A stretch of DNA of 64,000 bases. Source: Halobacteriales archaeon QS_4_69_225. GTDB lineage: Archaea; Halobacteriota; Halobacteria; Halobacteriales; Haloarculaceae. The position numbers and the translations under genes were made by a program. Where the stretch lies: positions 1 through 64,000 of the forward strand of contig PXRL01000015.1 in the NCBI GenBank assembly GCA_003020965.1, read 5' to 3'. The notes beneath the pieces are model-generated. The model was not told the origin of the DNA, did no database searches, and was given only the letters and a program-made list of their open reading frames with translations. The first letter of the stretch is position 1, and each line of letters starts with the position of its first letter. Positions 1 through 64,000 of the stretch are shown here, piece after piece.

Positions 1-33
1 CGGTCGGAGCCGATACCTGTAGTTGTAGTTCAT

Positions 34-156
34 CTACGAGCGTTCTTCGATGAGTTCGTCAAGTTTCTCTTGGACGAACGACGAGAGGTTGAGGTGGTTT
101 TCCTCAACCCACTCGGCTTGGTCATCGCGGATAGAGATGTTCTTACGCGTTGCCAC
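34..156 (-). CDS. 40-aa ribbon-helix-helix-like protein
   Basis: A 40-residue protein starting at a GTG (MATRKNISIRDDQAEWVEE...). The pattern is a short beta strand (KNISIRDD) followed by two amphipathic helices (QAEWVEENH and LSSFVQEKLDELIEE), which is the minimal MetJ/Arc/CopG fold used by antitoxins and small haloarchaeal regulators. A longer open frame upstream exists but runs through hairpin repeats and has no promoter, while a TATA box sits 27 bases before this GTG. No toxin gene is visible beside it in the window; a partner could lie to the left of base 1. Role as a DNA-binding regulator is inferred from the fold only. Confidence 0.6.
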   Translation of the reverse strand: MATRKNISIRDDQAEWVEENHLNLSSFVQEKLDELIEERS

Positions 157-180
157 GCCACACAATACACAAACTACACA

Positions 181-186
181 AATAAG
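181..186 (-). promoter_or_regulatory. TATA box for the small RHH gene
   Basis: Read on the minus strand this is CTTATT, centred about 27 bases before the GTG at 156. That is the spacing of an archaeal TATA box for a leaderless transcript, and it supports the short start chosen for the downstream gene. Confidence 0.5.
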
Positions 187-250
187 AATTTCGATTTCGT
201 GGGCCTGTGGGCCGAGCGTCGGACGTATTCGATACTTGTGCGGCGTTGAC

Positions 251-349
251 GAGACGCGAAGCGTCTCGTTCGCATCTCGCAGGAACGGAGTTCCTGCGGA
301 CTCATCGGAAATCTCCGACTTCCGAGACACCAGAAATCTTCGATTTCTG
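251..349. repeat. Cluster of four short hairpins with 3-base loops
   Basis: Four consecutive palindromes: 251-267 (GAGACGC, loop GAA), 278-298 (CGCAGGAAC, loop GGA), 305-325 (TCGGAAATC, loop TCC, one mismatch) and 331-349 (CAGAAATC, loop TTC). Stems are 7-9 bp and every loop is exactly three bases. The rest of 157-577 holds the divergent promoters of the RHH gene and the aminotransferase and a further imperfect hairpin near 363-405; no gene is seen. Function unknown. Confidence 0.75.
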
Positions 350-577
350 AGGACGCTGTATCCCCTCCCTACTCGCTCCCTTCGGTCGCTCCTTGAGGAA
401 GGGGCATTAGCGCCTCAATTCAGTGAATACCGCCTCCGCGCCGACCCGTGTCACCCGGACGCATCGGGACCGGTCCGTACCGGTCGTCGTTCGGCGGCAG
501 CCGGCAGCCCCGTCGTGCCCGGTATCAAAACTCCCATGCACCCTCGTCGTCAGGTTCCACCCACTCGAGGTGGTTCG

Positions 578-3815
<3,238 letters not shown>

Positions 3816-4222
3816 CGAACAGGCGGAACGGCCGTCCGGTGCTTCATTTCTGGATCAATTCTTTCCCCTTCCTGACCCCGAATGAGTCGTCACATCCGCG
3901 GTCTATTGGCTGTCGGGAGGCGGTTAAAGAACATGCGTTCGTTCGGCCGTTGTATTGTGCAAGGATTTTATTGGTATCGAGACAGACGAAAATTAAGTCT
4001 CGTTCCCTACCGAAGCATGCTCCGATGTGATGTGCTTGATCAATTACCTCAAATTAAATTGCTCCGAGCTGTGTATTTGTAAATACGTGTCATTTCTCGT
4101 TCATGATATAGTATACCTTCTATTCACGAAGGCAGACAGGACGATGCGGGCACGAAACACTAATATGGCGATATAGGTATTTGAAAGTAAAATTTAAATA
4201 TGATTAACGTAATCAATCGCAC
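3816..4222. other. A+T-rich intergenic stretch, no gene seen
   Basis: About 400 bases whose composition falls sharply from the flanking G+C-rich DNA. Open frames here are short, lack haloarchaeal acidic composition and are not believable genes. The last 30 bases hold TTTAAATA (about 4193-4200), well placed as the TATA box for the next gene. Confidence 0.6.
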
Positions 4223-5335
4223 ATGGGAAATAAACAAGCTGGGTCTGAGAAAGATAGCAATTCCAATAGTACGAACAGGAGGAGAGTCTTAGAAACTATT
4301 GCTGCAGGAGGTATGGCCGGTGTAGCGTTCGGGGGCAGTGTTGGGTCGGTCGCGGCTACCTCAAACTGGCCGGGCGTCGTCCTTGCAGAGTACCGGGGGT
4401 TGGAAAACAGTCTCTCAAACGACGAAATCGTTGAACTCCAGAGCCAAGTTTTGAACGAATACCAGTCTCGAACCGGTGATGAAGGATTAAAAATCGTTGG
4501 CTCCCCAAACGTCTGGTCGGACCAAATGGAAACTGATGTGTCCGTGGTTTCTTACGCACTCAAAATGTATCCGGATGGGACGTCTGAGTACCACGCAGGG
4601 TTAGTCGAGGCTGGGCAGTCTGACGACATGGTTTTGGAGGCTCACAATGAGACTCGGTCATTCGTTCAGAGCATAACGGACCAGAAAGAGGCTAGGACAG
4701 GGGCGATCACGACAACCAGTCAGAATAGTGATGATGCCAGTTACGAATACGTCGCCGGCGGCAGTGACAGCAATCCAGGTTGTCCAGAGGGGACGATATC
4801 TATTAGCTCGGACGTCTACGAGTGGGTGCAAGAGGATAGTGATCGGACAATATTTTCAACCCAGGCAGACTTTCAAGCTATTCCTGGTACCAACCGGGAC
4901 GAATGCGACTGGAATCAGTGGTATAATGGGAAAACCAAGGAGTGCGCACATCAGTGGGACAAGTCCGACCTAACCGGTGGTGAGCAAATGGACCACAAGC
5001 CGGCAGGTGGGAATGACGGGAGCACAAGCACAAGTTTCACTCTCTCAACGCAGGGTGCTAGTATCAGTTGGTCATACGATCAACCGAATGTTGAACGGGA
5101 TGATAACAGTGACCTGTCGGAGGCTGAATGGTTCTACGATTACAACTCTGTGGAGGCGGAAAGCCAGACTTGCGTCTGGGAGTCAGGGAGCGAAGCCGAA
5201 TTCGATAAGAATCAAAATCCTGACAGCGGTGACAAACTGTACAATGGATACTTTAAGCATAAGTTCTTCGACAAATATAATTACGGTAGGAAAACAAAGG
5301 ATATCGCGTATCAATACCGCTATGAGCAAGGATAG
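4223..5335 (+). CDS. Tat-exported protein of unknown function
   Basis: A 370-residue protein with an N-terminal Tat signal: NRRRVLET around residue 20, a hydrophobic stretch IAAGGMAGVAFGG, then an AAT cleavage region near residue 45. The mature part is rich in Ser, Asp, Asn and Tyr and has scattered cysteines (CPEG, ECDW, ECAHQW, TCVWE), so it is probably a folded extracellular protein. I recognise no catalytic motif. Codon use is far more A+T-rich than in neighbouring genes, which points to acquired DNA. The ATG has a TATA-like box 25-30 bases upstream, so the gene is probably expressed and leaderless. It stands alone between two gene-poor A+T-rich spacers. Confidence 0.75.
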   Translation: MGNKQAGSEKDSNSNSTNRRRVLETIAAGGMAGVAFGGSVGSVAATSNWPGVVLAEYRGLENSLSNDEIVELQSQVLNEYQSRTGDEGLKIVGSPNVWSDQMETDVSVVSYALKMYPDGTSEYHAGLVEAGQSDDMVLEAHNETRSFVQSITDQKEARTGAITTTSQNSDDASYEYVAGGSDSNPGCPEGTISISSDVYEWVQEDSDRTIFSTQADFQAIPGTNRDECDWNQWYNGKTKECAHQWDKSDLTGGEQMDHKPAGGNDGSTSTSFTLSTQGASISWSYDQPNVERDDNSDLSEAEWFYDYNSVEAESQTCVWESGSEAEFDKNQNPDSGDKLYNGYFKHKFFDKYNYGRKTKDIAYQYRYEQG

Positions 5336-5677
5336 CGTCATTTATTCATGACGTATTAATTCCTGATCGCAAAATCGATTAGTCTTTTTATACCCTATAC
5401 TTCCTCTCGCTGATTAATCATGGTATAATAAAAGTTTATATTAGCGGTGAAAGGTTGCTCTGATTCGTTCGGTATCCGCGTAGTCGAAACAATACAATTC
5501 CAGTATATTCCGCAGTGTTGATTATTCATAATATAAATTATGTTGGTGATCACGAACATTAGGATATAGTGAATTTTGGGTATCTCTGTTAAATACTCAT
5601 ACTGTGCTGATGTTCTCTGTAATGGCGTAATTTTGTATGATTCTTCTCGATTTCGCAGAATATAAGTAGATAGTACT
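5336..5677. other. A+T-rich spacer inside the island
   Basis: About 340 bases, strongly A+T-rich, with several TATA-like strings (for example TATAAG at 5661-5666) but no open frame or recognisable RNA. It separates the two exported proteins of the island. Confidence 0.55.
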
Positions 5678-6886
5678 ATGAGTGATTATAAGATGAATGA
5701 CAAACGCGCAGCGGATGCAGCAGCATATACCCTCTCACGTCGGACTCTCCTGGCGACCGCGACCATTTCGTTCACCGCCGGGTGTCAGGCGGTCGGACAG
5801 TTCTCTGACGAACAAGATCGGTCCGTCGAAGTCGACTGCGATACGACCGGGGGATGGCATCAGTACCAGGCAGACCCAGCCAATACTGGGGCGCGTCGGC
5901 GGCAGGCACCATCGTTTGACTCCGAACCGACGAGCATCAATGTGGTCTCCGAACGTAGCGGTGGGATAGCGGTCGACGCCGAACGGCGCGTGTTTGTCAG
6001 CGACAAGCAGGACATCTGGGCCACGGAAGCCAGTGACGAGGGCGAAATCTGGCGTCGAGGATTCGGTTCGCTGGTCTCTTCGACGCCGATCCTGACGTGC
6101 AACGCCGTCGTCGTCCAGACCTCGGCGAATACGTATGCCTTAGACAAGACGGACGGAACTACACTCTGGAAGGCCAGTCCGGGCAACCAGTTCGCTGAAC
6201 CGCTCGCCGATGGCCACCGTCTGTTTATTGCGTCGGGCGCCCCGGCAGCACTCGACATCAGGGACGGGTCATCGATTTGGGCCCAGGAACTCGACGGCAT
6301 CGAACCGTGGGGATGCTGTCTCGGCGACGAGACCCTCGTCATCGCCGGAGAGACTGACGACGGAGGTGCGCTGGTCGGCGTTGACGCCGCGACCGGAGAG
6401 CATCAGTGGCGCACCGACATTCAGCGACCCGTGAAAGCGTCGCCGACGTACGATAACGGGACGGCGTACGTTCCCGACGAAGGGAACCAACTCATTGCGC
6501 TGGCCGTCGAGACCGGAACGGTCGAGTGGCAAACCGAACCGTACGGGGAACTCTCCGGTAATCGGCGAGCGACGACGCCGACAGTCACGACGGATACGAT
6601 CGTCGTCCCAAGCGGGAACGGGGGACGGACGGTAGGCGTCGATCGCGTCAGTGGCGAGACGCTCTGGGAACTCGACTCCGGGCCGACACTGGCTCCGCCG
6701 CTCGCCGCCGAGAATGAGGTAATCGTCGGCACGATGAACGAAGGTATCTTTCGAATCGGGACCGACGGAGCCGTCGACGACCGCCTGACCGACACCAGGG
6801 TGGGATCCCAGATGGCACTCACGGACGCTGGTCTGTTCTACAAAACTGCTGGTCTCGAGGCCGAACTCGTCCACCTCAAGCGGTAG
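5678..6886 (+). CDS. PQQ-like beta-propeller lipoprotein (Tat)
   Basis: A 402-residue exported protein. SRRTLLATATISFTAGC near residues 19-36 combines a Tat motif with a lipobox ending in the lipidated cysteine, so it should be anchored to the outer face of the membrane. The rest is a repeated pattern of about 40 residues ending in tryptophan and turn motifs (TTLWKAS, GSSIWAQE, GEHQWRT, GTVEWQT, GETLWEL), typical of PQQ-enzyme/BamB-like beta-propellers. Such proteins usually act as scaffolds; no redox ligand set for PQQ is obvious. The promoter lies in A+T-rich DNA but the coding part is closer to host composition than its left neighbour. Confidence 0.8.
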   Translation: MSDYKMNDKRAADAAAYTLSRRTLLATATISFTAGCQAVGQFSDEQDRSVEVDCDTTGGWHQYQADPANTGARRRQAPSFDSEPTSINVVSERSGGIAVDAERRVFVSDKQDIWATEASDEGEIWRRGFGSLVSSTPILTCNAVVVQTSANTYALDKTDGTTLWKASPGNQFAEPLADGHRLFIASGAPAALDIRDGSSIWAQELDGIEPWGCCLGDETLVIAGETDDGGALVGVDAATGEHQWRTDIQRPVKASPTYDNGTAYVPDEGNQLIALAVETGTVEWQTEPYGELSGNRRATTPTVTTDTIVVPSGNGGRTVGVDRVSGETLWELDSGPTLAPPLAAENEVIVGTMNEGIFRIGTDGAVDDRLTDTRVGSQMALTDAGLFYKTAGLEAELVHLKR

Positions 6887-6942
6887 ATTCGGTCCCACTC
6901 ACCATCGCTATTCTTCTCGCCAGCGGCTTGCACTACCCTGCC

Positions 6943-7320
6943 CGCTTCGGAGCGCTCGATGCTGCCGTGTTGGTCGATGCCGAGGAGCTGCAGGCCGTCG
7001 ACGGGATCGGCGAGACGATCGCCGAGGAAATGGGAGTTCTTCGACAGCGAGCGGAACCGGGCGGTCGTCACCGATCTCCGTGACCACGGCGTCGAACCGC
7101 AGGCCGCCGAGTCGACCGGTGACACGCTTGCGAGGCTTGATTTCAGTCTTCGTTGTGGTCCTGGAGAACTGGACCTGCAGGGAAGCAACGGAGCTGGCCG
7201 AAGCCGATGGTGGGTCGGCGACGCCCCCGACCGGAGCAAACGCGAGGACGCCGAGGCCGACAACGTTCCGACGCGGGGGGGGTCGAGGAGTTGCTCGCGG
7301 ACCGAGGGATCGACGTATAG
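6943..7320 (+). pseudogene. Decayed copy of the ligA 3' end
   Basis: This stretch aligns with the last 125 or so codons of ligA. First frame: RFGALDAAVLVDAEELQAVD, matching [20 protein letters not shown] of LigA. After a one-base shift near 7030 it reads [20 protein letters not shown], against [20 protein letters not shown]. Further frame changes follow, and the end reads [14 protein letters not shown] and then LLADRGIDV-stop, against LLEDHGVEV-stop in LigA. Similarity continues about 15 bases past the stop codon (TAGCGGACGGGCGGAG against TAGCGAACAGGCGGAA). The helix-hairpin-helix end and BRCT part are represented; the rest of the gene is absent. It is clearly non-functional and marks the right edge of the A+T-rich island. 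Confidence 0.9.
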
Positions 7321-7479
7321 CGGACGGGCGGAGGCTCGGATTCAGCGCCCGTGCTCTGCACTACCGTCTCGACGGGACGCCGACGATTGCTCGGGTCACA
7401 CCGAGTCTGGCCGCGCCTTCATATATAAACTGTCGATCGACCACCCGGGTTAAAGACTCGCGAGCGCGGAGCACCGACG

Positions 7480-8082
7480 ATGGGTGTCTTCGATACGCTC
7501 CGGCAGGCCCTCGGGCTGAGCGCGGAGGCCAGCGCGACCCGCGAGGCCGACCCGGAGGACCTGTTCGGGATGTCGACGGCGTACCTGACGATGGAGGCGG
7601 AACTGGAGTTCGCGCCGACCGACGACGCGGCGCTGTGTTTCGCCGACGTCGACAGCACCGCATTCGGGCGGGCGCGCGAGCAGGTCGAGGCCATCCTCGA
7701 CCGCGGCGAGGTCGAAACCGGCACGACCGCCGACTTCGTCGAGGACGCCCACGGCTACCACTGGGTCGTCCTACACAACTCCGAGTTCGAGGATCTGGTC
7801 ACGAGCGTTCACTTCGCGGCCGACACGCTCGTCGAGGAGGGGTTCGGGTCGCGGCTGCTGGCGGCGCTGTTCGCCTTCGAGCGGGACGGCCGGACCGCCT
7901 ACTGGGTGTACTCGTTCCGCCGGGGGTCGTACTACCCGTTCGTGCCGTCGGGACGCCGAGAGCGGGACACGCGGACGGAGTTCAAACTCGACAGCGTCCT
8001 CGACGGCGAGTTGACCGTCGAGGACGACACCGAGTACTGGTACCCGCTGTGGCCGAAGGGCGACGCCCACCCGTGGGGCTGA
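7480..8082 (+). CDS. pspAB: PspA-associated protein PspAB
   Basis: A 200-residue soluble protein that fits the PspAB family (PspA-associated, often encoded near htpX in archaea and actinobacteria): N-terminal MGVFDTLRQALGL, a central HWVVLHNSEFEDLVTSVH segment, then YWVYSFRRGSYYPFVPSGRRE and a C-terminal YWYPLWPKGD. The biochemical role is not known; by association it belongs to envelope-stress functions. An HtpX-like protease gene is found 9 kb to the right rather than next door. Two TATA-like strings lie upstream (CATATATAAAC at about 7419-7430 and GTTAAAG at about 7449), the second at leaderless spacing. Confidence 0.75.
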   Translation: MGVFDTLRQALGLSAEASATREADPEDLFGMSTAYLTMEAELEFAPTDDAALCFADVDSTAFGRAREQVEAILDRGEVETGTTADFVEDAHGYHWVVLHNSEFEDLVTSVHFAADTLVEEGFGSRLLAALFAFERDGRTAYWVYSFRRGSYYPFVPSGRRERDTRTEFKLDSVLDGELTVEDDTEYWYPLWPKGDAHPWG

Positions 8083-8168
8083 TGCTCTGCCGGTAAACGT
8101 TCGGCCGGTACGCGACGACGAGTCGGTTCCGTGCCGCTGTTTCACTTTCACTCAGGTGTTAACGAGAC

Positions 8169-8175
8169 TTTATGT
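8169..8175 (+). promoter_or_regulatory. TATA-like box that sets the radA start
   Basis: CTTTATG lies about 27 bases before the ATG at 8199. An in-frame ATG inside this box (8172) would give a longer protein, but the box spacing and the family N-terminus both point to 8199. Confidence 0.6.
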
Positions 8176-8198
8176 ACCGGGCGGTCGTACGCTTGGAT

Positions 8199-9233
8199 AT
8201 GGCAGCAACGGCAGACCTCGAGAACCTGTCGGGCGTCGGCCCGGCGACCGCCGAGAAGCTTCGAGACAACGGCTACGACACGTTCCAGAGCATCGCCGTC
8301 GCCAGCCCGGGCGAGCTCTCCAACACCGCCGACGTCGGCGAGTCCAGCGCCCACGACATCATCCAGGCCGCCCGCGAGGCGGCCGACGTGGGCGGCTTCG
8401 AGACCGGTACCGACGTGCTCGAGCGCCGCGAACAGATCGGCAAGCTGGAGACGCTCGTTCCCGAGATCGACGAGATGCTCGGTGGCGGCGTCGAGACCCA
8501 GTCCATCACGGAGGTGTACGGCGAGTTCGGCGCCGGCAAGTCCCAGGTGACCCACCAGTTGGCGGTGAACGTCCAGCTACCGGCCGACCAGGGTGGCCTC
8601 CACGGCCGCTGTGTCTTCGTCGACAGCGAGGACACCTTCCGTCCCGAGCGGGTCGACGAGATGGTCAACGGCCTCCCGGACGACGTCATCGAGGCGACGA
8701 TGGACGAGCGGGACATCGACGGCGACCCCGGCGACGACGAGGCCATGGACGAACTCGTCCAGACGTTCCTCGACAAGATTCACGTCGCGAAGGCGTTCAA
8801 CTCCGACCACCAGATCCTGCTGGCCGAGAAGGCCCAGGAGATCGCCACCGAGTACGAAAACGACGACTACCCCGTCCGGCTGCTCTGTGTCGACTCGCTG
8901 ACCGCTCACTTCCGGGCGGAGTACGTCGGTCGGGGCGAACTGGCCAACCGCCAGCAGAAGCTCAACAAGCACCTCCACGACATCGACCGGGTCGGCAACC
9001 TCTACAACTCGGCGGTCATCGTCACCAACCAGGTCCAGTCGAACCCCGACGCCTTCTTCGGCGATCCCACCAAGCCCATCGGCGGCAACATCCTCGGGCA
9101 CAAGTCCACCTTCCGGATGTACCTCCGGAAGTCCAAACAGGACAAGCGCATCGTCAAGCTCGTCGACGCCCCGAACCTCCCCGACGCCGAGGGCGTCATG
9201 CGTGTGCAGAGCGAGGGCCTGAAGCCCGAGTAA
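8199..9233 (+). CDS. radA: DNA recombinase RadA
   Basis: A 344-residue archaeal RecA/Rad51-family strand-exchange protein for homologous recombination. The N-terminal helix-hairpin-helix domain reads [18 protein letters not shown]. The ATPase core has Walker [10 protein letters not shown] at about residues 108-116, a Walker B in [18 protein letters not shown]-binding loop 1/2 regions around [10 protein letters not shown] and [14 protein letters not shown], and [10 protein letters not shown] near the end. Length matches haloarchaeal RadA. It is transcribed alone and converges on pheA. Confidence 0.97.
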
Positions 9234-9235
9234 CG

Positions 9236-9739
9236 CCCACTTTTTACTCGTCGGGTTTCCTCGCTCGCTTCGCTCGCTGCGGGAACCTCTCCTCGCAAAA
9301 ACTTGGGGAAAAACTACCCGGCGGCTCACTCCGTTCGCCGCCGGTGAAACCGCGACTCGCTGCGCTCGTCGCGGTATGCTAGCGGGTGTTGACATCGTAC
9401 GGCCGGAGCTGGTGGTTGGTAACTCCGGCTAGCATCGGCGCGAGCGTAGCGAGCGCCGTTCGCCGGCGGCGACCGGAGGGAGCCGCCGGTAGCGCGCGAC
9501 GACTAACGCCGAGCGAAGCGAGGCGGCTGGAGGAGCGGGTTGCGGGCTCCGCCCGCAACCGAATGGACGTGGTCGTTCGAAAGGCGCTTCGCGCCTTTCG
9601 TGATGCCGAAAGACGCCGTGGGCGTCTTTCGGGCCACGGCGGAGCCGCCACGCAGCGCGCATATTTTCCCCAAGTTTTTGCCGCGAAGGCGTGTCGCGCG
9701 CCGGAAGGCGCGCGACCGCCGGAGCGTGCAAAAAGTGGG
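9236..9739. repeat. Nested inverted-repeat block between radA and pheA
   Basis: The whole 500-bp gap between convergent radA and pheA is built of palindromes. Outer arms CCCACTTTTT (9236-9245) and AAAAAGTGGG (9730-9739) lie 1-3 bases after each stop codon. Inner arms GCAAAAACTTGGGGAAAA (from 9295) and its exact complement (9664-9681) follow 49 and 48 bases inside, so each gene is followed by the same module with a different hairpin core. Between them are further hairpins: AGGCGC-TTC-GCGCCT (9588-9602 region), CCGAAAGACGCC-GTG-GGCGTCTTTCGG (9606-9632), GGTTGCGGGC-TCC-GCCCGCAACC (near 9540-9560), and GCTAGC copies around 9378 and 9430. The T-runs probably terminate both genes. No protein gene is seen. 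Confidence 0.8.
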
Positions 9740-9740
9740 T

Positions 9741-10544
9741 TTATAGAACGTGCTTGGTGTCGTAAGAGCCGAGCACTCGGACCCAGCCGTCGACGGCGAT
9801 GTCGCGCAGTTCGTCGACGGCCGCCTGTGCCCGCCCCTCGTAGAGCCCGGCCGCGAAGTCGAGGTGGAAGACGTAGTCGCCGAGCCGCTCGCCGCTGGGA
9901 CGGGACTCGACCCGCGAGAGGTTGATGTCTCGCTCGGCGAACGGCTCCAGCATCTCCAAGAGCAGCCCGGGGTAGTTGGTGTTCGGATAGACGACGACCG
10001 ACGTCTTGCCGCCGGCGTCGGACCGCTCCGTCTCCGGGCTGAGGACGACGAACCGGGTTGCGTTGGAGGTGCTGTCCTGGATGTCCTGGGCGAGCATCTG
10101 GAGGTCGGCGCCGGCCGTCGCCGGATGGCCGATCGCGGCCACCGACCCGTCCTCGCGGGCGCGCTCGACGCCGCGGGCCGTCGAGGCGACGGCCTCCGTC
10201 CGCGCGCTGGGGTACTCTCGGCCGAGGTAGTCGCGGCACTGCGCCAGCGCCTGCGGGTGGCTGAGAACGACCTCGAACTCGCCGGTCCGGGCCAGCAGCG
10301 CGTGCTGGATGGGCGTGACGATCTCCCGGACGACGGCGACGTTCCGGTCCGCCAGCGCGTCCAGCGACTCCGTCACCGAGCCCTCGATGCTGTTTTCGAT
10401 GGGGACGACGCCGCGCTCGTACTCGCCGCTTGCGACCCCCTCGACGATACCGGTCACCGACTCCACGAAGTCCACGTCGTCGGCGACCGCGTTCGTCGCA
10501 CGGTGTGAGTAGGTCCCCTCGGGACCGAGCGTGAGGGCTCTCAT
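9741..10544 (-). CDS. pheA: Prephenate dehydratase
   Basis: A 267-residue enzyme converting prephenate to phenylpyruvate in phenylalanine synthesis. The catalytic domain starts with LTLGPEGTYSH and includes VVPIENSIEGSV and the TRF-type motif in NATRFVVL; the C-terminal ACT domain carries ESRPSGERLGDYVFHLD, the phenylalanine feedback site. There is no chorismate mutase domain. The ATG at 10544 is chosen because the family N-terminus begins there and a TATA-like GCTTTTGC (10568-10575) is 27 bases upstream; the open frame extends 11 codons further without support. Confidence 0.95.
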   Translation of the reverse strand: MRALTLGPEGTYSHRATNAVADDVDFVESVTGIVEGVASGEYERGVVPIENSIEGSVTESLDALADRNVAVVREIVTPIQHALLARTGEFEVVLSHPQALAQCRDYLGREYPSARTEAVASTARGVERAREDGSVAAIGHPATAGADLQMLAQDIQDSTSNATRFVVLSPETERSDAGGKTSVVVYPNTNYPGLLLEMLEPFAERDINLSRVESRPSGERLGDYVFHLDFAAGLYEGRAQAAVDELRDIAVDGWVRVLGSYDTKHVL

Positions 10545-10684
10545 ACCCCGTCGTAGACGGGGCACCGGCAAAAGCACGCGGGTCCGGCGGCTCTCGGGTG
10601 AGCGGTGCCGGAACGCCCCGTCGTGGGCGGCGGGCGACGGACGACGACGCGGCGTTTATTTCCCCGCCGGTCGACGGACCCCCC

Positions 10685-11539
10685 ATGCAGAGGGACGTCC
10701 GCCGGAGCCTCGCGGTCGGCGTCGTCGCCGTCGTCGTCGCCGTCGGCTACGGCGTCGCGACGGACGTGATCCGCCCGCCGTCCACCCCCGTCCTGCCGGC
10801 GACGCTGCTGCTGTACGCGGCGCTCGTGACGGTCCCGTTCGGCCTCGGGACCGGCGCGGCCCTGCTCGCGCTCCGCTATCGGGTCGTCGCGCCGGGGGTC
10901 GCCCTCGCCGGCTTCGCCGCTCTGCCCGCCCTTTTCGGGTGGTACGCCGGGGTGACCGTCGTCGGCGTCCTCGTCGCCGGGCCGTTCGTGGTCGTCGTCG
11001 CGCTGGCGGAGACGCTCGTCCGGGCGCGAGTCGGACGGCTCCGGACCTCGCCGTCGCCCCGCGGGTTCCGGGCGCTGTCCGTCGGCGTGATGGCCGCCGT
11101 CGTCTACGCCGGGATCTTCGCCGTCCGGGCCGTCCTTCCGCTGTGGCGCATCGACACCGGCGTCCCGGCGACGACGGTGCCGCCGACGGTCGATCTCGCG
11201 GTCACGCTCTGGTACGTCCTCGGCGCCTCGCTCGTGCTCGTCGGCCTCCCGGTGGCGCTGAACCGCCGATTCGGCCTGCTGGCGCCCGGCGCCGGCCTCC
11301 TGGCGTACCTGCTCGTCGATTTCGCCTTCGTCCAACCCGCCGTCGCCGAGGGAGCGGAACTCGTCGTGGCGCTGCTGCTCGGCGTCTGGCCGACGCTTTC
11401 GGTGCTGCTGGCCGTCGTCGGCGTCGTCGAGCTCCGGCTCCGGGGTGACGACGACCCCGACTCCGGCGACGACGACGGCGGCGACGGCGACGACGAGGGG
11501 CTGACCGTCGAGGGCGGGCTTCTCGGCGACCGAGTGTGA
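10685..11539 (+). CDS. Multi-pass membrane protein of unknown function
   Basis: A 284-residue protein with about seven hydrophobic segments, starting with SLAVGVVAVVVAVGYGVA and ending in an acidic tail (GDDDPDSGDDDGGDGDDEG). I do not recognise the family. The ATG at 10685 has TTTATT at 10655-10660, 27 bases upstream, so the transcript is probably leaderless; the divergent pheA promoter shares the same short intergenic region. The stop codon overlaps the GTG of the next small gene. Confidence 0.75.
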   Translation: MQRDVRRSLAVGVVAVVVAVGYGVATDVIRPPSTPVLPATLLLYAALVTVPFGLGTGAALLALRYRVVAPGVALAGFAALPALFGWYAGVTVVGVLVAGPFVVVVALAETLVRARVGRLRTSPSPRGFRALSVGVMAAVVYAGIFAVRAVLPLWRIDTGVPATTVPPTVDLAVTLWYVLGASLVLVGLPVALNRRFGLLAPGAGLLAYLLVDFAFVQPAVAEGAELVVALLLGVWPTLSVLLAVVGVVELRLRGDDDPDSGDDDGGDGDDEGLTVEGGLLGDRV

Positions 11540-11700
11540 CGCGGCAGATACGGCTCGCCGACGGCTCGCCGGCCAGGGTGCCCGGGAGACTCCGCGTGCG
11601 CTACGAGACGACGATCGGCGGGATCGTCGACTGTCTCGGGACGGTCGACGCCGACGAGGCCGTCGCGGTCGACGCCGACGGCCCGGAGGCGGCGCGGTGA
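11536..11700 (+). CDS. Possible 54-aa protein, coupled to the membrane protein
   Basis: A GTG overlaps the upstream stop (GTGTGA), the usual sign of translational coupling, and opens a 54-codon frame: MTRQIRLADGSPARVPGRLR..., ending AVDADGPEAAR. The middle (RYETTIGGIVDCLGTVDADEAVAVD) reads like a small beta-rich fold with haloarchaeal acidic composition. No known domain is recognised; it ends 15 bases before the converging liv operon end. Confidence 0.45.
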   Translation: MTRQIRLADGSPARVPGRLRVRYETTIGGIVDCLGTVDADEAVAVDADGPEAAR

Positions 11701-11715
11701 GCGGCGGGCGGCGGC

Positions 11716-12432
11716 TCACCCGCCGAGGTACAGCTCCGACACCTCCGGGTCGTCGAGCAGGCCGTCGGCGTCGCCCTCGTAGGCGACGGTGCCCTGGTCG
11801 AGAACGTAGCCGCGGTCGGATATTTCGAGGCCCTTCGTCGCGTTCTGCTCGACCATCAGGATGGCCGTGTCCATCGCGTTGACCGCCTCGACGTCGGCGA
11901 ACACCTCGTCGGCGGTGTTCGGCGCCAGCCCCGCCGAGGGCTCGTCGATCAGCAGGACGTCCGGCTCCGTGACGAGCGCGCGGGCGAACGCCAGCACCTG
12001 CCGCTGGCCGCCCGAGAGCTCCCGGGCCTTCGCGCCCCGCTTCTCCCGGAGGATCCCGAACCGGTCGTACAGCTCCTCGACGACCGTTTCGAGGCGGTCG
12101 TCCTCGCGGGCGACGCCGCCCATCCGGAGGTTCTCGTCGAGGGAAAGCGAGCCGAACACGTTGTCGGTCTGGGGGACGTAGCCGATGCCCTTCCGGACGA
12201 CCTCCTCCGGTGCGGTCCCGGAGATGTCCTCGCCGTGGTAGCGGACCGACCCGGTCCACGGCGTCAGCAGCCCGAAGGCCGTCTTCAGGGCGGTCGACTT
12301 GCCGGCGCCGTTCGGGCCGATGAGACAGACGATCTCGCCGGCCTCGAGCTGCAGCGAGAGGTCCTCCAGCACCTGCACCTCGCCGTAGCCGCCGTCGACG
12401 TCGACCAACTCGAGGGCGGGTTCGTCGCTCAC
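11716..12432 (-). CDS. livF: Branched-chain amino acid ABC transporter ATPase LivF
   Basis: A 238-residue ABC ATPase. Walker A is GPNGAGKS, the Q-loop lies in VPQTDNVF, the signature is LSGGQRQ, Walker B is VLLIDEPSAGLAP and the H-loop equivalent is in MVEQNATKG (Gln replaces His in LivF-type proteins). It is the last gene of a leftward operon livK-livH-livM-livG-livF and overlaps livG by four bases (ATGA). It powers uptake of branched-chain amino acids or similar substrates with LivG. Confidence 0.93.
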   Translation of the reverse strand: MSDEPALELVDVDGGYGEVQVLEDLSLQLEAGEIVCLIGPNGAGKSTALKTAFGLLTPWTGSVRYHGEDISGTAPEEVVRKGIGYVPQTDNVFGSLSLDENLRMGGVAREDDRLETVVEELYDRFGILREKRGAKARELSGGQRQVLAFARALVTEPDVLLIDEPSAGLAPNTADEVFADVEAVNAMDTAILMVEQNATKGLEISDRGYVLDQGTVAYEGDADGLLDDPEVSELYLGG

Positions 12433-13241
12433 GCCCCACCCCCGAGGTACGCCTCGATGACGCGGTCGTCGCCCCGGATCGCCTCCGGCGACCCCTGCGT
12501 GAGGACGCTGCCCTGGTCGAGGACGACCACCGGGTCCGCGAGCTCCATCACGAACTCCATGTCGTGTTCGATGAGCAGGCAGGTGGTGCCGGCCTCGTTG
12601 AGCCGGCGGATCTGGGCGGCCAGCTCCGCGCGGAGCGTCGGGTTGACGCCGGCGGCGGGTTCGTCGAGCAGGAGTATCTCCGGCTCGGCGAGCATCGCGC
12701 GGGCCAGTTCGACCAGCTTCGTCTGCCCGCCGGAGATGTCCGTCGCCGGCTGCGTCGCCAGGTGGTCGATCTCGAACTCCGCCAGCAGCCGCTCGGCGTC
12801 GGCGAGGTTCCGCTTTTCGGCCGTGGCGACGTCGCCCGGCGCGGTGAACAGCGTCAGAAACGACTCGCCGGGCTGGTCCTGCGGGCCGACGAGCATCGCC
12901 TCCCGGACCGTCATGCCCTCCAGCTTCCGGGGCGTCTGGAACGTCCGGACGAGGCCGTGGTCGGCCACCTCGTACGGTTCGAGGCCGGTGACGTCGACGC
13001 CGTCGACCTCGACGCGGCCGGCGTCGGGCTCGTAGAAGCCGGACACGAGGTTGAACACCGTCGACTTGCCGGCGCCGTTCGGCCCGATGAGGGCGGTGAT
13101 GGTGCCGCGCTCGACGTCGAAGCTCGCGTCGTCGGCGGCGACGAGGCCGCCGAACTCCTTGCGGAGGTTCTCGACGCGGAGGACGACCCGGTCGTCGCCG
13201 GCGTCGACCGCGTCGGTGTCGCGGGCGGCAGCGTCAGTCAT
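12429..13241 (-). CDS. livG: Branched-chain amino acid ABC transporter ATPase LivG
   Basis: A 270-residue ABC ATPase with Walker A GPNGAGKS, signature ISGGQTKL, Walker B ILLLDEPAAGVNP and the LivG-type H-loop LIEHDMEFVM. The characteristic LivG insertion between Walker A and the signature is present (VRTFQTPRKLEGMTV...). The ATG at 13241 overlaps the end of livM; an upstream in-frame alternative seven codons earlier is less likely. It pairs with LivF on the cytoplasmic side of the LivHM channel. Confidence 0.93.
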   Translation of the reverse strand: MTDAAARDTDAVDAGDDRVVLRVENLRKEFGGLVAADDASFDVERGTITALIGPNGAGKSTVFNLVSGFYEPDAGRVEVDGVDVTGLEPYEVADHGLVRTFQTPRKLEGMTVREAMLVGPQDQPGESFLTLFTAPGDVATAEKRNLADAERLLAEFEIDHLATQPATDISGGQTKLVELARAMLAEPEILLLDEPAAGVNPTLRAELAAQIRRLNEAGTTCLLIEHDMEFVMELADPVVVLDQGSVLTQGSPEAIRGDDRVIEAYLGGGA

Positions 13242-14490
13242 CGCCGTCCCCCCGGGCCTCACGGACGCCGGTATCGGGCTGTTCCGGCGCCTCGTCGACG
13301 GCGCTCGACCAGATGAGTTCCCGCTGCGGCGGCAGGATCCCCTCCGGACGGAGCCGCATCAGCGCGACGATGAGCAGACCGACCAGCACCAGACGAACGG
13401 CGGCGGCGTCCATGGCCTCGAGGGTTCTCGCCAGGGAGACGACGAACTCCTGGAGTCGCCCGACGAAGCCGTCGCTTCCGAGGGCCCCGCTCACCGACTC
13501 GAGGATACCGACCAGCCACCCCAGGGCGAACCGCGGGCCCTCCCGGACCGCGACGATGACGATCCCGCCGAACAGCGCCCCGCGGTTGGAGCCGCTGCCG
13601 CCGAGGATAACCGCCACCCACACGTAGAACGTCGTGAGCGGGTCGAGCGTTCCCGGCCCGACGAACTGCTGGAGGTGGGCGTAGAAGACCCCCGCAAGCG
13701 CCATCACGAGGCTCCCGAGGACGAACGCCTGCAGCTTGAACCGGAACGTGTTCTTGCCGAGCGCACGGGCGAGATCCTCGTCGGAGCGGATCGTCCGGAG
13801 CACCCGTCCCCACGGCGAGCGGTGGACCCGCGAGAGCAGGAGGTAGCTCCCGGCGGCGAAGACCGCGACGAGCAGGACGTTCAGCAGCATCCGATAGAAC
13901 GGCGCTCCGAGTTCGACGGTCGCACCGAGCGGGACGTCGATCCGGAGCCCGGGCATCGCCTCCGGAAACGTCGACAGCACCGGCCAGTCGTCGAAGAAGC
14001 CGGGGACCCCCCGGACGCCGAGGCTCCCGTTCGTCAAGTGCCGCTCGTTCAGGATGATCCGGCGGACGACCTCGGCCAGTCCCAGCGAGGCGATGGCGAG
14101 GTAGTCGGCCCGGAGCCGCAGCGTCGGGAGTCCGATGAAAAGCGCCAGCACCGTCGCCAGCCCGAGCGCGACGGCCAGTCCGTACACCGGGCTGAAGCCG
14201 TCGCTGACCGGCGAGTTGCTCGCGGTCACCAGCGCCGCGCCGTACGCCCCGATACCGAAGAAGGCGGCGACGCTGAAGTTGATCAGCCCGCCGAACCCCC
14301 ACTGGGAGTTCAGCCCGAGCGACAGCAGCGCGTACATCCCGGCGAGTCCGACGAGGAACAGGAAGTACGTCGGCGCGAGCCGCCCGGAGAACAGCCCGAG
14401 GAGCAGCACCACGACGGCGACGACGACGACGACCGTCACGCCCCGCTCCGCGGTCGTCATGTCGTCCACGACGCCGGCGACGTCGACCAT
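13234..14490 (-). CDS. livM: Branched-chain amino acid ABC transporter permease LivM
   Basis: A 418-residue permease with about nine to ten membrane segments. Family features include LGLNSQWGFGGLINFSVAAF, the cytoplasmic coupling region WGRVLRTIRSDEDLARALGKN, and GSNRGALFGGIVI. The C-terminus ends in an acidic tail that overlaps livG by eight bases. Encoded between livH and livG in one transcription unit. Confidence 0.92.
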   Translation of the reverse strand: MVDVAGVVDDMTTAERGVTVVVVVAVVVLLLGLFSGRLAPTYFLFLVGLAGMYALLSLGLNSQWGFGGLINFSVAAFFGIGAYGAALVTASNSPVSDGFSPVYGLAVALGLATVLALFIGLPTLRLRADYLAIASLGLAEVVRRIILNERHLTNGSLGVRGVPGFFDDWPVLSTFPEAMPGLRIDVPLGATVELGAPFYRMLLNVLLVAVFAAGSYLLLSRVHRSPWGRVLRTIRSDEDLARALGKNTFRFKLQAFVLGSLVMALAGVFYAHLQQFVGPGTLDPLTTFYVWVAVILGGSGSNRGALFGGIVIVAVREGPRFALGWLVGILESVSGALGSDGFVGRLQEFVVSLARTLEAMDAAAVRLVLVGLLIVALMRLRPEGILPPQRELIWSSAVDEAPEQPDTGVREARGDGDD

Positions 14491-14491
14491 C

Positions 14492-15439
14492 TCAGGTTCC
14501 CTCCCCGGCGATGCCGGTCGGCCGGACGAGCAGCACCGCGACCATGATGACGAAGGCGACCGCCTCCGCGTACTCGATGCCGACGGGGATACCGAGCGTG
14601 TCGGGGACCAGCGGGAGCAGCCCCCCGAGGCCCGACAGCAGCGGCATCGATTCGTGTACCACTCCGATGAGGAGGCCGCCGAGCATCGCCCCGTAGACGG
14701 AGCCGATGCCCCCGAGGATGACCGCCGCGAAGACGAGCAGGAGCAGGTTGAACCCCATTCGGGGACTCAGCCGGTTGAACAGCCCGAGAAAGGTACCGCC
14801 GACGCCGGCGAGTCCGCCGCCGACTGTCCAGGTGACGAGCCGAATCCGGTCGGTGCGGATGCCACTGATGCGAGCCAGTTCGGGGTTGTCAGCCATCGCG
14901 CGCATCTTCCGGCCGAGATCCGTATACTGCAGCAGGGCGTGGAGGCTCCCGACGAGGACGACGGACGTGATCACGATGGCGACGTCGTGGTAGGTCACCC
15001 GGACGCCGTAGGGGACGAGCGCCTCGATCGGACGGATCGACTGGACGTCGTACCGGGTCGACTCGGCGGTGAAGACGATCCGGACGAGCCCGCGGTAGAT
15101 GAACGCGACGCCGATCGACGTGATCAGGAGGCCGATCGCGCCGATGTCGAGCGGCTCGTAGACGAGTTTCTCCGTCACGACGGCCACGAGAGCCGCGACG
15201 ACGAAGCCGGCCGCCAGCGCGAGGAAGAAGGCCGCCGGGAGGCCGAGCAGCGACGGCCCTCCGACGCCGCTCAGGCCGCCGAACGTCACCAGGGCGGCGT
15301 AGGCGCCGACGGTCATCGTGTCGCCGTGGGCGAAGTTGGCGAAGTCGGCGATACCGTAGACGAGCGACAGGCCGATGCTCCCAAGCACGATGATGCTGCT
15401 GAACACCAGTCCATCGGCGAGCAGCCCGAGAACGGCCAT
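14492..15439 (-). CDS. livH: Branched-chain amino acid ABC transporter permease LivH
   Basis: A 315-residue permease with about eight membrane segments. IGLSLVYGIADFANFAHGD near the N-terminus and GRKMRAMADNPELARISGI in the coupling loop are diagnostic of LivH. It lies six bases after livK and one base before livM, so the three are co-transcribed. Confidence 0.93.
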   Translation of the reverse strand: MAVLGLLADGLVFSSIIVLGSIGLSLVYGIADFANFAHGDTMTVGAYAALVTFGGLSGVGGPSLLGLPAAFFLALAAGFVVAALVAVVTEKLVYEPLDIGAIGLLITSIGVAFIYRGLVRIVFTAESTRYDVQSIRPIEALVPYGVRVTYHDVAIVITSVVLVGSLHALLQYTDLGRKMRAMADNPELARISGIRTDRIRLVTWTVGGGLAGVGGTFLGLFNRLSPRMGFNLLLLVFAAVILGGIGSVYGAMLGGLLIGVVHESMPLLSGLGGLLPLVPDTLGIPVGIEYAEAVAFVIMVAVLLVRPTGIAGEGT

Positions 15440-15445
15440 CGACGG

Positions 15446-16750
15446 TCAGCCCTCGACGAACCCGGCCTCGACGTACTCGTCGTCCTGGACCTCGAGTATC
15501 TGGAGGAATCCGACGGGGTCGCCGTTCTCGTCGAGGTCGATCGGGCCGCTGACGCCCTGGTAGTCGACGTCGCCGGGTCCGCCGCCGTCGGCGAGAATCT
15601 CGCTTGCGGCCTCGAAACTGGTTACCTCCTCGCCCTCGGGACGGGTGACGTCGCGAACGACCTCCTCGAGGGCGGCACCGCTGAGCTCGTCGGCCGCCTG
15701 GATCGACAGTGCCGCCGTGACGACGGCGTCGTACGTGAAGGCGGCCCACGTCGTCGGCGACTGGCCGTACTCGTCCTCGAACCGCGAGGCGAACGCCTGG
15801 TAGTTCCCCTGGTCGACGGGGGCCGACGGGAGCGCCACCTTCATCTCTTCTATGCTTCCGTCGGGCGTGTCGTCGAGAACGTCGGGCCCCTGGGTGGAGT
15901 CGGTCCCGTAGAACTGCGCCTCGTAGCCGCTGGAGAACGTCTCGTTTACCATCGAGATGAACACGTCCTGGTAGGTGTTGAACAGCCAGGCGTCGGCGCC
16001 GGAGTCGTTCATCTCCGCGACGACGCTCGAGTAGGACTGCTGGTCGCGGTCGTGGGGGCTGTTGTAGACGACCTCGCCGTCGTAGGCCTCGACGAAGGCG
16101 TCCGTGAGCGTCCGCCCGAAGTCGTCGTTGACGAACGTGGCGGCCACCTCGTCGTAACCGTCCTCGACGACGATGTCGGCCAGCGCCACCGACTGAGCCC
16201 GCCCGCTCGGCGATATCCGTAGCAGCCCCGGCAACTCGGTCAGTCCCAGCCCGGTCGAGTTCTGGCTCAACTGGACGACGTCGGCACCCTGGACGACGCT
16301 CTCGTAGATGGACAGCGAAACGCCGGAGCCGACCGCGCCGATGAGGAACGGTACCTCGTTCTGGTTCACCAGCTTCTGTGCGGCCGAGACGCCACCCTCC
16401 GGATCGCTCGCGGAGTCCTCGACCGCGATCTCGAGCTCGCGGCCGTCGATGCCGACGTCGTTGATCGCCGCGAGCGCGAGTTCCCTGCCGCGCTGGTTCC
16501 GCTCGCCGAACGCCGACAGCGGCCCCGTGTTCGGGTCGACCATCCCGATGGTGTAGGAGTCGTCCCCGTCGTCGCCGTCGCCGCTGGTGCCGGTGTCGGT
16601 TCCGGTATCGGTCCCGGCGTCGCCGTCGTCGTCCGTCGTGCTGACGCAGCCGGCGGCCAGCGCGAGGCCGGCGGCGCCCGACGCGAGCAGCCCCCGGCGG
16701 TCCGTGATCGGTGTGGTGTCGTCGTTCATCTGTGGGTCTGGTGGTTCCAT
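15446..16750 (-). CDS. livK: Branched-chain amino acid ABC transporter substrate-binding lipoprotein LivK
   Basis: A 434-residue periplasmic-binding-type protein (Leu/Ile/Val-binding fold). A Tat signal with lipobox (DRRGLLASGAAGLALAAGC) anchors it outside the membrane, followed by a Thr/Asp/Gly-rich linker and the ligand-binding core (IGMVDPNTGPLSAFGERNQRG, then LIGAVGSGVSLSIYE). Two starts are possible: ATG at 16750 and ATG at 16729. TATA-like CTTTTCAA (16773-16780, minus strand) is 27 bases from 16750, so I take that one; neither has a ribosome-binding site. First gene of the liv operon. The substrate is not decided by sequence and could be amino acids, urea or short amides. Confidence 0.88.
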   Translation of the reverse strand: MEPPDPQMNDDTTPITDRRGLLASGAAGLALAAGCVSTTDDDGDAGTDTGTDTGTSGDGDDGDDSYTIGMVDPNTGPLSAFGERNQRGRELALAAINDVGIDGRELEIAVEDSASDPEGGVSAAQKLVNQNEVPFLIGAVGSGVSLSIYESVVQGADVVQLSQNSTGLGLTELPGLLRISPSGRAQSVALADIVVEDGYDEVAATFVNDDFGRTLTDAFVEAYDGEVVYNSPHDRDQQSYSSVVAEMNDSGADAWLFNTYQDVFISMVNETFSSGYEAQFYGTDSTQGPDVLDDTPDGSIEEMKVALPSAPVDQGNYQAFASRFEDEYGQSPTTWAAFTYDAVVTAALSIQAADELSGAALEEVVRDVTRPEGEEVTSFEAASEILADGGGPGDVDYQGVSGPIDLDENGDPVGFLQILEVQDDEYVEAGFVEG

Positions 16751-16967
16751 ACCCTCACCGCGTTGAAAAGCGTGCCGTCCGTCGTGGCGGGGGCCACGAC
16801 GGGTCTGGCGGGGCGGACCGAGCGGCGGGGCGATGGCTCGCTCCCTCGGCGGACCGATCGTCGGCGAGGTGCTGCCGCGGGTAGCCGCCGTCGGGTATCG
16901 CCCGGGTGTGCGGAACTGGCACACGGCCGTCCGAACACCGATTATCCGGGGCCGCCAACACACGGCC

Positions 16968-18116
16968 ATGCAGTTCCGTCGGCGGGCGGCGCTGTCCGGT
17001 CGCGCCGCCGTTTCGCTCGCGGTGCTGGCCGTCTTCGGCGTCCTCCTGACCGGCGTCTTCGTCGCCGCGGCGGCCGTCCTGGCCGCCGTCGCCGCTCCGG
17101 TCGTCCTCCCGACCGCCGCGGCGGTGACGCTGCTCCCGCGGGCGAGCGCCGTCCTGTCGGTGTCGGCGGCCGTCGTCTGCGTGCTGTCGTGGCTCGGGCT
17201 CGTCCTGATCGTCCGGTACACCGACGCGATAACCCGGGCGCTCGGGATCGAGTACCTCTGGTGGCCGCAGTCACCGGCGAGCGCGGCGACGACGGCGGTG
17301 TCGCTCGCGCTTCTCTACGAGGGGGTCGTCGAACTCGCCGTCGTCGCCGTCGACGGCATCACCGCGGCACCGGTCGCCGCGGCGCTCGTCGGCGGGGGCG
17401 TCGCGGCGACGGTCGGAATCGCGGCGTACGTGTGGGCCGTCCGCGCGGAGGTCGAGTCGCTCCGGGCGGCCTCGACGGAGCCGGGCGACCCCGCCCCGGC
17501 GTGGCTCCGACGGCGGGTGGTGCGGCTCTGTGCGGTCGCCGACGTCCCGCCGCCGGAGGTGGTTTTCCTTCCGTCGGCGACGCCGGTGGCCTTCACCGTC
17601 GGCACCGCGGCCACCCGGAGCGTCGTCGTGTCGCAAGGCGTCGTCGACGCGCTCGACGACGACGAACTGGACGCGGTTCTGGCACACGAGGTGAGCCACC
17701 TGGCCAACCGGGACGTCGCGCTCATGTCCGCCGCGCTCGCGCCGGTGTTCGTCGGACGGGAGGTGTTCGAGACGGAGGCCGACGGCGTCGTCGGGCGGCT
17801 CGCACGGTCGGCGGGCCTCGCTCTCCTCGCGCTCGGGGAGTTCGGCGCCGGGACGTTCTCGCGGGGCCGGGAGTTCGCGGCCGACCGCGGGGCGGCATAC
17901 GTTACCGGCGAGCCGGCAGCGCTGGCGAGCGCGCTGGAGACGCTGTCGGCCGACCGCGCCCGGCCGGCGGCGGACCTCCGGAACGGCGACCCCGCGCAGG
18001 CGCTGAACGTCGTCCCGCGGGCGACCGACCGGGGCGGCTCCTTCGATTCCCACCCCGAAACGGCGACCCGGATCGCCCGGCTCCGCGAGCTCGAGCGGGC
18101 CCAGGAGACCTCGTGA
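16968..18116 (+). CDS. htpX: HtpX-like M48 zinc metalloprotease
   Basis: A 382-residue membrane protease. Four hydrophobic segments fill the first 150 residues, the zinc site HEVSH starts at His240 (VLAHEVSHLANRD), and the third ligand region is EFAADRGAAYV about 70 residues later, as in M48B. These enzymes degrade misfolded membrane proteins. The ATG at 16968 has a TATA-like ATTATCC about 27 bases upstream. The usual haloarchaeal partner gene pspAB is 9 kb to the left. Confidence 0.88.
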   Translation: MQFRRRAALSGRAAVSLAVLAVFGVLLTGVFVAAAAVLAAVAAPVVLPTAAAVTLLPRASAVLSVSAAVVCVLSWLGLVLIVRYTDAITRALGIEYLWWPQSPASAATTAVSLALLYEGVVELAVVAVDGITAAPVAAALVGGGVAATVGIAAYVWAVRAEVESLRAASTEPGDPAPAWLRRRVVRLCAVADVPPPEVVFLPSATPVAFTVGTAATRSVVVSQGVVDALDDDELDAVLAHEVSHLANRDVALMSAALAPVFVGREVFETEADGVVGRLARSAGLALLALGEFGAGTFSRGREFAADRGAAYVTGEPAALASALETLSADRARPAADLRNGDPAQALNVVPRATDRGGSFDSHPETATRIARLRELERAQETS

Positions 18117-18205
18117 GCGCGCCGCGGGGACCGCGAGACGGCGCCGGCAGCGCGGCCGCCCGGGCGGGACGCCGGTCTTATTCGGGGGTCGACCGTAACG
18201 GGCGT

Positions 18206-19288
18206 GTGCGACTGCTCGCGACGACGAACGGCGGCCTCGAGTCGGTGGCGAGCGCCGAACTCGCCGAGCTGGTCGGCGCCGACCCGGAGCGGCACCACCG
18301 CGGCGTCGTCGCCTTCGAGGGCTCCCGGGACGACGTCTACGACCTCCACGTCCGCTCGCGAACCTGCCACCGGCTGCTGGAGGTGCTGGTCGAGGGCCGC
18401 GTCGAGGAACTCGAGGACGTCTACCGGCTGACCCGGCGGGTCGATCTCGCGGCGCAGCTCCCGGACGCACCGTTCGGCGTCGTCGGGACGCGCCACGGAA
18501 GCCACGAGTTCACCAGCATGGACGTCGCCGAGCGGGTCGGCCAGGCGGTCATCGACGGCTACCGGGAGGCGACGGGCCGGCGGCTGCCGGTCGACCTCGA
18601 CGACCCGACCGTCCGGCTGGAGGCGTACTGCTACGACGACCGGTTCACGCTGGCGGTCGACCTGACCGGCGACTCGCTGCACCGACGGCCCTACCGGGAG
18701 TGCGAACACGACGCGCCGCTACGGGCGACGCTGGCGTACTCGCTGCTGTGGCTGGCCGACTACGGGCCGGACGACCGGCTCGTCGACCCGATGGCGGGGT
18801 CGGCGACGGTGCCAATCGAGGCCGCGCTGGCGGCGACCGACCGGCCGCCGCGGCCCGACCTCGAGCCCGCCCTCGCGGCGCTGCCGCGGTACGACGCCGC
18901 GCGGTTCCGGCGCCGGCGGGCCGCCTTCGAGCCGCGGTCGCCGTCGCTCGACGTCGAAGCCCGGGAGCGGCGGGCGAAGTGGCTCCGCTGTGCCCGGAGC
19001 AACGTCGCGGCCGCCGGCCTCGAGGACGCCGTCGACGTGGTCGAGGCCGACGCCCGGGAGGCGACGCTCGTCGCCGACCGCGTCGTGACCAACCTCCCGT
19101 TCGGGGTGCGGACCGACGAGGACCTGCGCGAGCTGTACGGCGCCTTCGCCGACCGCGTCCGGGACGGGTCGGTCGGCCGGCTGGTCGCACTCACGACCCG
19201 GCCGGACCTGCTGCCGCTGGCGGTCGAAAAGCGGCACGATGTCCCGTACGGCCGGCTCGACGTCTCCGTCGTCGTCGCGGAGCCGTGA
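18206..19288 (+). CDS. THUMP-type tRNA (guanine-N2) methyltransferase, Trm14-like
   Basis: A 360-residue protein starting at a GTG (MRLLATTNGGLESVASAEL). The N-terminal third resembles a THUMP RNA-binding domain; the C-terminal half is a class I SAM methyltransferase with motif I VDPMAGSATVPIEAAL and motif IV TNLPFG (the NPPY-like catalytic loop of N2-guanine and N6-adenine methyltransferases). This combination is found in Trm14/TrmN and RlmL. tRNA guanine-6 is the likely target, but the exact position is inferred. A TATA-like CTTATT is 26-30 bases before the GTG. Confidence 0.8.
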   Translation: MRLLATTNGGLESVASAELAELVGADPERHHRGVVAFEGSRDDVYDLHVRSRTCHRLLEVLVEGRVEELEDVYRLTRRVDLAAQLPDAPFGVVGTRHGSHEFTSMDVAERVGQAVIDGYREATGRRLPVDLDDPTVRLEAYCYDDRFTLAVDLTGDSLHRRPYRECEHDAPLRATLAYSLLWLADYGPDDRLVDPMAGSATVPIEAALAATDRPPRPDLEPALAALPRYDAARFRRRRAAFEPRSPSLDVEARERRAKWLRCARSNVAAAGLEDAVDVVEADAREATLVADRVVTNLPFGVRTDEDLRELYGAFADRVRDGSVGRLVALTTRPDLLPLAVEKRHDVPYGRLDVSVVVAEP

Positions 19289-19330
19289 GCCACGGCCGCG
19301 ACCGCCGGCAGAACTCGCCGCCCTTCGATA

Positions 19331-19337
19331 TCTTTAT
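19331..19337 (+). promoter_or_regulatory. Strong TATA-like box with a long apparent leader
   Basis: ATCTTTATGAATAA in an otherwise G+C-rich stretch looks like a good BRE/TATA element. The expected transcript start near 19360 would leave about 100 bases before the ATG at 19463, unusual in a region of leaderless genes. Confidence 0.45.
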
Positions 19338-19462
19338 GAATAATCGTGTAGGAAAGGTGCGTACACGACACGCCGTCCGTGTCCGCGGCTCGCCGGCCGC
19401 CGGTGTACGCCGCTGGCCCCTCGACGGCGAGACGGTTCCACCACCCCCGACCCACCCGACAC

Positions 19463-19663
19463 ATGAGCACCGAACCGACCCCGACGCAGGAGCCCCGGAC
19501 GACAGCCGCGACCGAACCCGCCGCACGTGGCCGCCCCGACCCGTGGGCGGCAGATGGCGAGGACCGGGTCCCGGCCACGGCGCTGGCGCCCCGGCAGTTC
19601 GAGCCGTCCTCGACGGCCCGGATGCGGAACCTGATGGACGACGACAACGCCCACTGCGGGTGA
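19463..19663 (+). CDS. Possible 66-aa protein of unknown function
   Basis: A 66-codon frame (MSTEPTPTQEPRTTAATEPA..., ending ARMRNLMDDDNAHCG). The N-terminal half is low-complexity Thr/Pro/Glu, the C-terminal half has a well-mixed composition and a terminal cysteine. A GTG at 19379 in the same frame would add 28 residues. I do not recognise it; a clear promoter upstream is the main support that something is transcribed here. Confidence 0.45.
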   Translation: MSTEPTPTQEPRTTAATEPAARGRPDPWAADGEDRVPATALAPRQFEPSSTARMRNLMDDDNAHCG

Positions 19664-19703
19664 GCGGCCGAACCTATTAGCGGCTCGCGGCCCTCCCGAA
19701 CGT

Positions 19704-20765
19704 ATGAACCGACCCGGCTGGCTCGGTGCCCCGAACCCCCGGGTTCTCGACGGCTCGCTGCTCGTCGGCGTGGGGTTCGTGCTCGCGACCGGAATCGTGA
19801 GTCTCTACTCCGGGCGGCCGAGCCGGGCGTGGGTGTTCGTCACCCACGGCGTCGGGGGGCTGGTACTGGCCGGGCTCATCGGGTTGAAGCTCCGGCGCGT
19901 CCGCCCGCGGTTGCGCGGCGTCCGTCACAGCGCCGTCGTCGTCCTGTCGGTAATCCTGACCGCCGTCACGGCCGCCGCCCTCGGCTCCGGCGTCGCGTGG
20001 GTGTTCGGCGCCGACCTCGACCTCGGGCCCTGGGGCCTCCTCAACCTCCACATCGGGCTGGGGCTGGCCGTCGCGCTGCTGCTGGGCGGCCACCTCGTCT
20101 CGCGGTTCCGGCTTCCCTCCCGGAAGGACTTCGAGGGCCGCCGGACGGCCCTCCGGTACGGCGCGGCCGTCGTCGCCGGCGCGGCGGTCTACCGGCTCCA
20201 GGGGACGGTCAACGGCGCCCTCGAGACCGCCGGCGCCGACCGCCGCTTCACCGGCTCGAAGCCAACCGGCAGCGACGACGGCAACGCCTTCCCGGTGACG
20301 AGCTGGGTGGCCGACGACCCCGATCCCGTCGACGTCGACGCCTGGACGCTGTCGGTCGACGGCGCCGTCGCCGAGCCGCTCGAACTCGACTACGCCGCGC
20401 TGGCCGACGACGACGAGCGCCGGGCCGTTCTCGACTGCACGAGCGGCTGGTACTCCGAACACGACTGGCGCGGCGTCACAATCGGGTCGCTGCTGGAGGC
20501 CGCCGACGTCGACGACGACGCCGCCTGGGTGTCGTTCCGGTCGGTCACCGGCTACCGGTGGAGCCTCCCGCTGGCGGAGGCCCGCGAGGCGCTTCTCGCT
20601 TCCCGCGTCGACGGCGAGCGGCTGAGCCACGGCCACGGCTTCCCGCTGCGGCTGGTCGCGCCCGGCCGCCGCGGCTTCCAGTGGGTCAAGTGGGTCGAGG
20701 CGGTCCGGGTGACCCGCCGCCGGGACCACGCCGAACGGCTGGCGATATTCCTCAGCGGCCTGTAG
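19704..20765 (+). CDS. Molybdopterin-dependent oxidoreductase with membrane domain
   Basis: A 353-residue protein. The first 160 residues hold about four hydrophobic segments with histidines suited to haem binding (FVTHGVGG, LNLHIGLGL, LLGGHLVS), like a cytochrome b of the MsrQ/YedZ type. The C-terminal half is a sulfite-oxidase-fold molybdopterin domain: the cofactor-ligating cysteine in LDCTSGWYSEHDWRGV, then HGFPLRLVAPGRRGFQWVKWV. A fused electron-transfer/Mo-enzyme is inferred; sulfite or methionine-sulfoxide substrates are possible but unproven. CCTATTAG 28 bases before the ATG serves as TATA box. Confidence 0.82.
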   Translation: MNRPGWLGAPNPRVLDGSLLVGVGFVLATGIVSLYSGRPSRAWVFVTHGVGGLVLAGLIGLKLRRVRPRLRGVRHSAVVVLSVILTAVTAAALGSGVAWVFGADLDLGPWGLLNLHIGLGLAVALLLGGHLVSRFRLPSRKDFEGRRTALRYGAAVVAGAAVYRLQGTVNGALETAGADRRFTGSKPTGSDDGNAFPVTSWVADDPDPVDVDAWTLSVDGAVAEPLELDYAALADDDERRAVLDCTSGWYSEHDWRGVTIGSLLEAADVDDDAAWVSFRSVTGYRWSLPLAEAREALLASRVDGERLSHGHGFPLRLVAPGRRGFQWVKWVEAVRVTRRRDHAERLAIFLSGL

Positions 20766-20771
20766 CGGTCG

Positions 20772-21185
20772 TCACCGGTCGGAGTCGACGGGCGTACCCT
20801 TCTCCGTCGGCGGCGCCACGTGGTCGACGTACTCCTCGACGGACGGCTCGGCCACCCGGACGCGGACGCGGATGTCTCCCAGCTCGCTCTCGTCGCCGAC
20901 CGCGAAGTTGACGACGCCGCGGAAGGCCGCCTGTTTCTTCAGCCGGAACTCGAAGACGTCGCCGTCCCGACCGGCGAAGAACTGCCCGCGGGCCGTGTCG
21001 AGGATGGCCTGTTCGTGGAGCCGCTCGGAGAACCGTTCCATGCCGTGGCAGGTGCCGACCAGCTCCCCCGGCCGGGACTCGATGTCGGCCTCCGGGAAGA
21101 GGTCGTGGACCGCGTCGGCCACCCGGTCGGTCACCTCGGTGTCGTTGACCGGCGCCGTCACCCGGACGTCGACGCTGTAGATCAC
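20772..21185 (-). CDS. UPF0201 family protein
   Basis: A 137-residue archaeal protein (MIYSVDVRVTAPVNDTEV...), resembling ribosomal protein L5-like folds in known UPF0201 structures. It starts at a GTG that overlaps the stop of the upstream UPF0200 gene (GTGA), so the two are translationally coupled; in some archaea the two are a single fused protein, which supports a joint function. An RNA-related role has been suggested for the family, not proven. Confidence 0.85.
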   Translation of the reverse strand: MIYSVDVRVTAPVNDTEVTDRVADAVHDLFPEADIESRPGELVGTCHGMERFSERLHEQAILDTARGQFFAGRDGDVFEFRLKKQAAFRGVVNFAVGDESELGDIRVRVRVAEPSVEEYVDHVAPPTEKGTPVDSDR

Positions 21186-21715
21186 TCCAGCACCTCCCGG
21201 ACCCGCCGGCGGAACGCCTCGAGCGTCCCGGTGTTGTCGACGGTGACGTCGGCGCGGTCCATCGCCTCTCCGAGGCCGAATCCGAGCTCGCGTTCGTCCC
21301 GCTCGGCGAGGGCTTCCCCGCCATCGACGTCGTCGCGGCCGCGGGCCTCGAGCCGGCATCTGCGAACCTCGAACGGCGCCTCGATGCTGACCAGCAGGAA
21401 GTCGTCGCCGAACCGTTCCTCGAAAACCTCGACTTCGACGTCCGAGCGGATGCCGTCGACGAGGACGGTATCGGCCGTCTCCAGGGCCGTCTCGACGTGC
21501 GGCAGCGACGCCTCGGCGATCGCCGTCGGGCCGTTCTCCTCGCGGAGCGCCCGCGCCACCTCGCCGTGGTGTTCGGCGGGGTCGAGCCCCCGGTCGCGGC
21601 ACGCCGCCCGGATGACGTCGCCCATCGTGACGACCGGGACGTCGGACTCCTCGGCGACGGTCGCGAACTCGCCCTTCCCGCTGCCGGCCAGCCCGACGGT
21701 TCCGATGACTCGCAT
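21182..21715 (-). CDS. UPF0200 family P-loop kinase-like protein
   Basis: A 177-residue P-loop protein of the nucleotide/dephospho-CoA kinase class. Walker A is GLAGSGKGE, followed by TMGDVIRAACRDRG and VLVDGIRSDVEVEVF, typical of UPF0200. The ATG at 21715 has GGTTAAGC about 27 bases upstream. It is the first gene of a two-gene operon with UPF0201. The phosphoryl acceptor is unknown. Confidence 0.85.
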   Translation of the reverse strand: MRVIGTVGLAGSGKGEFATVAEESDVPVVTMGDVIRAACRDRGLDPAEHHGEVARALREENGPTAIAEASLPHVETALETADTVLVDGIRSDVEVEVFEERFGDDFLLVSIEAPFEVRRCRLEARGRDDVDGGEALAERDERELGFGLGEAMDRADVTVDNTGTLEAFRRRVREVLE

Positions 21716-21741
21716 TCGTCGGCGATAGTCCGAGCGGCCGC

Positions 21742-22179
21742 TTAACCGCTTTGTTCGCCGGCCGCGAGCACCGACGGCTGGCCGCCCGACGCCGTCGTCG
21801 AGTAGGCGTACAGGAGGCCGACCACGAGGCCGAAGGCGGCGGCCTGCACCGCGCCGTCGACCGAGGCGTACTCCGCGAGCGGCTTGCCGACCTGTGGCCC
21901 CCACCAGACGAGAAATCCGTAGACGACGCCCATCGGGGCGCCGGTCCGGGGGTCCGCGGCCAGTCGCTCGATCCGGGCGACCGAGGCGGCGCCGGCGTAC
22001 AGCAGCCCCCAGAGCACGGCGTACGGAATCAGCCCGAACAGCGGAAAGAGGTCCTGTCCGCCGACCACGACGCTGAACGCGATCATCGGAATCACCCCCG
22101 CGACGCCGATTCCGACCCCGGTGTGCCACGTCTCAACGACGCCGCGACCCACGCCCTCGGTTCTCCTGCTCGTCGCCAT
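21742..22179 (-). CDS. Small haloarchaeal membrane protein
   Basis: A 145-residue protein with about four hydrophobic segments (GVGIGVAGVIPMIAFSVVVGG, FPLFGLIPYAVLWGLLYAGA, PMGVVYGFLVWWGPQVG, AAAFGLVVGLLYAYS). Similar unnamed proteins are common in haloarchaea. TTTAATACT about 27 bases before the ATG fits a leaderless transcript. No function can be given. Confidence 0.75.
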   Translation of the reverse strand: MATSRRTEGVGRGVVETWHTGVGIGVAGVIPMIAFSVVVGGQDLFPLFGLIPYAVLWGLLYAGAASVARIERLAADPRTGAPMGVVYGFLVWWGPQVGKPLAEYASVDGAVQAAAFGLVVGLLYAYSTTASGGQPSVLAAGEQSG

Positions 22180-22324
22180 GACGACGATGGTCCGGGCCGA
22201 GTATTAAATCGCCGCGCGCTATCGACGGCCGATCTTGCCGCATCTGTCCGTCTCTCCGGAAACGGAGTCGCCCGACGACCTGCTTCGCAACGTCCGTACA
22301 GTTCTGTCCAGCAGCACTGCACGA

Positions 22325-22484
22325 GGGCACGCAGTTCAGTCCGGACAGAGCGTCGGAGTTCTATCCGCGTCGCCTTCGCGGTGCGGGAAGACATCCGATG
22401 GCCGTGGGTTCGAATTCCGAAAGACTCGCTCCGCTCGTCTTTCGGCGTTCGCGAACCTGCGGTTCGCTCACTCCCATCGTGCCC
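22325..22484 (+). pseudogene. Broken tRNA-Arg(TCT)-like gene with a 57-bp insert in the T-arm
   Basis: Starts GGGCACGCAGTTCAGTCCGG and follows the functional tRNA-Arg at 22572 nearly base for base through the anticodon arm and the intron (TCCGCGTCGC...GGGAAGAC), with D-stem and anticodon-stem changes that weaken pairing. After GGGTTCGAAT (ending 22415) a 57-base block (22416-22472) intervenes before CCCATCGTGCCC. The T-stem and acceptor stem are therefore split and the gene cannot make a normal tRNA. Confidence 0.88.
22416..22472 (+). repeat. 57-bp twin-hairpin insert, copy 1 (tRNA-Arg)
   Basis: Begins TCCGAAAGACTCGCTCCGCT and ends GGTTCGCTCACT. Hairpin 1 pairs CCGAAAGAC with GTCTTTCGG; hairpin 2 pairs GCGAAC with GTTCGC. 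It lies exactly at the T-loop/T-stem junction (between tRNA positions 60 and 61). Four other inserts of identical length occur in the window. Confidence 0.85.
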
Positions 22485-22537
22485 GGTCGTCGACCACCGG
22501 GAAGCCGCCGATTCGGGCGACAACTCTTCTCCGCAAC

Positions 22538-22547
22538 GTCTTTTTAG
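22538..22547 (+). promoter_or_regulatory. TATA-like box of tRNA-Arg
   Basis: TCTTTTTAGG lies 25-34 bases before the mature 5' end of the tRNA at 22572, at the usual position for an archaeal tRNA promoter. The broken copy at 22325 has no comparable box. Confidence 0.55.
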
Positions 22548-22571
22548 GCTCGGGCCGGAACGAGGTCTCAA

Positions 22572-22674
22572 GGGCACGTAGCTCAGTCCGGATAGAGCGT
22601 CGGACTTCTATCCGCGTCGCGTTTGCGTCGCGGGAAGACATCCGATGGCCGTGGGTTCGAATCCCATCGTGCCC
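22572..22674 (+). tRNA. tRNA-Arg(TCT) with intron
   Basis: Acceptor GGGCACG pairs with CGTGCCC, D-arm GCTC...GAGC, anticodon stem TCGGA/TCCGA with loop C-T-TCT-A | A, T-arm GTGGG-TTCGAAT-CCCAT. A 29-base intron (22611-22639) sits at the canonical position 37/38. Mature length is 74 bases without CCA. The gene decodes AGA (and AGG weakly). Confidence 0.93.
22611..22639 (+). other. Intron of tRNA-Arg(TCT)
   Basis: 29 bases between A37 and A38. Its ends (TCCGCG and CGCGGGA) pair with each other and with exon sequence, as needed for the bulge-helix-bulge recognised by archaeal splicing endonuclease. The same intron with compensating differences is kept in the broken copy upstream. Confidence 0.8.
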
Positions 22675-22711
22675 GTGAAGCCGCCGAGCGACAGTGAGCA
22701 GCAGCGGCACC

Positions 22712-22857
22712 GGGATTCGAGGCCCGGAAGTCACAGCCCGCACAGCGAGCGAAGCGAGCGAGCAGGACCGTCTTCCTCCGGTTCGAATTCCGAAAGATTC
22801 GCTCCGCTCGTCTTTCGGCGTTCGCGAACTCGCGGTTCGCTCACTCCCATCGTGCCC
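22712..22857 (+). pseudogene. tRNA-Arg 3'-end fragment with inverted T-arm and 57-bp insert
   Basis: Contains an inverted T-arm-like GGGATTCGAGGCC (22712-22724), a hairpin-rich spacer, GGTTCGAAT (22780-22788), a 57-base insert (22789-22845) and the tRNA-Arg 3' end CCCATCGTGCCC (22846-22857). Nothing of the tRNA upstream of the T-arm is left. The architecture equals that of the tRNA-Asp fragments at 30.4-30.9 kb. Confidence 0.82.
22789..22845 (+). repeat. 57-bp twin-hairpin insert, copy 2 (tRNA-Arg fragment)
   Basis: Nearly identical to copy 1 (TCCGAAAGATTCGCTCCGCT at the start, GGTTCGCTCACT at the end), with differences limited to hairpin arms and loops, and the same total length. Confidence 0.85.
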
Positions 22858-23049
22858 GCTGTTCTGCGAGGAGCGGACGCGGCGAGCAAACGGCGAACGG
22901 AGATGGCTTCGGACCCCCGAGACGAGCGTTGCGGGTCCCGCCATCGAGGTCGAGTCGATACCCGACCGTCCCGGAGAGGGCAGCCGGATTGCGACCGAGG
23001 TCGTTCCCGGATCGCGTGGATTGAACAACCCCGGGCGCCACGGAGTCTC

Positions 23050-23235
23050 ATGGACACCCGGCACATTCGGGCGGGTATCGGCCTCGTCCTGCTCTACTTT
23101 GCAGTTCTGGTCGGCGGGTTGTATGTCGGACTGCTAGAGCCGCGGGCAGCCGTCGTCGTGTCGACAGGATCGTCGATCATTCTGATCATGATAGGAGGCG
23201 TCTTGGGCAGACTTCTGTTGCACGGCGAGCTGTAA
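23050..23235 (+). CDS. Small two-helix membrane protein
   Basis: A 61-residue protein (MDTRHIRAGIGLVLLYFAVL...) with two hydrophobic segments: IGLVLLYFAVLVGGLYVGLL and VVVSTGSSIILIMIGGVLGR. It is typical of the many tiny membrane proteins of haloarchaea. The frame is also open far upstream through tRNA fragments but that part is not coding. Confidence 0.6.
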   Translation: MDTRHIRAGIGLVLLYFAVLVGGLYVGLLEPRAAVVVSTGSSIILIMIGGVLGRLLLHGEL

Positions 23236-23419
23236 CGTGACGACCGATGGGTGCCGCGCCGGACCCGCGGCGGCCGCACGACCGGCGCGGTGTCACTATC
23301 TGATTCTCTGTTTGGAATGTATCCAACCTGTGGGACAAAATATGATCGTCCATCGCTTTTGTCGGCATCGTTTAATCCACACGAACAGCAAGTAGCCTAT
23401 TAGGTCGTATATACGGAAG

Positions 23420-23427
23420 TTTTATTA
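23420..23427 (+). promoter_or_regulatory. TATA-like box in a decayed region
   Basis: TTTTATTA stands out in the sequence and lies 27-34 bases before the ATG at 23454, so a transcript probably starts near that codon. Confidence 0.45.
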
Positions 23428-23453
23428 CCTATCCACCTCTCGGACGTCTCGTA

Positions 23454-23564
23454 ATGCCCGGAAACGATCGACCGTACGCAGAGGTCGTCGGTGCGTCGGC
23501 ACTCGTTGCCGTCGGTCGCCGGCGGCCGACGCGCCCGGAGGAGGTGAGACGCCGCGCCCGGTGA
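23454..23564 (+). CDS. Possible 36-aa ORF or truncated gene start
   Basis: MPGNDRPYAEVVGASALVAV followed by Arg/Pro-rich residues and a stop. The first 20 residues look like the start of a membrane protein; the rest looks like an out-of-frame read, so a frame change near 23515 in a former longer gene is likely. The promoter upstream is the main support. The remainder of 23236-23793 shows no convincing gene. Confidence 0.3.
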   Translation: MPGNDRPYAEVVGASALVAVGRRRPTRPEEVRRRAR

Positions 23565-23793
23565 CGTCGCTCTGGTGCGGCCTGTCATCGAGTCCGGCGA
23601 CGCCGGGGCCCGTCGCCGACTCGGTTCCGTGACCGGTGTGCTCCAGCGCGGCCCCACGTCGCGCCGTCGCTCGCCGCGGCGGTGATGTCTCGTCGTCGGC
23701 GAGGCGGAGACGCCGGCGGCGGGGTCCGTTTCTCGACTCGACCGCGACGCCAGCGGTCTCGGACTGTCGGGGTGTGGGATGTACCCGGTTGCC

Positions 23794-23843
23794 GCTACTC
23801 GTCGAAGTTCTTCTCGAACCGGAAGGTTCCGTCACGCTGGACG
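23794..23843 (-). pseudogene. Remnant copy of the aminopeptidase 3' end
   Basis: Fifty bases that repeat the last codons of the M29 aminopeptidase gene at 23906: on the minus strand it ends RDGTFRFEKNFDE-stop against RDGTFRFEEGFEE-stop in the intact gene. The central 29 bases are identical. Between this copy and the gene is a hairpin (CGACGGCC 23862-23869 with GGCCGTCG 23881-23888). Confidence 0.75.
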
Positions 23844-23905
23844 ACTTGCACGAACCTTTTCCGACGGCCTCGCTCCGCTCGGCCGTCGAAAACGTTCATG
23901 AAAAC

Positions 23906-24997
23906 CTATTCCTCGAACCCCTCTTCGAACCGGAAGGTTCCGTCACGCTGGACGATTCCCCCGTCGACCTCGATGTAGGAGTCTTCGGACATGTCGACGA
24001 TCATGTCGACGTGGACCGCCGACTGGTTGGCCTCGCGGTTCTCGCCGACGGTGTCGTCGTAGGCGCGGCCGACGGCCATGTGGACGGTGTCGCCCATCTT
24101 CTCGTCGAACAGCATGTTGTAGCTGAACCGATCGATGTCGCGGTTCATCCCGATGCCGAGTTCGCCGAGGCGGCTGGCGCCGGCGTCGGTGTTCAGCACC
24201 TCCGTCAGGAGGTCTTCGTTCTGGTCGGCGGCGTGGTCGACGACCTCGCCGTCTTCGAAGACGAGGTGGGCGCCGGTGATTTCGCGGCCCTGGTGGTACA
24301 GCGGCTTGTCGAACAGCACCTCGCCCTCGACGCTGTCGACGACGGGCGCGGTGAACACCTCGCCGCCGGGGAGGTTGTTCTCGCCGTAGTCGTTGATGGT
24401 GTGCATCCCGTCGACGGACATCCGCACGTCGGTGGTGTCGCCGGAGACGATCCGCACCTCGTTCGCGGGATCGAGGAGTTCGACCATCTGCTGTTGGTGC
24501 TCCCGGACCGCCCCCCAGTCCTTGTTGATGGCGTCCCAGACGAAGTTCCGGTAGCCGTCGGTGCTCATGCCCGCGAGCTGTGCGCCGGCCCGGGAGGGAA
24601 ACTGCGTGAGACACCACCGCTTCGACAGCGCGACCTCCTGGACGGGACGGCGGGCGGCCGTTGCCGTCGCCTGCGTTTCGGGGTCGACGTCGCCCTGCTC
24701 GGTGGCGTTCGTCTCCGCCCGCACGCGCAGGAGGACGTCGCTTTCCTCGTACAGCGCCTGCAGGTGCGTCGGCGTCTCGATGTCGTCGTCGTCGGCGGCC
24801 TTCAGGTACGCTCGCGAAGCGCGGCTGTCCTTCGCGAGGTAGACCGGCGTCGCCCCCCGGTCGCCGACGGCCTCGTGGAGCGCGACGGCGAGGTCCTCGG
24901 CGACGCTCGGCGCGCTGATGACGACGTTGTCGCCCGGCTGGACGTCGGTGGAGTGCTCGACGACGGTCTCGGCGTGCTCGCGGATGCGCGGGTCCAT
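23906..24997 (-). CDS. M29-family aminopeptidase
   Basis: A 363-residue metallo-aminopeptidase of the thermophilic T/S family. Metal-site motifs are visible: the region around GEVFTAPVVDSVEG supplies a Glu ligand, GELGIGMN another, and DRFSYNMLFDEKMGDTVHMAVGRAY with HVDMIVDM the His/Asp ligands. Two in-frame starts exist; ATG 24997 is chosen because a TATA-like GTATAT is about 27 bases before it. The gene stands alone, convergent with nothing, and its 3' end is partly duplicated 62 bases downstream. Confidence 0.9.
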   Translation of the reverse strand: MDPRIREHAETVVEHSTDVQPGDNVVISAPSVAEDLAVALHEAVGDRGATPVYLAKDSRASRAYLKAADDDDIETPTHLQALYEESDVLLRVRAETNATEQGDVDPETQATATAARRPVQEVALSKRWCLTQFPSRAGAQLAGMSTDGYRNFVWDAINKDWGAVREHQQQMVELLDPANEVRIVSGDTTDVRMSVDGMHTINDYGENNLPGGEVFTAPVVDSVEGEVLFDKPLYHQGREITGAHLVFEDGEVVDHAADQNEDLLTEVLNTDAGASRLGELGIGMNRDIDRFSYNMLFDEKMGDTVHMAVGRAYDDTVGENREANQSAVHVDMIVDMSEDSYIEVDGGIVQRDGTFRFEEGFEE

Positions 24998-25110
24998 GGC
25001 CGTCACTGAGGGGGGCGATCATATACTCATTCGGATGTACGGTCGGCGGCCGGGTCGGCGACCGAAGAAGGCAGGTAGGTATAAGTCGCCGCTCCACGTA
25101 CCGCCGGGCG

Positions 25111-25398
25111 ATGTGGAACGGTCGGGATCGGGCCGAGGTGACCTGTATCGCCTGTGGCGAGGAGGTCCCGCGGTCGTCCGCCCGCGAGTACGACAAACAC
25201 GGCGACCGCTGGACCCGGGAAGACAAGAAGTTCGAACACCTCTGTAAGTCCTGTCACCGGGAGCTCTGCCACCAGCCCCGCGGCGACCTGGAGGACGTCC
25301 TCGCGGAGATCGACACGGCCGGCACCCGCGAGCGGTTCCTCGAACGGTACGTCGAGATCGTCGAAGCCGAACGCGACCGCCCGGACTCCCAGGAGTAA
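25111..25398 (+). CDS. Zinc-ribbon-like haloarchaeal protein
   Basis: A 95-residue protein with two CxxC knuckles, CIACGEEVPRSSAREYDKHG and CKSCHRELCHQPR, separated by 37 residues, followed by a helical acidic tail. This fits a small zinc-binding protein; conserved relatives are known in haloarchaea without assigned function. GTATAAGT (about 25078-25085) gives a leaderless promoter. RNase R follows on the same strand 110 bases later. Confidence 0.75.
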   Translation: MWNGRDRAEVTCIACGEEVPRSSAREYDKHGDRWTREDKKFEHLCKSCHRELCHQPRGDLEDVLAEIDTAGTRERFLERYVEIVEAERDRPDSQE

Positions 25399-25508
25399 CG
25401 CCGCACCACTGCTGGAGCCGGCGACGGCGGCTCCGACGGGACGGAGGCTTCCCGGCTCCGCGGCTCCGCCTCCCAACGCCTAACTACCTCTCCACACAAC
25501 GCTACGAC

Positions 25509-26813
25509 ATGAGCGACAGCGACGACCAAGCGTACGCCGGCACCGCGGAGGGCCAGGGCCCCGTCCGCGTCGACGAGGAACTCGCCCGGCACCTCGAAAA
25601 CAAGCGCGAGGAGCTGTTCGAGGAGTTCGAGATCCGCGACGAGTTCCCGCCGGCGGTGCTCTCGGAGGCCGAAGCGCGGGCATCCGACCCCGAAGGCGAC
25701 ATCGAGGACGAACTCGAAGAGCGCCGGGACCTCCGGGACCTCACGACCTGGACGACCGACCCGGCCGACGCCCAGGACTTCGACGACGCCATCTCCGTCG
25801 AGAAGACCGACGACGGCTACCGGCTGTGGGTCCACATCGCCGACGTCACCCACTACGTGACGCCGGAGACGGCGATGTGGGAGGAGGCCCTCGAGCGCGG
25901 CAACACCGTCTACCTGCCGGGCTACACCATCCACATGCTGCCGCCGATCCTCGCGGAGACGGTCTGCTCGCTCGTGCCGAACGAGGATCGCCTGGCCCAC
26001 ACCGTCGAGATGCACATCGACGACGAGACGCTCTCCCACGAGTCCATCGACATCTACAAGTCGGTCATCCACTCCGACGCCCGCCAGACGTACAACGACT
26101 GCGAGGACAGACTGGAGGATCCCGACGCGCCGCTGCACGAGGAGAACCACCTCGCGTACGAACTCGCCGAGAAGCTCCACGAACAGCGCAAGGAGGACGG
26201 CTCGCTCGTGCTCAACCCCAAGCGGGACCGCGCCCACACCATCATCGAGGAGTGCATGCTGAAGGCCAACAAGGCCGTCACCCACACCCTCCAGTGGGAC
26301 ATGGGCGTCGAGGCGATGTTCCGGGTCCATCCGCAGCCGACGCCGCAGGAGTGGAACGAGGCGCTGCAGGAGATCCAGGACCTCGACGGGGTGTCGGTGC
26401 CGGCCGACTCCTGGGACGACCCCCGGAAGGCCGTCAACGCCACGCTGGAGGACGCCCCCGGCCGCCAGCTCGACAAGATCCAGTGGGCCGTCATGAAGGT
26501 GATGCCGCGGGCGAAGTACATGTCCGACCCCTTCGGCGGCCACCACGCGCTGAACTTCGAGATCTACGGCCACTTCACCTCGCCCATTCGCCGCCTGTCG
26601 GACCTCGTCAACCACTGGATCGTCTACACCGACGAGGTGCCGGAGGGCATCGCCGACCTCTGCGATCACGCCAGCGAGAAGCAACAGGACGGCGAGACCT
26701 GCGAGCGCATCTACAAGGACTTCCTCGAGGAGGTCGGCCTCGACGCCCACGCCATCAACGACCGCGGCCTCGAGGTCGTCGAGGACCCCGACGAGGCCGA
26801 CCACACGGTCTGA
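25509..26813 (+). CDS. rnr: RNase R-family exoribonuclease (RNB domain only)
   Basis: A 434-residue protein consisting of the catalytic RNB domain. The metal-binding aspartates are in TDPADAQDFDDAIS (about residues 82-95), and the RNA channel residues in HFTSPIRRLSDLVNH. Bacterial RNase R/II carry cold-shock and S1 domains; here only a short acidic N-terminus precedes RNB, as in characterised haloarchaeal RNase R, which degrades RNA 3' to 5' in the absence of an exosome in these archaea. Confidence 0.93.
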   Translation: MSDSDDQAYAGTAEGQGPVRVDEELARHLENKREELFEEFEIRDEFPPAVLSEAEARASDPEGDIEDELEERRDLRDLTTWTTDPADAQDFDDAISVEKTDDGYRLWVHIADVTHYVTPETAMWEEALERGNTVYLPGYTIHMLPPILAETVCSLVPNEDRLAHTVEMHIDDETLSHESIDIYKSVIHSDARQTYNDCEDRLEDPDAPLHEENHLAYELAEKLHEQRKEDGSLVLNPKRDRAHTIIEECMLKANKAVTHTLQWDMGVEAMFRVHPQPTPQEWNEALQEIQDLDGVSVPADSWDDPRKAVNATLEDAPGRQLDKIQWAVMKVMPRAKYMSDPFGGHHALNFEIYGHFTSPIRRLSDLVNHWIVYTDEVPEGIADLCDHASEKQQDGETCERIYKDFLEEVGLDAHAINDRGLEVVEDPDEADHTV

Positions 26814-26895
26814 CACGGATCGCCGTCGCGGTCGGGCCGGGCCGGGCAAGCGCGACGCGGCCGTCCGAGAGCCGGCACCGCCGGCCGCGCGCAGC

Positions 26896-26905
26896 AAGTA
26901 TATGA
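26896..26905 (+). promoter_or_regulatory. TATA box of the surface protein/ABC operon
   Basis: AGTATATGAA lies 26-35 bases before the GTG at 26931, which supports that unusual start codon and a leaderless transcript. Confidence 0.6.
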
Positions 26906-26930
26906 ATTTTCGCCCCGTAGGCGGCGTACT

Positions 26931-28463
26931 GTGCGCCGTACGCTCGTTGCTCTCGTAACGCTCGCTATCTGTCTGTCGGTGCTGTCGCCGCTCGCCGTCG
27001 GTCAGGAGGTCCCCGACGCCCGGTTGACCGTCGACGACGTGACCGTCGCGCCGGACCGCCCGACGACGGGCGAGCCGACGACCGTCACCGCCGACGTCGC
27101 CCTCTCGGCGGGAGCGGACTCGGCGGTCGAACTCGACCGGGTGTCGCTGCACGACGCCGACGGGAACCGACTCGCCGTGGCGGGCGCCCCGGGGTCGCTG
27201 TCGCCCGGCGACACCACGACGGTCGACCTCGTCGCCGAGTTCGGGACGGCCGGCCGCAAGAACCTCACCCTGGAGGCGACCGGAACCGACCAGAACGGCG
27301 AGTCGGTCGAGGTCCGGCGGCCGGTGACGGTCGTCGTCGAGGACTCCCCGCCGGGGATCAGCATCGACGCGAACCTCGTCGAGGGCGTCGAGTCGCCGGT
27401 GACGGTGACGGTCGCCAACCCCTCGGTCGACGCGGTCCGGAACGTCGAGATCGTCACGCTCTACGGCGACAGCATCGACGACCGGGCGTTCGTGCCGGCC
27501 ATCGCCGCCGGCGGGACCGCGGTGACGAACCTCACGGTGACGCCGACCGGAAACGGCGCCGACGTCGGCGTCCGGGTCGGCTACACGACGACGACGGGCG
27601 ACCGGCAGTACACCGTCCGCCGGGCCGACCTCGATGTCGAACCGCTCCGGGACGACGTCGCCGTCGAGGTCCGGCCCGTCCGGGAGGACGACGCCGTCGA
27701 CGCGGCCGACGCCGGTGGAATCGGCAGCCTCGTCGGCGGTGGCGGCGGCGCCGGCCTCCAGCAACAGAACGACGACGAGGAGCAGACGGCTCCCGAGCGG
27801 GTCGAAGTCGCGGTCACCAACTTCGGCAACGCCCGGGTGGACGGGACCGTCGTCGGGCCGGCCGGCGACGGCCCGTTGCCCCGCCGGTTCGTCGGCAGCG
27901 TCGCCCCCGGCGAAACCGAGACGGCGACCGTCGACCTCGCGAGGGTGCCCCGGGGCGACCTCGAGGTAGCCGTCAGCTACCGCATCGACGACGAGGAACG
28001 GCAGAGCACGACGACGTACGACTACCGGCCGGCGACGGCCGCCGTCGCGCTCACCGGCATCGACGTCAGCAGGAACGGCGAGCGGGTCAACGTCTCCGGC
28101 AACGCCGGCAACACGGGTCAGGCGCCGATCACCGGCGTCGTCGTCGCCGTCGCCGACGGCGAGGGCGTCCGGCCGACGTACCCCCGGCGGGACTACTTCG
28201 TCGGGACCGTCGACGGCAGCGAGTTCGCCCCCTTCGAGCTGACGGCGCGGGCCACCGACAACGCTTCCTCGGTGCCGGTCGAGGTCACCTACCGGGTCGA
28301 CGGCCGGCAGTACACCGAACGGACCGAGTTCCCGCTACCGGAGCCGGACGACGGCGGCGGCGGGATCGCCGGGTTGGCGCCGCTTGCGGTCGGCGCCGGC
28401 GTCGCCCTCACGCTCGGGGCCGGCGCGGTCGTCCTCCTGCCGCTGTACTACCTGCGACGATGA
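26931..28463 (+). CDS. CARDB-like surface protein, partner of an ABC transporter
   Basis: A 510-residue protein starting at a GTG. A Sec-type signal (LVALVTLAICLSVLSPLAVG) is followed by several immunoglobulin-like beta domains with the CARDB pattern (VTVTVANPSVDAVRNVEI; VEVAVTNFGNARVDGTVV; VNVSGNAGNTGQAPITGV), and a C-terminal membrane helix (LAPLAVGAGVALTLGAGAVV). A Gly/Gln spacer sits near residue 270. The stop overlaps the ATG of the ABC ATPase, so the three genes form an operon; such proteins are presumed to be extracellular partners of MacB-like exporters. Substrate unknown. Confidence 0.8.
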   Translation: MRRTLVALVTLAICLSVLSPLAVGQEVPDARLTVDDVTVAPDRPTTGEPTTVTADVALSAGADSAVELDRVSLHDADGNRLAVAGAPGSLSPGDTTTVDLVAEFGTAGRKNLTLEATGTDQNGESVEVRRPVTVVVEDSPPGISIDANLVEGVESPVTVTVANPSVDAVRNVEIVTLYGDSIDDRAFVPAIAAGGTAVTNLTVTPTGNGADVGVRVGYTTTTGDRQYTVRRADLDVEPLRDDVAVEVRPVREDDAVDAADAGGIGSLVGGGGGAGLQQQNDDEEQTAPERVEVAVTNFGNARVDGTVVGPAGDGPLPRRFVGSVAPGETETATVDLARVPRGDLEVAVSYRIDDEERQSTTTYDYRPATAAVALTGIDVSRNGERVNVSGNAGNTGQAPITGVVVAVADGEGVRPTYPRRDYFVGTVDGSEFAPFELTARATDNASSVPVEVTYRVDGRQYTERTEFPLPEPDDGGGGIAGLAPLAVGAGVALTLGAGAVVLLPLYYLRR

Positions 28464-29173
28464 CGCGCTCCCGGTCGGCCGGCGCCGAGGCCGAGGCAGC
28501 CGGGGTCGAGCCGCCGCTGCTGCTCAGCGGCGTCGACCGGACCTACGAGCGGGGCGGCGAGACCGTCCACGCGCTGCAGGACGTCAACCTCGCCGTCGAC
28601 GCCGGCGAGTTCGTCGCCGTCGTCGGCCCCTCGGGGTCGGGGAAGTCGACCATGCTCAACACGCTGGGGCTGCTGGACACGCCGACGGCCGGCGACGTCC
28701 TGCTCGACGGCCGGGAGGTCTCCGACGCTGACGACGCCCGCCGGACCCGGCTCCGCAAGGAGTACATCGGCTTCGTGTTCCAGGACTTCTATCTCATCCC
28801 GACGCTGACGGCAACGGAGAACGTGCTGCTGCCGACGGTGTACGACGCCGACGCGAAGGCCAGACCCCGTGCAGAGGACCTGCTGGGGCGGGTCGGGTTG
28901 GGCGACCGCCTGACCCACCGACCGACGGAGCTGTCCGGCGGCCAGAAACAGCGGGTCGCCATCGCCCGGTCGCTGATCAACGAGCCGGAGGTGCTGCTGG
29001 CCGACGAGCCGACCGGCAACCTCGACACCGACACCGGCCGGCAGGTGCTCGGGGAGTTCGAGCGGGTCTGCGACGGCGACGTCGCCGTCGTCGCCGTCAC
29101 TCACGACGAGCTGGTCACCGAGTACGCCGACCGAACCGTCGAGCTGGTCGACGGTCACCTGGAGGTGCGATGA
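28460..29173 (+). CDS. ABC transporter ATPase, MacB/LolD class
   Basis: A 237-residue ABC ATPase: Walker [11 protein letters not shown]-loop [10 protein letters not shown], signature LSGGQKQ, Walker [13 protein letters not shown] and H-loop [10 protein letters not shown]. The TGNLD sequence after Walker B is the signature of the LolD/MacB/FtsE class. It overlaps both neighbours by four bases (ATGA). Confidence 0.92.
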
Positions 29174-30309
29174 CCCGGCTGACTGAGCTGCCGGCGGTCC
29201 TGATGGCGGTGCGGAACCTCCGCCGGAACCGGCTGCGGTCGGTGCTGGCGGCGCTCGGCATCGTCATCGGGGTGTTGGCCATCGCGACGCTGGGCATCTT
29301 CGGCAACGTCCTCCAGCTGGCGGCGCTGAACCAGCTGGGCGGCATCGGCGACCAGGTGATCGTCTCGCCGAACCAGGACGCCGGGGCCGACTCGCTGACC
29401 GCCCGCGACGTCGCCGAGATAGAGCGGATCGCCGAGGGCCGCGGCACCGCGGTCCCGCTGTACAGCGAGGGCGCCGCCGTCTCGGGGACCGGCGGCGAAA
29501 GCGGCTTCGCGAACATCTACGGCACGAACACGCCGGCGGCGCTGTTCACCGCCGAGTCCGGCGAGGTCCCCGAGCGGCACCGCCAGGGCGCCCTCGTCGG
29601 GACCGACCTGGCCAGCGAGGTCGACGTCCGCGTCGGCAGTCTCGTCGAGATCGGCGGCAACACCTACCGCGTCATCGCGATTCTCGCCGCCGGCGAGGAC
29701 ATCTCGCCGGTCCAGCCGGGGACCGCGGTCGTCCTGCCGGAGTCGGAGTTCGCCGCCGGCGGCTACGACCAGGTGGTCGTGCAGGCCGACTCCGGCGAGG
29801 ACGCCCGCGACGTCGCCGACGAGATCCGCGACCGACTCAACTCCCGCGAGGACCGCGTCTCCGTACTGGAGCTGTCGAGCATCCTCGACCAGATCAACGA
29901 GTTCCTGGGCCTGCTGAACCAGTTCCTGCTCGGATTGGGGGCGGTGTCGCTGATCGTCGCCGGCGTCGCCATCTTCAACGTCATGCTGATGAGCACCACC
30001 GAGCGGAAGGGCGAGATCGGGCTGCTGCGCGCCGTCGGCGTCGAGAAGGGCGACATCCTCCGGACGCTGGTCGTCGAGGCGACGCTGCTCGGCGTCATCG
30101 GCGGCGTCGTCGGCGTCGTTCTCAGCATCGGCGCGGCGCTACTGTTGTGGTACGTCTCGCCCATCGGGCTAAACATCATCCTCGACCCCTCCAACGCGGT
30201 CTATCTGGTCGTCGCCTTCGCCTTCGGCGTCGTCATCAGCCTCGCCAGCGGCATCTACCCGGCCTGGAAGGCCGCCAACCTCGAGCCCGTCGAGGCGCTG
30301 CGGGACTGA
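29170..30309 (+). CDS. ABC transporter permease, MacB/FtsX type
   Basis: A 379-residue permease with one N-terminal helix (SVLAALGIVIGVLAIATLGI), an extracytoplasmic domain of about 200 residues, and three C-terminal helices carrying the FtsX pattern (LLMSTTERKGEIGLLRAVGV is the coupling region, then PAWKAANLEPVEALR at the end). With the ATPase and the CARDB protein it should form a mechanotransmission-type transporter. Confidence 0.9.
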   Translation: MTRLTELPAVLMAVRNLRRNRLRSVLAALGIVIGVLAIATLGIFGNVLQLAALNQLGGIGDQVIVSPNQDAGADSLTARDVAEIERIAEGRGTAVPLYSEGAAVSGTGGESGFANIYGTNTPAALFTAESGEVPERHRQGALVGTDLASEVDVRVGSLVEIGGNTYRVIAILAAGEDISPVQPGTAVVLPESEFAAGGYDQVVVQADSGEDARDVADEIRDRLNSREDRVSVLELSSILDQINEFLGLLNQFLLGLGAVSLIVAGVAIFNVMLMSTTERKGEIGLLRAVGVEKGDILRTLVVEATLLGVIGGVVGVVLSIGAALLLWYVSPIGLNIILDPSNAVYLVVAFAFGVVISLASGIYPAWKAANLEPVEALRD

Positions 30310-30384
30310 CGGCGGTGGCGGGCGATTCGTCGCGGCCGCCTCACTCGTCGCTTCACTCCTCGTTCGTGAGTCCGCGACAGAATA

Positions 30385-30518
30385 CGCCCGAGGCGGGACT
30401 GAGCGGCGCCGACGGCGCCGCGAGGGTCGAAAGACGCCGGAGGCGTCTTTCGGAATTTGAACCACGGTCGTTCCCGTTCGCTCGCTCCGCTCGCTCACCT
30501 CCCACTCCCTGGTTCAAA
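30385..30518 (-). pseudogene. tRNA-Asp 3' fragment 1 with insert and inverted T-arm
   Basis: Plus-strand order: tRNA-Asp 3' end (30385-30398), 57-bp insert (30399-30455), T-arm TTTGAACC (30456-30463), hairpin core, and the opposite-strand T-arm GGTTCAAA (30511-30518). The intact gene has the first and third parts joined directly. Confidence 0.82.
30399..30455 (-). repeat. 57-bp twin-hairpin insert, copy 3 (tRNA-Asp)
   Basis: In tRNA sense: starts (T)TCCGAAAGACGCC, hairpin 1 closes with GGCGTCTTTCG, hairpin 2 pairs GCGGCGCC with GGCGCCGC, end GCTCAG. Same length and edges as the tRNA-Arg copies although the hairpin arms differ. Confidence 0.85.
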
Positions 30519-30615
30519 TCCGCGCCGAGGTTGCTTCGCTCCTCACGTCCGTTCACCGGAGCGGCGACGCCGCTCCGAGCCTTCGCTCGCGCTGTTCGCG
30601 AAGACGTCGCAGAAG

Positions 30616-30732
30616 CGCCCGAGGCGGGACCGAGCGGAGCCGAAGGCTCCGCGAGGGCCGAAAGACGCCTCTGGCGTCTTTCGGAATTTGAACCCGGACG
30701 AGACTCGCTTCGCTCGTCTCGTGTGATTCAAA
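30616..30732 (-). pseudogene. tRNA-Asp 3' fragment 2 with insert and inverted T-arm
   Basis: tRNA-Asp 3' end (30616-30629), 57-bp insert (30630-30686), TTTGAAC (30687-30693), a hairpin core (ACGAGAC with GTCTCGT) and the inverted ATTCAAA (30726-30732). Its outer flank is almost identical to that of the functional gene, so it is a recent copy. Confidence 0.82.
30630..30686 (-). repeat. 57-bp twin-hairpin insert, copy 4 (tRNA-Asp)
   Basis: Hairpin 1 pairs CCGAAAGACGCC with GGCGTCTTTCGG (loop AGA in tRNA sense); hairpin 2 pairs GCGGAGCC with GGCTCCGC (loop TTC). Confidence 0.85.
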
Positions 30733-30805
30733 TCCCTTAGTAACGATTCGTCGTGGACGCCTCACTCGTCGCTCCGCTCCTCGTTCGTGAGTCCGCGACA
30801 GAAGA

Positions 30806-30937
30806 CGCCCGAGGCGGGACTAAGCGGAGCCGGAGGCTCCGCGAAGGTCGAAAGACGCCTCCGGCGTCTTTCGGGATTTGAACCGAAGGAAGACGGTCAC
30901 TTCGCTGCGCTCAGCGCTGCGTCTTCCAAGGTTCAAA
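30806..30937 (-). pseudogene. tRNA-Asp 3' fragment 3 with insert and inverted T-arm
   Basis: tRNA-Asp 3' end (30806-30819), 57-bp insert (30820-30876), TTTGAACC (30877-30884), a core with GGAAGAC / GTCTTCC arms, and GGTTCAAA (30930-30937). The GACCGTCTTCC string next to the T-arm is shared with the tRNA-Arg fragment near 22768. Confidence 0.82.
30820..30876 (-). repeat. 57-bp twin-hairpin insert, copy 5 (tRNA-Asp)
   Basis: Hairpin 1 pairs CGAAAGACGCC with GGCGTCTTTCG; hairpin 2 pairs GCGGAGCC with GGCTCCGC (loop TCC). Compared with copy 4, stem changes are mostly matched on both sides. Confidence 0.85.
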
Positions 30938-31074
30938 TCCGCCGACGCGCTTTGCGACTCACGTGAATACCGAGCAGCACTCGCGTCTGCTCGCGCTGCT
31001 CGCCGTGTTGTTCACCGGAGCGGCGACGCCGCTCCGAGCCTTCGCTCACGCTGTTCGCGAAGACGTCGCAGAAG

Positions 31075-31147
31075 CGCCCGAGGCGGGATTTGAACCCGCG
31101 TCACGACCGTGACAGGGTCATATGATGGGCCACTACACCACCCGGGC
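31075..31147 (-). tRNA. tRNA-Asp(GTC)
   Basis: Minus-strand tRNA of 73 bases: acceptor GCCCGGG with CTCGGGC and discriminator G, anticodon loop CTGTCAC (anticodon GTC), T-arm GCGGG-TTCAAAT-CCCGC. A TATA-like GGCTTAAG lies about 25-30 bases upstream (31172-31179). No intron. It decodes GAC/GAU, the most used acidic codons of this genome. Confidence 0.95.
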
Positions 31148-31337
31148 GCATCTCACCGTAGCCGGGGTCGACGCTTAAGCCTTTCCAATGGAGGGCGGCG
31201 CGGTCGCGGCTGGCACACGGCGGGAGAACGCGGATGCAGAAGGTTTTTTGACGGCAGACACCGAAGACGTAGTAGCGAGCAGTCGCGTGCCGCAGGAGTG
31301 GCGGCACGGATAGCCACGGCCGTCCGGTTTGATAACT

Positions 31338-31360
31338 GTTAAGTTTCTGCCCGTTATACG
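31338..31360 (+). promoter_or_regulatory. Candidate promoter elements of the rpo operon
   Basis: GTTAAG (31338-31343) and GTTATACGG (31352-31360) are the only A+T-rich boxes between tRNA-Asp and rpoH at 31408. Either would leave a leader of 20-45 bases before the rpoH ATG. Confidence 0.35.
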
Positions 31361-31407
31361 GTACTGTAGTATCTCGTGACCGCTTCTACACCCGGCCAGC
31401 CCGACAC

Positions 31408-31644
31408 ATGGTAGACGTAAGCCAACACAACCTGGTTCCGGAGCACTCGGTTCTCGACGAGGACGACGTCGGGGATGTGCTCGCGGAGTACGACATCGAC
31501 CGCACAGACCTACCGAAAATCGACCGGAAGGACGCGGCGCTCCGCGACCTCGAGACGGACGTCGAGGTCGGCGACGTCGTCGAGATCACCCGGGACTCCC
31601 GGACGGCCGACGAGGCGACGGTGTACCGCCTGGTGGTAGAATGA
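31408..31644 (+). CDS. rpoH: RNA polymerase subunit H (Rpo5)
   Basis: A 78-residue archaeal RNA polymerase subunit homologous to the C-terminal domain of eukaryotic Rpb5 ([42 protein letters not shown]). It is the first gene of the polymerase operon and overlaps rpoB2 by four bases (ATGA). Confidence 0.97.
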
Positions 31645-33146
31645 ACCGGGAGGACCGACGCGCCGTCTCCCGGGAGTACTTCTCCCGGGACCGACTCGCC
31701 GAACACCACTTCCGGTCGTTCAACAGCTTCCTCGCCCGGGGGATGCAGCAGGTCGTCGACGAGAAGGAATCGATCGACACGGACATCGGCGACAAGGAAG
31801 GCCAAGAGCCCGTCCGGGTCGATCTCGGCAACGTCCGCATCGTGACGCCGCGCGTGCGGGAGGCCGACGGCTCCGAGGAACTCCTCTATCCGCAGGAGGC
31901 CCGCCTGCGGAACATCACCTACTCGGCGCCGGTGTTCATGGAGATGACCATCGTCCGGGGCGGCGACGAGGAGGCCGAACACATCGTCGACCAGTCGGAG
32001 ACGAAGGTCGGTCGGATGCCCATCATGGTCGGCTCCGACAAGTGCAACATCGCCGACTTCACCCGCGAGGAACTGATCGAAATCGGCGAGGACCCCGCCG
32101 ATCCCGGCGGCTACTTCATCGTCAACGGTTCCGAGCGCGTGCTGATGACCAGCGAGGACCTCGCGCCGAACAAGATCCTCGCCGAGTACGACACCAAGTA
32201 CGGCGACGAGATTCAGATCGCCAAGACGTTCTCCCAGCGCCGCGGCTACCGGGCGCTGGTGCTGTGCGAGCGGAACCGCAGCGGCATCCTCGAGGTGTCG
32301 TTCCCCTCCGTTTCCGGCTCGATCAACTTCGTGACGCTGGTGCGGGCGCTCGGCCTCGAATCCGACGAGGAGATCGTCCACCGCGTGAGCGACGACCCCG
32401 AAATCGTGAAGTTCATGCTGGAGAACCTGGAGGCCGCGGAGGTCCAGTCGACGGCGGAGGCAATCGAGGCGCTCGGCCAGCGGGTCGCCTCCGGGCAGGG
32501 GAAGAACTACCAGCTGAAGCGGGCCAACTACGTCATCGACCGCTATCTGCTGCCGCACCTCCACGAGGAGGGCGTCGAGGACGAGGAGGTCCGGATGAAC
32601 AAGGCGGTGTACCTCTGCCGGATGGCCGAGGCGTGCTTCGAACTCGCCTTGGAGCGCCGCGAGGCCGACGACAAGGACCACTACGCCAACAAGCGTCTCA
32701 AGGTCAGCGGCGACCTGATGAAGGACCTGTTCCGGACGGCGCTGAACAAGCTGGCCCGCGACGTGAAGTACCAGCTCGAGCGGGCCAACATGCGGAACCG
32801 GCAGCTGTCGGTCAACACGGTCGTCCGGTCGGACGTGCTGACCGAGCGGCTCGAACACCCCATCGCGACGGGCAACTGGGTGGGCGGCCGCTCCGGCGTG
32901 AGCCAGCTCGTCGACCGGACCGACTACATGGGCGTGCTGTCGCACCTGCGGCGGCTCCGGTCGCCGCTTTCGCGGTCGCAGCCGCACTTCGAGGCGCGGG
33001 ACCTCCACGCGACCCAGTGGGGTCGCATCTGTCCCTCCGAGACGCCCGAGGGACCCAACTGCGGGCTGGTGAAGAACTTCGCACAGGCGATGGAACTGTC
33101 CCAGAATCGAGACGGTCGAGACGCACACGGCGGACGACTGACATGA
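31641..33146 (+). CDS. rpoB2: RNA polymerase subunit B'' (N-terminal half of B)
   Basis: A 501-residue protein equal to the N-terminal half of Rpb2. In haloarchaea B is split into B'' and B'. It ends in the conserved [20 protein letters not shown] and [20 protein letters not shown] region. The stop overlaps the rpoB1 start (ATGA). Confidence 0.96.
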
Positions 33147-34969
33147 GCCAAGGACGAGACTCAAAAGTGTACGTGAACGGGAGCCTCATCGGCACCCACC
33201 CGGACCCGAACAGGCTCGCAAACGACATCCGAGAGGCTCGCCGACGCGGCGAGATCGACGAGATGGTCAACGTCTCGGTCCGCGACCGGACCGACGAGGT
33301 GATCGTCAACGCCGACGCCGGCCGGGCGCGCCGCCCCCTCATCGTCGTCGAGGACGGCGAGCCGCTGGTCGGCGACGAGGAGATCGAGGCCGTCGAGAAC
33401 GGCGAGTTGAGCTTCGAGAGCCTCGTCGAGCGCGGCTACGTCGAGTTCATCGACGCCGAAGAAGAGGAAGACATCTTCGTCGCCGTCGACGAGGACGAAC
33501 TCACCGCCGACCACACCCACCTCGAGGTCGACCCCCAGCTGATGTTCGGCATCGGCGCGGGCATGATCCCCTACCCCGAGCACAACGCCTCGCCCCGCAT
33601 CACGATGGGATCGGGGATGATCAAGCAGTCGCTGGGGCTGCCGAGCGCGAACTACCGCATTCGACCCGACACCCGCCAGCACCTCCTGCACTACCCCCAG
33701 CTGTCGATCGTCAAGACCCAGACAACCGAGCAGATCGGCTACGACGACCGCCCGGCCGCCCAGAACTTCGTCGTCGCCGTCATGTCCTACGAGGGGTTCA
33801 ACATCGAGGACGCCCTCGTCATGAACAAGGCCAGCGTCGAGCGCGCGCTGGCGCGGTCGCACTTCTTCCGGACCTACGAGGGCGAGGAACGCCGCTACCC
33901 CGGCGGCCAGGAGGACCGCTTCGAGATCCCCGACGACGAGGTCCGGGGCGCCCGCGGCGAGGAGGCCTACACCCACCTCGACGAGGACGGCCTCGTCAAC
34001 CCCGAGACGAAGGTCGGCGAGAACGACGTCCTGCTCGGGAAGACGTCGCCGCCGCGGTTCCTCGAGGAGCCCGACGAGATGGGCGGGCTGTCGCCGCAGA
34101 AGCGCCGCGAGACCTCGGTGACGATGCGCTCGGGCGAGTCCGGCGTCGTCGACACCGTCACGCTGATGGAAGGCGAGGACGGCTCGAAGCTGTCGAAGGT
34201 GAAGGTCCGCGACGAGCGGGTCCCGGAGCTGGGCGACAAGTTCGCCTCCCGGCACGGCCAGAAGGGCGTCGTCGGCCACCTCGCCCCCCAGGAGGACATG
34301 CCGTTCACCCAGGACGGCGTCGTGCCGGATCTCATCCTGAACCCCCACGCGCTGCCGTCGCGGATGACCGTCGGCCACATCCTCGAGATGCTGGGCGGGA
34401 AGGTCGGCTCCCTGGAGGGCCGCCGGGTCGACGGGACGCCGTTCCAGGGCGAAACCGAAGACGAACTCCGGGAGTCGCTCGTCGACCGCGGCTTCAAGTC
34501 CGACGGCAAGGAGGTGATGTACTCCGGGATCACCGGCGAGAAGATCGAGGCCGAGATCTTCGTCGGCGTCATCTTCTACCAGAAGCTGTACCACATGGTG
34601 TCGAACAAGCTGCACGCCCGCTCCCGCGGGCCGGTGCAGGTGCTCACGCGGCAGCCGACGGAGGGCCGGGCCCGCGAGGGCGGGCTCCGGATCGGCGAGA
34701 TGGAGCGCGACGTCTTCATCGGCCACGGCGCCGCGATGACGCTGAAAGAGCGGCTGCTCGACGAGTCCGACCGGGAGTTCATCAACGTCTGCGGGCAGTG
34801 CGGGATGAGCGCCGTCGAGAACGTCGAGCAGCGCCGCGTCTACTGTCCGAACTGCGACGAGGAGACCGACGTCCACGAGGTGGAGATGAGCTACGCGTTC
34901 AAGCTCCTACTGGACGAGATGAAGGCGCTGGGTATCGCGCCGCGAATCGAACTGGAGGACGCAGTCTAA
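33143..34969 (+). CDS. rpoB1: RNA polymerase subunit B' (C-terminal half of B)
   Basis: A 608-residue protein with the active-site side of Rpb2: [35 protein letters not shown], the hybrid-binding [15 protein letters not shown], and a C-terminal zinc site ([20 protein letters not shown]). The ATG at 33143 overlaps the rpoB2 stop; a longer open frame upstream is only a shadow of rpoB2. The stop overlaps the rpoA1 start (TAATG). Confidence 0.96.
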
Positions 34970-37900
34970 TGCAAGGACAAGCCCCCAAGGAGATCGGGTC
35001 GCTCAGCTTCGGGCTGATGGACCCCGAGGAGTACCGCAACATGTCGGCCACGAAGGTCATCACGGCCGACACGTACGACGACGACGGCTTCCCCATCGAC
35101 ATGGGGCTGATGGACCCACGGCTGGGCGTCATCGACCCCGGTCTGGAGTGCAAGACCTGCGGGAAGCACTCCGGGTCGTGTAACGGCCACTTCGGCCACA
35201 TCGAGCTCGCGCAGGCGGTCATCCACGTCGGCCACGCGAAGCTCATTCGGCGGCTCCTCCGCGGGACCTGCCGGGAGTGCTCGCGGCTCTGTCTCACCGA
35301 GAACGAAAAAGACGAGTTCCGGAGCCGACTCGACCGGACCCGCCAGCTCGGCGAGGACCTCAACGACGTGACGAAGGCCGCCATCCGCCTCGCGCGGAAG
35401 AAGGACCGCTGTCCGCACTGCGGCGAGAAGCAGTACGACATCAACCACGAGAAGCCGACGACGTACTACGAGGTCCAGCAGGTGCTGTCCTCGGAGTACC
35501 CCGAACGCATCGCCGCCGCCATGGAGGGTCGCGACCCCGACGCCGAGGGCGACGAGGCCGAGACCGACCGCGAGCCGATCTCGCCGAACGCCCTCGCCCA
35601 GGAGACCGGCATCGACCTCGAGCGGGTCAACCAGATCCTCTCCGGGGAGTTCCGTCCCAAGCGGGACGACCGCGAGGCGATCGAACAGGCGCTGGAGATC
35701 GACCTCACCGAGGAGGACATGAACAAGCTGATGGCCTCGGACGTCCGCGACTGGTTCGAGGACATCCCGGACGAGGACGTCAAGGTGCTGGGCATCGACC
35801 CCGAGAAGTCCCGGCCGGAGTGGATGATCCTGACGGTGCTGCCGGTGCCGCCGGTGACGGCGCGACCCTCCATCACCCTCGACAACGGCCAGCGCAGCGA
35901 GGACGACCTCACCCACAAGCTGGTCGACATCATCCGCATCAACCAACGGTTCATGGAGAACCGCGAGGCCGGCGCCCCCCAGCTCATCATCGAGGACCTC
36001 TGGGAGCTGCTGCAGTACCACGTCACGACGTTCATGGACAACGAGATTTCGGGAACGCCGCCGGCCAGACACCGCTCCGGGCGGCCGCTGAAGACGCTGT
36101 CCCAGCGACTGAAGGGCAAGGAGGGCCGGTTCCGCGGCTCGCTGTCCGGCAAGCGGGTCAACTTCTCGGCCCGGACGGTCATCTCGCCGGACCCCACCCT
36201 CTCGCTGAACGAGGTGGGCGTCCCCGACCGCGTGGCGTCGGAGATGACCCAGACGATGAACGTCAACGACCGGAACCTCGCCGACGCCCGCCGCTACGTC
36301 CTGGGAGGTCGCCCGCCACCTCATCGACGGCGACATCGTCATCTTCAACCGGCAGCCGTCGCTGCACCGGATGTCCATCATGGCCCACGAGGTCGTGGTG
36401 ATGCCGTACAAGACGTTCCGGCTGAACACGACCGTATGCGTCGCCGGCGATACGCGGGTCGACTGCGGCGGCTACGAACGGCGGATTGAGGACATCGAAG
36501 CCGACTGGGACGAGGAAATCGTCACGACGTACGATCCCGACGACGACGAACTCCGCGAGACCGGTCTCCAAGACTTCTGGTCGCTCATGCCTGGCGACTA
36601 CGGGGCGACCGTCCACGAGGTCGAAACGGAGTTCGGATCGGTCGTGGCGACGTCCGACCACCCGTTCGAGACGCCAGACGGCCCGGTACCGGTCGAGGAG
36701 CTGGAGGAAGGGGACACGTTGCTTCGGCGGCCAATCGACCTGCCCGAGTTCGAGCCGGATGCTGGCGAACAGGTCGCCATTACCGAGGAGGACGTAATCG
36801 CCGCTGCGCCCGAAGAGACCTACGAAGGACACCTGTTGCGGACGCTCGACGACCTCGTGCCGTTCGACGTTCACTCCCGAGAGGGCGTCGCTGCGGCCCG
36901 GCTCGTCGGTCACCTGTTCGGTGACGGAACGCTGGAACTCGACGGACATGTTGCACGCCTGTTCTTCCGGGCCTCCGAAGCCGACCTGGAGAGCATCCGC
37001 GAGGACCTCAAGCTACTCGGGTTCGAGCCCGAATCTCCAGTCCTGAAGGAGAACGACGCCGAAATCGTCGCGGCCGATGGCGGAACGAGGACTGTATCGG
37101 GAAGCTGCTGGTCGATGAAGATCGGCAGCAAACCGCTGGCATCGCTCATGGCTGCGCTCGGTGTTCCCGCAGGTGATAAAGTGCAGTCCGGACACACCGT
37201 TCCCGAGTGGGTTATGGAGGGGCCGAAGGCAGTCAAGCGAGCGTTCCTGAGCAGCTACTTCGGCGCGGAACTCAGTACGCCGAGCTACCGCGGGCACAAG
37301 CTGTTCCGACAGCCGGTGTTCAAGCTCTTCCGGACTGAAAGCGTAATTAAGGCTGGCAAGCAGTTCGTCGAAGAGGTGGATACCTTGCTCAAGGAATTCG
37401 GTAGCGGTGTCTCAAACGTCCGGACTCGACCGGGGAATCAGCGAAAAGATGGCTCGATTTCGCAGAAGATTACCGCCGAGTTGGAAGCGGGTCAGGAGGC
37501 GATGAAAGCACTATTCGGACGTGTCGGCTATACGTACAACTCTGACGCCGACGCCGAGGCACGGTTCGCATATGCCTACCTCACTGAGAAATTCTCAAAC
37601 GGATACGAGAACGAACAACATCCTGAGTACGAGGAGTGGAAAGAAAGCCGAGCCGCGAACGAGGAAGAAGGACTGATATATGATACTATCAATAGGTTAA
37701 CTAAAACCAAGAATAACCGAGTATATGACCTGACGACGGAGGACAAAGCACACAAATTCGTCGCGAACGAATTAGTGTCAAATAATTGTCCTCCATATAA
37801 TGCGGACTTTGACGGCGACGAGATGAACATGCACGCCCTTCAGAACGAGGAGGCGCGCGCGGAGGCCCGGGTGCTGATGCGCGTCCAGGAGCAGATGCTG

Positions 37901-39202
37901 TCGCCGCGGTTCGGCGAGAACATCGTCGGCGCCATCCAGGACCACGTCACCGGGACCTACCTGCTGACCAACCAGAATCCCGACTTCAACGAGACGCAGG
38001 CGCTGGACCTGCTGCGGGCGACGGGCGTCGACGAGCTGCCGGCGCCGGACCGTTCCGAGGACGGCGTCGACTACTGGACCGGTCGGACGGTCTTCTCGGA
38101 GCTGCTGCCGGAGGGGCTCAACCTGGAGTTCACCTCCTCGGCCGGCGACACGGTCGTCATCGAGGAGGGCCGGCTGGCGTCGGGGACCGTCGACGAGGAC
38201 GCCGTCGGCGCCTTCGGCGGCGAGGTCGTCGACACCATCTGCAAGGTGTACGGCAACACCCGTGCCCGACAGTTCGTCAACGAGGTGGCGACGCTGGCGA
38301 TGCGGGCCATCATGCACTTCGGCTTCTCGATCGGCATCGACGACGAGTCCATCGAGCGGGACGCCGAAGACCAGATCGACGAGGCCATCGAGAGCGCCTA
38401 CGACCGGGTCGAGAGCCTCATCGAGGCCTACCACGCCGGCGAGTTGGAGAGTCTGCCCGGCCGGACGGTCGACGAGACCCTGGAGATGAAGATCATGCAG
38501 ACGCTCGGCAAGGCCCGGGACTCGGCGGGCGACATCGCCGACGACAACTTCGCCGACGACAACCCGGCCGTGGTGATGGCCGAGTCCGGCGCCCGCGGGT
38601 CGATGCTGAACCTGACCCAGATGGCCGGCTGCGTCGGCCAGCAGGCCGTCCGCGGCGAGCGCATCAACCGCGGCTACGAGGGCCGGACGCTGTCGCACTT
38701 CCGGCGGAACGACCTCTCGGCGGACGCCCACGGCTTCGTGGAGAACTCCTACCGGAACGGCCTGACGCCGAAGGAGTTTTTCTTCCACGCGATGGGCGGC
38801 CGCGAGGGCCTGGTCGACACCGCCGTCCGGACGTCGAAGTCCGGCTACCTCCAGCGGCGGCTCATCAACGCGCTGTCGGAGCTGGAAGCGCAGTACGACG
38901 GCACCGTCCGGGACACCTCCGACACGGTCGTCCAGTTCGAGTTCGGCGAGGACGGCACCTCGCCGGTGCGGGTCTCCTCCACCGAGGAGTACGACATCGA
39001 CGTCGAGTCCATCGCCGACCGCATCGTCGAAGAGGAGTTCGACAGCGAGACCGAACGCAGGCAGTTCCTCGGCAGCGAGGAACCAACGACGAACCTCTCG
39101 GAGCACGGCGACTCCTGGCGGTCGGCCAACGACGCCGAGTTCGAGCCGAGCGACGCCGGAGCGGAGCCAGGCCCGGAGCCGGAGGTGGAGTCGGATGACT
39201 GA
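34969..39202 (+). CDS. rpoA1: RNA polymerase subunit A', with intein and a frame change
   Basis: Largest-subunit N-terminal part. Seen: zinc site [20 protein letters not shown], a second zinc site CRECSR with CPHCGEK, clamp region [16 protein letters not shown], then [14 protein letters not shown] ending at 36300. From 36302 a different frame continues with [31 protein letters not shown] and, after a 450-residue intein (36437-37786), the metal-binding [12 protein letters not shown] and the bridge-helix region to the stop at 39202. Other A' proteins have roughly 35-40 residues (an NGPExHPGANYV...RRPDGRR-type segment) between RRYV and WEVARHL, so a deletion with net frameshift is present. Unless it is a sequence error, this essential gene would be disrupted. 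Exteins add to about 960 residues. Confidence 0.9.
36298..36304 (+). other. Deletion/frameshift point in rpoA1
   Basis: The frame before this point reads ...ARRYV and then a nonsense tail ending at 36489; the frame after reads [11 protein letters not shown]. The two fit only if about 35-40 codons expected from the family are missing and the length lost is not a multiple of three. Confidence 0.8.
36437..37786 (+). other. RpoA1 intein with LAGLIDADG endonuclease (450 aa)
   Basis: Interrupts NTTV | [14 protein letters not shown]. It starts with Cys ([12 protein letters not shown], block A), has block B in [11 protein letters not shown], an endonuclease with one clear LAGLIDADG helix ([12 protein letters not shown]) and a weaker second ([12 protein letters not shown]), and ends [10 protein letters not shown] followed by the +1 Cys. 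The penultimate residue is Asn where most inteins have His. G+C drops steeply in the last 200 bases, and the first codons of the downstream extein (TGT CCT CCA TAT AAT) share that A+T-rich style. Confidence 0.92.
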
Positions 39203-41015
39203 GCCCGACCTCGCCGACGACGTCGCCGCGCCGATCGACGCCTCGGGGCTGCCCGAGCGGCTGCAGCGGGAGATTCGGGAGACCGTCGCCGCCCGCAGCG
39301 ACGTCGACGTCGACCACGTCGAGCAGATCGTCGAGGCCGTTGAATCGCAGTACCGCGAGACCCGCGTGGACCCGCTGGACCCCGTCGGCACCGTCTCCGC
39401 GCAGTCCATCGGCGAGCCCGGTACGCAGATGTCGCTCGACGACTCGGAACGCGTGCTGGTTCGTCGGAACGGCCAGACCGACACGGTCCGTATCGGCACG
39501 TTCGTCGATTCGCTGATGGAAGACCGGGAAACGCGCGAGTTCGACGACCACGAGGTCGCGCTTGCGCCCGACGGACTGGAAGTCCCCAGTCTCTCCGCGG
39601 ACGAAACCGTCGAGTGGAAGCCACTCGAGGAAATTAGCCGGCACGAGACACCCGACGAACTGCTCCGGTTCGAACTGGAATCCGGGCGGACGATCCGGGC
39701 GACGAAGGCCCACTCGTTCGTGACGCGGGAAGACGGGGATATCGTTCCGGTCGAAGCTGACTCCCTCGAAGCCGGAGACAGGCTTCCCACTTTCGGCGAG
39801 TACGACCCGGCAGCTCGACGTATCGATCTGGCGGAACTGGAGCGAGCGGTCGCGACCGATGGCGGCGTTCGAACCGAATCCGCCGTCACTGCCGGTCGAG
39901 AAGTAATCGACGTCAATGTCGTCTGGGACCGCATCGAATCGATCGAGACGGTCGAGAGCGACCACGAGCACGTCTACGACTTCTCGGTCGAGGGGCTGGA
40001 GACGTTCACCACCGCCGAGGGGGTCGTGACGCACAACACGATGAACACCTTCCACTACGCGGGCGTCGCCGAGATCGACGTCACGCAGGGGCTGCCGCGG
40101 CTCATCGAGCTGGTGGACGCCCGGAAGACGCCCGACACGCCGATGATGACGGTCCACCTCGACGGCGACTACGCCACCGATCGCGAGCGGGCCCACGAGG
40201 TGGTGTGGCAGATCGAGGCGACGCGCATCCTCGCGCTGGGCGACGTCTCGACGAACGTCGCGGACATGCTCGTCCGCATCGACCTCAACGAGGAGACGCT
40301 GCAGGAGCGGTGGCCGACCGTCGACGGCCTCGACGACATCGCCAGCGAGATCGCCGGCACCATCGAGTCGGCGCTCGGCGTCGACACCGTCCGGCCGGAG
40401 GAGACCGTCGTCGAGTTCGGCCCCGACCAGCCGTCCTACCGGCGACTGCTCCAGCTCGTCGAGGAGCTGCGGGAGGTCGTCTTCAAGGGAATCGACGAGA
40501 TCAGCCGGGTCGTCATCCGGAAGGAGGAACTCGAAGAGGGCGAGGAGTTCGTCCTCTACACCGAGGGGTCGTCGTTCGGCGACGTGCTGGACATCGAGGG
40601 CGTCGACGCCTCCCGGACGACCTGCAACAACATCCACGAGATTCACGAGGATCTCGGCATCGAGGCCGCCCGCGAGGCCATCATCAACGAGACGATGAAC
40701 ACCCTCGAGGAGCAGGGGCTGGACGACGTCAACGTCAGACACCTGATGCTCGTGGCCGACATCATGACGAACAACGGCGAGATCGAGTCCATCGGCCGCC
40801 ACGGTATCTCCGGCAACAAGGACTCGGTGCTGGCGCGGGCGGCCTTCGAGGTGACGGTCAACCACCTGCTGGACGCCGCCATCCACGGCGAGGTCGACGC
40901 CCTCGACGGGGTGACGGAGAACGTCATCGTCGGCAAGCCCATCAAGCTCGGAACCGGCGACGTCGACCTCCGGATGAGCGCCAAACGCGCCGACGGCGGG
41001 TCGGCGGACGACTGA
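39195..41015 (+). CDS. rpoA2: RNA polymerase subunit A'', with mini-intein
   Basis: A 606-codon gene; without its 202-residue intein the subunit is 404 residues. Exteins show [15 protein letters not shown] and [20 protein letters not shown] (the trigger-loop region of the largest subunit) and end in [14 protein letters not shown]. The ATG overlaps the end of rpoA1 by eight bases. A'' completes the catalytic centre together with A'. Confidence 0.95.
39432..40037 (+). other. RpoA2 mini-intein (202 aa)
   Basis: Begins [14 protein letters not shown] after GTQM and ends [10 protein letters not shown] before TMNTFHYAG. Block B is in [12 protein letters not shown], blocks F/G in [15 protein letters not shown] and VVTHN. 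There is no LAGLIDADG region, so it can splice but not home. Nucleophiles are Ser1 and +1 Thr. The same insertion site is known for A'' inteins in other archaea. Confidence 0.92.
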
Positions 41016-41024
41016 GGGCAACGG

Positions 41025-41450
41025 ATGGCCGTCACGCTCACCGACGCCGCCAGACGGCACATCGCGGTCTTCGACGAGGAGACCGACGTCACCCCGACGG
41101 ACTGCGTCGTCGACGACGCCTTCGACCGCGTGGTCTTCGTCGCCCCGCCGGGGACGATGGGCCAGGCCATCGGCCCGGGCGGCAAGCACGTCAAGCGGCT
41201 CGAGTCGAAGCTGGGGCGGGACGTCGAGGTCGTCGAGGGCGCCGACACCGCCGAGGCGTTCGTCGCCAACGCCCTGGCGCCCGCCGCGGTGTACAACGTG
41301 ACGGTAAGCGGCGACGACACCACCGTCGCCTACGCCGAGGTCGACGACGACGACCGCGGCGTCGCGATCGGCGCCGACGGCCGCAACATCGAACTCGCCC
41401 GCCGGCTCGCCCGGCGGCACTTCGACGTCGACGAAATCGAACTGCCCTGA
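41025..41450 (+). CDS. nusA: NusA-like KH-domain protein
   Basis: A 141-residue protein with two KH RNA-binding domains and no S1 domain: the GxxG loops are in IGPGGKHVKRLESKLG and IGADGRNIELARRLA. This is the archaeal NusA-like factor that follows rpoA2 in conserved order and precedes rps12. Starts nine bases after rpoA2 ends. Confidence 0.95.
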   Translation: MAVTLTDAARRHIAVFDEETDVTPTDCVVDDAFDRVVFVAPPGTMGQAIGPGGKHVKRLESKLGRDVEVVEGADTAEAFVANALAPAAVYNVTVSGDDTTVAYAEVDDDDRGVAIGADGRNIELARRLARRHFDVDEIELP

Positions 41451-41693
41451 CTCTCCGGCGTCTCTCGACCCCGCTCGGAACGGGTCGCCGAGGGCGGCTC
41501 GAGACGGTCGATGGAACCGTCCGGCTACCATCCGTGACAGGCATCGGAGGTCTCGGTACGCCGCCGAATCGGGGGTCGACCGAGCCGAATATTTGTGAGC
41601 CGTGTAACGCTTCGGATTGTCGCCCCGCCGGCTCCCGTCGGCGTGGAACGGCGCCACGGCCGGCAGAGGCTCCCGTGATCCGCCCGGCCGGGG

Positions 41694-42224
41694 TCACCCC
41701 ACCGTGTCGGCACCGATTTCGAGCGCGTAGACGACCGCCGGGTAGCGTTCTCCGGCGAGTTCGACGGTCCGACTGCCGGTCCGTTCGAACCCCCGTATCT
41801 CGTAGAAGCGGCGCGCGCGGTCGTTGTCCGCGAGGACCTCGAGACGGAGCCGTCCGACCGAATCGGGGAGGGCGTCGAGGCCGGCGGAGAGCAATGCGGT
41901 GCCGACGCCACTCTCCCAGCGGTCGGGGTCGACGTAGATGGCCTTCAGCCCCGCCTCGTCGTCGCCGACGAACGGCTTCGTTCCCTCGCTCCACCGGACG
42001 TCGGCGAAGCCGACGACGCGGGCCCCCGCGGCGACGAGGACGGCGTCGCTCTTCCGGAGCCCCTCGAGCCACCTCTCGACGTCGGCCTCCGTCGGCTCGA
42101 CGGCGACCGCGTCCTCGATGGCGGCCGCCGAGAGCAGGCCGTCGTAGGCCGCGCGCCAGGCCCGGCCGTGTGCGCGAACGATGCCGGGGACGTCCGTTCG
42201 GCCCGCAAAGCGTCGGACCTCCAT
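41694..42224 (-). CDS. GNAT-family N-acetyltransferase
   Basis: A 176-residue acetyltransferase. Acetyl-CoA-binding motif A lies in [20 protein letters not shown] (the usual RxxGxG is here SGVGTAL after the beta-bulge), and motif B in [20 protein letters not shown]. It resembles RimI/spermidine-type GNAT proteins; the acceptor is unknown. It is inserted on the opposite strand between nusA and rps12, which splits the conserved cluster. ATCTTTTGTC about 27 bases upstream may be its TATA box. Confidence 0.85.
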
Positions 42225-42338
42225 GGGGCAGGGGTCCGGCGACCGGAGACAAAAGATTTCCCGTCCGGCAGGTCACCCGGGAAATGCGTTTCTCGACTCT
42301 CAGGTGGCAGAACGCACGTCGGTGCGCCGGCGAAAAGG

Positions 42339-42346
42339 GACGTTTA
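42339..42346 (+). promoter_or_regulatory. TATA box for rps12-rps7
   Basis: GTTTAAGT about 31-37 bases before the rps12 ATG at 42376 is the best promoter candidate and shows the two ribosomal genes can be expressed separately from rpo. Confidence 0.5.
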
Positions 42347-42375
42347 AGTGGCTTCGACGGGAATCAATCTTTACT

Positions 42376-42804
42376 ATGACGAACGGCAAGTACGCCGCGC
42401 GCAAACTGAAGAAGGACCGCCAGAAGCACCGGTGGTCCGACTCGGACTACGCGCGCCGTGCCCGCGGACTCGGCGAGAAGTCCGACCCCCTCGAGGGCGC
42501 CCCGCAGGGTCGGGGCATCGTCCTCGAGAAGGTCGGCATCGAGGCAAAGCAGCCCAATTCGGCCATCCGGAAGTGCGTCCGGGTGCAGCTCATCAAGAAC
42601 GGCAAGCAGGTCACCGCCTTCTGCCCCGGCGACGGTGCCATCTCCTTCATCGACGAACACGACGAGGTCACCATCGCCGGCATCGGCGGCGCGAAGGGCC
42701 GTGCGATGGGCGACCTCTCCGGCGTGAACTACAAAGTCGAGAAGGTCAACGGCGTCTCGCTCATCGAGCTCGTCCGCGGGAACGCGGAGAAGCCAGTCAG
42801 ATGA
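42376..42804 (+). CDS. rps12: 30S ribosomal protein S12
   Basis: A 142-residue uS12 of archaeal type. The decoding-site loop is [21 protein letters not shown] in part, and the second conserved loop is [18 protein letters not shown] at 42376 gives the family N-terminus [20 protein letters not shown]. The stop overlaps the rps7 start (ATGA). Confidence 0.97.
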
Positions 42805-43412
42805 GTTCGGAAGCCCCCGACCCGGACGCGCCCGCGTCGACGGACGACGAGCGCGTCTCGGCGCAGCTGTTCGGCGAGTACGAGGTCGACGGCATCGAGT
42901 ACGGCGACCCCTCGACCCAGCGGTACATCACGGTGACACCCATCGCCCACACGATGGGGCGGCACTCCGACAAGCAGTTCAAGAAATCGGAGCTGTCGGT
43001 CGTCGAGCGGCTGATCAACCGGCTGATGCAGACCGACGAGAACACCGGCAAGAAGGGACAGGCCACCCGCATCGTCCGGGAGGCGTTCGACATCGTCTCC
43101 GAGCGGACCGACGAGAACCCGGTGCAGGTGCTCGTGACGGCCGTCGAGAACGCCGGCCCGCGCGAGGAGACGGTCCGGCTGAAGTACGGCGGCATCTCCG
43201 TGCCGAAGGCCGTCGACGTCGCCCCCCAGCGGCGGGTCGACCAGGCGCTGAAGTTCATCGCCCAGGGGACGTACAACGCCTCGTTCAAGTCGGCGACGCC
43301 GGTCGAGGAGGCGCTGGCCACCCAGCTCGTCGGCGCCGCCGACTACGACCTGCAGGCCTACCCCGTCAGCCAGAAGGAAGAACAGGAACGCGTCGCGGCG
43401 GCCGCTCGCTGA
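42801..43412 (+). CDS. rps7: 30S ribosomal protein S7
   Basis: A 203-residue uS7. An acidic haloarchaeal N-terminal extension (about 40 residues) precedes the core, with [37 protein letters not shown] and [19 protein letters not shown]. Last visible gene of the transcription/translation cluster; the elongation factor genes that often follow are not present here. Confidence 0.97.
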
Positions 43413-43486
43413 CGCCGGCGTTCGCTGCGTTTCGTCTCGTCTCGACGTCCGACAGCGGCGGCTCCGCGGAGCCGGCCGCTCGTCCC

Positions 43487-44953
43487 TCAGCCCGTCACGG
43501 CGTCGACGACGACGCGCCGCTTCCGGATGGCCTCGTAGGCGGTCCAGGTGAGCACGACGACGACCGCCAGCAGGACGGCCGCGAAGTCCCCGCCGGACAT
43601 CCAGACGGGGTAGATCCACGGGGCGACGTGTGACCACCGCTGTGCGGCCGCCTCGACGTCGTCCTGCAGCGGCGTCCCGGCCGCCAGCGCCGACGTCCGC
43701 TCGGCGACGGTCGTGCTCTCGCCGGTGCCGGGCTCGAGGCCGGCGCTACCGGTGACGTCGCGGGAGCCGGAGACGTTCGCGTCCCGCATCGTCGGACCGT
43801 CGCTTTCCGGCGCGCCGCGCTCGGCGTCGTAGGGGCCCCAGCCGACGTAGTACTCCCAGACGATCTCACCGTCGGGCGTCACCTCGACGACGCGGTGGTT
43901 CAGCGAGTCCGTCACCAGCGTGTTGCCGTTCGGCAGCCGGTCGGCGTCCCGCGGCCAGTTGAACTCCTCGGGGCCGCCGAGCTCCCAGACGAGCACCCAC
44001 TCGCAGTCCTCGGGCGGCGTCCCCGCGCCGAGCCGGGGGTCGGCGTCGCCGCAGTCCCGCTCGTACTCGACGACCCGGTCGTTCTCGCTGTCGGCGACCA
44101 GCATCGTCGGCGTGCCGTCCTCGCGCTCGAGGTAGTCGGGGTTGTGCTGCTCGTACAGCGTCGCGTGGTCGTCGTCCTCGCCGAGCCGCATCACGATCTC
44201 CTTCGTGGTGCGATTGACGACGACGACCTGGTCGAAGTTCCGCGGCGACAGCAGCAGGTACTCTTCGCCGATCGGGTCGACGTCGTTGACGTGGGTCCAG
44301 TCGTCGTTGTAGCCGCCGTCGGTGTCGGCGGAGTAGTGGTTCCGGAAGTACCACTCCCAGGTTATCTCCCCCTGCGTGCGGTTGTAGACGACGACCCGGT
44401 CGTCGCTGACGCCCGACTCCTCGTCGTGGTTGCGCATGTTGGCGACCGCGATCTCCTCGTCGTTCAGGGAGGCGACGTCGTGGGTGTCGACCATCCCGGG
44501 GAACCGCTCGCCCCAGACCCGCTCGTCGGTCTCGGGGTCGTACTCGTGGACGAACGTCTCGCCCGGGAAGGTGTTGACGACGAGCAGGTTGCCGTTCGGC
44601 AGCGGGTCGACGTCGTAGAACCACCACGACTGGTCGGCGGTCTCGACGGGCCAGTCGGCCGTACTGCCGTTGAGTGTCCAGGCGGTCCGCCCGCGGCGGT
44701 CGACGCCGACCAGCCCCGAGGGCTTCTTCTGGCTGCCTTCGCCCTCGAAGTGAAAGCCCTGGACGCTGACGACGGTCTCGTCGTCGGCGACCGACTCGAG
44801 GGTGCCGCGCTGGTTCGTCGTCTCCTCGTAGGTCGCGTACGAGGCCGCCGCCGGCGCCAGCAGCGCCAGAACCGCGACGGCGACCGCCACCCGGGCCACC
44901 AGGAGACCCGAGACGTCGCCGACGAGGGCAGCGAGGGAGTCTCGCGGGGACAT
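43487..44953 (-). CDS. Arylsulfotransferase-like membrane protein
   Basis: A 488-residue protein with an N-terminal membrane helix (VARVAVAVAVLALLAPAAA), a six-bladed propeller of the arylsulfate sulfotransferase (ASST) type, and a C-terminal helix (FAAVLLAVVVVLTWTAYEAI). Propeller blades show repeated PLPNGNLLV, THDVASLND, THVNDVDPIGE, QHNPDYLE, RLPNGNTLV and LNHRVVEV motifs; ASST-like His positions appear in DTHDVAS and EQHNPD. It should face the outside of the cell. Substrate unknown. ATG 44953 is used; the preceding TTG is less likely. GGTACTTACC near 44979 is a plausible promoter. Confidence 0.8.
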   Translation of the reverse strand: MSPRDSLAALVGDVSGLLVARVAVAVAVLALLAPAAASYATYEETTNQRGTLESVADDETVVSVQGFHFEGEGSQKKPSGLVGVDRRGRTAWTLNGSTADWPVETADQSWWFYDVDPLPNGNLLVVNTFPGETFVHEYDPETDERVWGERFPGMVDTHDVASLNDEEIAVANMRNHDEESGVSDDRVVVYNRTQGEITWEWYFRNHYSADTDGGYNDDWTHVNDVDPIGEEYLLLSPRNFDQVVVVNRTTKEIVMRLGEDDDHATLYEQHNPDYLEREDGTPTMLVADSENDRVVEYERDCGDADPRLGAGTPPEDCEWVLVWELGGPEEFNWPRDADRLPNGNTLVTDSLNHRVVEVTPDGEIVWEYYVGWGPYDAERGAPESDGPTMRDANVSGSRDVTGSAGLEPGTGESTTVAERTSALAAGTPLQDDVEAAAQRWSHVAPWIYPVWMSGGDFAAVLLAVVVVLTWTAYEAIRKRRVVVDAVTG

Positions 44954-45157
44954 CAACCGACCGCTCGGGCGGGACCGGTAAGTACCTTTCAGTCCGGGAA
45001 CCCGTCGGCAGGACGGTCCGTCGCCGGCGGATCGCCGCCGTCCGGTGACCGTTCGGCGGTCCCCCGGAACCGTCGCTCGGTCGCGCTCGCGCCGAACGGT
45101 TCCGTCTCCGTCTCGCCGACGGCGTGTCGGACGATCACGCCCGTCACGCCCGCTCCG

Positions 45158-45910
45158 TCAGTCCGCCGCCCGGCCGCCGCTCAGGGCGTACTCGCGGGTG
45201 ACGTCGACCAGCGCCTTGCGGTACTCGGAGGCGCCGGGGTCGGCGCCGAGCGAGCGGAACCGCCGCCTGAACGTCGACAGCGACACCTCGGGGGCGTCGG
45301 CGGCCGCGGCGTCGGCGAGGTCGTACAGCCGGTGGTCGTCGTCGATGGCGTCGTGCCGCTCCAGCAGCGCGAGTGCGAAGGCGGCGTTGACGGCGGTGAT
45401 CTCGGGATCGGCGGCCTCCGTCAGGCGCCGCCAACCGCCGGGCGCCGTCGGCGGCGAGTCGGCGACCGCGCTGGCCAGCGACGACTCCAGAAAGGAGACG
45501 AGCTTCCCCGTCGGGCCGATGTCGAGGGTGATGTCGTCGGCGTAGATGTCCTTCATGTGGTTGGCGATCTGATAGCAGTGGGCTAGCTTCCGCCGCTCGA
45601 CGCTGCGGCCGGCCAGCGCGAGGAACAGCGCCTCCTCGGTCGACTGCACGTGAGAGGGGTGTTCCTCCTCGTAGCGGGCCATGTGGGCGAACTCGTGCAG
45701 CGCCAGCTCCCGCGCCATCGCCGAGCTGGCCGCCCGCCGGGAGACGAGCAGCTCGTGGCGGTCGTCGTAGTGACCCGCCACCGTCCGGTCGTCGGGGTCC
45801 TCGCGGAACTTCACGACGACCGGCAGTTCGAGGTCGTGCTCGGTCGCGAGCAGGTCACGAGCGGACAGAAACGGCTCCGCGGGACCGCGGCCCGTCACGC
45901 GAACGTCCAT
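45158..45910 (-). CDS. HEXXH-motif protein (haloarchaeal, DUF5781-like)
   Basis: A 250-residue protein with a zinc-protease-like HEFAH in ELALHEFAHMARYEEEHPSH (about residues 74-93). The rest is helical. Haloarchaeal proteins of this kind are usually listed as DUF5781; I am not certain of the family number. The ATG at 45910 follows a strong acidic start MDVRVTGRGPAEPFLSARD. It is the third of three leftward genes (46768, 46373, 45910) that may be co-transcribed. Confidence 0.7.
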   Translation of the reverse strand: MDVRVTGRGPAEPFLSARDLLATEHDLELPVVVKFREDPDDRTVAGHYDDRHELLVSRRAASSAMARELALHEFAHMARYEEEHPSHVQSTEEALFLALAGRSVERRKLAHCYQIANHMKDIYADDITLDIGPTGKLVSFLESSLASAVADSPPTAPGGWRRLTEAADPEITAVNAAFALALLERHDAIDDDHRLYDLADAAAADAPEVSLSTFRRRFRSLGADPGASEYRKALVDVTREYALSGGRAAD

Positions 45911-45974
45911 GTCATCTACCCACAAGAGAGCGCCGCGTTTCACTCTTACGGGGCCGGAAATCGGCGGCCGCCCG

Positions 45975-46373
45975 TCAGCCGCGGCGCTTGACGACGAGCG
46001 CCTCGGGCAGGTCCGGCCCCCGGCGGTAGGGGTCGACCTCGAAGGCCGCGAGCGTGATGACGACCCGGCCGCCGCCGGCAAGCGGTCCCCGCAGCACGAC
46101 CCCGCGGCCGGCCACCGCCAGGTACGGGACGTCGGCGACCGGCGCGGCGGCGAGGTCGCCGCCGGCATGGGCGACGGCGTCGGCCAGCGCCGCGGCCAGC
46201 GGCTCGAGGGCGTCGGCTGCCTCGAGAGCGGCCCGGTAGTCGGCGGCGACGGGGTCGGCCGTCGCGTCGCCGTCCCAGCTGGCGGCGACGGCGTCGGCCG
46301 CCGCAAGCGCTCGCTCGAGGGCCGGCCGGTGGGCGTCGAGCAGCCGTCCGCGGACCGTCGTCGGGTCGACCAT
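45975..46373 (-). CDS. Haloarchaeal protein of unknown function
   Basis: A 132-residue protein (MVDPTTVRGRLLDAHRPALERA...). The first 85 residues are alanine-rich and helical; the last 45 form a beta-rich end (YLAVAGRGVVLRGPLAGGGR, VVITLAAFEVDPYRRGP). No catalytic motif. It lies eight bases after the upstream gene and 64 before the HEXXH protein on the same strand. Confidence 0.6.
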   Translation of the reverse strand: MVDPTTVRGRLLDAHRPALERALAAADAVAASWDGDATADPVAADYRAALEAADALEPLAAALADAVAHAGGDLAAAPVADVPYLAVAGRGVVLRGPLAGGGRVVITLAAFEVDPYRRGPDLPEALVVKRRG

Positions 46374-46381
46374 TCGGGCGG

Positions 46382-46768
46382 CTACGCCTCGGGCGGGCGC
46401 GGCTCGTCGGCCGGCCGGCGGGTCGACAGCACCAGCGTCGAGAAGTCCGTCTCGGTGATGTCGCCGCGGTCGAGGGCGTGGAACCACCCCGCCTCGACCC
46501 GCCACTCGCCGAGGAACTCGCCGGCGCCGCCGGTGTCGAACGCCCAGAAGTGACACTCCAGCGGCTTCCAGCCGTCGTCGTAGGCGTCGATCAGCTCCGT
46601 ACAGACGTTACCGATGTCGCCGCTGGCGAGGCCGCCGGCGGCCGTCTCGTACTCGAGGTGGAGCCGCTGGCCGTCGTCGGTCGACTCGCGGGCGGTGCGC
46701 TCGACGTAGACCCCGAGGCTCATCAGCCGCCGTTCGAGCCGGTCGACCACCTCGGCGGTCGCGTCCAT
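46382..46768 (-). CDS. Haloarchaeal protein of unknown function
   Basis: A 128-residue acidic protein (MDATAEVVDRLERRLMSLGV..., then LHLEYETAAGGLASGDIGNV and CHFWAFDTGGAGEFLGEWRV). The mix of alpha and beta looks like a compact soluble domain. No recognised motif. It seems to head a small leftward operon; the broken thioesterase lies 37 bases upstream. Confidence 0.65.
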   Translation of the reverse strand: MDATAEVVDRLERRLMSLGVYVERTARESTDDGQRLHLEYETAAGGLASGDIGNVCTELIDAYDDGWKPLECHFWAFDTGGAGEFLGEWRVEAGWFHALDRGDITETDFSTLVLSTRRPADEPRPPEA

Positions 46769-46805
46769 GCCCGCCGTTCGGCCCGGGTCGAAAGAAACCC
46801 TTCGG

Positions 46806-47233
46806 CTACACCGACGCCGGCGGCCCGGCCTGGAACCCGACGACGGCCTCGCGGGACTCCTCGGGCACGCGGGTCGGCTCGCCCGACTCGTCGACGGCGA
46901 CGTGGACCAACCCGCCCTCCGCAACTACCTCGTCCGCCTCGTCGCGGCACTCGTAGTCGAACTCGATGCTGGACTCGCGGACGGCGTCGATGCGGACGGC
47001 GTTGAACAGCCGGTCGCGGAACTCCGCCGGCGCGCGGTAATCGAGGTCGACGTGGACGATTGAGCGACGCGGACGTCCCGGTCGGCGTCCCGTAACTTCT
47101 CGTAGGGGTAGCCGATGGCCTCCAGATAGGCGGTGACCGTCTCGTCCTGAGGGTGACGTAGTTGCCGTGGAAGACGACGGCCCCGGCATCGGGCCTCGTC
47201 GAACCGGACCGCGTTCTCGTGGACCGTCTGCAT
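46806..47233 (-). pseudogene. Acyl-CoA thioesterase (hotdog, 4HBT-like), three frame changes
   Basis: Pieces of one protein appear in three frames: MQTVHENAVRFDE (from 47233), then DAGAVVFHGNYVTL in a second frame, then QDETVTAYLEAIGYPYEKLR back in the first, then SIVHVDLDYRAPAEFRDRLF to the stop at 46806 in a third. The joined sequence would be a hotdog-fold thioesterase of about 140 residues with the usual N-terminal strand, FHGNY active-site region and C-terminal VHVAVD strand. Three one- or two-base changes within about 160 bases break it. It is either a recent pseudogene or a stretch of sequence errors. Confidence 0.8.
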
Positions 47234-47279
47234 ACCCGGCGGGGGGCCGGCGGCGCCAAGGTCGTCGTGCCGCGGCGGC

Positions 47280-49796
47280 TCACTCCCGGAGCGCGCCGGT
47301 GACGCCGGCCATGGTGGCGGGCTCGAACTCCAGGTCATCGGGCGGGTACGCCTCCAGGGCCGCGAGGTAGAACAGCACCTGCTCCCAGACGTGCGGCTGA
47401 CCCTGAATGGATTTCACCTCGCGGTCGTCGCCCTCGCCGAAGATCCGCCAGAACTCGCCCATGACGTGAGTGTCGTCGGTCGCGTGGCGGGTGCCGACCC
47501 AGCGAATCGCGTCGCGGACGGCCGAGAGACTGCGGGGTTCGTCCTCGCCGCGGCGGGCCTTCGCCAGCGGGATGAGCGCCTTCGAGTCGTAGCCGCCGTC
47601 GTCCGTCTCGCCGGCTTCGGGTTCGGCGAGCAGTTTTGGGATGGTCTCGCCGTCCCGCGTCAGGTGCGCTTGGATGCGCGGGTGGTCGAACGGGTTGTCC
47701 ACCTGCGGGCGGTCGCACAGCGCGCCCGTCTCGGGGTCGGTGTAGGGGGTGAAACCGAGCGGCCAGGTGGTCTCGCCGTAGGGGAAGCCGTTGCGCCTGG
47801 TGCCGTAACAGCCCGCTTCCTCGTCGTACAGCACCTCGTCGATCGCCCGCCCGAGTTCGTGGCGCCGCGTCTCGTAGCGGGCGGCGTCGTCGTCGTTGCC
47901 GAGAACGCGGGCGGCGCGCGCTGCGGACGTCAGTCCCTGCCAGGCGGGGATGGCGCCGTTGACGGTCTGGCGGTCCGGCTCCGAGGGGCGGTCGTCCTCG
48001 AAGTTCCGACACTGGAGGCCGTTGCGGGGGTCCCGGCAGTCGACGAGGTAGTCCGCGGCCCGGCGGATCGCCGGCCAGACGGCCCGGAGGTACGCCTCGT
48101 CGCCCGTCACCTCGTAGTGGTCGACCATCGTCCAGACGGTGAAGCCGGTCGTGTCGATCTGGTAGGGGATGGGCCCGCCGGCGACGCCGTCGGCGTAGTA
48201 GTTCATGTTCCAGTTGGCCTGCAGCGTGTTGGGCGACGTCCGCTGGGAGGGCCGGGTCGGCCCGAGAACGTCGCCCTCGGCGACGGAGTCGACCGTCTGC
48301 TGCTGGAGGCTGGCGTACCACCGGTTGCGCTTCTCGACCCAGTCGTCGCGGCCGATGAGGTCCAGTATGTAGTTGAAGAAGGCGCCGTCGCGGGGCCAGT
48401 CCTCGCCGTAGGGCGGCTGCGTGGTGATCGAAGCGACGATCGCGCCGGACTCGCGGTCGTAGGTGGTGACGAGGGTGACCAGCGCCCGCCGGGCCGTCGC
48501 CACGATGGCGTCCGTGTCGGCCGCGGACTCCCGTTCGGCGATTGTCTCGCGGTTCGGCAGCGGCGCGTCGGCGAGCAGGTCGGCGATCCAGGCCTCCTTG
48601 TCGTCGCGGAGCCGCCCGAACCGCGCGTCCCGGACCCGTCCGAGGACGGTGGCGACTTCCGTCTCGTCGGCACCAGCCGCGAGCACGACCGTCTCCTCGG
48701 CCGTGCCGCCGGCGCCGGGGCCGAAGTCGAGTGCCGTCGAGACGGCGCTCGTCGCCTGGCCGACGTAGCTATCGTTGCCGGACAGCGTCCCGTCGGCGGC
48801 GTCGTCGTAGGCGTCGACCGCCGGGCCCTCGCGGCCGGTCGGCTCGGCGGCGGGGTCGTGGGCGTCGCCGCCGACCTGGAAGCCGGCGGTCTCGCCGTCG
48901 AAGCCGACCGCGAGGGCGACGGACCGCTGCTCGCCGGTCGACTGGTCGACGCCGCTGCGGTCGTGGACGACGGCGTCCAGCCGGTCGACGTAGCGGGCGC
49001 GGTGGTCGTTGTCCTCCTCGAGACACCAGTCCTGGACGGGATACTGCGGGAACTTGCCGACGACGAGGCCGGGGTTCTGGAAGGCGACGAGCCGGGCGGC
49101 CTCGACCGGCGAGTCGCCGCGGCGTGTCACCCGGACCCGCCGGACGAGGGCGTCCGTCTCGCGGGCCACGACGGCCTCGAAGCGGACGACGAGTCCCAGG
49201 TCGTCGTCGGCGTATCGGGTCACTATTTCGTCGGAGTACTCGGCGTCCGACCCATCGAGGTCGTTACGGTAGCGCTGTTCGACGTCGTCGAAGTCCCGGA
49301 GCCAGGTGGTCTCGAAGCCGTCGCCGGTGTCGGCGGCGACGCCGAGAAACGCCCCCATGTTCGGCGCGACGACTATCTCGTCGTCCGCGTCGCGGCCCTC
49401 GGCGAAGTACTTCAACTGCTCGTAGAACGAGGGGCGGGGCCACCGGAGAACCGTCACCGTCCCCTCGTCGTTGAGCGCGGCCGCCATGCGCCCGTTGGCC
49501 GACTGGGCGTTGACGTCCGTCGGGCCGTAGATCGGCCGGTCACGGGGCTTGAAGCAGCCGCGCTTGGCGCGCAGGCGCTGCGGCGTCGAGCCGTGGAAAT
49601 CCGACTCGACGGGGTAGAGCCGGCTTCGATGCGAGCGGCCGGCGGCGGCAGAAGGGTCGGTCGCCCGTTCGCCGCGCGCGGCGACCCCGGACGGTAGCGC
49701 GCCGAGGCCGGCGGCGGCGGCCCCGACCGCGCCGAGCAGCGCCCGCCGCGGGATGTCGGTCGCCTGTCCATCGGCGTGGTCGTCGCCGTCAGTCAT
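47280..49796 (-). CDS. Tat-exported GH15 glucoamylase-like enzyme
   Basis: An 838-residue protein. A Tat signal (IPRRALLGAVGAAAAGLGAL) leads to an N-terminal super-beta-sandwich and then the (alpha/alpha)6 barrel of family GH15 glucoamylases, with YGEDWPRDGAFFNYIL and TQPPYGEDW near the active site, IDTTGFTVWTMVDHYEVTGD, and HVWEQVLFYLAAL near the C-terminus carrying the likely catalytic Glu. It should cleave glucose or trehalose-type linkages outside the cell. ATG 49796 is chosen for the Tat signal; the frame is open upstream but through IS-like sequence. Confidence 0.85.
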   Translation of the reverse strand: MTDGDDHADGQATDIPRRALLGAVGAAAAGLGALPSGVAARGERATDPSAAAGRSHRSRLYPVESDFHGSTPQRLRAKRGCFKPRDRPIYGPTDVNAQSANGRMAAALNDEGTVTVLRWPRPSFYEQLKYFAEGRDADDEIVVAPNMGAFLGVAADTGDGFETTWLRDFDDVEQRYRNDLDGSDAEYSDEIVTRYADDDLGLVVRFEAVVARETDALVRRVRVTRRGDSPVEAARLVAFQNPGLVVGKFPQYPVQDWCLEEDNDHRARYVDRLDAVVHDRSGVDQSTGEQRSVALAVGFDGETAGFQVGGDAHDPAAEPTGREGPAVDAYDDAADGTLSGNDSYVGQATSAVSTALDFGPGAGGTAEETVVLAAGADETEVATVLGRVRDARFGRLRDDKEAWIADLLADAPLPNRETIAERESAADTDAIVATARRALVTLVTTYDRESGAIVASITTQPPYGEDWPRDGAFFNYILDLIGRDDWVEKRNRWYASLQQQTVDSVAEGDVLGPTRPSQRTSPNTLQANWNMNYYADGVAGGPIPYQIDTTGFTVWTMVDHYEVTGDEAYLRAVWPAIRRAADYLVDCRDPRNGLQCRNFEDDRPSEPDRQTVNGAIPAWQGLTSAARAARVLGNDDDAARYETRRHELGRAIDEVLYDEEAGCYGTRRNGFPYGETTWPLGFTPYTDPETGALCDRPQVDNPFDHPRIQAHLTRDGETIPKLLAEPEAGETDDGGYDSKALIPLAKARRGEDEPRSLSAVRDAIRWVGTRHATDDTHVMGEFWRIFGEGDDREVKSIQGQPHVWEQVLFYLAALEAYPPDDLEFEPATMAGVTGALRE

Positions 49797-49901
49797 TAAA
49801 TTCCGGCACGTCCGGCGGTCGGATGAGCCTACCGCGCGAGATGCCTGGCAGTTTATAGGCGGAACAGGCGCAATACCATGCCGTTCACTCGCTGTCAGCC
49901 A

Positions 49902-49921
49902 CCCACCGCTGAAGCGGTGGG
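49902..49921 (+). repeat. IS200/IS605-like end hairpin 1
   Basis: Perfect 8-bp stem with TGAA loop. The same loop and a similar trailing sequence (GCTT against ACTT) appear at 51043-51060, in the same orientation, on the other side of the VapBC genes. Confidence 0.6.
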
Positions 49922-50303
49922 CTTGTCGGTGGACTCCCATTCTCTGCTGGCGAACCCGCCAGCCGGGGTGAGTGTCCCCGAGATCAGGGCCAGCTGACTG
50001 GTGGCCTTCCCGGGCGAACGCGTCGGCCCCGGTCTCACGGGTGAGGTCAACGGCGGAGCGCCGGAGTGGTCCGATTACCCTCACAGTAACCGAGATACCG
50101 ACCCGTTCGGTGACTACGACGCGCTGATACCGACGATGGATGCGTTGAACTACGCGGCGAGTCCGAACGACGGAGTCCAGTGTGGACGGCAACGCCCCGA
50201 CGGAGGAGTTCAACGAGGCGTTCGAGGGGACCGGCAACTACAGCACGCAGTGTCACCCCCGATCACACCGTTCCCCTTCCCCCGAGCCAAAAGCCAAAGT
50301 ATC

Positions 50304-50324
50304 GTCAACGTCCAATGTCAACGT
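50304..50324 (+). promoter_or_regulatory. Direct repeat, candidate VapB operator
   Basis: GTCAACGT occurs twice (50304-50311 and 50317-50324), 13 bases apart, immediately before the vapB ATG and downstream of a TATA-like AAAGTAT. Antitoxins of this class normally repress their own promoter by binding such repeats. Confidence 0.5.
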
Positions 50325-50327
50325 ACG

Positions 50328-50573
50328 ATGGGCACTGCAGATGAGCAGATCCGAGTGAGCAAGAGTGTAAAGCAAGAAATCGAACGTCGGCGACGAGATG
50401 GTGAGAGTTACAACGATGTCCTCAAGCGGATGTTCTCACCCGCCGGTGACCGTGACTTCCTTGCCGGGTTCGGTCGATGGTCCGACGAGCGGGCCGACCG
50501 CGCTCGCGAGGTCCGCGAAAGATACAAAAAGAAGTCGAAGGAGCGGATGCACCGCCGGATCGAGGACACATGA
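50328..50573 (+). CDS. vapB: VapB-type antitoxin
   Basis: An 81-residue antitoxin: an N-terminal DNA-binding part EQIRVSKSVKQEIERRRRDG followed by SYNDVLKRMF, and a charged, flexible toxin-binding tail (RADRAREVRERYKKKSKERM). This arrangement is common in haloarchaeal VapB proteins. The ATG at 50328 is chosen over far-upstream starts because it follows the promoter and operator-like repeat. The stop overlaps the vapC ATG. Confidence 0.82.
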   Translation: MGTADEQIRVSKSVKQEIERRRRDGESYNDVLKRMFSPAGDRDFLAGFGRWSDERADRAREVRERYKKKSKERMHRRIEDT

Positions 50574-50959
50574 AGGTTCTCGACGCGACGTTCCTGATCG
50601 ACTACCTCGACGGCGTTGAGTCGACCCGTGAATACCTCCAGGAGCACGACAGTGAGGCGTACGTCCTCCCGGTCCCGGCGTACGCCGAGGCCCTCCTTGG
50701 AGAGGGAAATGGCCCCGGAGGCGATATTGAGGGCGCTTGCGAGGACCTTTCGTGGGGCGAGGTGCACGCTGTCGATGAGCGAACCGCGATTACCGCTGCG
50801 GAAATCGCGGACGAAATGGGGTCGCAGGGACCATTCCTCTCCGGGATGGACGCGCTGATCGCTGCGGTCGGCCGCGAACTCGACGCGCCGGTGGTCTCCG
50901 GGGACGGGGATCTCACTCACGAGGAGACGAAACAGGTCGTCGACATCGAGGAATATTGA
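50570..50959 (+). CDS. vapC: PIN-domain toxin VapC
   Basis: A 129-residue PIN-domain ribonuclease. The acidic active-site residues are D5 in MKVLDATFLIDYL, E39-E41 region in PAYAEALLGE, D95 in SGMDALIAA and D112 in SGDGDL. The domain cuts RNA, usually tRNA or rRNA, when not bound by VapB. It overlaps vapB by four bases. Confidence 0.87.
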   Translation: MKVLDATFLIDYLDGVESTREYLQEHDSEAYVLPVPAYAEALLGEGNGPGGDIEGACEDLSWGEVHAVDERTAITAAEIADEMGSQGPFLSGMDALIAAVGRELDAPVVSGDGDLTHEETKQVVDIEEY

Positions 50960-51042
50960 CCGTCCCCGAGCGACCGGGCCCGCGACGGCGGTCGTCGGAA
51001 CTCAACGACAGGGCTTCCGTCTTGAACCGCTCAGTCAGCTAC

Positions 51043-51060
51043 CTACCCCTGAAGGGGTGG
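51043..51060 (+). repeat. IS200/IS605-like end hairpin 2
   Basis: CTACCCC-TGAA-GGGGTGG, preceded by GGGCTTCCGTCTTGAACCGC, a string I associate with TnpB-element ends in haloarchaea. It separates the vapBC and relBE-like modules. Confidence 0.55.
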
Positions 51061-51102
51061 ACTTCCGCGCTGTTACCGCTGTGAGACAAGCAACCACGTC
51101 TG

Positions 51103-51408
51103 TCATCTCTCCGTGTCGTCCCGCCACGATTCCCATACCTCACGGTACTTGCCGAGTTCTCGGTACTCTTTCTTCCGCTTGAAGGCGTCGATGGCGTAGA
51201 GCACCTCGTTGTCCTTATCCCAATCGATGAGCACGCGAAAGTCACCGACACGAAGCTTGTAGCCGGGATGGCCCTTCAGCCGGTCCAGAAAGTGGTCCGG
51301 GAAGTCGCCGATGTCCTCCAGCTTGTTGATAATGCGCTCCGCGTCCCGCGTTTCGAGCTGCTCCAACGTTTCGACTAACGTCTCTGTCAAAATGACTTCG
51401 TGAGCCAC
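51103..51408 (-). CDS. RelE/ParE-superfamily toxin
   Basis: A 101-residue toxin starting at a GTG (MAHEVILTETLVETLEQLET...). It has the RelE-fold core LKGHPGYKLRVGDFRVLIDW followed by VLYAIDAFKRKKEYREL. RelE toxins cut mRNA in the ribosome; the basic C-terminus (KRKKEYRELGKYREVWE) fits that role. Ten bases downstream of its antitoxin. Confidence 0.87.
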   Translation of the reverse strand: MAHEVILTETLVETLEQLETRDAERIINKLEDIGDFPDHFLDRLKGHPGYKLRVGDFRVLIDWDKDNEVLYAIDAFKRKKEYRELGKYREVWESWRDDTER

Positions 51409-51418
51409 CGTTCAGCCC

Positions 51419-51688
51419 TCAGTCCTGGTCGATGCCGAGGCGTTCGCGGGCCGCGTCCGTGGACATCGTCCGGCCCGCTGCCACGTCCGCGTACCCCTCA
51501 GAGACACCCTCCTGCGCCCCTGGCGTCAGAATTGGCTCTGTGGTGTCGCGCAGGACCTCACGGATGAACTCCGAGCGGTTGGTGTATTCCAGCTCCTCGG
51601 CCAGTTCGTCGACCTCTTCGAGAAGCCGTTTCGGGACTTTCACGTTCAATTTCACCATGTCCCCGTTGTCGTCCGCGTCCGTGCTCAT
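51419..51688 (-). CDS. Ribbon-helix-helix antitoxin
   Basis: An 89-residue antitoxin. Residues 11-50 (VKLNVKVPKRLLEEVDELAE, then NRSEFIREVLRD) form a CopG/RHH DNA-binding domain; the C-terminal 35 residues should wrap the toxin. Forms a two-gene operon with the RelE-like toxin and is convergent with vapBC. Confidence 0.87.
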   Translation of the reverse strand: MSTDADDNGDMVKLNVKVPKRLLEEVDELAEELEYTNRSEFIREVLRDTTEPILTPGAQEGVSEGYADVAAGRTMSTDAARERLGIDQD

Positions 51689-51693
51689 ACTGC

Positions 51694-51711
51694 GTGGTAC
51701 GCGGGTGGTAC
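51694..51711. promoter_or_regulatory. Direct repeat, candidate antitoxin operator
   Basis: GTGGTAC occurs twice, 11 bases apart (51694-51700 and 51705-51711), just before the antitoxin ATG and next to a TATA-like CTAAAATG. One helical turn spacing suits cooperative binding of an RHH antitoxin. Confidence 0.5.
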
Positions 51712-51803
51712 ATTTTAGTCTTTACCCGATTTCTTTATATGTCGCCGCGGTCGGCAATCCTTGCCGTAACTCCCGGTTATAGAAACGCAGAGGTATATGC
51801 ACG

Positions 51804-53138
51804 ATGTACATGAGTAACGAGAACGAAGACGAGCTGGGGCTGGCGACGCGCTGTCTCCACGTCGGCCAGGGGCCGGACCCCGACACCGGCGCCGCCGCCC
51901 CGCCCGTCCACCAGACCTCCTCCTACGAGTTTCCCGACGCCGAGACCGCCGCCGACCGGTACGCCCTCGAGGACGACGGGAAGGTCTACTCCCGCATCTC
52001 CAACCCGACCGTCGACGCGCTGGAGGAGCGGCTCGCCGCCGTCGAGGGCGGGACGGCGGCGCTGGCGACCGCCTCCGGGATGGCCGCGCTGGACGCCGCG
52101 ACGCTCGTGCTGGCGGAGACGGGCGACAACGTCGTCTCCGCGTCGTCCATCTACGGCGGCACCCACACCTACCTCACCCACACGGCGAGTCGGCGGGGCA
52201 TCGAGGCGCGGTTCGTCGACACGCTGGACCCCGAGGCCTACGCCGCGGCCATCGACGACAACACCGCATACGTCCACTGCGAGACGATCGGCAACCCGTC
52301 GCTGGTGACGCCGCCGCTGGAGGCGATCGCCGGGGTCGCCCACGACCACGGCGTGCCACTGTTCGTCGACAACACCTTCGCGACGCCGGCGCTCTGTCGG
52401 CCGCTGGAGCACGGCGCCGACCTCGTCTGGGAGTCGACCACCAAGTGGATTCACGGCTCCGGGACGACCGTCGGCGGGGTGCTCGTCGCCGACGGCTCCT
52501 TCCCGTTCGAGGAGTACCCCGAGCGGTACCCGGAGGTCGGCGGGACGAACCCGGCGTTCGGAATCAACTTCAGCAAGCGGTTCGGCGACCGCGCGCTGAT
52601 CGAGGCGGCCCGCCAGCGCGGCGTCCGCAGCCTCGGCGACGGGCAGTCGCCGTTCGACGCCTGGGCGACGATGCAGGGGTTGGAGACGCTGCCGCTGCGG
52701 ATGGAGCGGCACTCGGAGAACGCCGCCGTTGTCGCGGAGTTCCTCGCCGACCACCCCGCGGTGTCGTGGGTCGCCTACCCCGGCCTGGAGTCCCACGAGA
52801 CCCACGACCTGGCCGCGGAGTACCTCGGCACCGCCGGCGACGCGACCGGCGGCTCGACGGACGGGACGTCCGTCGGCGGGTACGGCGGGATGATCGCCTT
52901 CGGGCCCGAGGAGGGGTACGACGCCGCGGTGCGGCTCTGCGAGGACACCGAGGTGGCGAAGTTCCTCGCCAACGTCGGCGACGCCCGGACGCTCGTCATC
53001 CACCCGGCCTCGACGACCCACGCCCAGCTGACCGAAGAGGAACAGCGGGCCAGCGGCGTCACGCCCGACCTCGTGCGGCTGTCGGTCGGCATCGAGGACG
53101 TCGACGACATCGTCGCCGACCTCGACGCCGCGCTATGA
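51804..53138 (+). CDS. metY: O-acetylhomoserine sulfhydrylase (aminocarboxypropyltransferase)
   Basis: A 444-residue PLP enzyme of the Cys/Met metabolism family. The PLP lysine is in [10 protein letters not shown], the cofactor Asp in [10 protein letters not shown], and [19 protein letters not shown] is the family entry motif. It makes homocysteine from O-acetylhomoserine and sulfide. Two close starts are possible (51804 and 51810); GGTTATAGAA is about 27 bases from the first. The stop overlaps the metX start. Confidence 0.93.
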
Positions 53139-54364
53139 CCGCCGACAGCGTTTCGCTCGGGGCGTTCACCTTCGAGTGCGGCGAGTCGATTCCCGACCTC
53201 GAAATCGCCTACGAGACGTACGGCGAGTTCACCGGCGACGACGCCGTTTTGGTGTGTCACGCCCTGACCGGCAGCGCCCACGTCGCCGGCGGCCGGCGCC
53301 GGGCCGACACCGCCGGCCAGGCCCACGCCTGGTGGGACGACATCGTCGGCCCCGGCAAGGCCATCGACACCACCGACTACTACGTCGTCTGTGCGAACGC
53401 CCCGGGCTCCTGTTACGGCTCCTCGGGGCCGCCGTCGACGAACCCGGAGACGGGCGAGCCGTGGGGCACGGCGTTCCCGGCGGTGACGGTCGGCGACTGG
53501 ACCCGCGCCCAGCGGCTGTTGCTGGACGAGCTGGGCGTGCCGAACCTCCACGCCGTCGTCGGCGGCTCCGTCGGCGGGATGAACGTCCTCGAGTGGGCCA
53601 AGCGCCACCCCGACCACGTCGACCGGCTGCTCGTGATCGCCGCCGCCGCCCGCCTGGACCCGCAGTGTCTCGCCCTGGACGCGATCGCCCGTCGGGCCAT
53701 CACCACCGACCCCGACTGGCAGGGCGGCGACTACTACGACGACCCCGACACCGACGGCCGCGCGAGCGACGAGGGCCCCGTCGAAGGGCTGGCGCTGGCC
53801 CGGCAGATCGGCCACGTGATGTATCTCTCGAAGTCGTCGATGGCGGACAAGTTCGGCCGCCGGTCGGCGGGGATGGACGCCGGCCGCGACGCCTTCCGGA
53901 TGGACCCCGCCGCCGGCTTCTTTCCGTACCGCGAGGTGGAGTCGTATCTCGACTACCAGGGCGAGACGTTCGCCCGCCGGTTCGACGCCAACTCCTATCT
54001 CTACCTGACGCGGGCGATGGACGGCTACGACCTGTCGGCGGGCTACGACTCCGACGCCGAGGCGGTGGCGGCCTTCGACGGCGAGGCACTCGTGGTGTCG
54101 TTCACCGGCGACTGGCACTTCACCGTCGAGCAGGGCGAATCGCTGGCGGCGGCGTTCCGGGCGACCGACACCGCGGCAGCCCACCACGTCATCGACTCCG
54201 ATCACGGCCACGACGCCTTTCTCGTCGAGCCCGACCGGCTCGGGCCGCCGCTGTCGGACTTCCTCGCCGACGGCGTCGCCGGCCGCGCCGTCTCCGACAC
54301 CGACGCCGACGGCGAGGCCGACGATGCCTTCGCTCCCGTCCACGCCGGGCTCTTTTCCACCTGA
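53135..54364 (+). CDS. metX: Homoserine O-acetyltransferase
   Basis: A 409-residue alpha/beta hydrolase-fold acetyltransferase. The nucleophile Ser is in [19 protein letters not shown], the Asp in [11 protein letters not shown] and the His in [27 protein letters not shown] is diagnostic. It provides the substrate for MetY, and the two genes overlap by four bases. A Asp/Ala-rich C-terminal extension is typical of haloarchaea. Confidence 0.94.
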
Positions 54365-54373
54365 TCGCTCCGG

Positions 54374-54640
54374 CTACCCGTCGTAAGCGGCGAAAATCGC
54401 CAGCCCGACCAGCGCGACGACGACGTACGCCGGCCGCGCGAGGGCCGTCTCGGCGACGGTCGCGGCCGCGGTCGTCGCCGCCGCGGTGGTGGCACCGCTG
54501 GAAGCCGCCTGCTCGCCGCCCGCGGCGCCGGCATCGACGAGCAGTCCCGCGACCGCGCCGGCGGCGACGACGATACCCGCCGCGCGAAGGGGGTTGTCGT
54601 CGGTCCACGCCGCGATGCGTCCCAGCAGCGCACGTCCCAT
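54374..54640 (-). CDS. Small membrane protein
   Basis: An 88-residue protein with two hydrophobic segments (LRAAGIVVAAGAVAGLLVDA and ARPAYVVVALVGLAIFAAYD) separated by an Ala/Thr-rich linker. Conserved relatives exist in haloarchaea but no function is known. Convergent with metX, ten bases apart. Confidence 0.65.
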   Translation of the reverse strand: MGRALLGRIAAWTDDNPLRAAGIVVAAGAVAGLLVDAGAAGGEQAASSGATTAAATTAAATVAETALARPAYVVVALVGLAIFAAYDG

Positions 54641-54709
54641 GGCCGGAAGTCGCGGTGCCGTCGGATAAATCCGCGTCAGACGCGGCGACCCGGCGACCGG
54701 GCGGCCGCG

Positions 54710-55336
54710 CTACAGGATCGCCCGGCGCTCGAACAGCGCCCGGAGGTCGGCCATCGAGTCAACGACGACGTCGCATAGCGGCTCGACGGCCGGCTTCGGC
54801 TCGTAGCCGACCGCCAGGTCGGCGACCTCGAGCATCGGCAGGTCGTTGGCGCCGTCGCCGACCGCGACGGTCTCGTCGGCGCCGAGGTCGGCGGCCAGCT
54901 TCTCGAGGGCGTCGTCCTTCGTCCCCTCGACGAGCGGGCCCTCGACGCCGCCGGTCAGCGCGCCGTCCCGGCTCGGCAGCCGGTTGGCGACGACGGCGTC
55001 GACACTGATGCCGGCGGCCGACAGCGCCCGCTTGACGCCGCGCTCGAAGCCGCCGGTCAGGACCGCGACGCGGTGGTCGGCCGCCCGCAGTGCCGCGACG
55101 ACGTCGGCCGCGCCGGGGCGCAGCTCGACGCGGTCGAGGGCGGCCGCGACGTCGGCCTCCGGGAGGCCCGCGAGCAGTTCCGCGCGGGCCCGGAGGCTCT
55201 CGGCGTAGGAGAGCTCGTCGTTCATCGCTCGTTCGGTGATGTCGGCGATCTCGTCGGCGACGCCGGCCTGCTCGCCCAGCAGGACGGTCATCTCGGAGTC
55301 CGACAGCGTCCCGTCGAAGTCGAAGGCGACGAGCAT
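54710..55336 (-). CDS. serB: Phosphoserine phosphatase SerB
   Basis: A 208-residue HAD-superfamily phosphatase. Motif I is FDFDGTLSD (catalytic Asp near residue 6), motif II is LTGGFERG, the motif III lysine is in EGTKDDALEKL and motif IV is VGDGANDLPML. It makes serine from phosphoserine; serA, for the first step, lies 5 kb to the right. The ATG at 55336 starts the fold directly; longer reads have no support. Confidence 0.92.
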   Translation of the reverse strand: MLVAFDFDGTLSDSEMTVLLGEQAGVADEIADITERAMNDELSYAESLRARAELLAGLPEADVAAALDRVELRPGAADVVAALRAADHRVAVLTGGFERGVKRALSAAGISVDAVVANRLPSRDGALTGGVEGPLVEGTKDDALEKLAADLGADETVAVGDGANDLPMLEVADLAVGYEPKPAVEPLCDVVVDSMADLRALFERRAIL

Positions 55337-55614
55337 ACCAGCTCTCGGTGAGCCGGGGTGACAAAACATCCGGTTTTCGCCGCCACGGATGGCACTCGTG
55401 GATAGCCGGCCACTCACGTCTCGTGCTGTCGAGCCCGAGCCCGCGAGGAATGTCGACGCTTCCGGGGTCGAGTAGCTTCGGGTAGGGACGTCTGACGGCG
55501 TCAACTCGGGTCTCGTCGGCCGCAGGCAACGACCCGAGGGCGGCAAATACGGGTCGACGCCGCGTCTACCGCCGTCCCGTTCGCTTTTTCGGCGCTATCG
55601 GTAGAATAGCCGTG

Positions 55615-57018
55615 TTAGCAGGGGCGCCCGTCGAGCAAGGACTCGACCACGTCCGCAAGCGAGTAGAGCCGGAGGTCGGATCGCTCGGCAGCCATGTCTC
55701 GAACGCCATCCGTGAACCCACTCCGTGAGAACAGCGCGTACTCACAGGACCGGGCGTCGTCACCGTCCGGCGTCCAGCGGAGTTCCTCGACGTGGGCTTC
55801 CAACGACGAGAGCGCGCTGCGGTCGGTCGGAGACGCCTGGTACTTGCACTCGCCCGAAATAAGCACGTTCTCGTCGGTCAGGCCGACGACGTCGACCTCG
55901 TGGTCCTGGTACCACCACTGCCCGACATCGATGACCGGGTACTCGTCGTACAACGTCCACAGCGCACGACAGCACAGGTCTTCGAAGGCCGGCGCGACGA
56001 AGTCGGGCATCTGGGGTTCGATCAGCCGCCCGTACGCCCCCGAACCGAACTCGTCGTACCGATCCGGGCTCCCGTACAGGAACCGGAACCAGAACCGGAA
56101 GAACGGGTCTCGGATGCGGTACCGGCTCCGTTTCGACCGCTCGGGTCGCTCGGTCACCGGGACGCGACGCTCGATTAATCGGAGTCGAGACAGACGGTCG
56201 AGGTACGTCGAGAGCTGGTTGTAGTCGATTCCCGTCGCGCCGGCGATCTCGTTCCGTCCGGTCGCACCGCCGGCGATAGCCTCAAGTATCGAGAAGTACC
56301 GGGTCGGCTTCTGAAGCTCCATTCGGAGGACGTACCCGGGTTCGTCGTGGAGCGAACCGTGTCGCGTGAGAACCGTTCGCCGAATGTTCTCTTCGAGCGA
56401 CGCCGTAGGGTCGAGTTCTTCGAGATAATAGGGGACGCCGCCGACCACGCTCCAAGCGCGTACGGCGTCGTCGGGCGTCGTTTCGTCCGGGAGAAACTCG
56501 ACGGCGGCATCGAACGGGAGCTGTCGAATGTCGAGATTCAGCGATGACCGACCGTACAGCGGGCTGTCACCGAGCAGCGTCGCCTCCTCCATCATGCTGA
56601 TCGACGAACCGACGAGGACGAACGTCGCCGCAGACGCATCGAACTCGTGGTCGAAGAGCGCCTGCAGCACCGACGGGAGGCTCCCGTCCTGTTCGATCAG
56701 ATACGGGAACTCGTCGAGAACGACGATTCCGTCCTGGTCGGCAAGATACCCGAAGAGCGGCTCCCAGTCCTGCCGGACCCGCTCGATACCCGGAAAGGCA
56801 TCCGCGGCCGTCTCGACGAACTGTTCGATCTGCAGTGTTCTGGTTTTCTGTCGCGCCTGGTAGAAGACCGCCCGTTCGTAGTCGTCGAGTGCCCGTTCGA
56901 CGAGCCGCGTTTTCCCGAGGCGGCGGCGGCCGTACACGACGGCGAGTTCCGCCTCGTCGGAGTCGAACAGCTCTCGCAAGCGGCCGAGCTCCTCCGTTCG
57001 GTTCACGAACTCGGGCAT
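55615..57018 (-). CDS. Archaeal ATPase with DUF234-type C-terminus
   Basis: A 467-residue protein. N-terminal archaeal ATPase domain: VNRTEELGRLRELF, Walker A VVYGRRRLGKTRLVE, Walker B GIVVLDEFPYLIE. A winged helix (ATGIDYNQLSTYLDRLSRL) follows, then the C-terminal DUF234 nuclease-like region with FRFWFRFLYGSPD and WWYQDHEVDVVGL ... ISGECKY, which resembles a PD-(D/E)XK site (D, then ExK). Such proteins are common in archaea, often in mobile or defence contexts; function is not settled. The upstream 190 bases are A+T-rich, unlike the region around, suggesting acquisition. Confidence 0.82.
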   Translation of the reverse strand: MPEFVNRTEELGRLRELFDSDEAELAVVYGRRRLGKTRLVERALDDYERAVFYQARQKTRTLQIEQFVETAADAFPGIERVRQDWEPLFGYLADQDGIVVLDEFPYLIEQDGSLPSVLQALFDHEFDASAATFVLVGSSISMMEEATLLGDSPLYGRSSLNLDIRQLPFDAAVEFLPDETTPDDAVRAWSVVGGVPYYLEELDPTASLEENIRRTVLTRHGSLHDEPGYVLRMELQKPTRYFSILEAIAGGATGRNEIAGATGIDYNQLSTYLDRLSRLRLIERRVPVTERPERSKRSRYRIRDPFFRFWFRFLYGSPDRYDEFGSGAYGRLIEPQMPDFVAPAFEDLCCRALWTLYDEYPVIDVGQWWYQDHEVDVVGLTDENVLISGECKYQASPTDRSALSSLEAHVEELRWTPDGDDARSCEYALFSRSGFTDGVRDMAAERSDLRLYSLADVVESLLDGRPC

Positions 57019-57212
57019 AGACACACGGAGAGGCGGTAGGACAAAAATACTTTGAATAATTGTATTTGAGAATATCATATCCTGACCGTCGTCGCTCGCT
57101 CGTTCCGACGGGGTCGAACGCGTCACGCCCGAGTTAGCACACTCACACGGTCGCAACCGGCCAGTGTCGACGTATTCGTCACACGGGGCTGCGTTCGGCC
57201 GGGTAGACGGAG

Positions 57213-59786
57213 CTACCGGCCGGCAGGGTCGGCGCCGGCCCACCGGGTCCACAACACCAGCAGACTCGGCAGGACGACGACGCTGCCGAGGAGGGCGTAG
57301 ACGATCGTGAGGGCGGTGATGACGCCGAACTGCTGCAGCGGGGCCAGCAGCGCCAGCCCGAGGATCGCGACGCCGCCGGCGGTGGTGGCGGTCGATCCCA
57401 GCAGCGCGCCGCCGGTGCCGAATATCGTCCGCTCGAGGGCCGTCTCGGCGCCGACCCCGCGGTTCAGCTCGTAGACGTACCGCTCGGAGACGTGAATCGA
57501 GTAGTCGATGCCGAGCCCGATCGTGAAGCTCGTGATGAGGCCGGTCATCACGTTGAACGGAACCCCGAGCGCCGCCATCGAGCCGGTGATCCAGGCGACC
57601 GCCAGCACGACCGGCGTCAGCGTCACGACCCCGAGGCTGGCGTACCCCTCGGCGCGGCGGTAGACGGCGACCAGTACCGCGAGCACGACGGCCAGCGTGA
57701 CGAGCAGCGCCTCGAGCACCGTCGCGAAGAGGTCCTCGGCGACCGCCTGGTTCATCACTGGCTGGCCGGTGGCAGTCGCCTCGAGACCGTCGCCGTCGAC
57801 CGGCTCGGCGGCCGCCCGGGCGGTGGCGGTCGCCGCCGGCTCGCCGGTCGTCCCCGCGACCGGGATGACGAGCCGGAGCGCGACGTAGTCGCCGTCCTCG
57901 CGGTGGATCCAGCCGGCGGCTCCCTCGGGGGCGGCCTCGAAGAAGGCGTCGTACAGCGCCTCGAGGTTCCGGTCGGGGACGCCGTCGCCGTCGCCGTCGG
58001 CGGCCGCGTACGCCGCCGCGAACTCGTCGTCGTCCTCGGCGAGGTCGGCCATCACCCGGACGGGGCTCCGCGTGGCGTTGGTGTCGTCGGGCAGCACCAG
58101 CGGGACGCCGGTCCGGTTGGCCCGGTCGGAGGCCGCCTGGACCCGCTCAAGGGTGTCGTCGTCGGTGATGTCGCCCCTGACGAGCACCTGCGTCGTCGTC
58201 CCGTCGTAGACGTATGTCGCGTTGTCGGCGTAGGCGATGTTTCGCTGGACGGCGTAGTCGCCGGGCGCCAGCGGCCCGAGGTCGTCCATCCAGGCCGGCG
58301 TCTCCTCGACGAGGAGGTCCTGCTGTTCGAAGGTGGTGTCGACGGTCGCGGCGCCGGCGCCGGCCACGAGCGTCACCACGAGGGCGGCGGCGACGACGCC
58401 GCCCGGCGAGAGCCGCGCGCCGGCGACGGGCAGCGCCAGCAGCGCCGACAGCCGGCCGCCGCCGGTGCCGAACGCCCGCCGGCGGCGGTCGACGCCGGCG
58501 GCCTCCAGCCGCTCGTCGAGTTCGACCTTCAGCGCCGGAATCAACAGCGCGAAGACGACGAAGGCGCCGACGATGCCGACGGCGCTGACCAGGCCGAACT
58601 GCCGGATCGGGGCGATGCCGCTGACGAGGTTCGAGGCGAAGCCGGTCGCCGTCGTCGCCGTGACCAGCGCGAGGGCGCCGCCCAGCCCGCCGAGGGCCGT
58701 CGCCATCCCGCCGCGGACCGACCGCGGCCGGCCGTCGTCGTCGCCGTCGACCGCGACCGACGAGGCGTCGTCCGGCGGCCGCTCCTCGCGGTGCCGCATG
58801 AACACGTGGATGGCGTAGTCGATGGACAGCCCCATCAGCAGCACCGGGACGGCGACGAACAGCTGGTTGAAGACGATGCCGGCCCACCCCATGAAGCCGA
58901 GCGTCCACAGGAGAACGAGCCCGACCCCCAGCAGACCGAGCGCGACGTCGAGGAGGTCCCGGTGGGCGAACAGCAGGACGGCCACCACGAACAGGACGGC
59001 CGGCGGGCCGACGATCGCGAGGCTGTCGAACGACGACCGCCGGAGCTCGTCGTCGACGACGCCGTCGCCGATGACGGAGGCGTTGCCCTCGGTCTCCTCG
59101 TCGACGATCTCGGCCATCCGGGTCTGGGCGCGGGCCAGCTCCGCCGGCGGGGTATCCTCCCGGTGGGAGACGACGATGGCCGTCGACTCCGCCCGGCGGT
59201 CCGACGGCAGGTACGACGTCGGCACCATGCTGAAGGCGCCGCCCTCGGGCCAGGTGTGGTCGACGTCGCCCAGCACGAGCGTCACCGCGTAACCGGTGTA
59301 CAGCTCCCGTTCGCGGTCGGTGAGGTTCGCGATCGCCGCCCGCTGCCGCGCCAGCGAGGGCCGCGGCTCGACGGTGATCTCGTCGGGATCGACGCCCTGC
59401 TCGCGGCGAATCTTGACGATGGCGACGACGTTGGCGACCCCCAGCGGCTGCTGGTCGTCGACGAGCGTCGGGCCGACGACGGGGTCGGAGCGGAGCCGCC
59501 CTTGGGCCCGGAGCTGTCGGCGGTAGGCGGCCGTGCTGAGGGCGTTGCCGTCGCTCCGCACCACGACGAACGCCCCCGTCGAGTTCGGCGCCTGCCCGCC
59601 GAGGTTCTCCTCGACGTAGCCGTCGGCGGCGTGTTCGGGGGTGCCGCCGCGGAACTGCTCGAGGGTCGTATCCAGCACGACGCCCGGTACCCCGAACCCG
59701 GCGAGGACGACGACCGCCAGCACCCCGACGATGACGGTCCGGCGGTGGTCCTCGACGACGACGGCGGCGAATCTGTCCAGCTTCAT
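57213..59786 (-). CDS. MMPL/RND-family transporter
   Basis: An 857-residue membrane protein with two repeats of six helices, each preceded by a large extracytoplasmic loop. The signature GLSIDYAIHVFMRHREE in repeat 1 and GLGIDYSIHVSERYVYE in repeat 2 is the SSD/MMPL proton-relay region. Family members export lipids or hydrophobic compounds using ion gradients. ATG 59786 opens directly on MKLDRFAAVVVEDHRRTVIV; the open frame runs 13 codons further. Stands alone. Confidence 0.9.
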   Translation of the reverse strand: MKLDRFAAVVVEDHRRTVIVGVLAVVVLAGFGVPGVVLDTTLEQFRGGTPEHAADGYVEENLGGQAPNSTGAFVVVRSDGNALSTAAYRRQLRAQGRLRSDPVVGPTLVDDQQPLGVANVVAIVKIRREQGVDPDEITVEPRPSLARQRAAIANLTDRERELYTGYAVTLVLGDVDHTWPEGGAFSMVPTSYLPSDRRAESTAIVVSHREDTPPAELARAQTRMAEIVDEETEGNASVIGDGVVDDELRRSSFDSLAIVGPPAVLFVVAVLLFAHRDLLDVALGLLGVGLVLLWTLGFMGWAGIVFNQLFVAVPVLLMGLSIDYAIHVFMRHREERPPDDASSVAVDGDDDGRPRSVRGGMATALGGLGGALALVTATTATGFASNLVSGIAPIRQFGLVSAVGIVGAFVVFALLIPALKVELDERLEAAGVDRRRRAFGTGGGRLSALLALPVAGARLSPGGVVAAALVVTLVAGAGAATVDTTFEQQDLLVEETPAWMDDLGPLAPGDYAVQRNIAYADNATYVYDGTTTQVLVRGDITDDDTLERVQAASDRANRTGVPLVLPDDTNATRSPVRVMADLAEDDDEFAAAYAAADGDGDGVPDRNLEALYDAFFEAAPEGAAGWIHREDGDYVALRLVIPVAGTTGEPAATATARAAAEPVDGDGLEATATGQPVMNQAVAEDLFATVLEALLVTLAVVLAVLVAVYRRAEGYASLGVVTLTPVVLAVAWITGSMAALGVPFNVMTGLITSFTIGLGIDYSIHVSERYVYELNRGVGAETALERTIFGTGGALLGSTATTAGGVAILGLALLAPLQQFGVITALTIVYALLGSVVVLPSLLVLWTRWAGADPAGR

Positions 59787-59964
59787 CGGCGGCGGGCGGT
59801 TCCCCGTGCTGCGGCCGCACGCCACATATAGCCATCGCCGGCCGGCGAGCGTGCGGGCGGGCGGCGGCGGATCGACGCGGCGCGGGCGGTCCGCGTCGGG
59901 CCGACGACCCCGGAGCGTGGAGCGATGCAGAAAGCGTTAATGGCGGCCGACGGGAGGATGCGTC

Positions 59965-61545
59965 ATGAAGGTAGTCGTCACGGACCCCATCTCGACGGCG
60001 GGGATCGAGGTGTTGCGCGACGCCGGCCACGAGGTCGTCACGGAGTACGAGACGACGGGGGAGACGCTGCTCGAGGCGGTCGCCGACGCCGACGCGCTGA
60101 TCGTCCGGTCGGGCACCGAGGTGACGGAGGCGACCTTCGAGGCGGCCGACGACCTGGTCATCGTCGGCCGGGCCGGCATCGGGGTCGACAACATCGACAT
60201 CGACGCCGCGACCGAGGCGGGCGTCATCGTCGCCAACGCCCCGGCGGGCAACGTTCGGGCGGCCGCCGAGCACACCGTCGCGATGACGTTCGCGACCGCC
60301 CGCTCGATCCCGCAGGCCCACGTCCGGCTGACGGCCGGCGAGTGGGCGAAAGGCGAGTTCCTCGGGTCCGAACTCGACGGCAAGGTTCTCGGCGTCGTCG
60401 GGCTGGGCCGGGTCGGCCAGGAGGTCGCCAAGAAGCTCGACTCCCTGGGGATGGCGCCGGTCGCCTACGACCCCTATATCTCCGAGGAGCGGGCCGACCA
60501 GCTCGGCGCCGAGCTGGCCGACCTCGACGCCGTCTTGGAGCGGGCCGACGTCCTGACGATCCACACGCCGCTGACGCCGGAGACGGAGAACATGATCGGC
60601 GCCGCGGAGCTGGAGGCGATGGCCGGCGGCTACGTCGTCAACTGCGCCCGCGGCGGCATCGTCGACGAGCCGGCGCTGGCGGCGGCCGTCCGCGACGGCA
60701 CCCTCGAGGGGGCGGCGCTGGACGTCTTCGGCGAGGAGCCGCTGCCGGCCGACAGCCCGCTGCTCGACGTCGACGACGTCGTCGTCACGCCGCATCTCGG
60801 CGCTTCGACGGAGGCCGCCCAGGAGAACGTCGCCGTCTCGGCCGCCGAGCAGGTCGTCGCCGCCCTCGACGGCGCCCCGGTGGCGAACGCGCTGAACGCC
60901 CCCTCCGTCGACGAGTCGGCGTTCCCCCGCGTCGAGCCGTACATCAACCTGGCGGAGACGGCCGGCAAGATCGCCGTCCAGCTGCTGGACAGCCGCCTCG
61001 AGTCGGTCGAGGTGACCTACGAGGGCGACGTCGCCGAGGAGGACGTCGAACTCGTCACCGCGTCGGCGCTGAAGGGCGTCTTCCGGCCGCTGGAGTGGCA
61101 GGTCAACGCCGTCAACTCCCCCCGCATCGCCGAGGAGCGCGGCATCGGCGTCTCCGAGACCAAGCGCCGGCAGGCCGAGGACTTCCAGTCGCTGGTCACC
61201 GTCACCGTCGGCGACGGCGACCGGGAAGTCGGCGTCTGCGGGACGCTGTTCGCCGACGACGACGCCCGCATCGTCCGCGTCGACGGCTACCGCGTCGACG
61301 CCATCCCCGGCGGCAAGATGATGGTCACGCGCAACACCGACGAACCCGGCGTCATCGGCCACATCGGCTCCGTGATGGGCCGCCACGACGTCAACATCGC
61401 CGGCATGTTCAACGCCCGAGAGACCATCGGCGGCGAGGCACTGACCGTCTACAACGTCGACCAGGAGGTGCCCGACGCCGCCCGCGAGGAACTCGAAGCC
61501 GACGACCGCATCGTCGAGTCGAGGTATATCAGCCTCAACGGTTGA
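59965..61545 (+). CDS. serA: D-3-phosphoglycerate dehydrogenase
   Basis: A 526-residue enzyme for the first step of serine synthesis. The substrate domain has GRAGIGVDNIDIDAATEAGV; the NAD domain has GVVGLGRVGQEVAKKL, the catalytic Arg in NCARGGIVDE and the catalytic His in VTPHLGASTEAAQENVA. An intervening domain (about 320-450) and a C-terminal ACT domain (MMVTRNTDEPGVIGHIG) place it in the long form regulated by serine. GTTAATG 23-29 bases before the ATG suits a leaderless transcript. Confidence 0.96.
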   Translation: MKVVVTDPISTAGIEVLRDAGHEVVTEYETTGETLLEAVADADALIVRSGTEVTEATFEAADDLVIVGRAGIGVDNIDIDAATEAGVIVANAPAGNVRAAAEHTVAMTFATARSIPQAHVRLTAGEWAKGEFLGSELDGKVLGVVGLGRVGQEVAKKLDSLGMAPVAYDPYISEERADQLGAELADLDAVLERADVLTIHTPLTPETENMIGAAELEAMAGGYVVNCARGGIVDEPALAAAVRDGTLEGAALDVFGEEPLPADSPLLDVDDVVVTPHLGASTEAAQENVAVSAAEQVVAALDGAPVANALNAPSVDESAFPRVEPYINLAETAGKIAVQLLDSRLESVEVTYEGDVAEEDVELVTASALKGVFRPLEWQVNAVNSPRIAEERGIGVSETKRRQAEDFQSLVTVTVGDGDREVGVCGTLFADDDARIVRVDGYRVDAIPGGKMMVTRNTDEPGVIGHIGSVMGRHDVNIAGMFNARETIGGEALTVYNVDQEVPDAAREELEADDRIVESRYISLNG

Positions 61546-61802
61546 GTCGGTCAGCGACGGGACGGGGTCGTCGTTCGACCGCGGGACGCTCGACCGGCAC
61601 GGCCGGGCGACACGGTGGAGCACGCCGTGATAGGTCCGACGCAGTCTGAAGACCCAGACTCCGGTGGCTCGATACTCGTGCGAGACGGCGCCGGCAGTCG
61701 GCCAAAGCGGACGCAACGTCCGGGGGCCCGCGGTGCTCGCGTCTGAGGGGCGCGGACCCGAACGGACCAAAGACTTTTTACTTCTCATAATCGGGTTGAT
61801 TC

Positions 61803-62162
61803 ATGAATCAAACGCTGCGAGAGCTGGGGTTCGACACGCTTCTCGTCGTAACGAGTGGCATTGCACTCGCGGCGTACATGCTGGGCGTGCTGTTGAATCC
61901 GATGTCCGCGGCGGCCGTCGGCTTCGTGCTCGTCGTAGCGGGCGTGGCGACGCTCGCGCCTCGGCGGGCGCGCGTCACGGCAGGAGCGCTCGGGGTCGTC
62001 GCCTTCGGGTTGGCGGGGGTCGTCGTGCCACGGGCAGTCGGCTCTCTCGGCATCGGTGACGAACTCGCGATTACGCTCGCCGGAAGCGGCCTGGTGTTGC
62101 TGCTCGCCTTCGCACTCCTGCGGCTGACGGTGTTCCGTGACAGGAGCGGGAGACCGGCCTGA
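61803..62162 (+). CDS. Small membrane protein
   Basis: A 119-residue protein with about four hydrophobic segments (FDTLLVVTSGIALAAYMLGV, AAAVGFVLVVAGVATLA, AGALGVVAFGLAGVVVP, AITLAGSGLVLLLAFALL). TTTTTACTT (about 61773-61781) gives a well-placed TATA box. No family recognised. Confidence 0.7.
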   Translation: MNQTLRELGFDTLLVVTSGIALAAYMLGVLLNPMSAAAVGFVLVVAGVATLAPRRARVTAGALGVVAFGLAGVVVPRAVGSLGIGDELAITLAGSGLVLLLAFALLRLTVFRDRSGRPA

Positions 62163-62710
62163 CGCGTCGAGCGGACAGACGTCTGCACGATAGCGGGCAA
62201 CTCCTCTCTCCGATCGGACGCGCCGTGTGCGCGCTCGGCGTTCGGCGCACCCTCGGGACCGCCCGGAGAACGGTCGACCCCTCCGGCGGTCGGTCTGCGC
62301 CCCCGACACGGCGGCGTGGCCTCGTCCCCACTCCGGACAGCGTGCTGGCGTCGGCTCCCGCGCGAACGCCGCCCGGGCCCGAAGCCGGTTGCGCCGGCGG
62401 CTCCGCCCGATTCGTGATGCCTCCCTCGCTGCCTCGGGTCGCCGGTCGCGATCGGCGACGACATTTTCGACGCATTCGCTGCGGGCTACGGCTCCGCCTC
62501 CGTTCGTCGTCCGCTCGCGGGCGGCGGCGCCCGCGGTGGGCGGTCCTGACGGCCCCGACAGCACCGACGGCCCCGACGACACCGACGTCGTACTCGGGTG
62601 TGCCGTCCGTCCGAGGACGGTCGGGCGCTCGTCCCGCCGTCGGGCGGCGGTTCGACCGGAGGCGACAGCGAGGGGGAACGCCTATCGGAGTCGAAGCCGA
62701 CGGCCCCGCC
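62163..62710. other. Gene-poor spacer
   Basis: About 550 bases in which every open frame lacks plausible haloarchaeal composition. No tRNA, conserved repeat or strong promoter is seen. It may hold decayed coding sequence. Confidence 0.5.
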
Positions 62711-64000
62711 ATGGCGGACGAGACGACCGGCCGGGCGCCCCGTCCCGGGCCGGAGGCGCTGTACGGCGACAACCCCACGCCGCCGCCGCTGGAGAACGGC
62801 TTCGGCTGGGACGCCGACCCGCTGATGGTCGCCGGCTGCGACGCCTACGTCGACGGCGAATACCTCTATCAGGACTACGTCTACGACGACCACGGCGCCG
62901 ACACCCGCTCGGTGTTTGACCAGCAGCCCGAGGGCCACATACTGGGCGGCTTTTACTCCCGGCCCACCGGCGACTACCGCTACCCGACCGACCCCGAACG
63001 GTACGGCTACAATGCCGCCGACCTGCTGGAGTTCCGCGCCCGTCCTACCGACGACGGCGTCGTCTACCGGATCACGCTGAACACCATGCTCAAGCCCGAC
63101 GCCGCCGCCGTCGCCGTCGGCGTCGACACCGCCGCCGACCCGGACGACGACGGCGAGGGCCGGCAGACGGACTGGGGTTACGGCCTGGGCGAGTTGGGTG
63201 CCCCCGTCGACCACCGCCTCGTCACCTGGGGAACCGGCGCCGAACTCGACGGCCAGCCCCTCGACGACGACCGTTTCGACGTCGACGTCCGCCGCAACCA
63301 GATCGAGGTCGAGGTGCCGCTGGAGCCCGGCGCCGACACTTGGCGACACTACCTCCTCGTCGGCCTCTGGGACGACGAGGCCGGGGCGTTCCGGGAGGTG
63401 GCGGTCGACGCCGACGACAACAGCCCGGGCGGACGGAAGGCCGGCCGGCCGGCGCCGCCGGTGTTCAACGTCGGCTTCCGGTCGCGAGACGACGAGCCGA
63501 TGGAGCGCAACGTCGACCTCGGGACGCTGGTGCCGCGGCTGGCGACGGTGCTGGCGAATGCCCCGCGAGAGCTGCTGGGCGAGCTGGAGGACCCCTTCGA
63601 GACGCTGGGGCGGTTCGGCCGGACGGCGAACCTGCTCGAACAGCTGGACGACCCGCTGGAGCTGCTGAACCCGCTCGGGAGCCCGTTCGATCCCTTCGAG
63701 GCGACCGGAATCTCGGAGCTGCTGGACGAGCTGGACCGCTTCTGGCTCCTCGGCGAGGTCGAGGGCGTCCCGCGGGTGCTCGGCGTCGGCAACTGGCGCG
63801 AGCACGGCCAGGCGACGGCGCTGGCCGAGCGGGACGTCTCGCGGTTCGGCGCCGACGTCGACTTCGGCCGGCTCCGCGACGGCGTCGTCGAGCGGAACGT
63901 CCCGGCGTCGGGGTTCCGGACCCACCTCTACCCCTCCCGCCACGAGTTCGGGTCCGGCGTCGACCCCCACGCCAATGTCCTCCAGGGGCGCATCCAGCCG
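62711..64000 (+). CDS. Large acidic protein, truncated by the window end
   Basis: Opens at ATG 62711 (MADETTGRAPRPGPEALYGDN) and stays open for 430 codons to the last base. It is cytoplasmic-looking or lacks a classic signal. Residues 35-260 form a beta-rich domain with aromatic and Asp repeats (DAYVDGEYLYQDYVYDDHGA, GFYSRPTGDYRYPTDPERYG), like a carbohydrate-binding or glucodextranase C-terminal-type sandwich. The later part is helical with repeated LLxELxDPFETLGRFGRT-like turns. I cannot name the function; haloarchaeal proteins of this kind can carry a hydrolase domain further on. Confidence 0.7.
   Translation, partial: MADETTGRAPRPGPEALYGDNPTPPPLENGFGWDADPLMVAGCDAYVDGEYLYQDYVYDDHGADTRSVFDQQPEGHILGGFYSRPTGDYRYPTDPERYGYNAADLLEFRARPTDDGVVYRITLNTMLKPDAAAVAVGVDTAADPDDDGEGRQTDWGYGLGELGAPVDHRLVTWGTGAELDGQPLDDDRFDVDVRRNQIEVEVPLEPGADTWRHYLLVGLWDDEAGAFREVAVDADDNSPGGRKAGRPAPPVFNVGFRSRDDEPMERNVDLGTLVPRLATVLANAPRELLGELEDPFETLGRFGRTANLLEQLDDPLELLNPLGSPFDPFEATGISELLDELDRFWLLGEVEGVPRVLGVGNWREHGQATALAERDVSRFGADVDFGRLRDGVVERNVPASGFRTHLYPSRHEFGSGVDPHANVLQGRIQP

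Follow-up and report, generated by a model that had tools for sequence, protein, structure and literature searches.

Palindromic units anchored to tRNA genes in Halobacteriales and a twin-hairpin module optionally inserted at their T-loop junction

What kind of sequence can enter tRNA-like DNA repeatedly at one position and with one length? The question is raised by the window—the whole stretch of 64,000 nucleotides analyzed here, from Halobacteriales archaeon QS_4_69_225—in which five inserts of exactly 57 bp lie between GGTTCRAAT and CCC. The earlier note regarded them as an element of invariant length occupying a single T-loop position in two tRNA families. For the window itself this was observed correctly, yet an invariant 57-bp element is too narrow a description: the insert, hereafter module B, is one optional module of a larger tRNA-anchored unit.

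Inserts in the Window

The pattern GGTTCRAATNCCGAAAG gave five matches in the window with two mismatches allowed, versus 0.02 expected from shuffles, which confirms the five exact inserts. Two copies of B occurred in a tRNA-Arg(TCT)-like context and three in copies of the tRNA-Asp 3' end. The surrounding parts are designated here as follows: Y, the tRNA 3' end; T, the T-loop; T', the inverted T-loop; and A, the hairpin between T' and T.

At the Arg locus, on the plus strand, the first copy of B (22416–22472; match to the pattern and to model R1) lies inside a whole diverged copy of tRNA-Arg(TCT) situated upstream of the intact gene. The 5' part of this copy (22325–22415), for which tRNA searches of the window gave no tRNA call, ends in the T-loop TTCGAAT and is identical to the intact gene at 83 of 91 bases as far as the T-loop; the tRNA-Arg 3' end, read from the sequence, follows B (Y, 22473–22485). 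Downstream of the intact, intron-containing tRNA-Arg(TCT) (22572–22675; Rfam tRNA, 61.4 bits; ARAGORN, introns allowed), the second copy of B (22789–22845, pattern match) is located in a copy of the T-loop and 3' end: it is preceded by the inverted T-loop ATTCGAG, hairpin A, and the T-loop TTCGAAT (together 22715–22788) and followed by a Y copy (22846–22858), both by sequence reading.

The three Asp copies of B (pattern matches) form an array on the minus strand behind the intact tRNA-Asp(GTC) (31074–31147, minus strand, tRNA searches). Moving away from the gene, T'-A-T unit 1 (30876–30938, hairpin type GGAAGACG..CGTCTTCC) is followed by B (30819–30875) and Y with the sequence CCCGCCTCGGGCG (30806–30818); unit 2 (30686–30733, hairpin type ACGAGAC..GTCTCGT) by B (30629–30685) and Y (30616–30628); and unit 3 (30455–30519, hairpin type CAGGGAGTG..ACGACCGTGG) by B (30398–30454) and Y (30385–30397). 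The T'-A-T units were delimited by pattern and sequence reading, and the Y copies by sequence reading. The positions given for the Arg pair in the earlier note agree with ours; those of the Asp trio, by the same definition of the insert, were one base too high.

Every B of the window that lies downstream of its tRNA is separated from it by T', hairpin A, and a copy of T. An inverted T-loop and a further hairpin thus precede four of the five inserts, and the tRNA-Arg copy precedes the fifth (22416–22472). No B insert was found in the intact tRNA-Arg and tRNA-Asp genes; the earlier description of the inserts as splitting tRNAs is valid for the copies, which alone carry B, but not for the intact genes.

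Length, Fold, and Distribution of Module B

Beyond the window, the length of B varied from 30 to 90 bp among 61 further model matches flanked by the T-loop and CCC, a set that includes a few copies elsewhere in the window's own genome; the commonest lengths were 53 (n = 13), 57 (n = 8), and 59 bp (n = 8). The constant length is therefore a property of the window's five copies but not of the family. Model R1 was built from 16 of the 20 inserts, with L006, L011, L015, and L055 omitted for a missing CCC or a deletion. Of its 99 distinct rows, 33 did not enter the length count because the T-loop, CCC, or both were missing; 66 began at the T-loop and ended at CCC, a share favored by the presence of these flanks in the model itself.

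B folds into two hairpins, and the paired changes in their stems proved compensatory, as had been supposed. In the alignment of the 99 rows, which leans toward the structure as it was fitted to the model, both sides changed in 19 of 20 pairs, with 392 cells versus 104 in shuffles. In a MAFFT alignment of 16 inserts, this was the case in 8 of 20 pairs (35 cells versus 11.6 shuffled), and further pair types did not rise above the shuffles (13 versus 11.7; 126 of 500). The outer pair of hairpin 2 (columns 84/131) was C-G in 49 rows and G-C in 41.

The first hairpin is not constant in sequence but takes many forms among the copies. In some relatives (L231, L187, and L219), the tRNA 3' end itself serves as its 5' arm, and an inverted copy of that end, hairpin 2, and a second 3' end follow in turn. 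Hairpin 1 begins 1–2 bases from the junction. The ends of B, YCCGAAAG and GCTCAST, are not inverted repeats of each other; its right end forms a core of its own, TCAST/CCC (for example, CTCAGT/CCC; the slash marks the junction).

Matches to the B model at E ≤ 0.01, only part of which were read individually, were found in 162 of 293 genomes of the order. B as a genome-wide REP-like repeat was ruled out because 10 of the 12 matches to the hairpin-2 motif in the window's whole genome fell at four tRNA loci; the hairpin-1 motif by itself was less specific, being present at nine distinct places of this genome, six at tRNA arrays and three elsewhere. A loose B pattern retrieved 115 stretches, mostly from unrelated bacteria among the matches listed, and five haloarchaeal stretches were taken for reading. 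The exact B pattern was absent from the viral contigs searched; a viral origin of B was also considered and rejected, the sole viral match to the hairpin-2 motif, L251, having neither tRNA nor T-loop context. At L160, L161, and L223, B was seen in tRNA-Ser-like copies upstream of intact tRNA-Ser, an arrangement comparable to that of tRNA-Arg in the window. In Halorussus halobius HD8-83, by contrast, the B at L041 is situated behind tRNA-Ser.

Anatomy and tRNA Linkage of the T'-A-T Unit

Downstream of the tRNA, the unit has the order Y–trailer–T'–hairpin A–T, then Y again, with B present or absent between T and Y. T'-A-T is an imperfect DNA palindrome, the right edge of which is the junction. 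When four stem positions were tested in 77 units, 214 of 308 cells were Watson–Crick pairs, versus 100 in shuffles (highest 123); the register took in one mostly mismatched position, so that only 2 of the 77 stems were perfect. T passed straight into Y in 86 of 133 units, and a gap of 30–82 bp preceded Y in the other 47. The median distance from the T-loop to the first T' was 84.5 bases, T–Y copies were mostly about 100–300 bp apart, and most units were too short for a gene. Among 106 loci, de-duplicated by sequence only, 86 had one detected unit, 13 had two, and 7 had three.

The T'-A-T pattern, in which no tRNA is demanded, was found in 203 of 293 Halobacteriales genomes and in 74 of 87 genera; the reversed pattern, used as a control, gave zero in every listed row. 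In a sample of the phylum, 26 of 33 genomes of the order had matches versus 3 of 163 outside it, and those outside included a tRNA-Thr gene (L347) and a sequence that reads like tRNA-Leu, at which ARAGORN calls nothing (L348). In 29 of 30 loci read, those returned by the search and belonging to three families only (f17, f14, and f1), a tRNA lay 38–255 bp upstream on the same strand; at the thirtieth, L305, the tRNA was in the opposite sense. Y matched the 3' end of that tRNA at no fewer than 10 of 12 positions in 26 of the 30.

The units are not restricted to the two tRNA families named in the earlier note: the tRNAs that they follow fall into eleven amino-acid classes—Asp, Gly, Ser, Lys, Ala, Glu, Arg, Leu, Thr, Val, and Met—by ARAGORN names, which are perhaps wrong in places (L288 and L298 were called Asp and carry an Arg 3' end). 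Viral contigs gave 35 raw matches (L312–L346), and a blastn search of the Asp array against plasmid and phage records gave no match. There is thus good support for palindromic units that are anchored to tRNAs throughout the order and that may hold a twin-hairpin insertion at their T-loop junction. The possibility raised earlier, that the insert is shared through a known larger element, holds in so far as a larger unit exists, but we found no description of tRNA-anchored T'-A-T units in the open-licence literature; an earlier one is possible elsewhere.

Presence and Absence at tRNA-Asp within the Genus

Twenty genomes of the genus were inspected at tRNA-Asp; four gave no clear tRNA-Asp match, and the L267 locus was cut by a contig end. 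Units were present in 4 of 14 readable relatives (L253, L260, L261, and L263), and B was absent at L260 and L263. At L255, L256, and L259, no unit was found, yet the same downstream FtsX-like permease motif was present. The T/Y junction thus occurs with and without B, and no target duplication was seen. From this scattered distribution, both the unit and B appear to be gained and lost at the junction T/Y. At L253 (approximately 1880–3030), hairpin 1 of a B beside tRNA-Asp was split by about 1.1 kb reading like a putative transposase gene, after which the rest of B and Y followed.

Matching of T' to T and Types of Hairpin A

For T = TTCAATT, the matched pattern AATTGAA/TTCAATT was found in 21 of 146 genomes, and the mismatched one, combining TTCAATT with the commoner ATTTGAA as T', in 2 of 146. 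Among 158 detected units, 133 had a T identical to the T-loop of their tRNA, a figure biased by the detection, which demands that T' be at most one mismatch from complementary; the test giving 21 versus 2 is free of this bias. In the 25 units with T other than TTCAAAT, T' was the exact complement in 13 and had one mismatch in 12.

Similar types of hairpin A recur with various tRNAs and forms of T. Under a loose single-linkage rule, 64 of 133 units fell into the largest cluster, in which 17 tRNA species, as assigned, and five variants of T were represented. The three hairpins A of the window's Asp array are distinct, falling into clusters of 64, 11, and 5 units, and each type occurs at other tRNAs too. 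Hence no simple inheritance together with a single tRNA accounts for the hairpin cores, whereas T' and Y conform to the local tRNA.

Origin of the Arrays

The best explanation, in our view and with a probability of about 0.42, is that the arrays consist of cassettes without genes, anchored to tRNAs and moved as folded hairpins by a recombinase supplied in trans. Its starting points are the anatomy and boundaries of the units, their linkage to tRNA, the matching of T' to T, their scattered presence, and the several hairpin types behind a single tRNA. The T-loop boundary, the absence of duplication, the heterogeneity of the cassettes, and the match of T' to T agree with a site-specific recombination that acts on folded hairpins. 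The recombinase, acting in trans, would cut at the T-loop core and insert small cassettes, circular or single-stranded, recognized via their folded hairpin, in the way an integron integrase uses attC, with the tRNA T-loop in the role of attI. Each cassette would bring its own Y and so restore the tRNA, and the copies displaced downstream would drift, leaving the order tRNA T/Y–short trailer–T'–hairpin A–T/Y, repeated. B would be a second, smaller insertion at the T/Y junction. Unequal recombination between T–Y copies could also enlarge the arrays.

A recombinase mechanism is the likeliest single reading, although it is unproven and we infer the enzyme by comparison with integrons. This is an analogy, not membership in integrons, because a typical unit has no room for a gene and the analysis found no recombinase linked to the arrays, the sole genome-wide enzyme search being that for PF01797 (below); no excised form of a cassette was seen. 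Less probably, Halobacteria may possess a gene-less integron-like system, in which a host or viral recombinase would insert hairpin cassettes at the tRNA T-loop, with the tRNA as the anchoring site, folded single strands as the sites of the cassettes, and the tRNA restored at every insertion, B exploiting the same junction. If the recombinase reading is true, the tRNA genes of an archaeal order are the seat of a recombination system that has gone unnoticed, although 203 of the 293 sampled genomes bear its traces; partial tRNA copies would be accounted for, and culturable haloarchaea would offer a tractable model for the recognition of hairpin DNA.

Rather unlikely, though the strongest of the alternatives, is that the units are scars of ordinary tRNA-targeting integrative elements, multiplied by unequal recombination, with palindromes kept perfect through strand-switch copying and no present-day mobility of cassettes. 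Archaeal integrases use tRNA 3' ends and T-loops, and 17 families of archaeal tyrosine recombinases are distinguished (PMC8371274); partial tRNA copies associated with proviruses are known in haloarchaea (PMC3119063, PMC7230728). An integrative element was indeed found beside an array: an element of about 3 kb in tRNA-Gly (L365:1275-4520) encodes a tyrosine integrase (Phage_integrase, PF00589, 1.8e-14), a DUF7342 protein, and an ORF without a Pfam match, and both its flanks carry an identical T'-A-T unit. Integrative elements thus use the same loci as the arrays. L365 had been the best candidate for a gene-carrying cassette, which was rejected once it turned out to be an integrative element. 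Its duplicated sequence extends over the 42 bp between the anticodon loop and the tRNA 3' end and over a further block of 124 bp holding the array unit, and so does not demonstrate a crossover in the T-loop. At L366 and L368, the whole locus (tRNA-Gly or tRNA-Ala with its array) seems to have been duplicated in tandem, the repeats being about 1.6–1.7 kb apart, as multiplication by unequal recombination would have it. However, scars leave unexplained why 74 of 87 genera have a T'-A-T hairpin at the T-loop, why T' matches the tRNA's T, and why one array has three distinct hairpin types, and an integrase would not fit into a unit of the usual length. Were they no more than passive repeats, these palindromes matched to the T-loop would still be a large natural record of palindrome correction.

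The units may also be non-autonomous elements derived from IS200/IS605 (PATE or REP-like), placed by a Y1 HUH transposase on single-stranded hairpins after a short target, TTCRAAT or TTTCAKT, which we regard as improbable. Two near-end hairpins, the fixed left target without duplication, and the conserved right core, which keeps its pairing across hairpin 2 as either C-G (49 rows) or G-C (41 rows), agree with such an origin, as does the abundance of PATEs in Haloquadratum (PMC3119063). However, the Y1 transposase (PF01797) does not track the units: it was found in 21 of 31 genomes with six or more T'-A-T matches (not all such genomes) and in 23 of 32 without a match, both sets being hand-picked, and was absent from the window's genome (89% complete). 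Old copies could outlast their transposase. The left ends of IS608 carry a guide, for which a hairpin 1 beginning 1–2 bases from the junction leaves no room, and the linkage to tRNA is unlike that of PATEs.

Still less probable is a functional RNA, in which structured 3' trailers made with pre-tRNA would control its processing or folding, T' pairing with the tRNA's own T-loop or with its copy: the units are on the same strand as the tRNA and close behind it (median 84.5 bases), and compensatory change in B is strong, but units are absent at 10 of 14 readable tRNA-Asp loci in the genus, tRNA was the sole Rfam family to reach the gathering score in either array, and G-T pairs make up 1.3% of standard pairs in B, the rows of which are related to one another, versus 3.7% in the acceptor and T stems of 135 tRNAs, which mildly favors pairing at the DNA level and may thus be a better fit to DNA than to RNA.

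Comparison with Known Systems

An integron cassette array is anchored, has inverted and direct cores around an imperfect hairpin, and has insertion bounded at the core. The T'-A-T units resemble it in the anchored array, in the succession of inverted core, hairpin, and direct core, T' following T, and in the boundary of the insertion at the core; they differ in being gene-less, with T–Y copies mostly 100–300 bp apart, and in having a tRNA as the anchor. The rtT repeats of Escherichia coli tyrT likewise follow a tRNA in short tandem copies that each include its 3' end, and they are known from one locus in enterics, whereas our units span an archaeal order and many tRNAs; we know of no T'-A-T palindrome in the rtT repeats.

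The nearest described haloarchaeal elements that we found are the SMRs and PATEs of Haloquadratum, and each fails a tested feature. SMR-A and SMR-B of Haloquadratum walsbyi are very short, gene-less, and without target duplication, their mobilization being unexplained; they have prominent terminal inverted repeats, and SMR-A strongly prefers PATE/IS605 palindromes as a target (PMC3119063). B is likewise very short, gene-less, and without target duplication, but it has no terminal inverted repeat, folds into two hairpins, and lies mostly at the tRNA T-loop junction (T-loop and CCC in 66 of 99 R1 rows) and not in such palindromes. PATEs are IS605-related and have near-terminal palindromes, no inverted ends, no target duplication, and no gene (PMC3119063); B shares these features of ends, target, and gene content with them, but the units differ from PATEs in their tRNA linkage, in the copy of Y after the element, and in the lack of association with a Y1 transposase.

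In the att-site duplications of archaeal integrases, the tRNA 3' end is restored and the old end is displaced (PMC8371274), as in our units. The duplications described there flank integrase elements, whereas unit copies are mostly about 100–300 bp apart, with L365 as the exception.

Module B outside tRNA Genes

The view of B as a small element at one T-loop position, with a structure maintained by compensatory change, stands; its occurrence is wide (162 of 293 genomes) and, at tRNA-Asp within the genus, patchy. B was also found at a non-tRNA site with a similar core, CCTTTCAKT/CCCACCC, at four loci in three genomes, and this core resembles B's own right end. The motif CCCCTTTCAGTCCC[AG]CCC, which corresponds to this insertion site, forms close inverted pairs at L159 near 712 and at L205 near 715.

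A cluster of palindromes, CGAAAGGCGC..GCGCCTTTCGTGATGCCGAAAGACGCC..GGCGTCTTTCGG, was found at 9540–9650 of the window, with a similar one in the same genome at C9:170975. These palindromes represent a further haloarchaeal family, with no tRNA link as far as seen; hairpins related to them precede the non-tRNA sites of B in L170 and L225.
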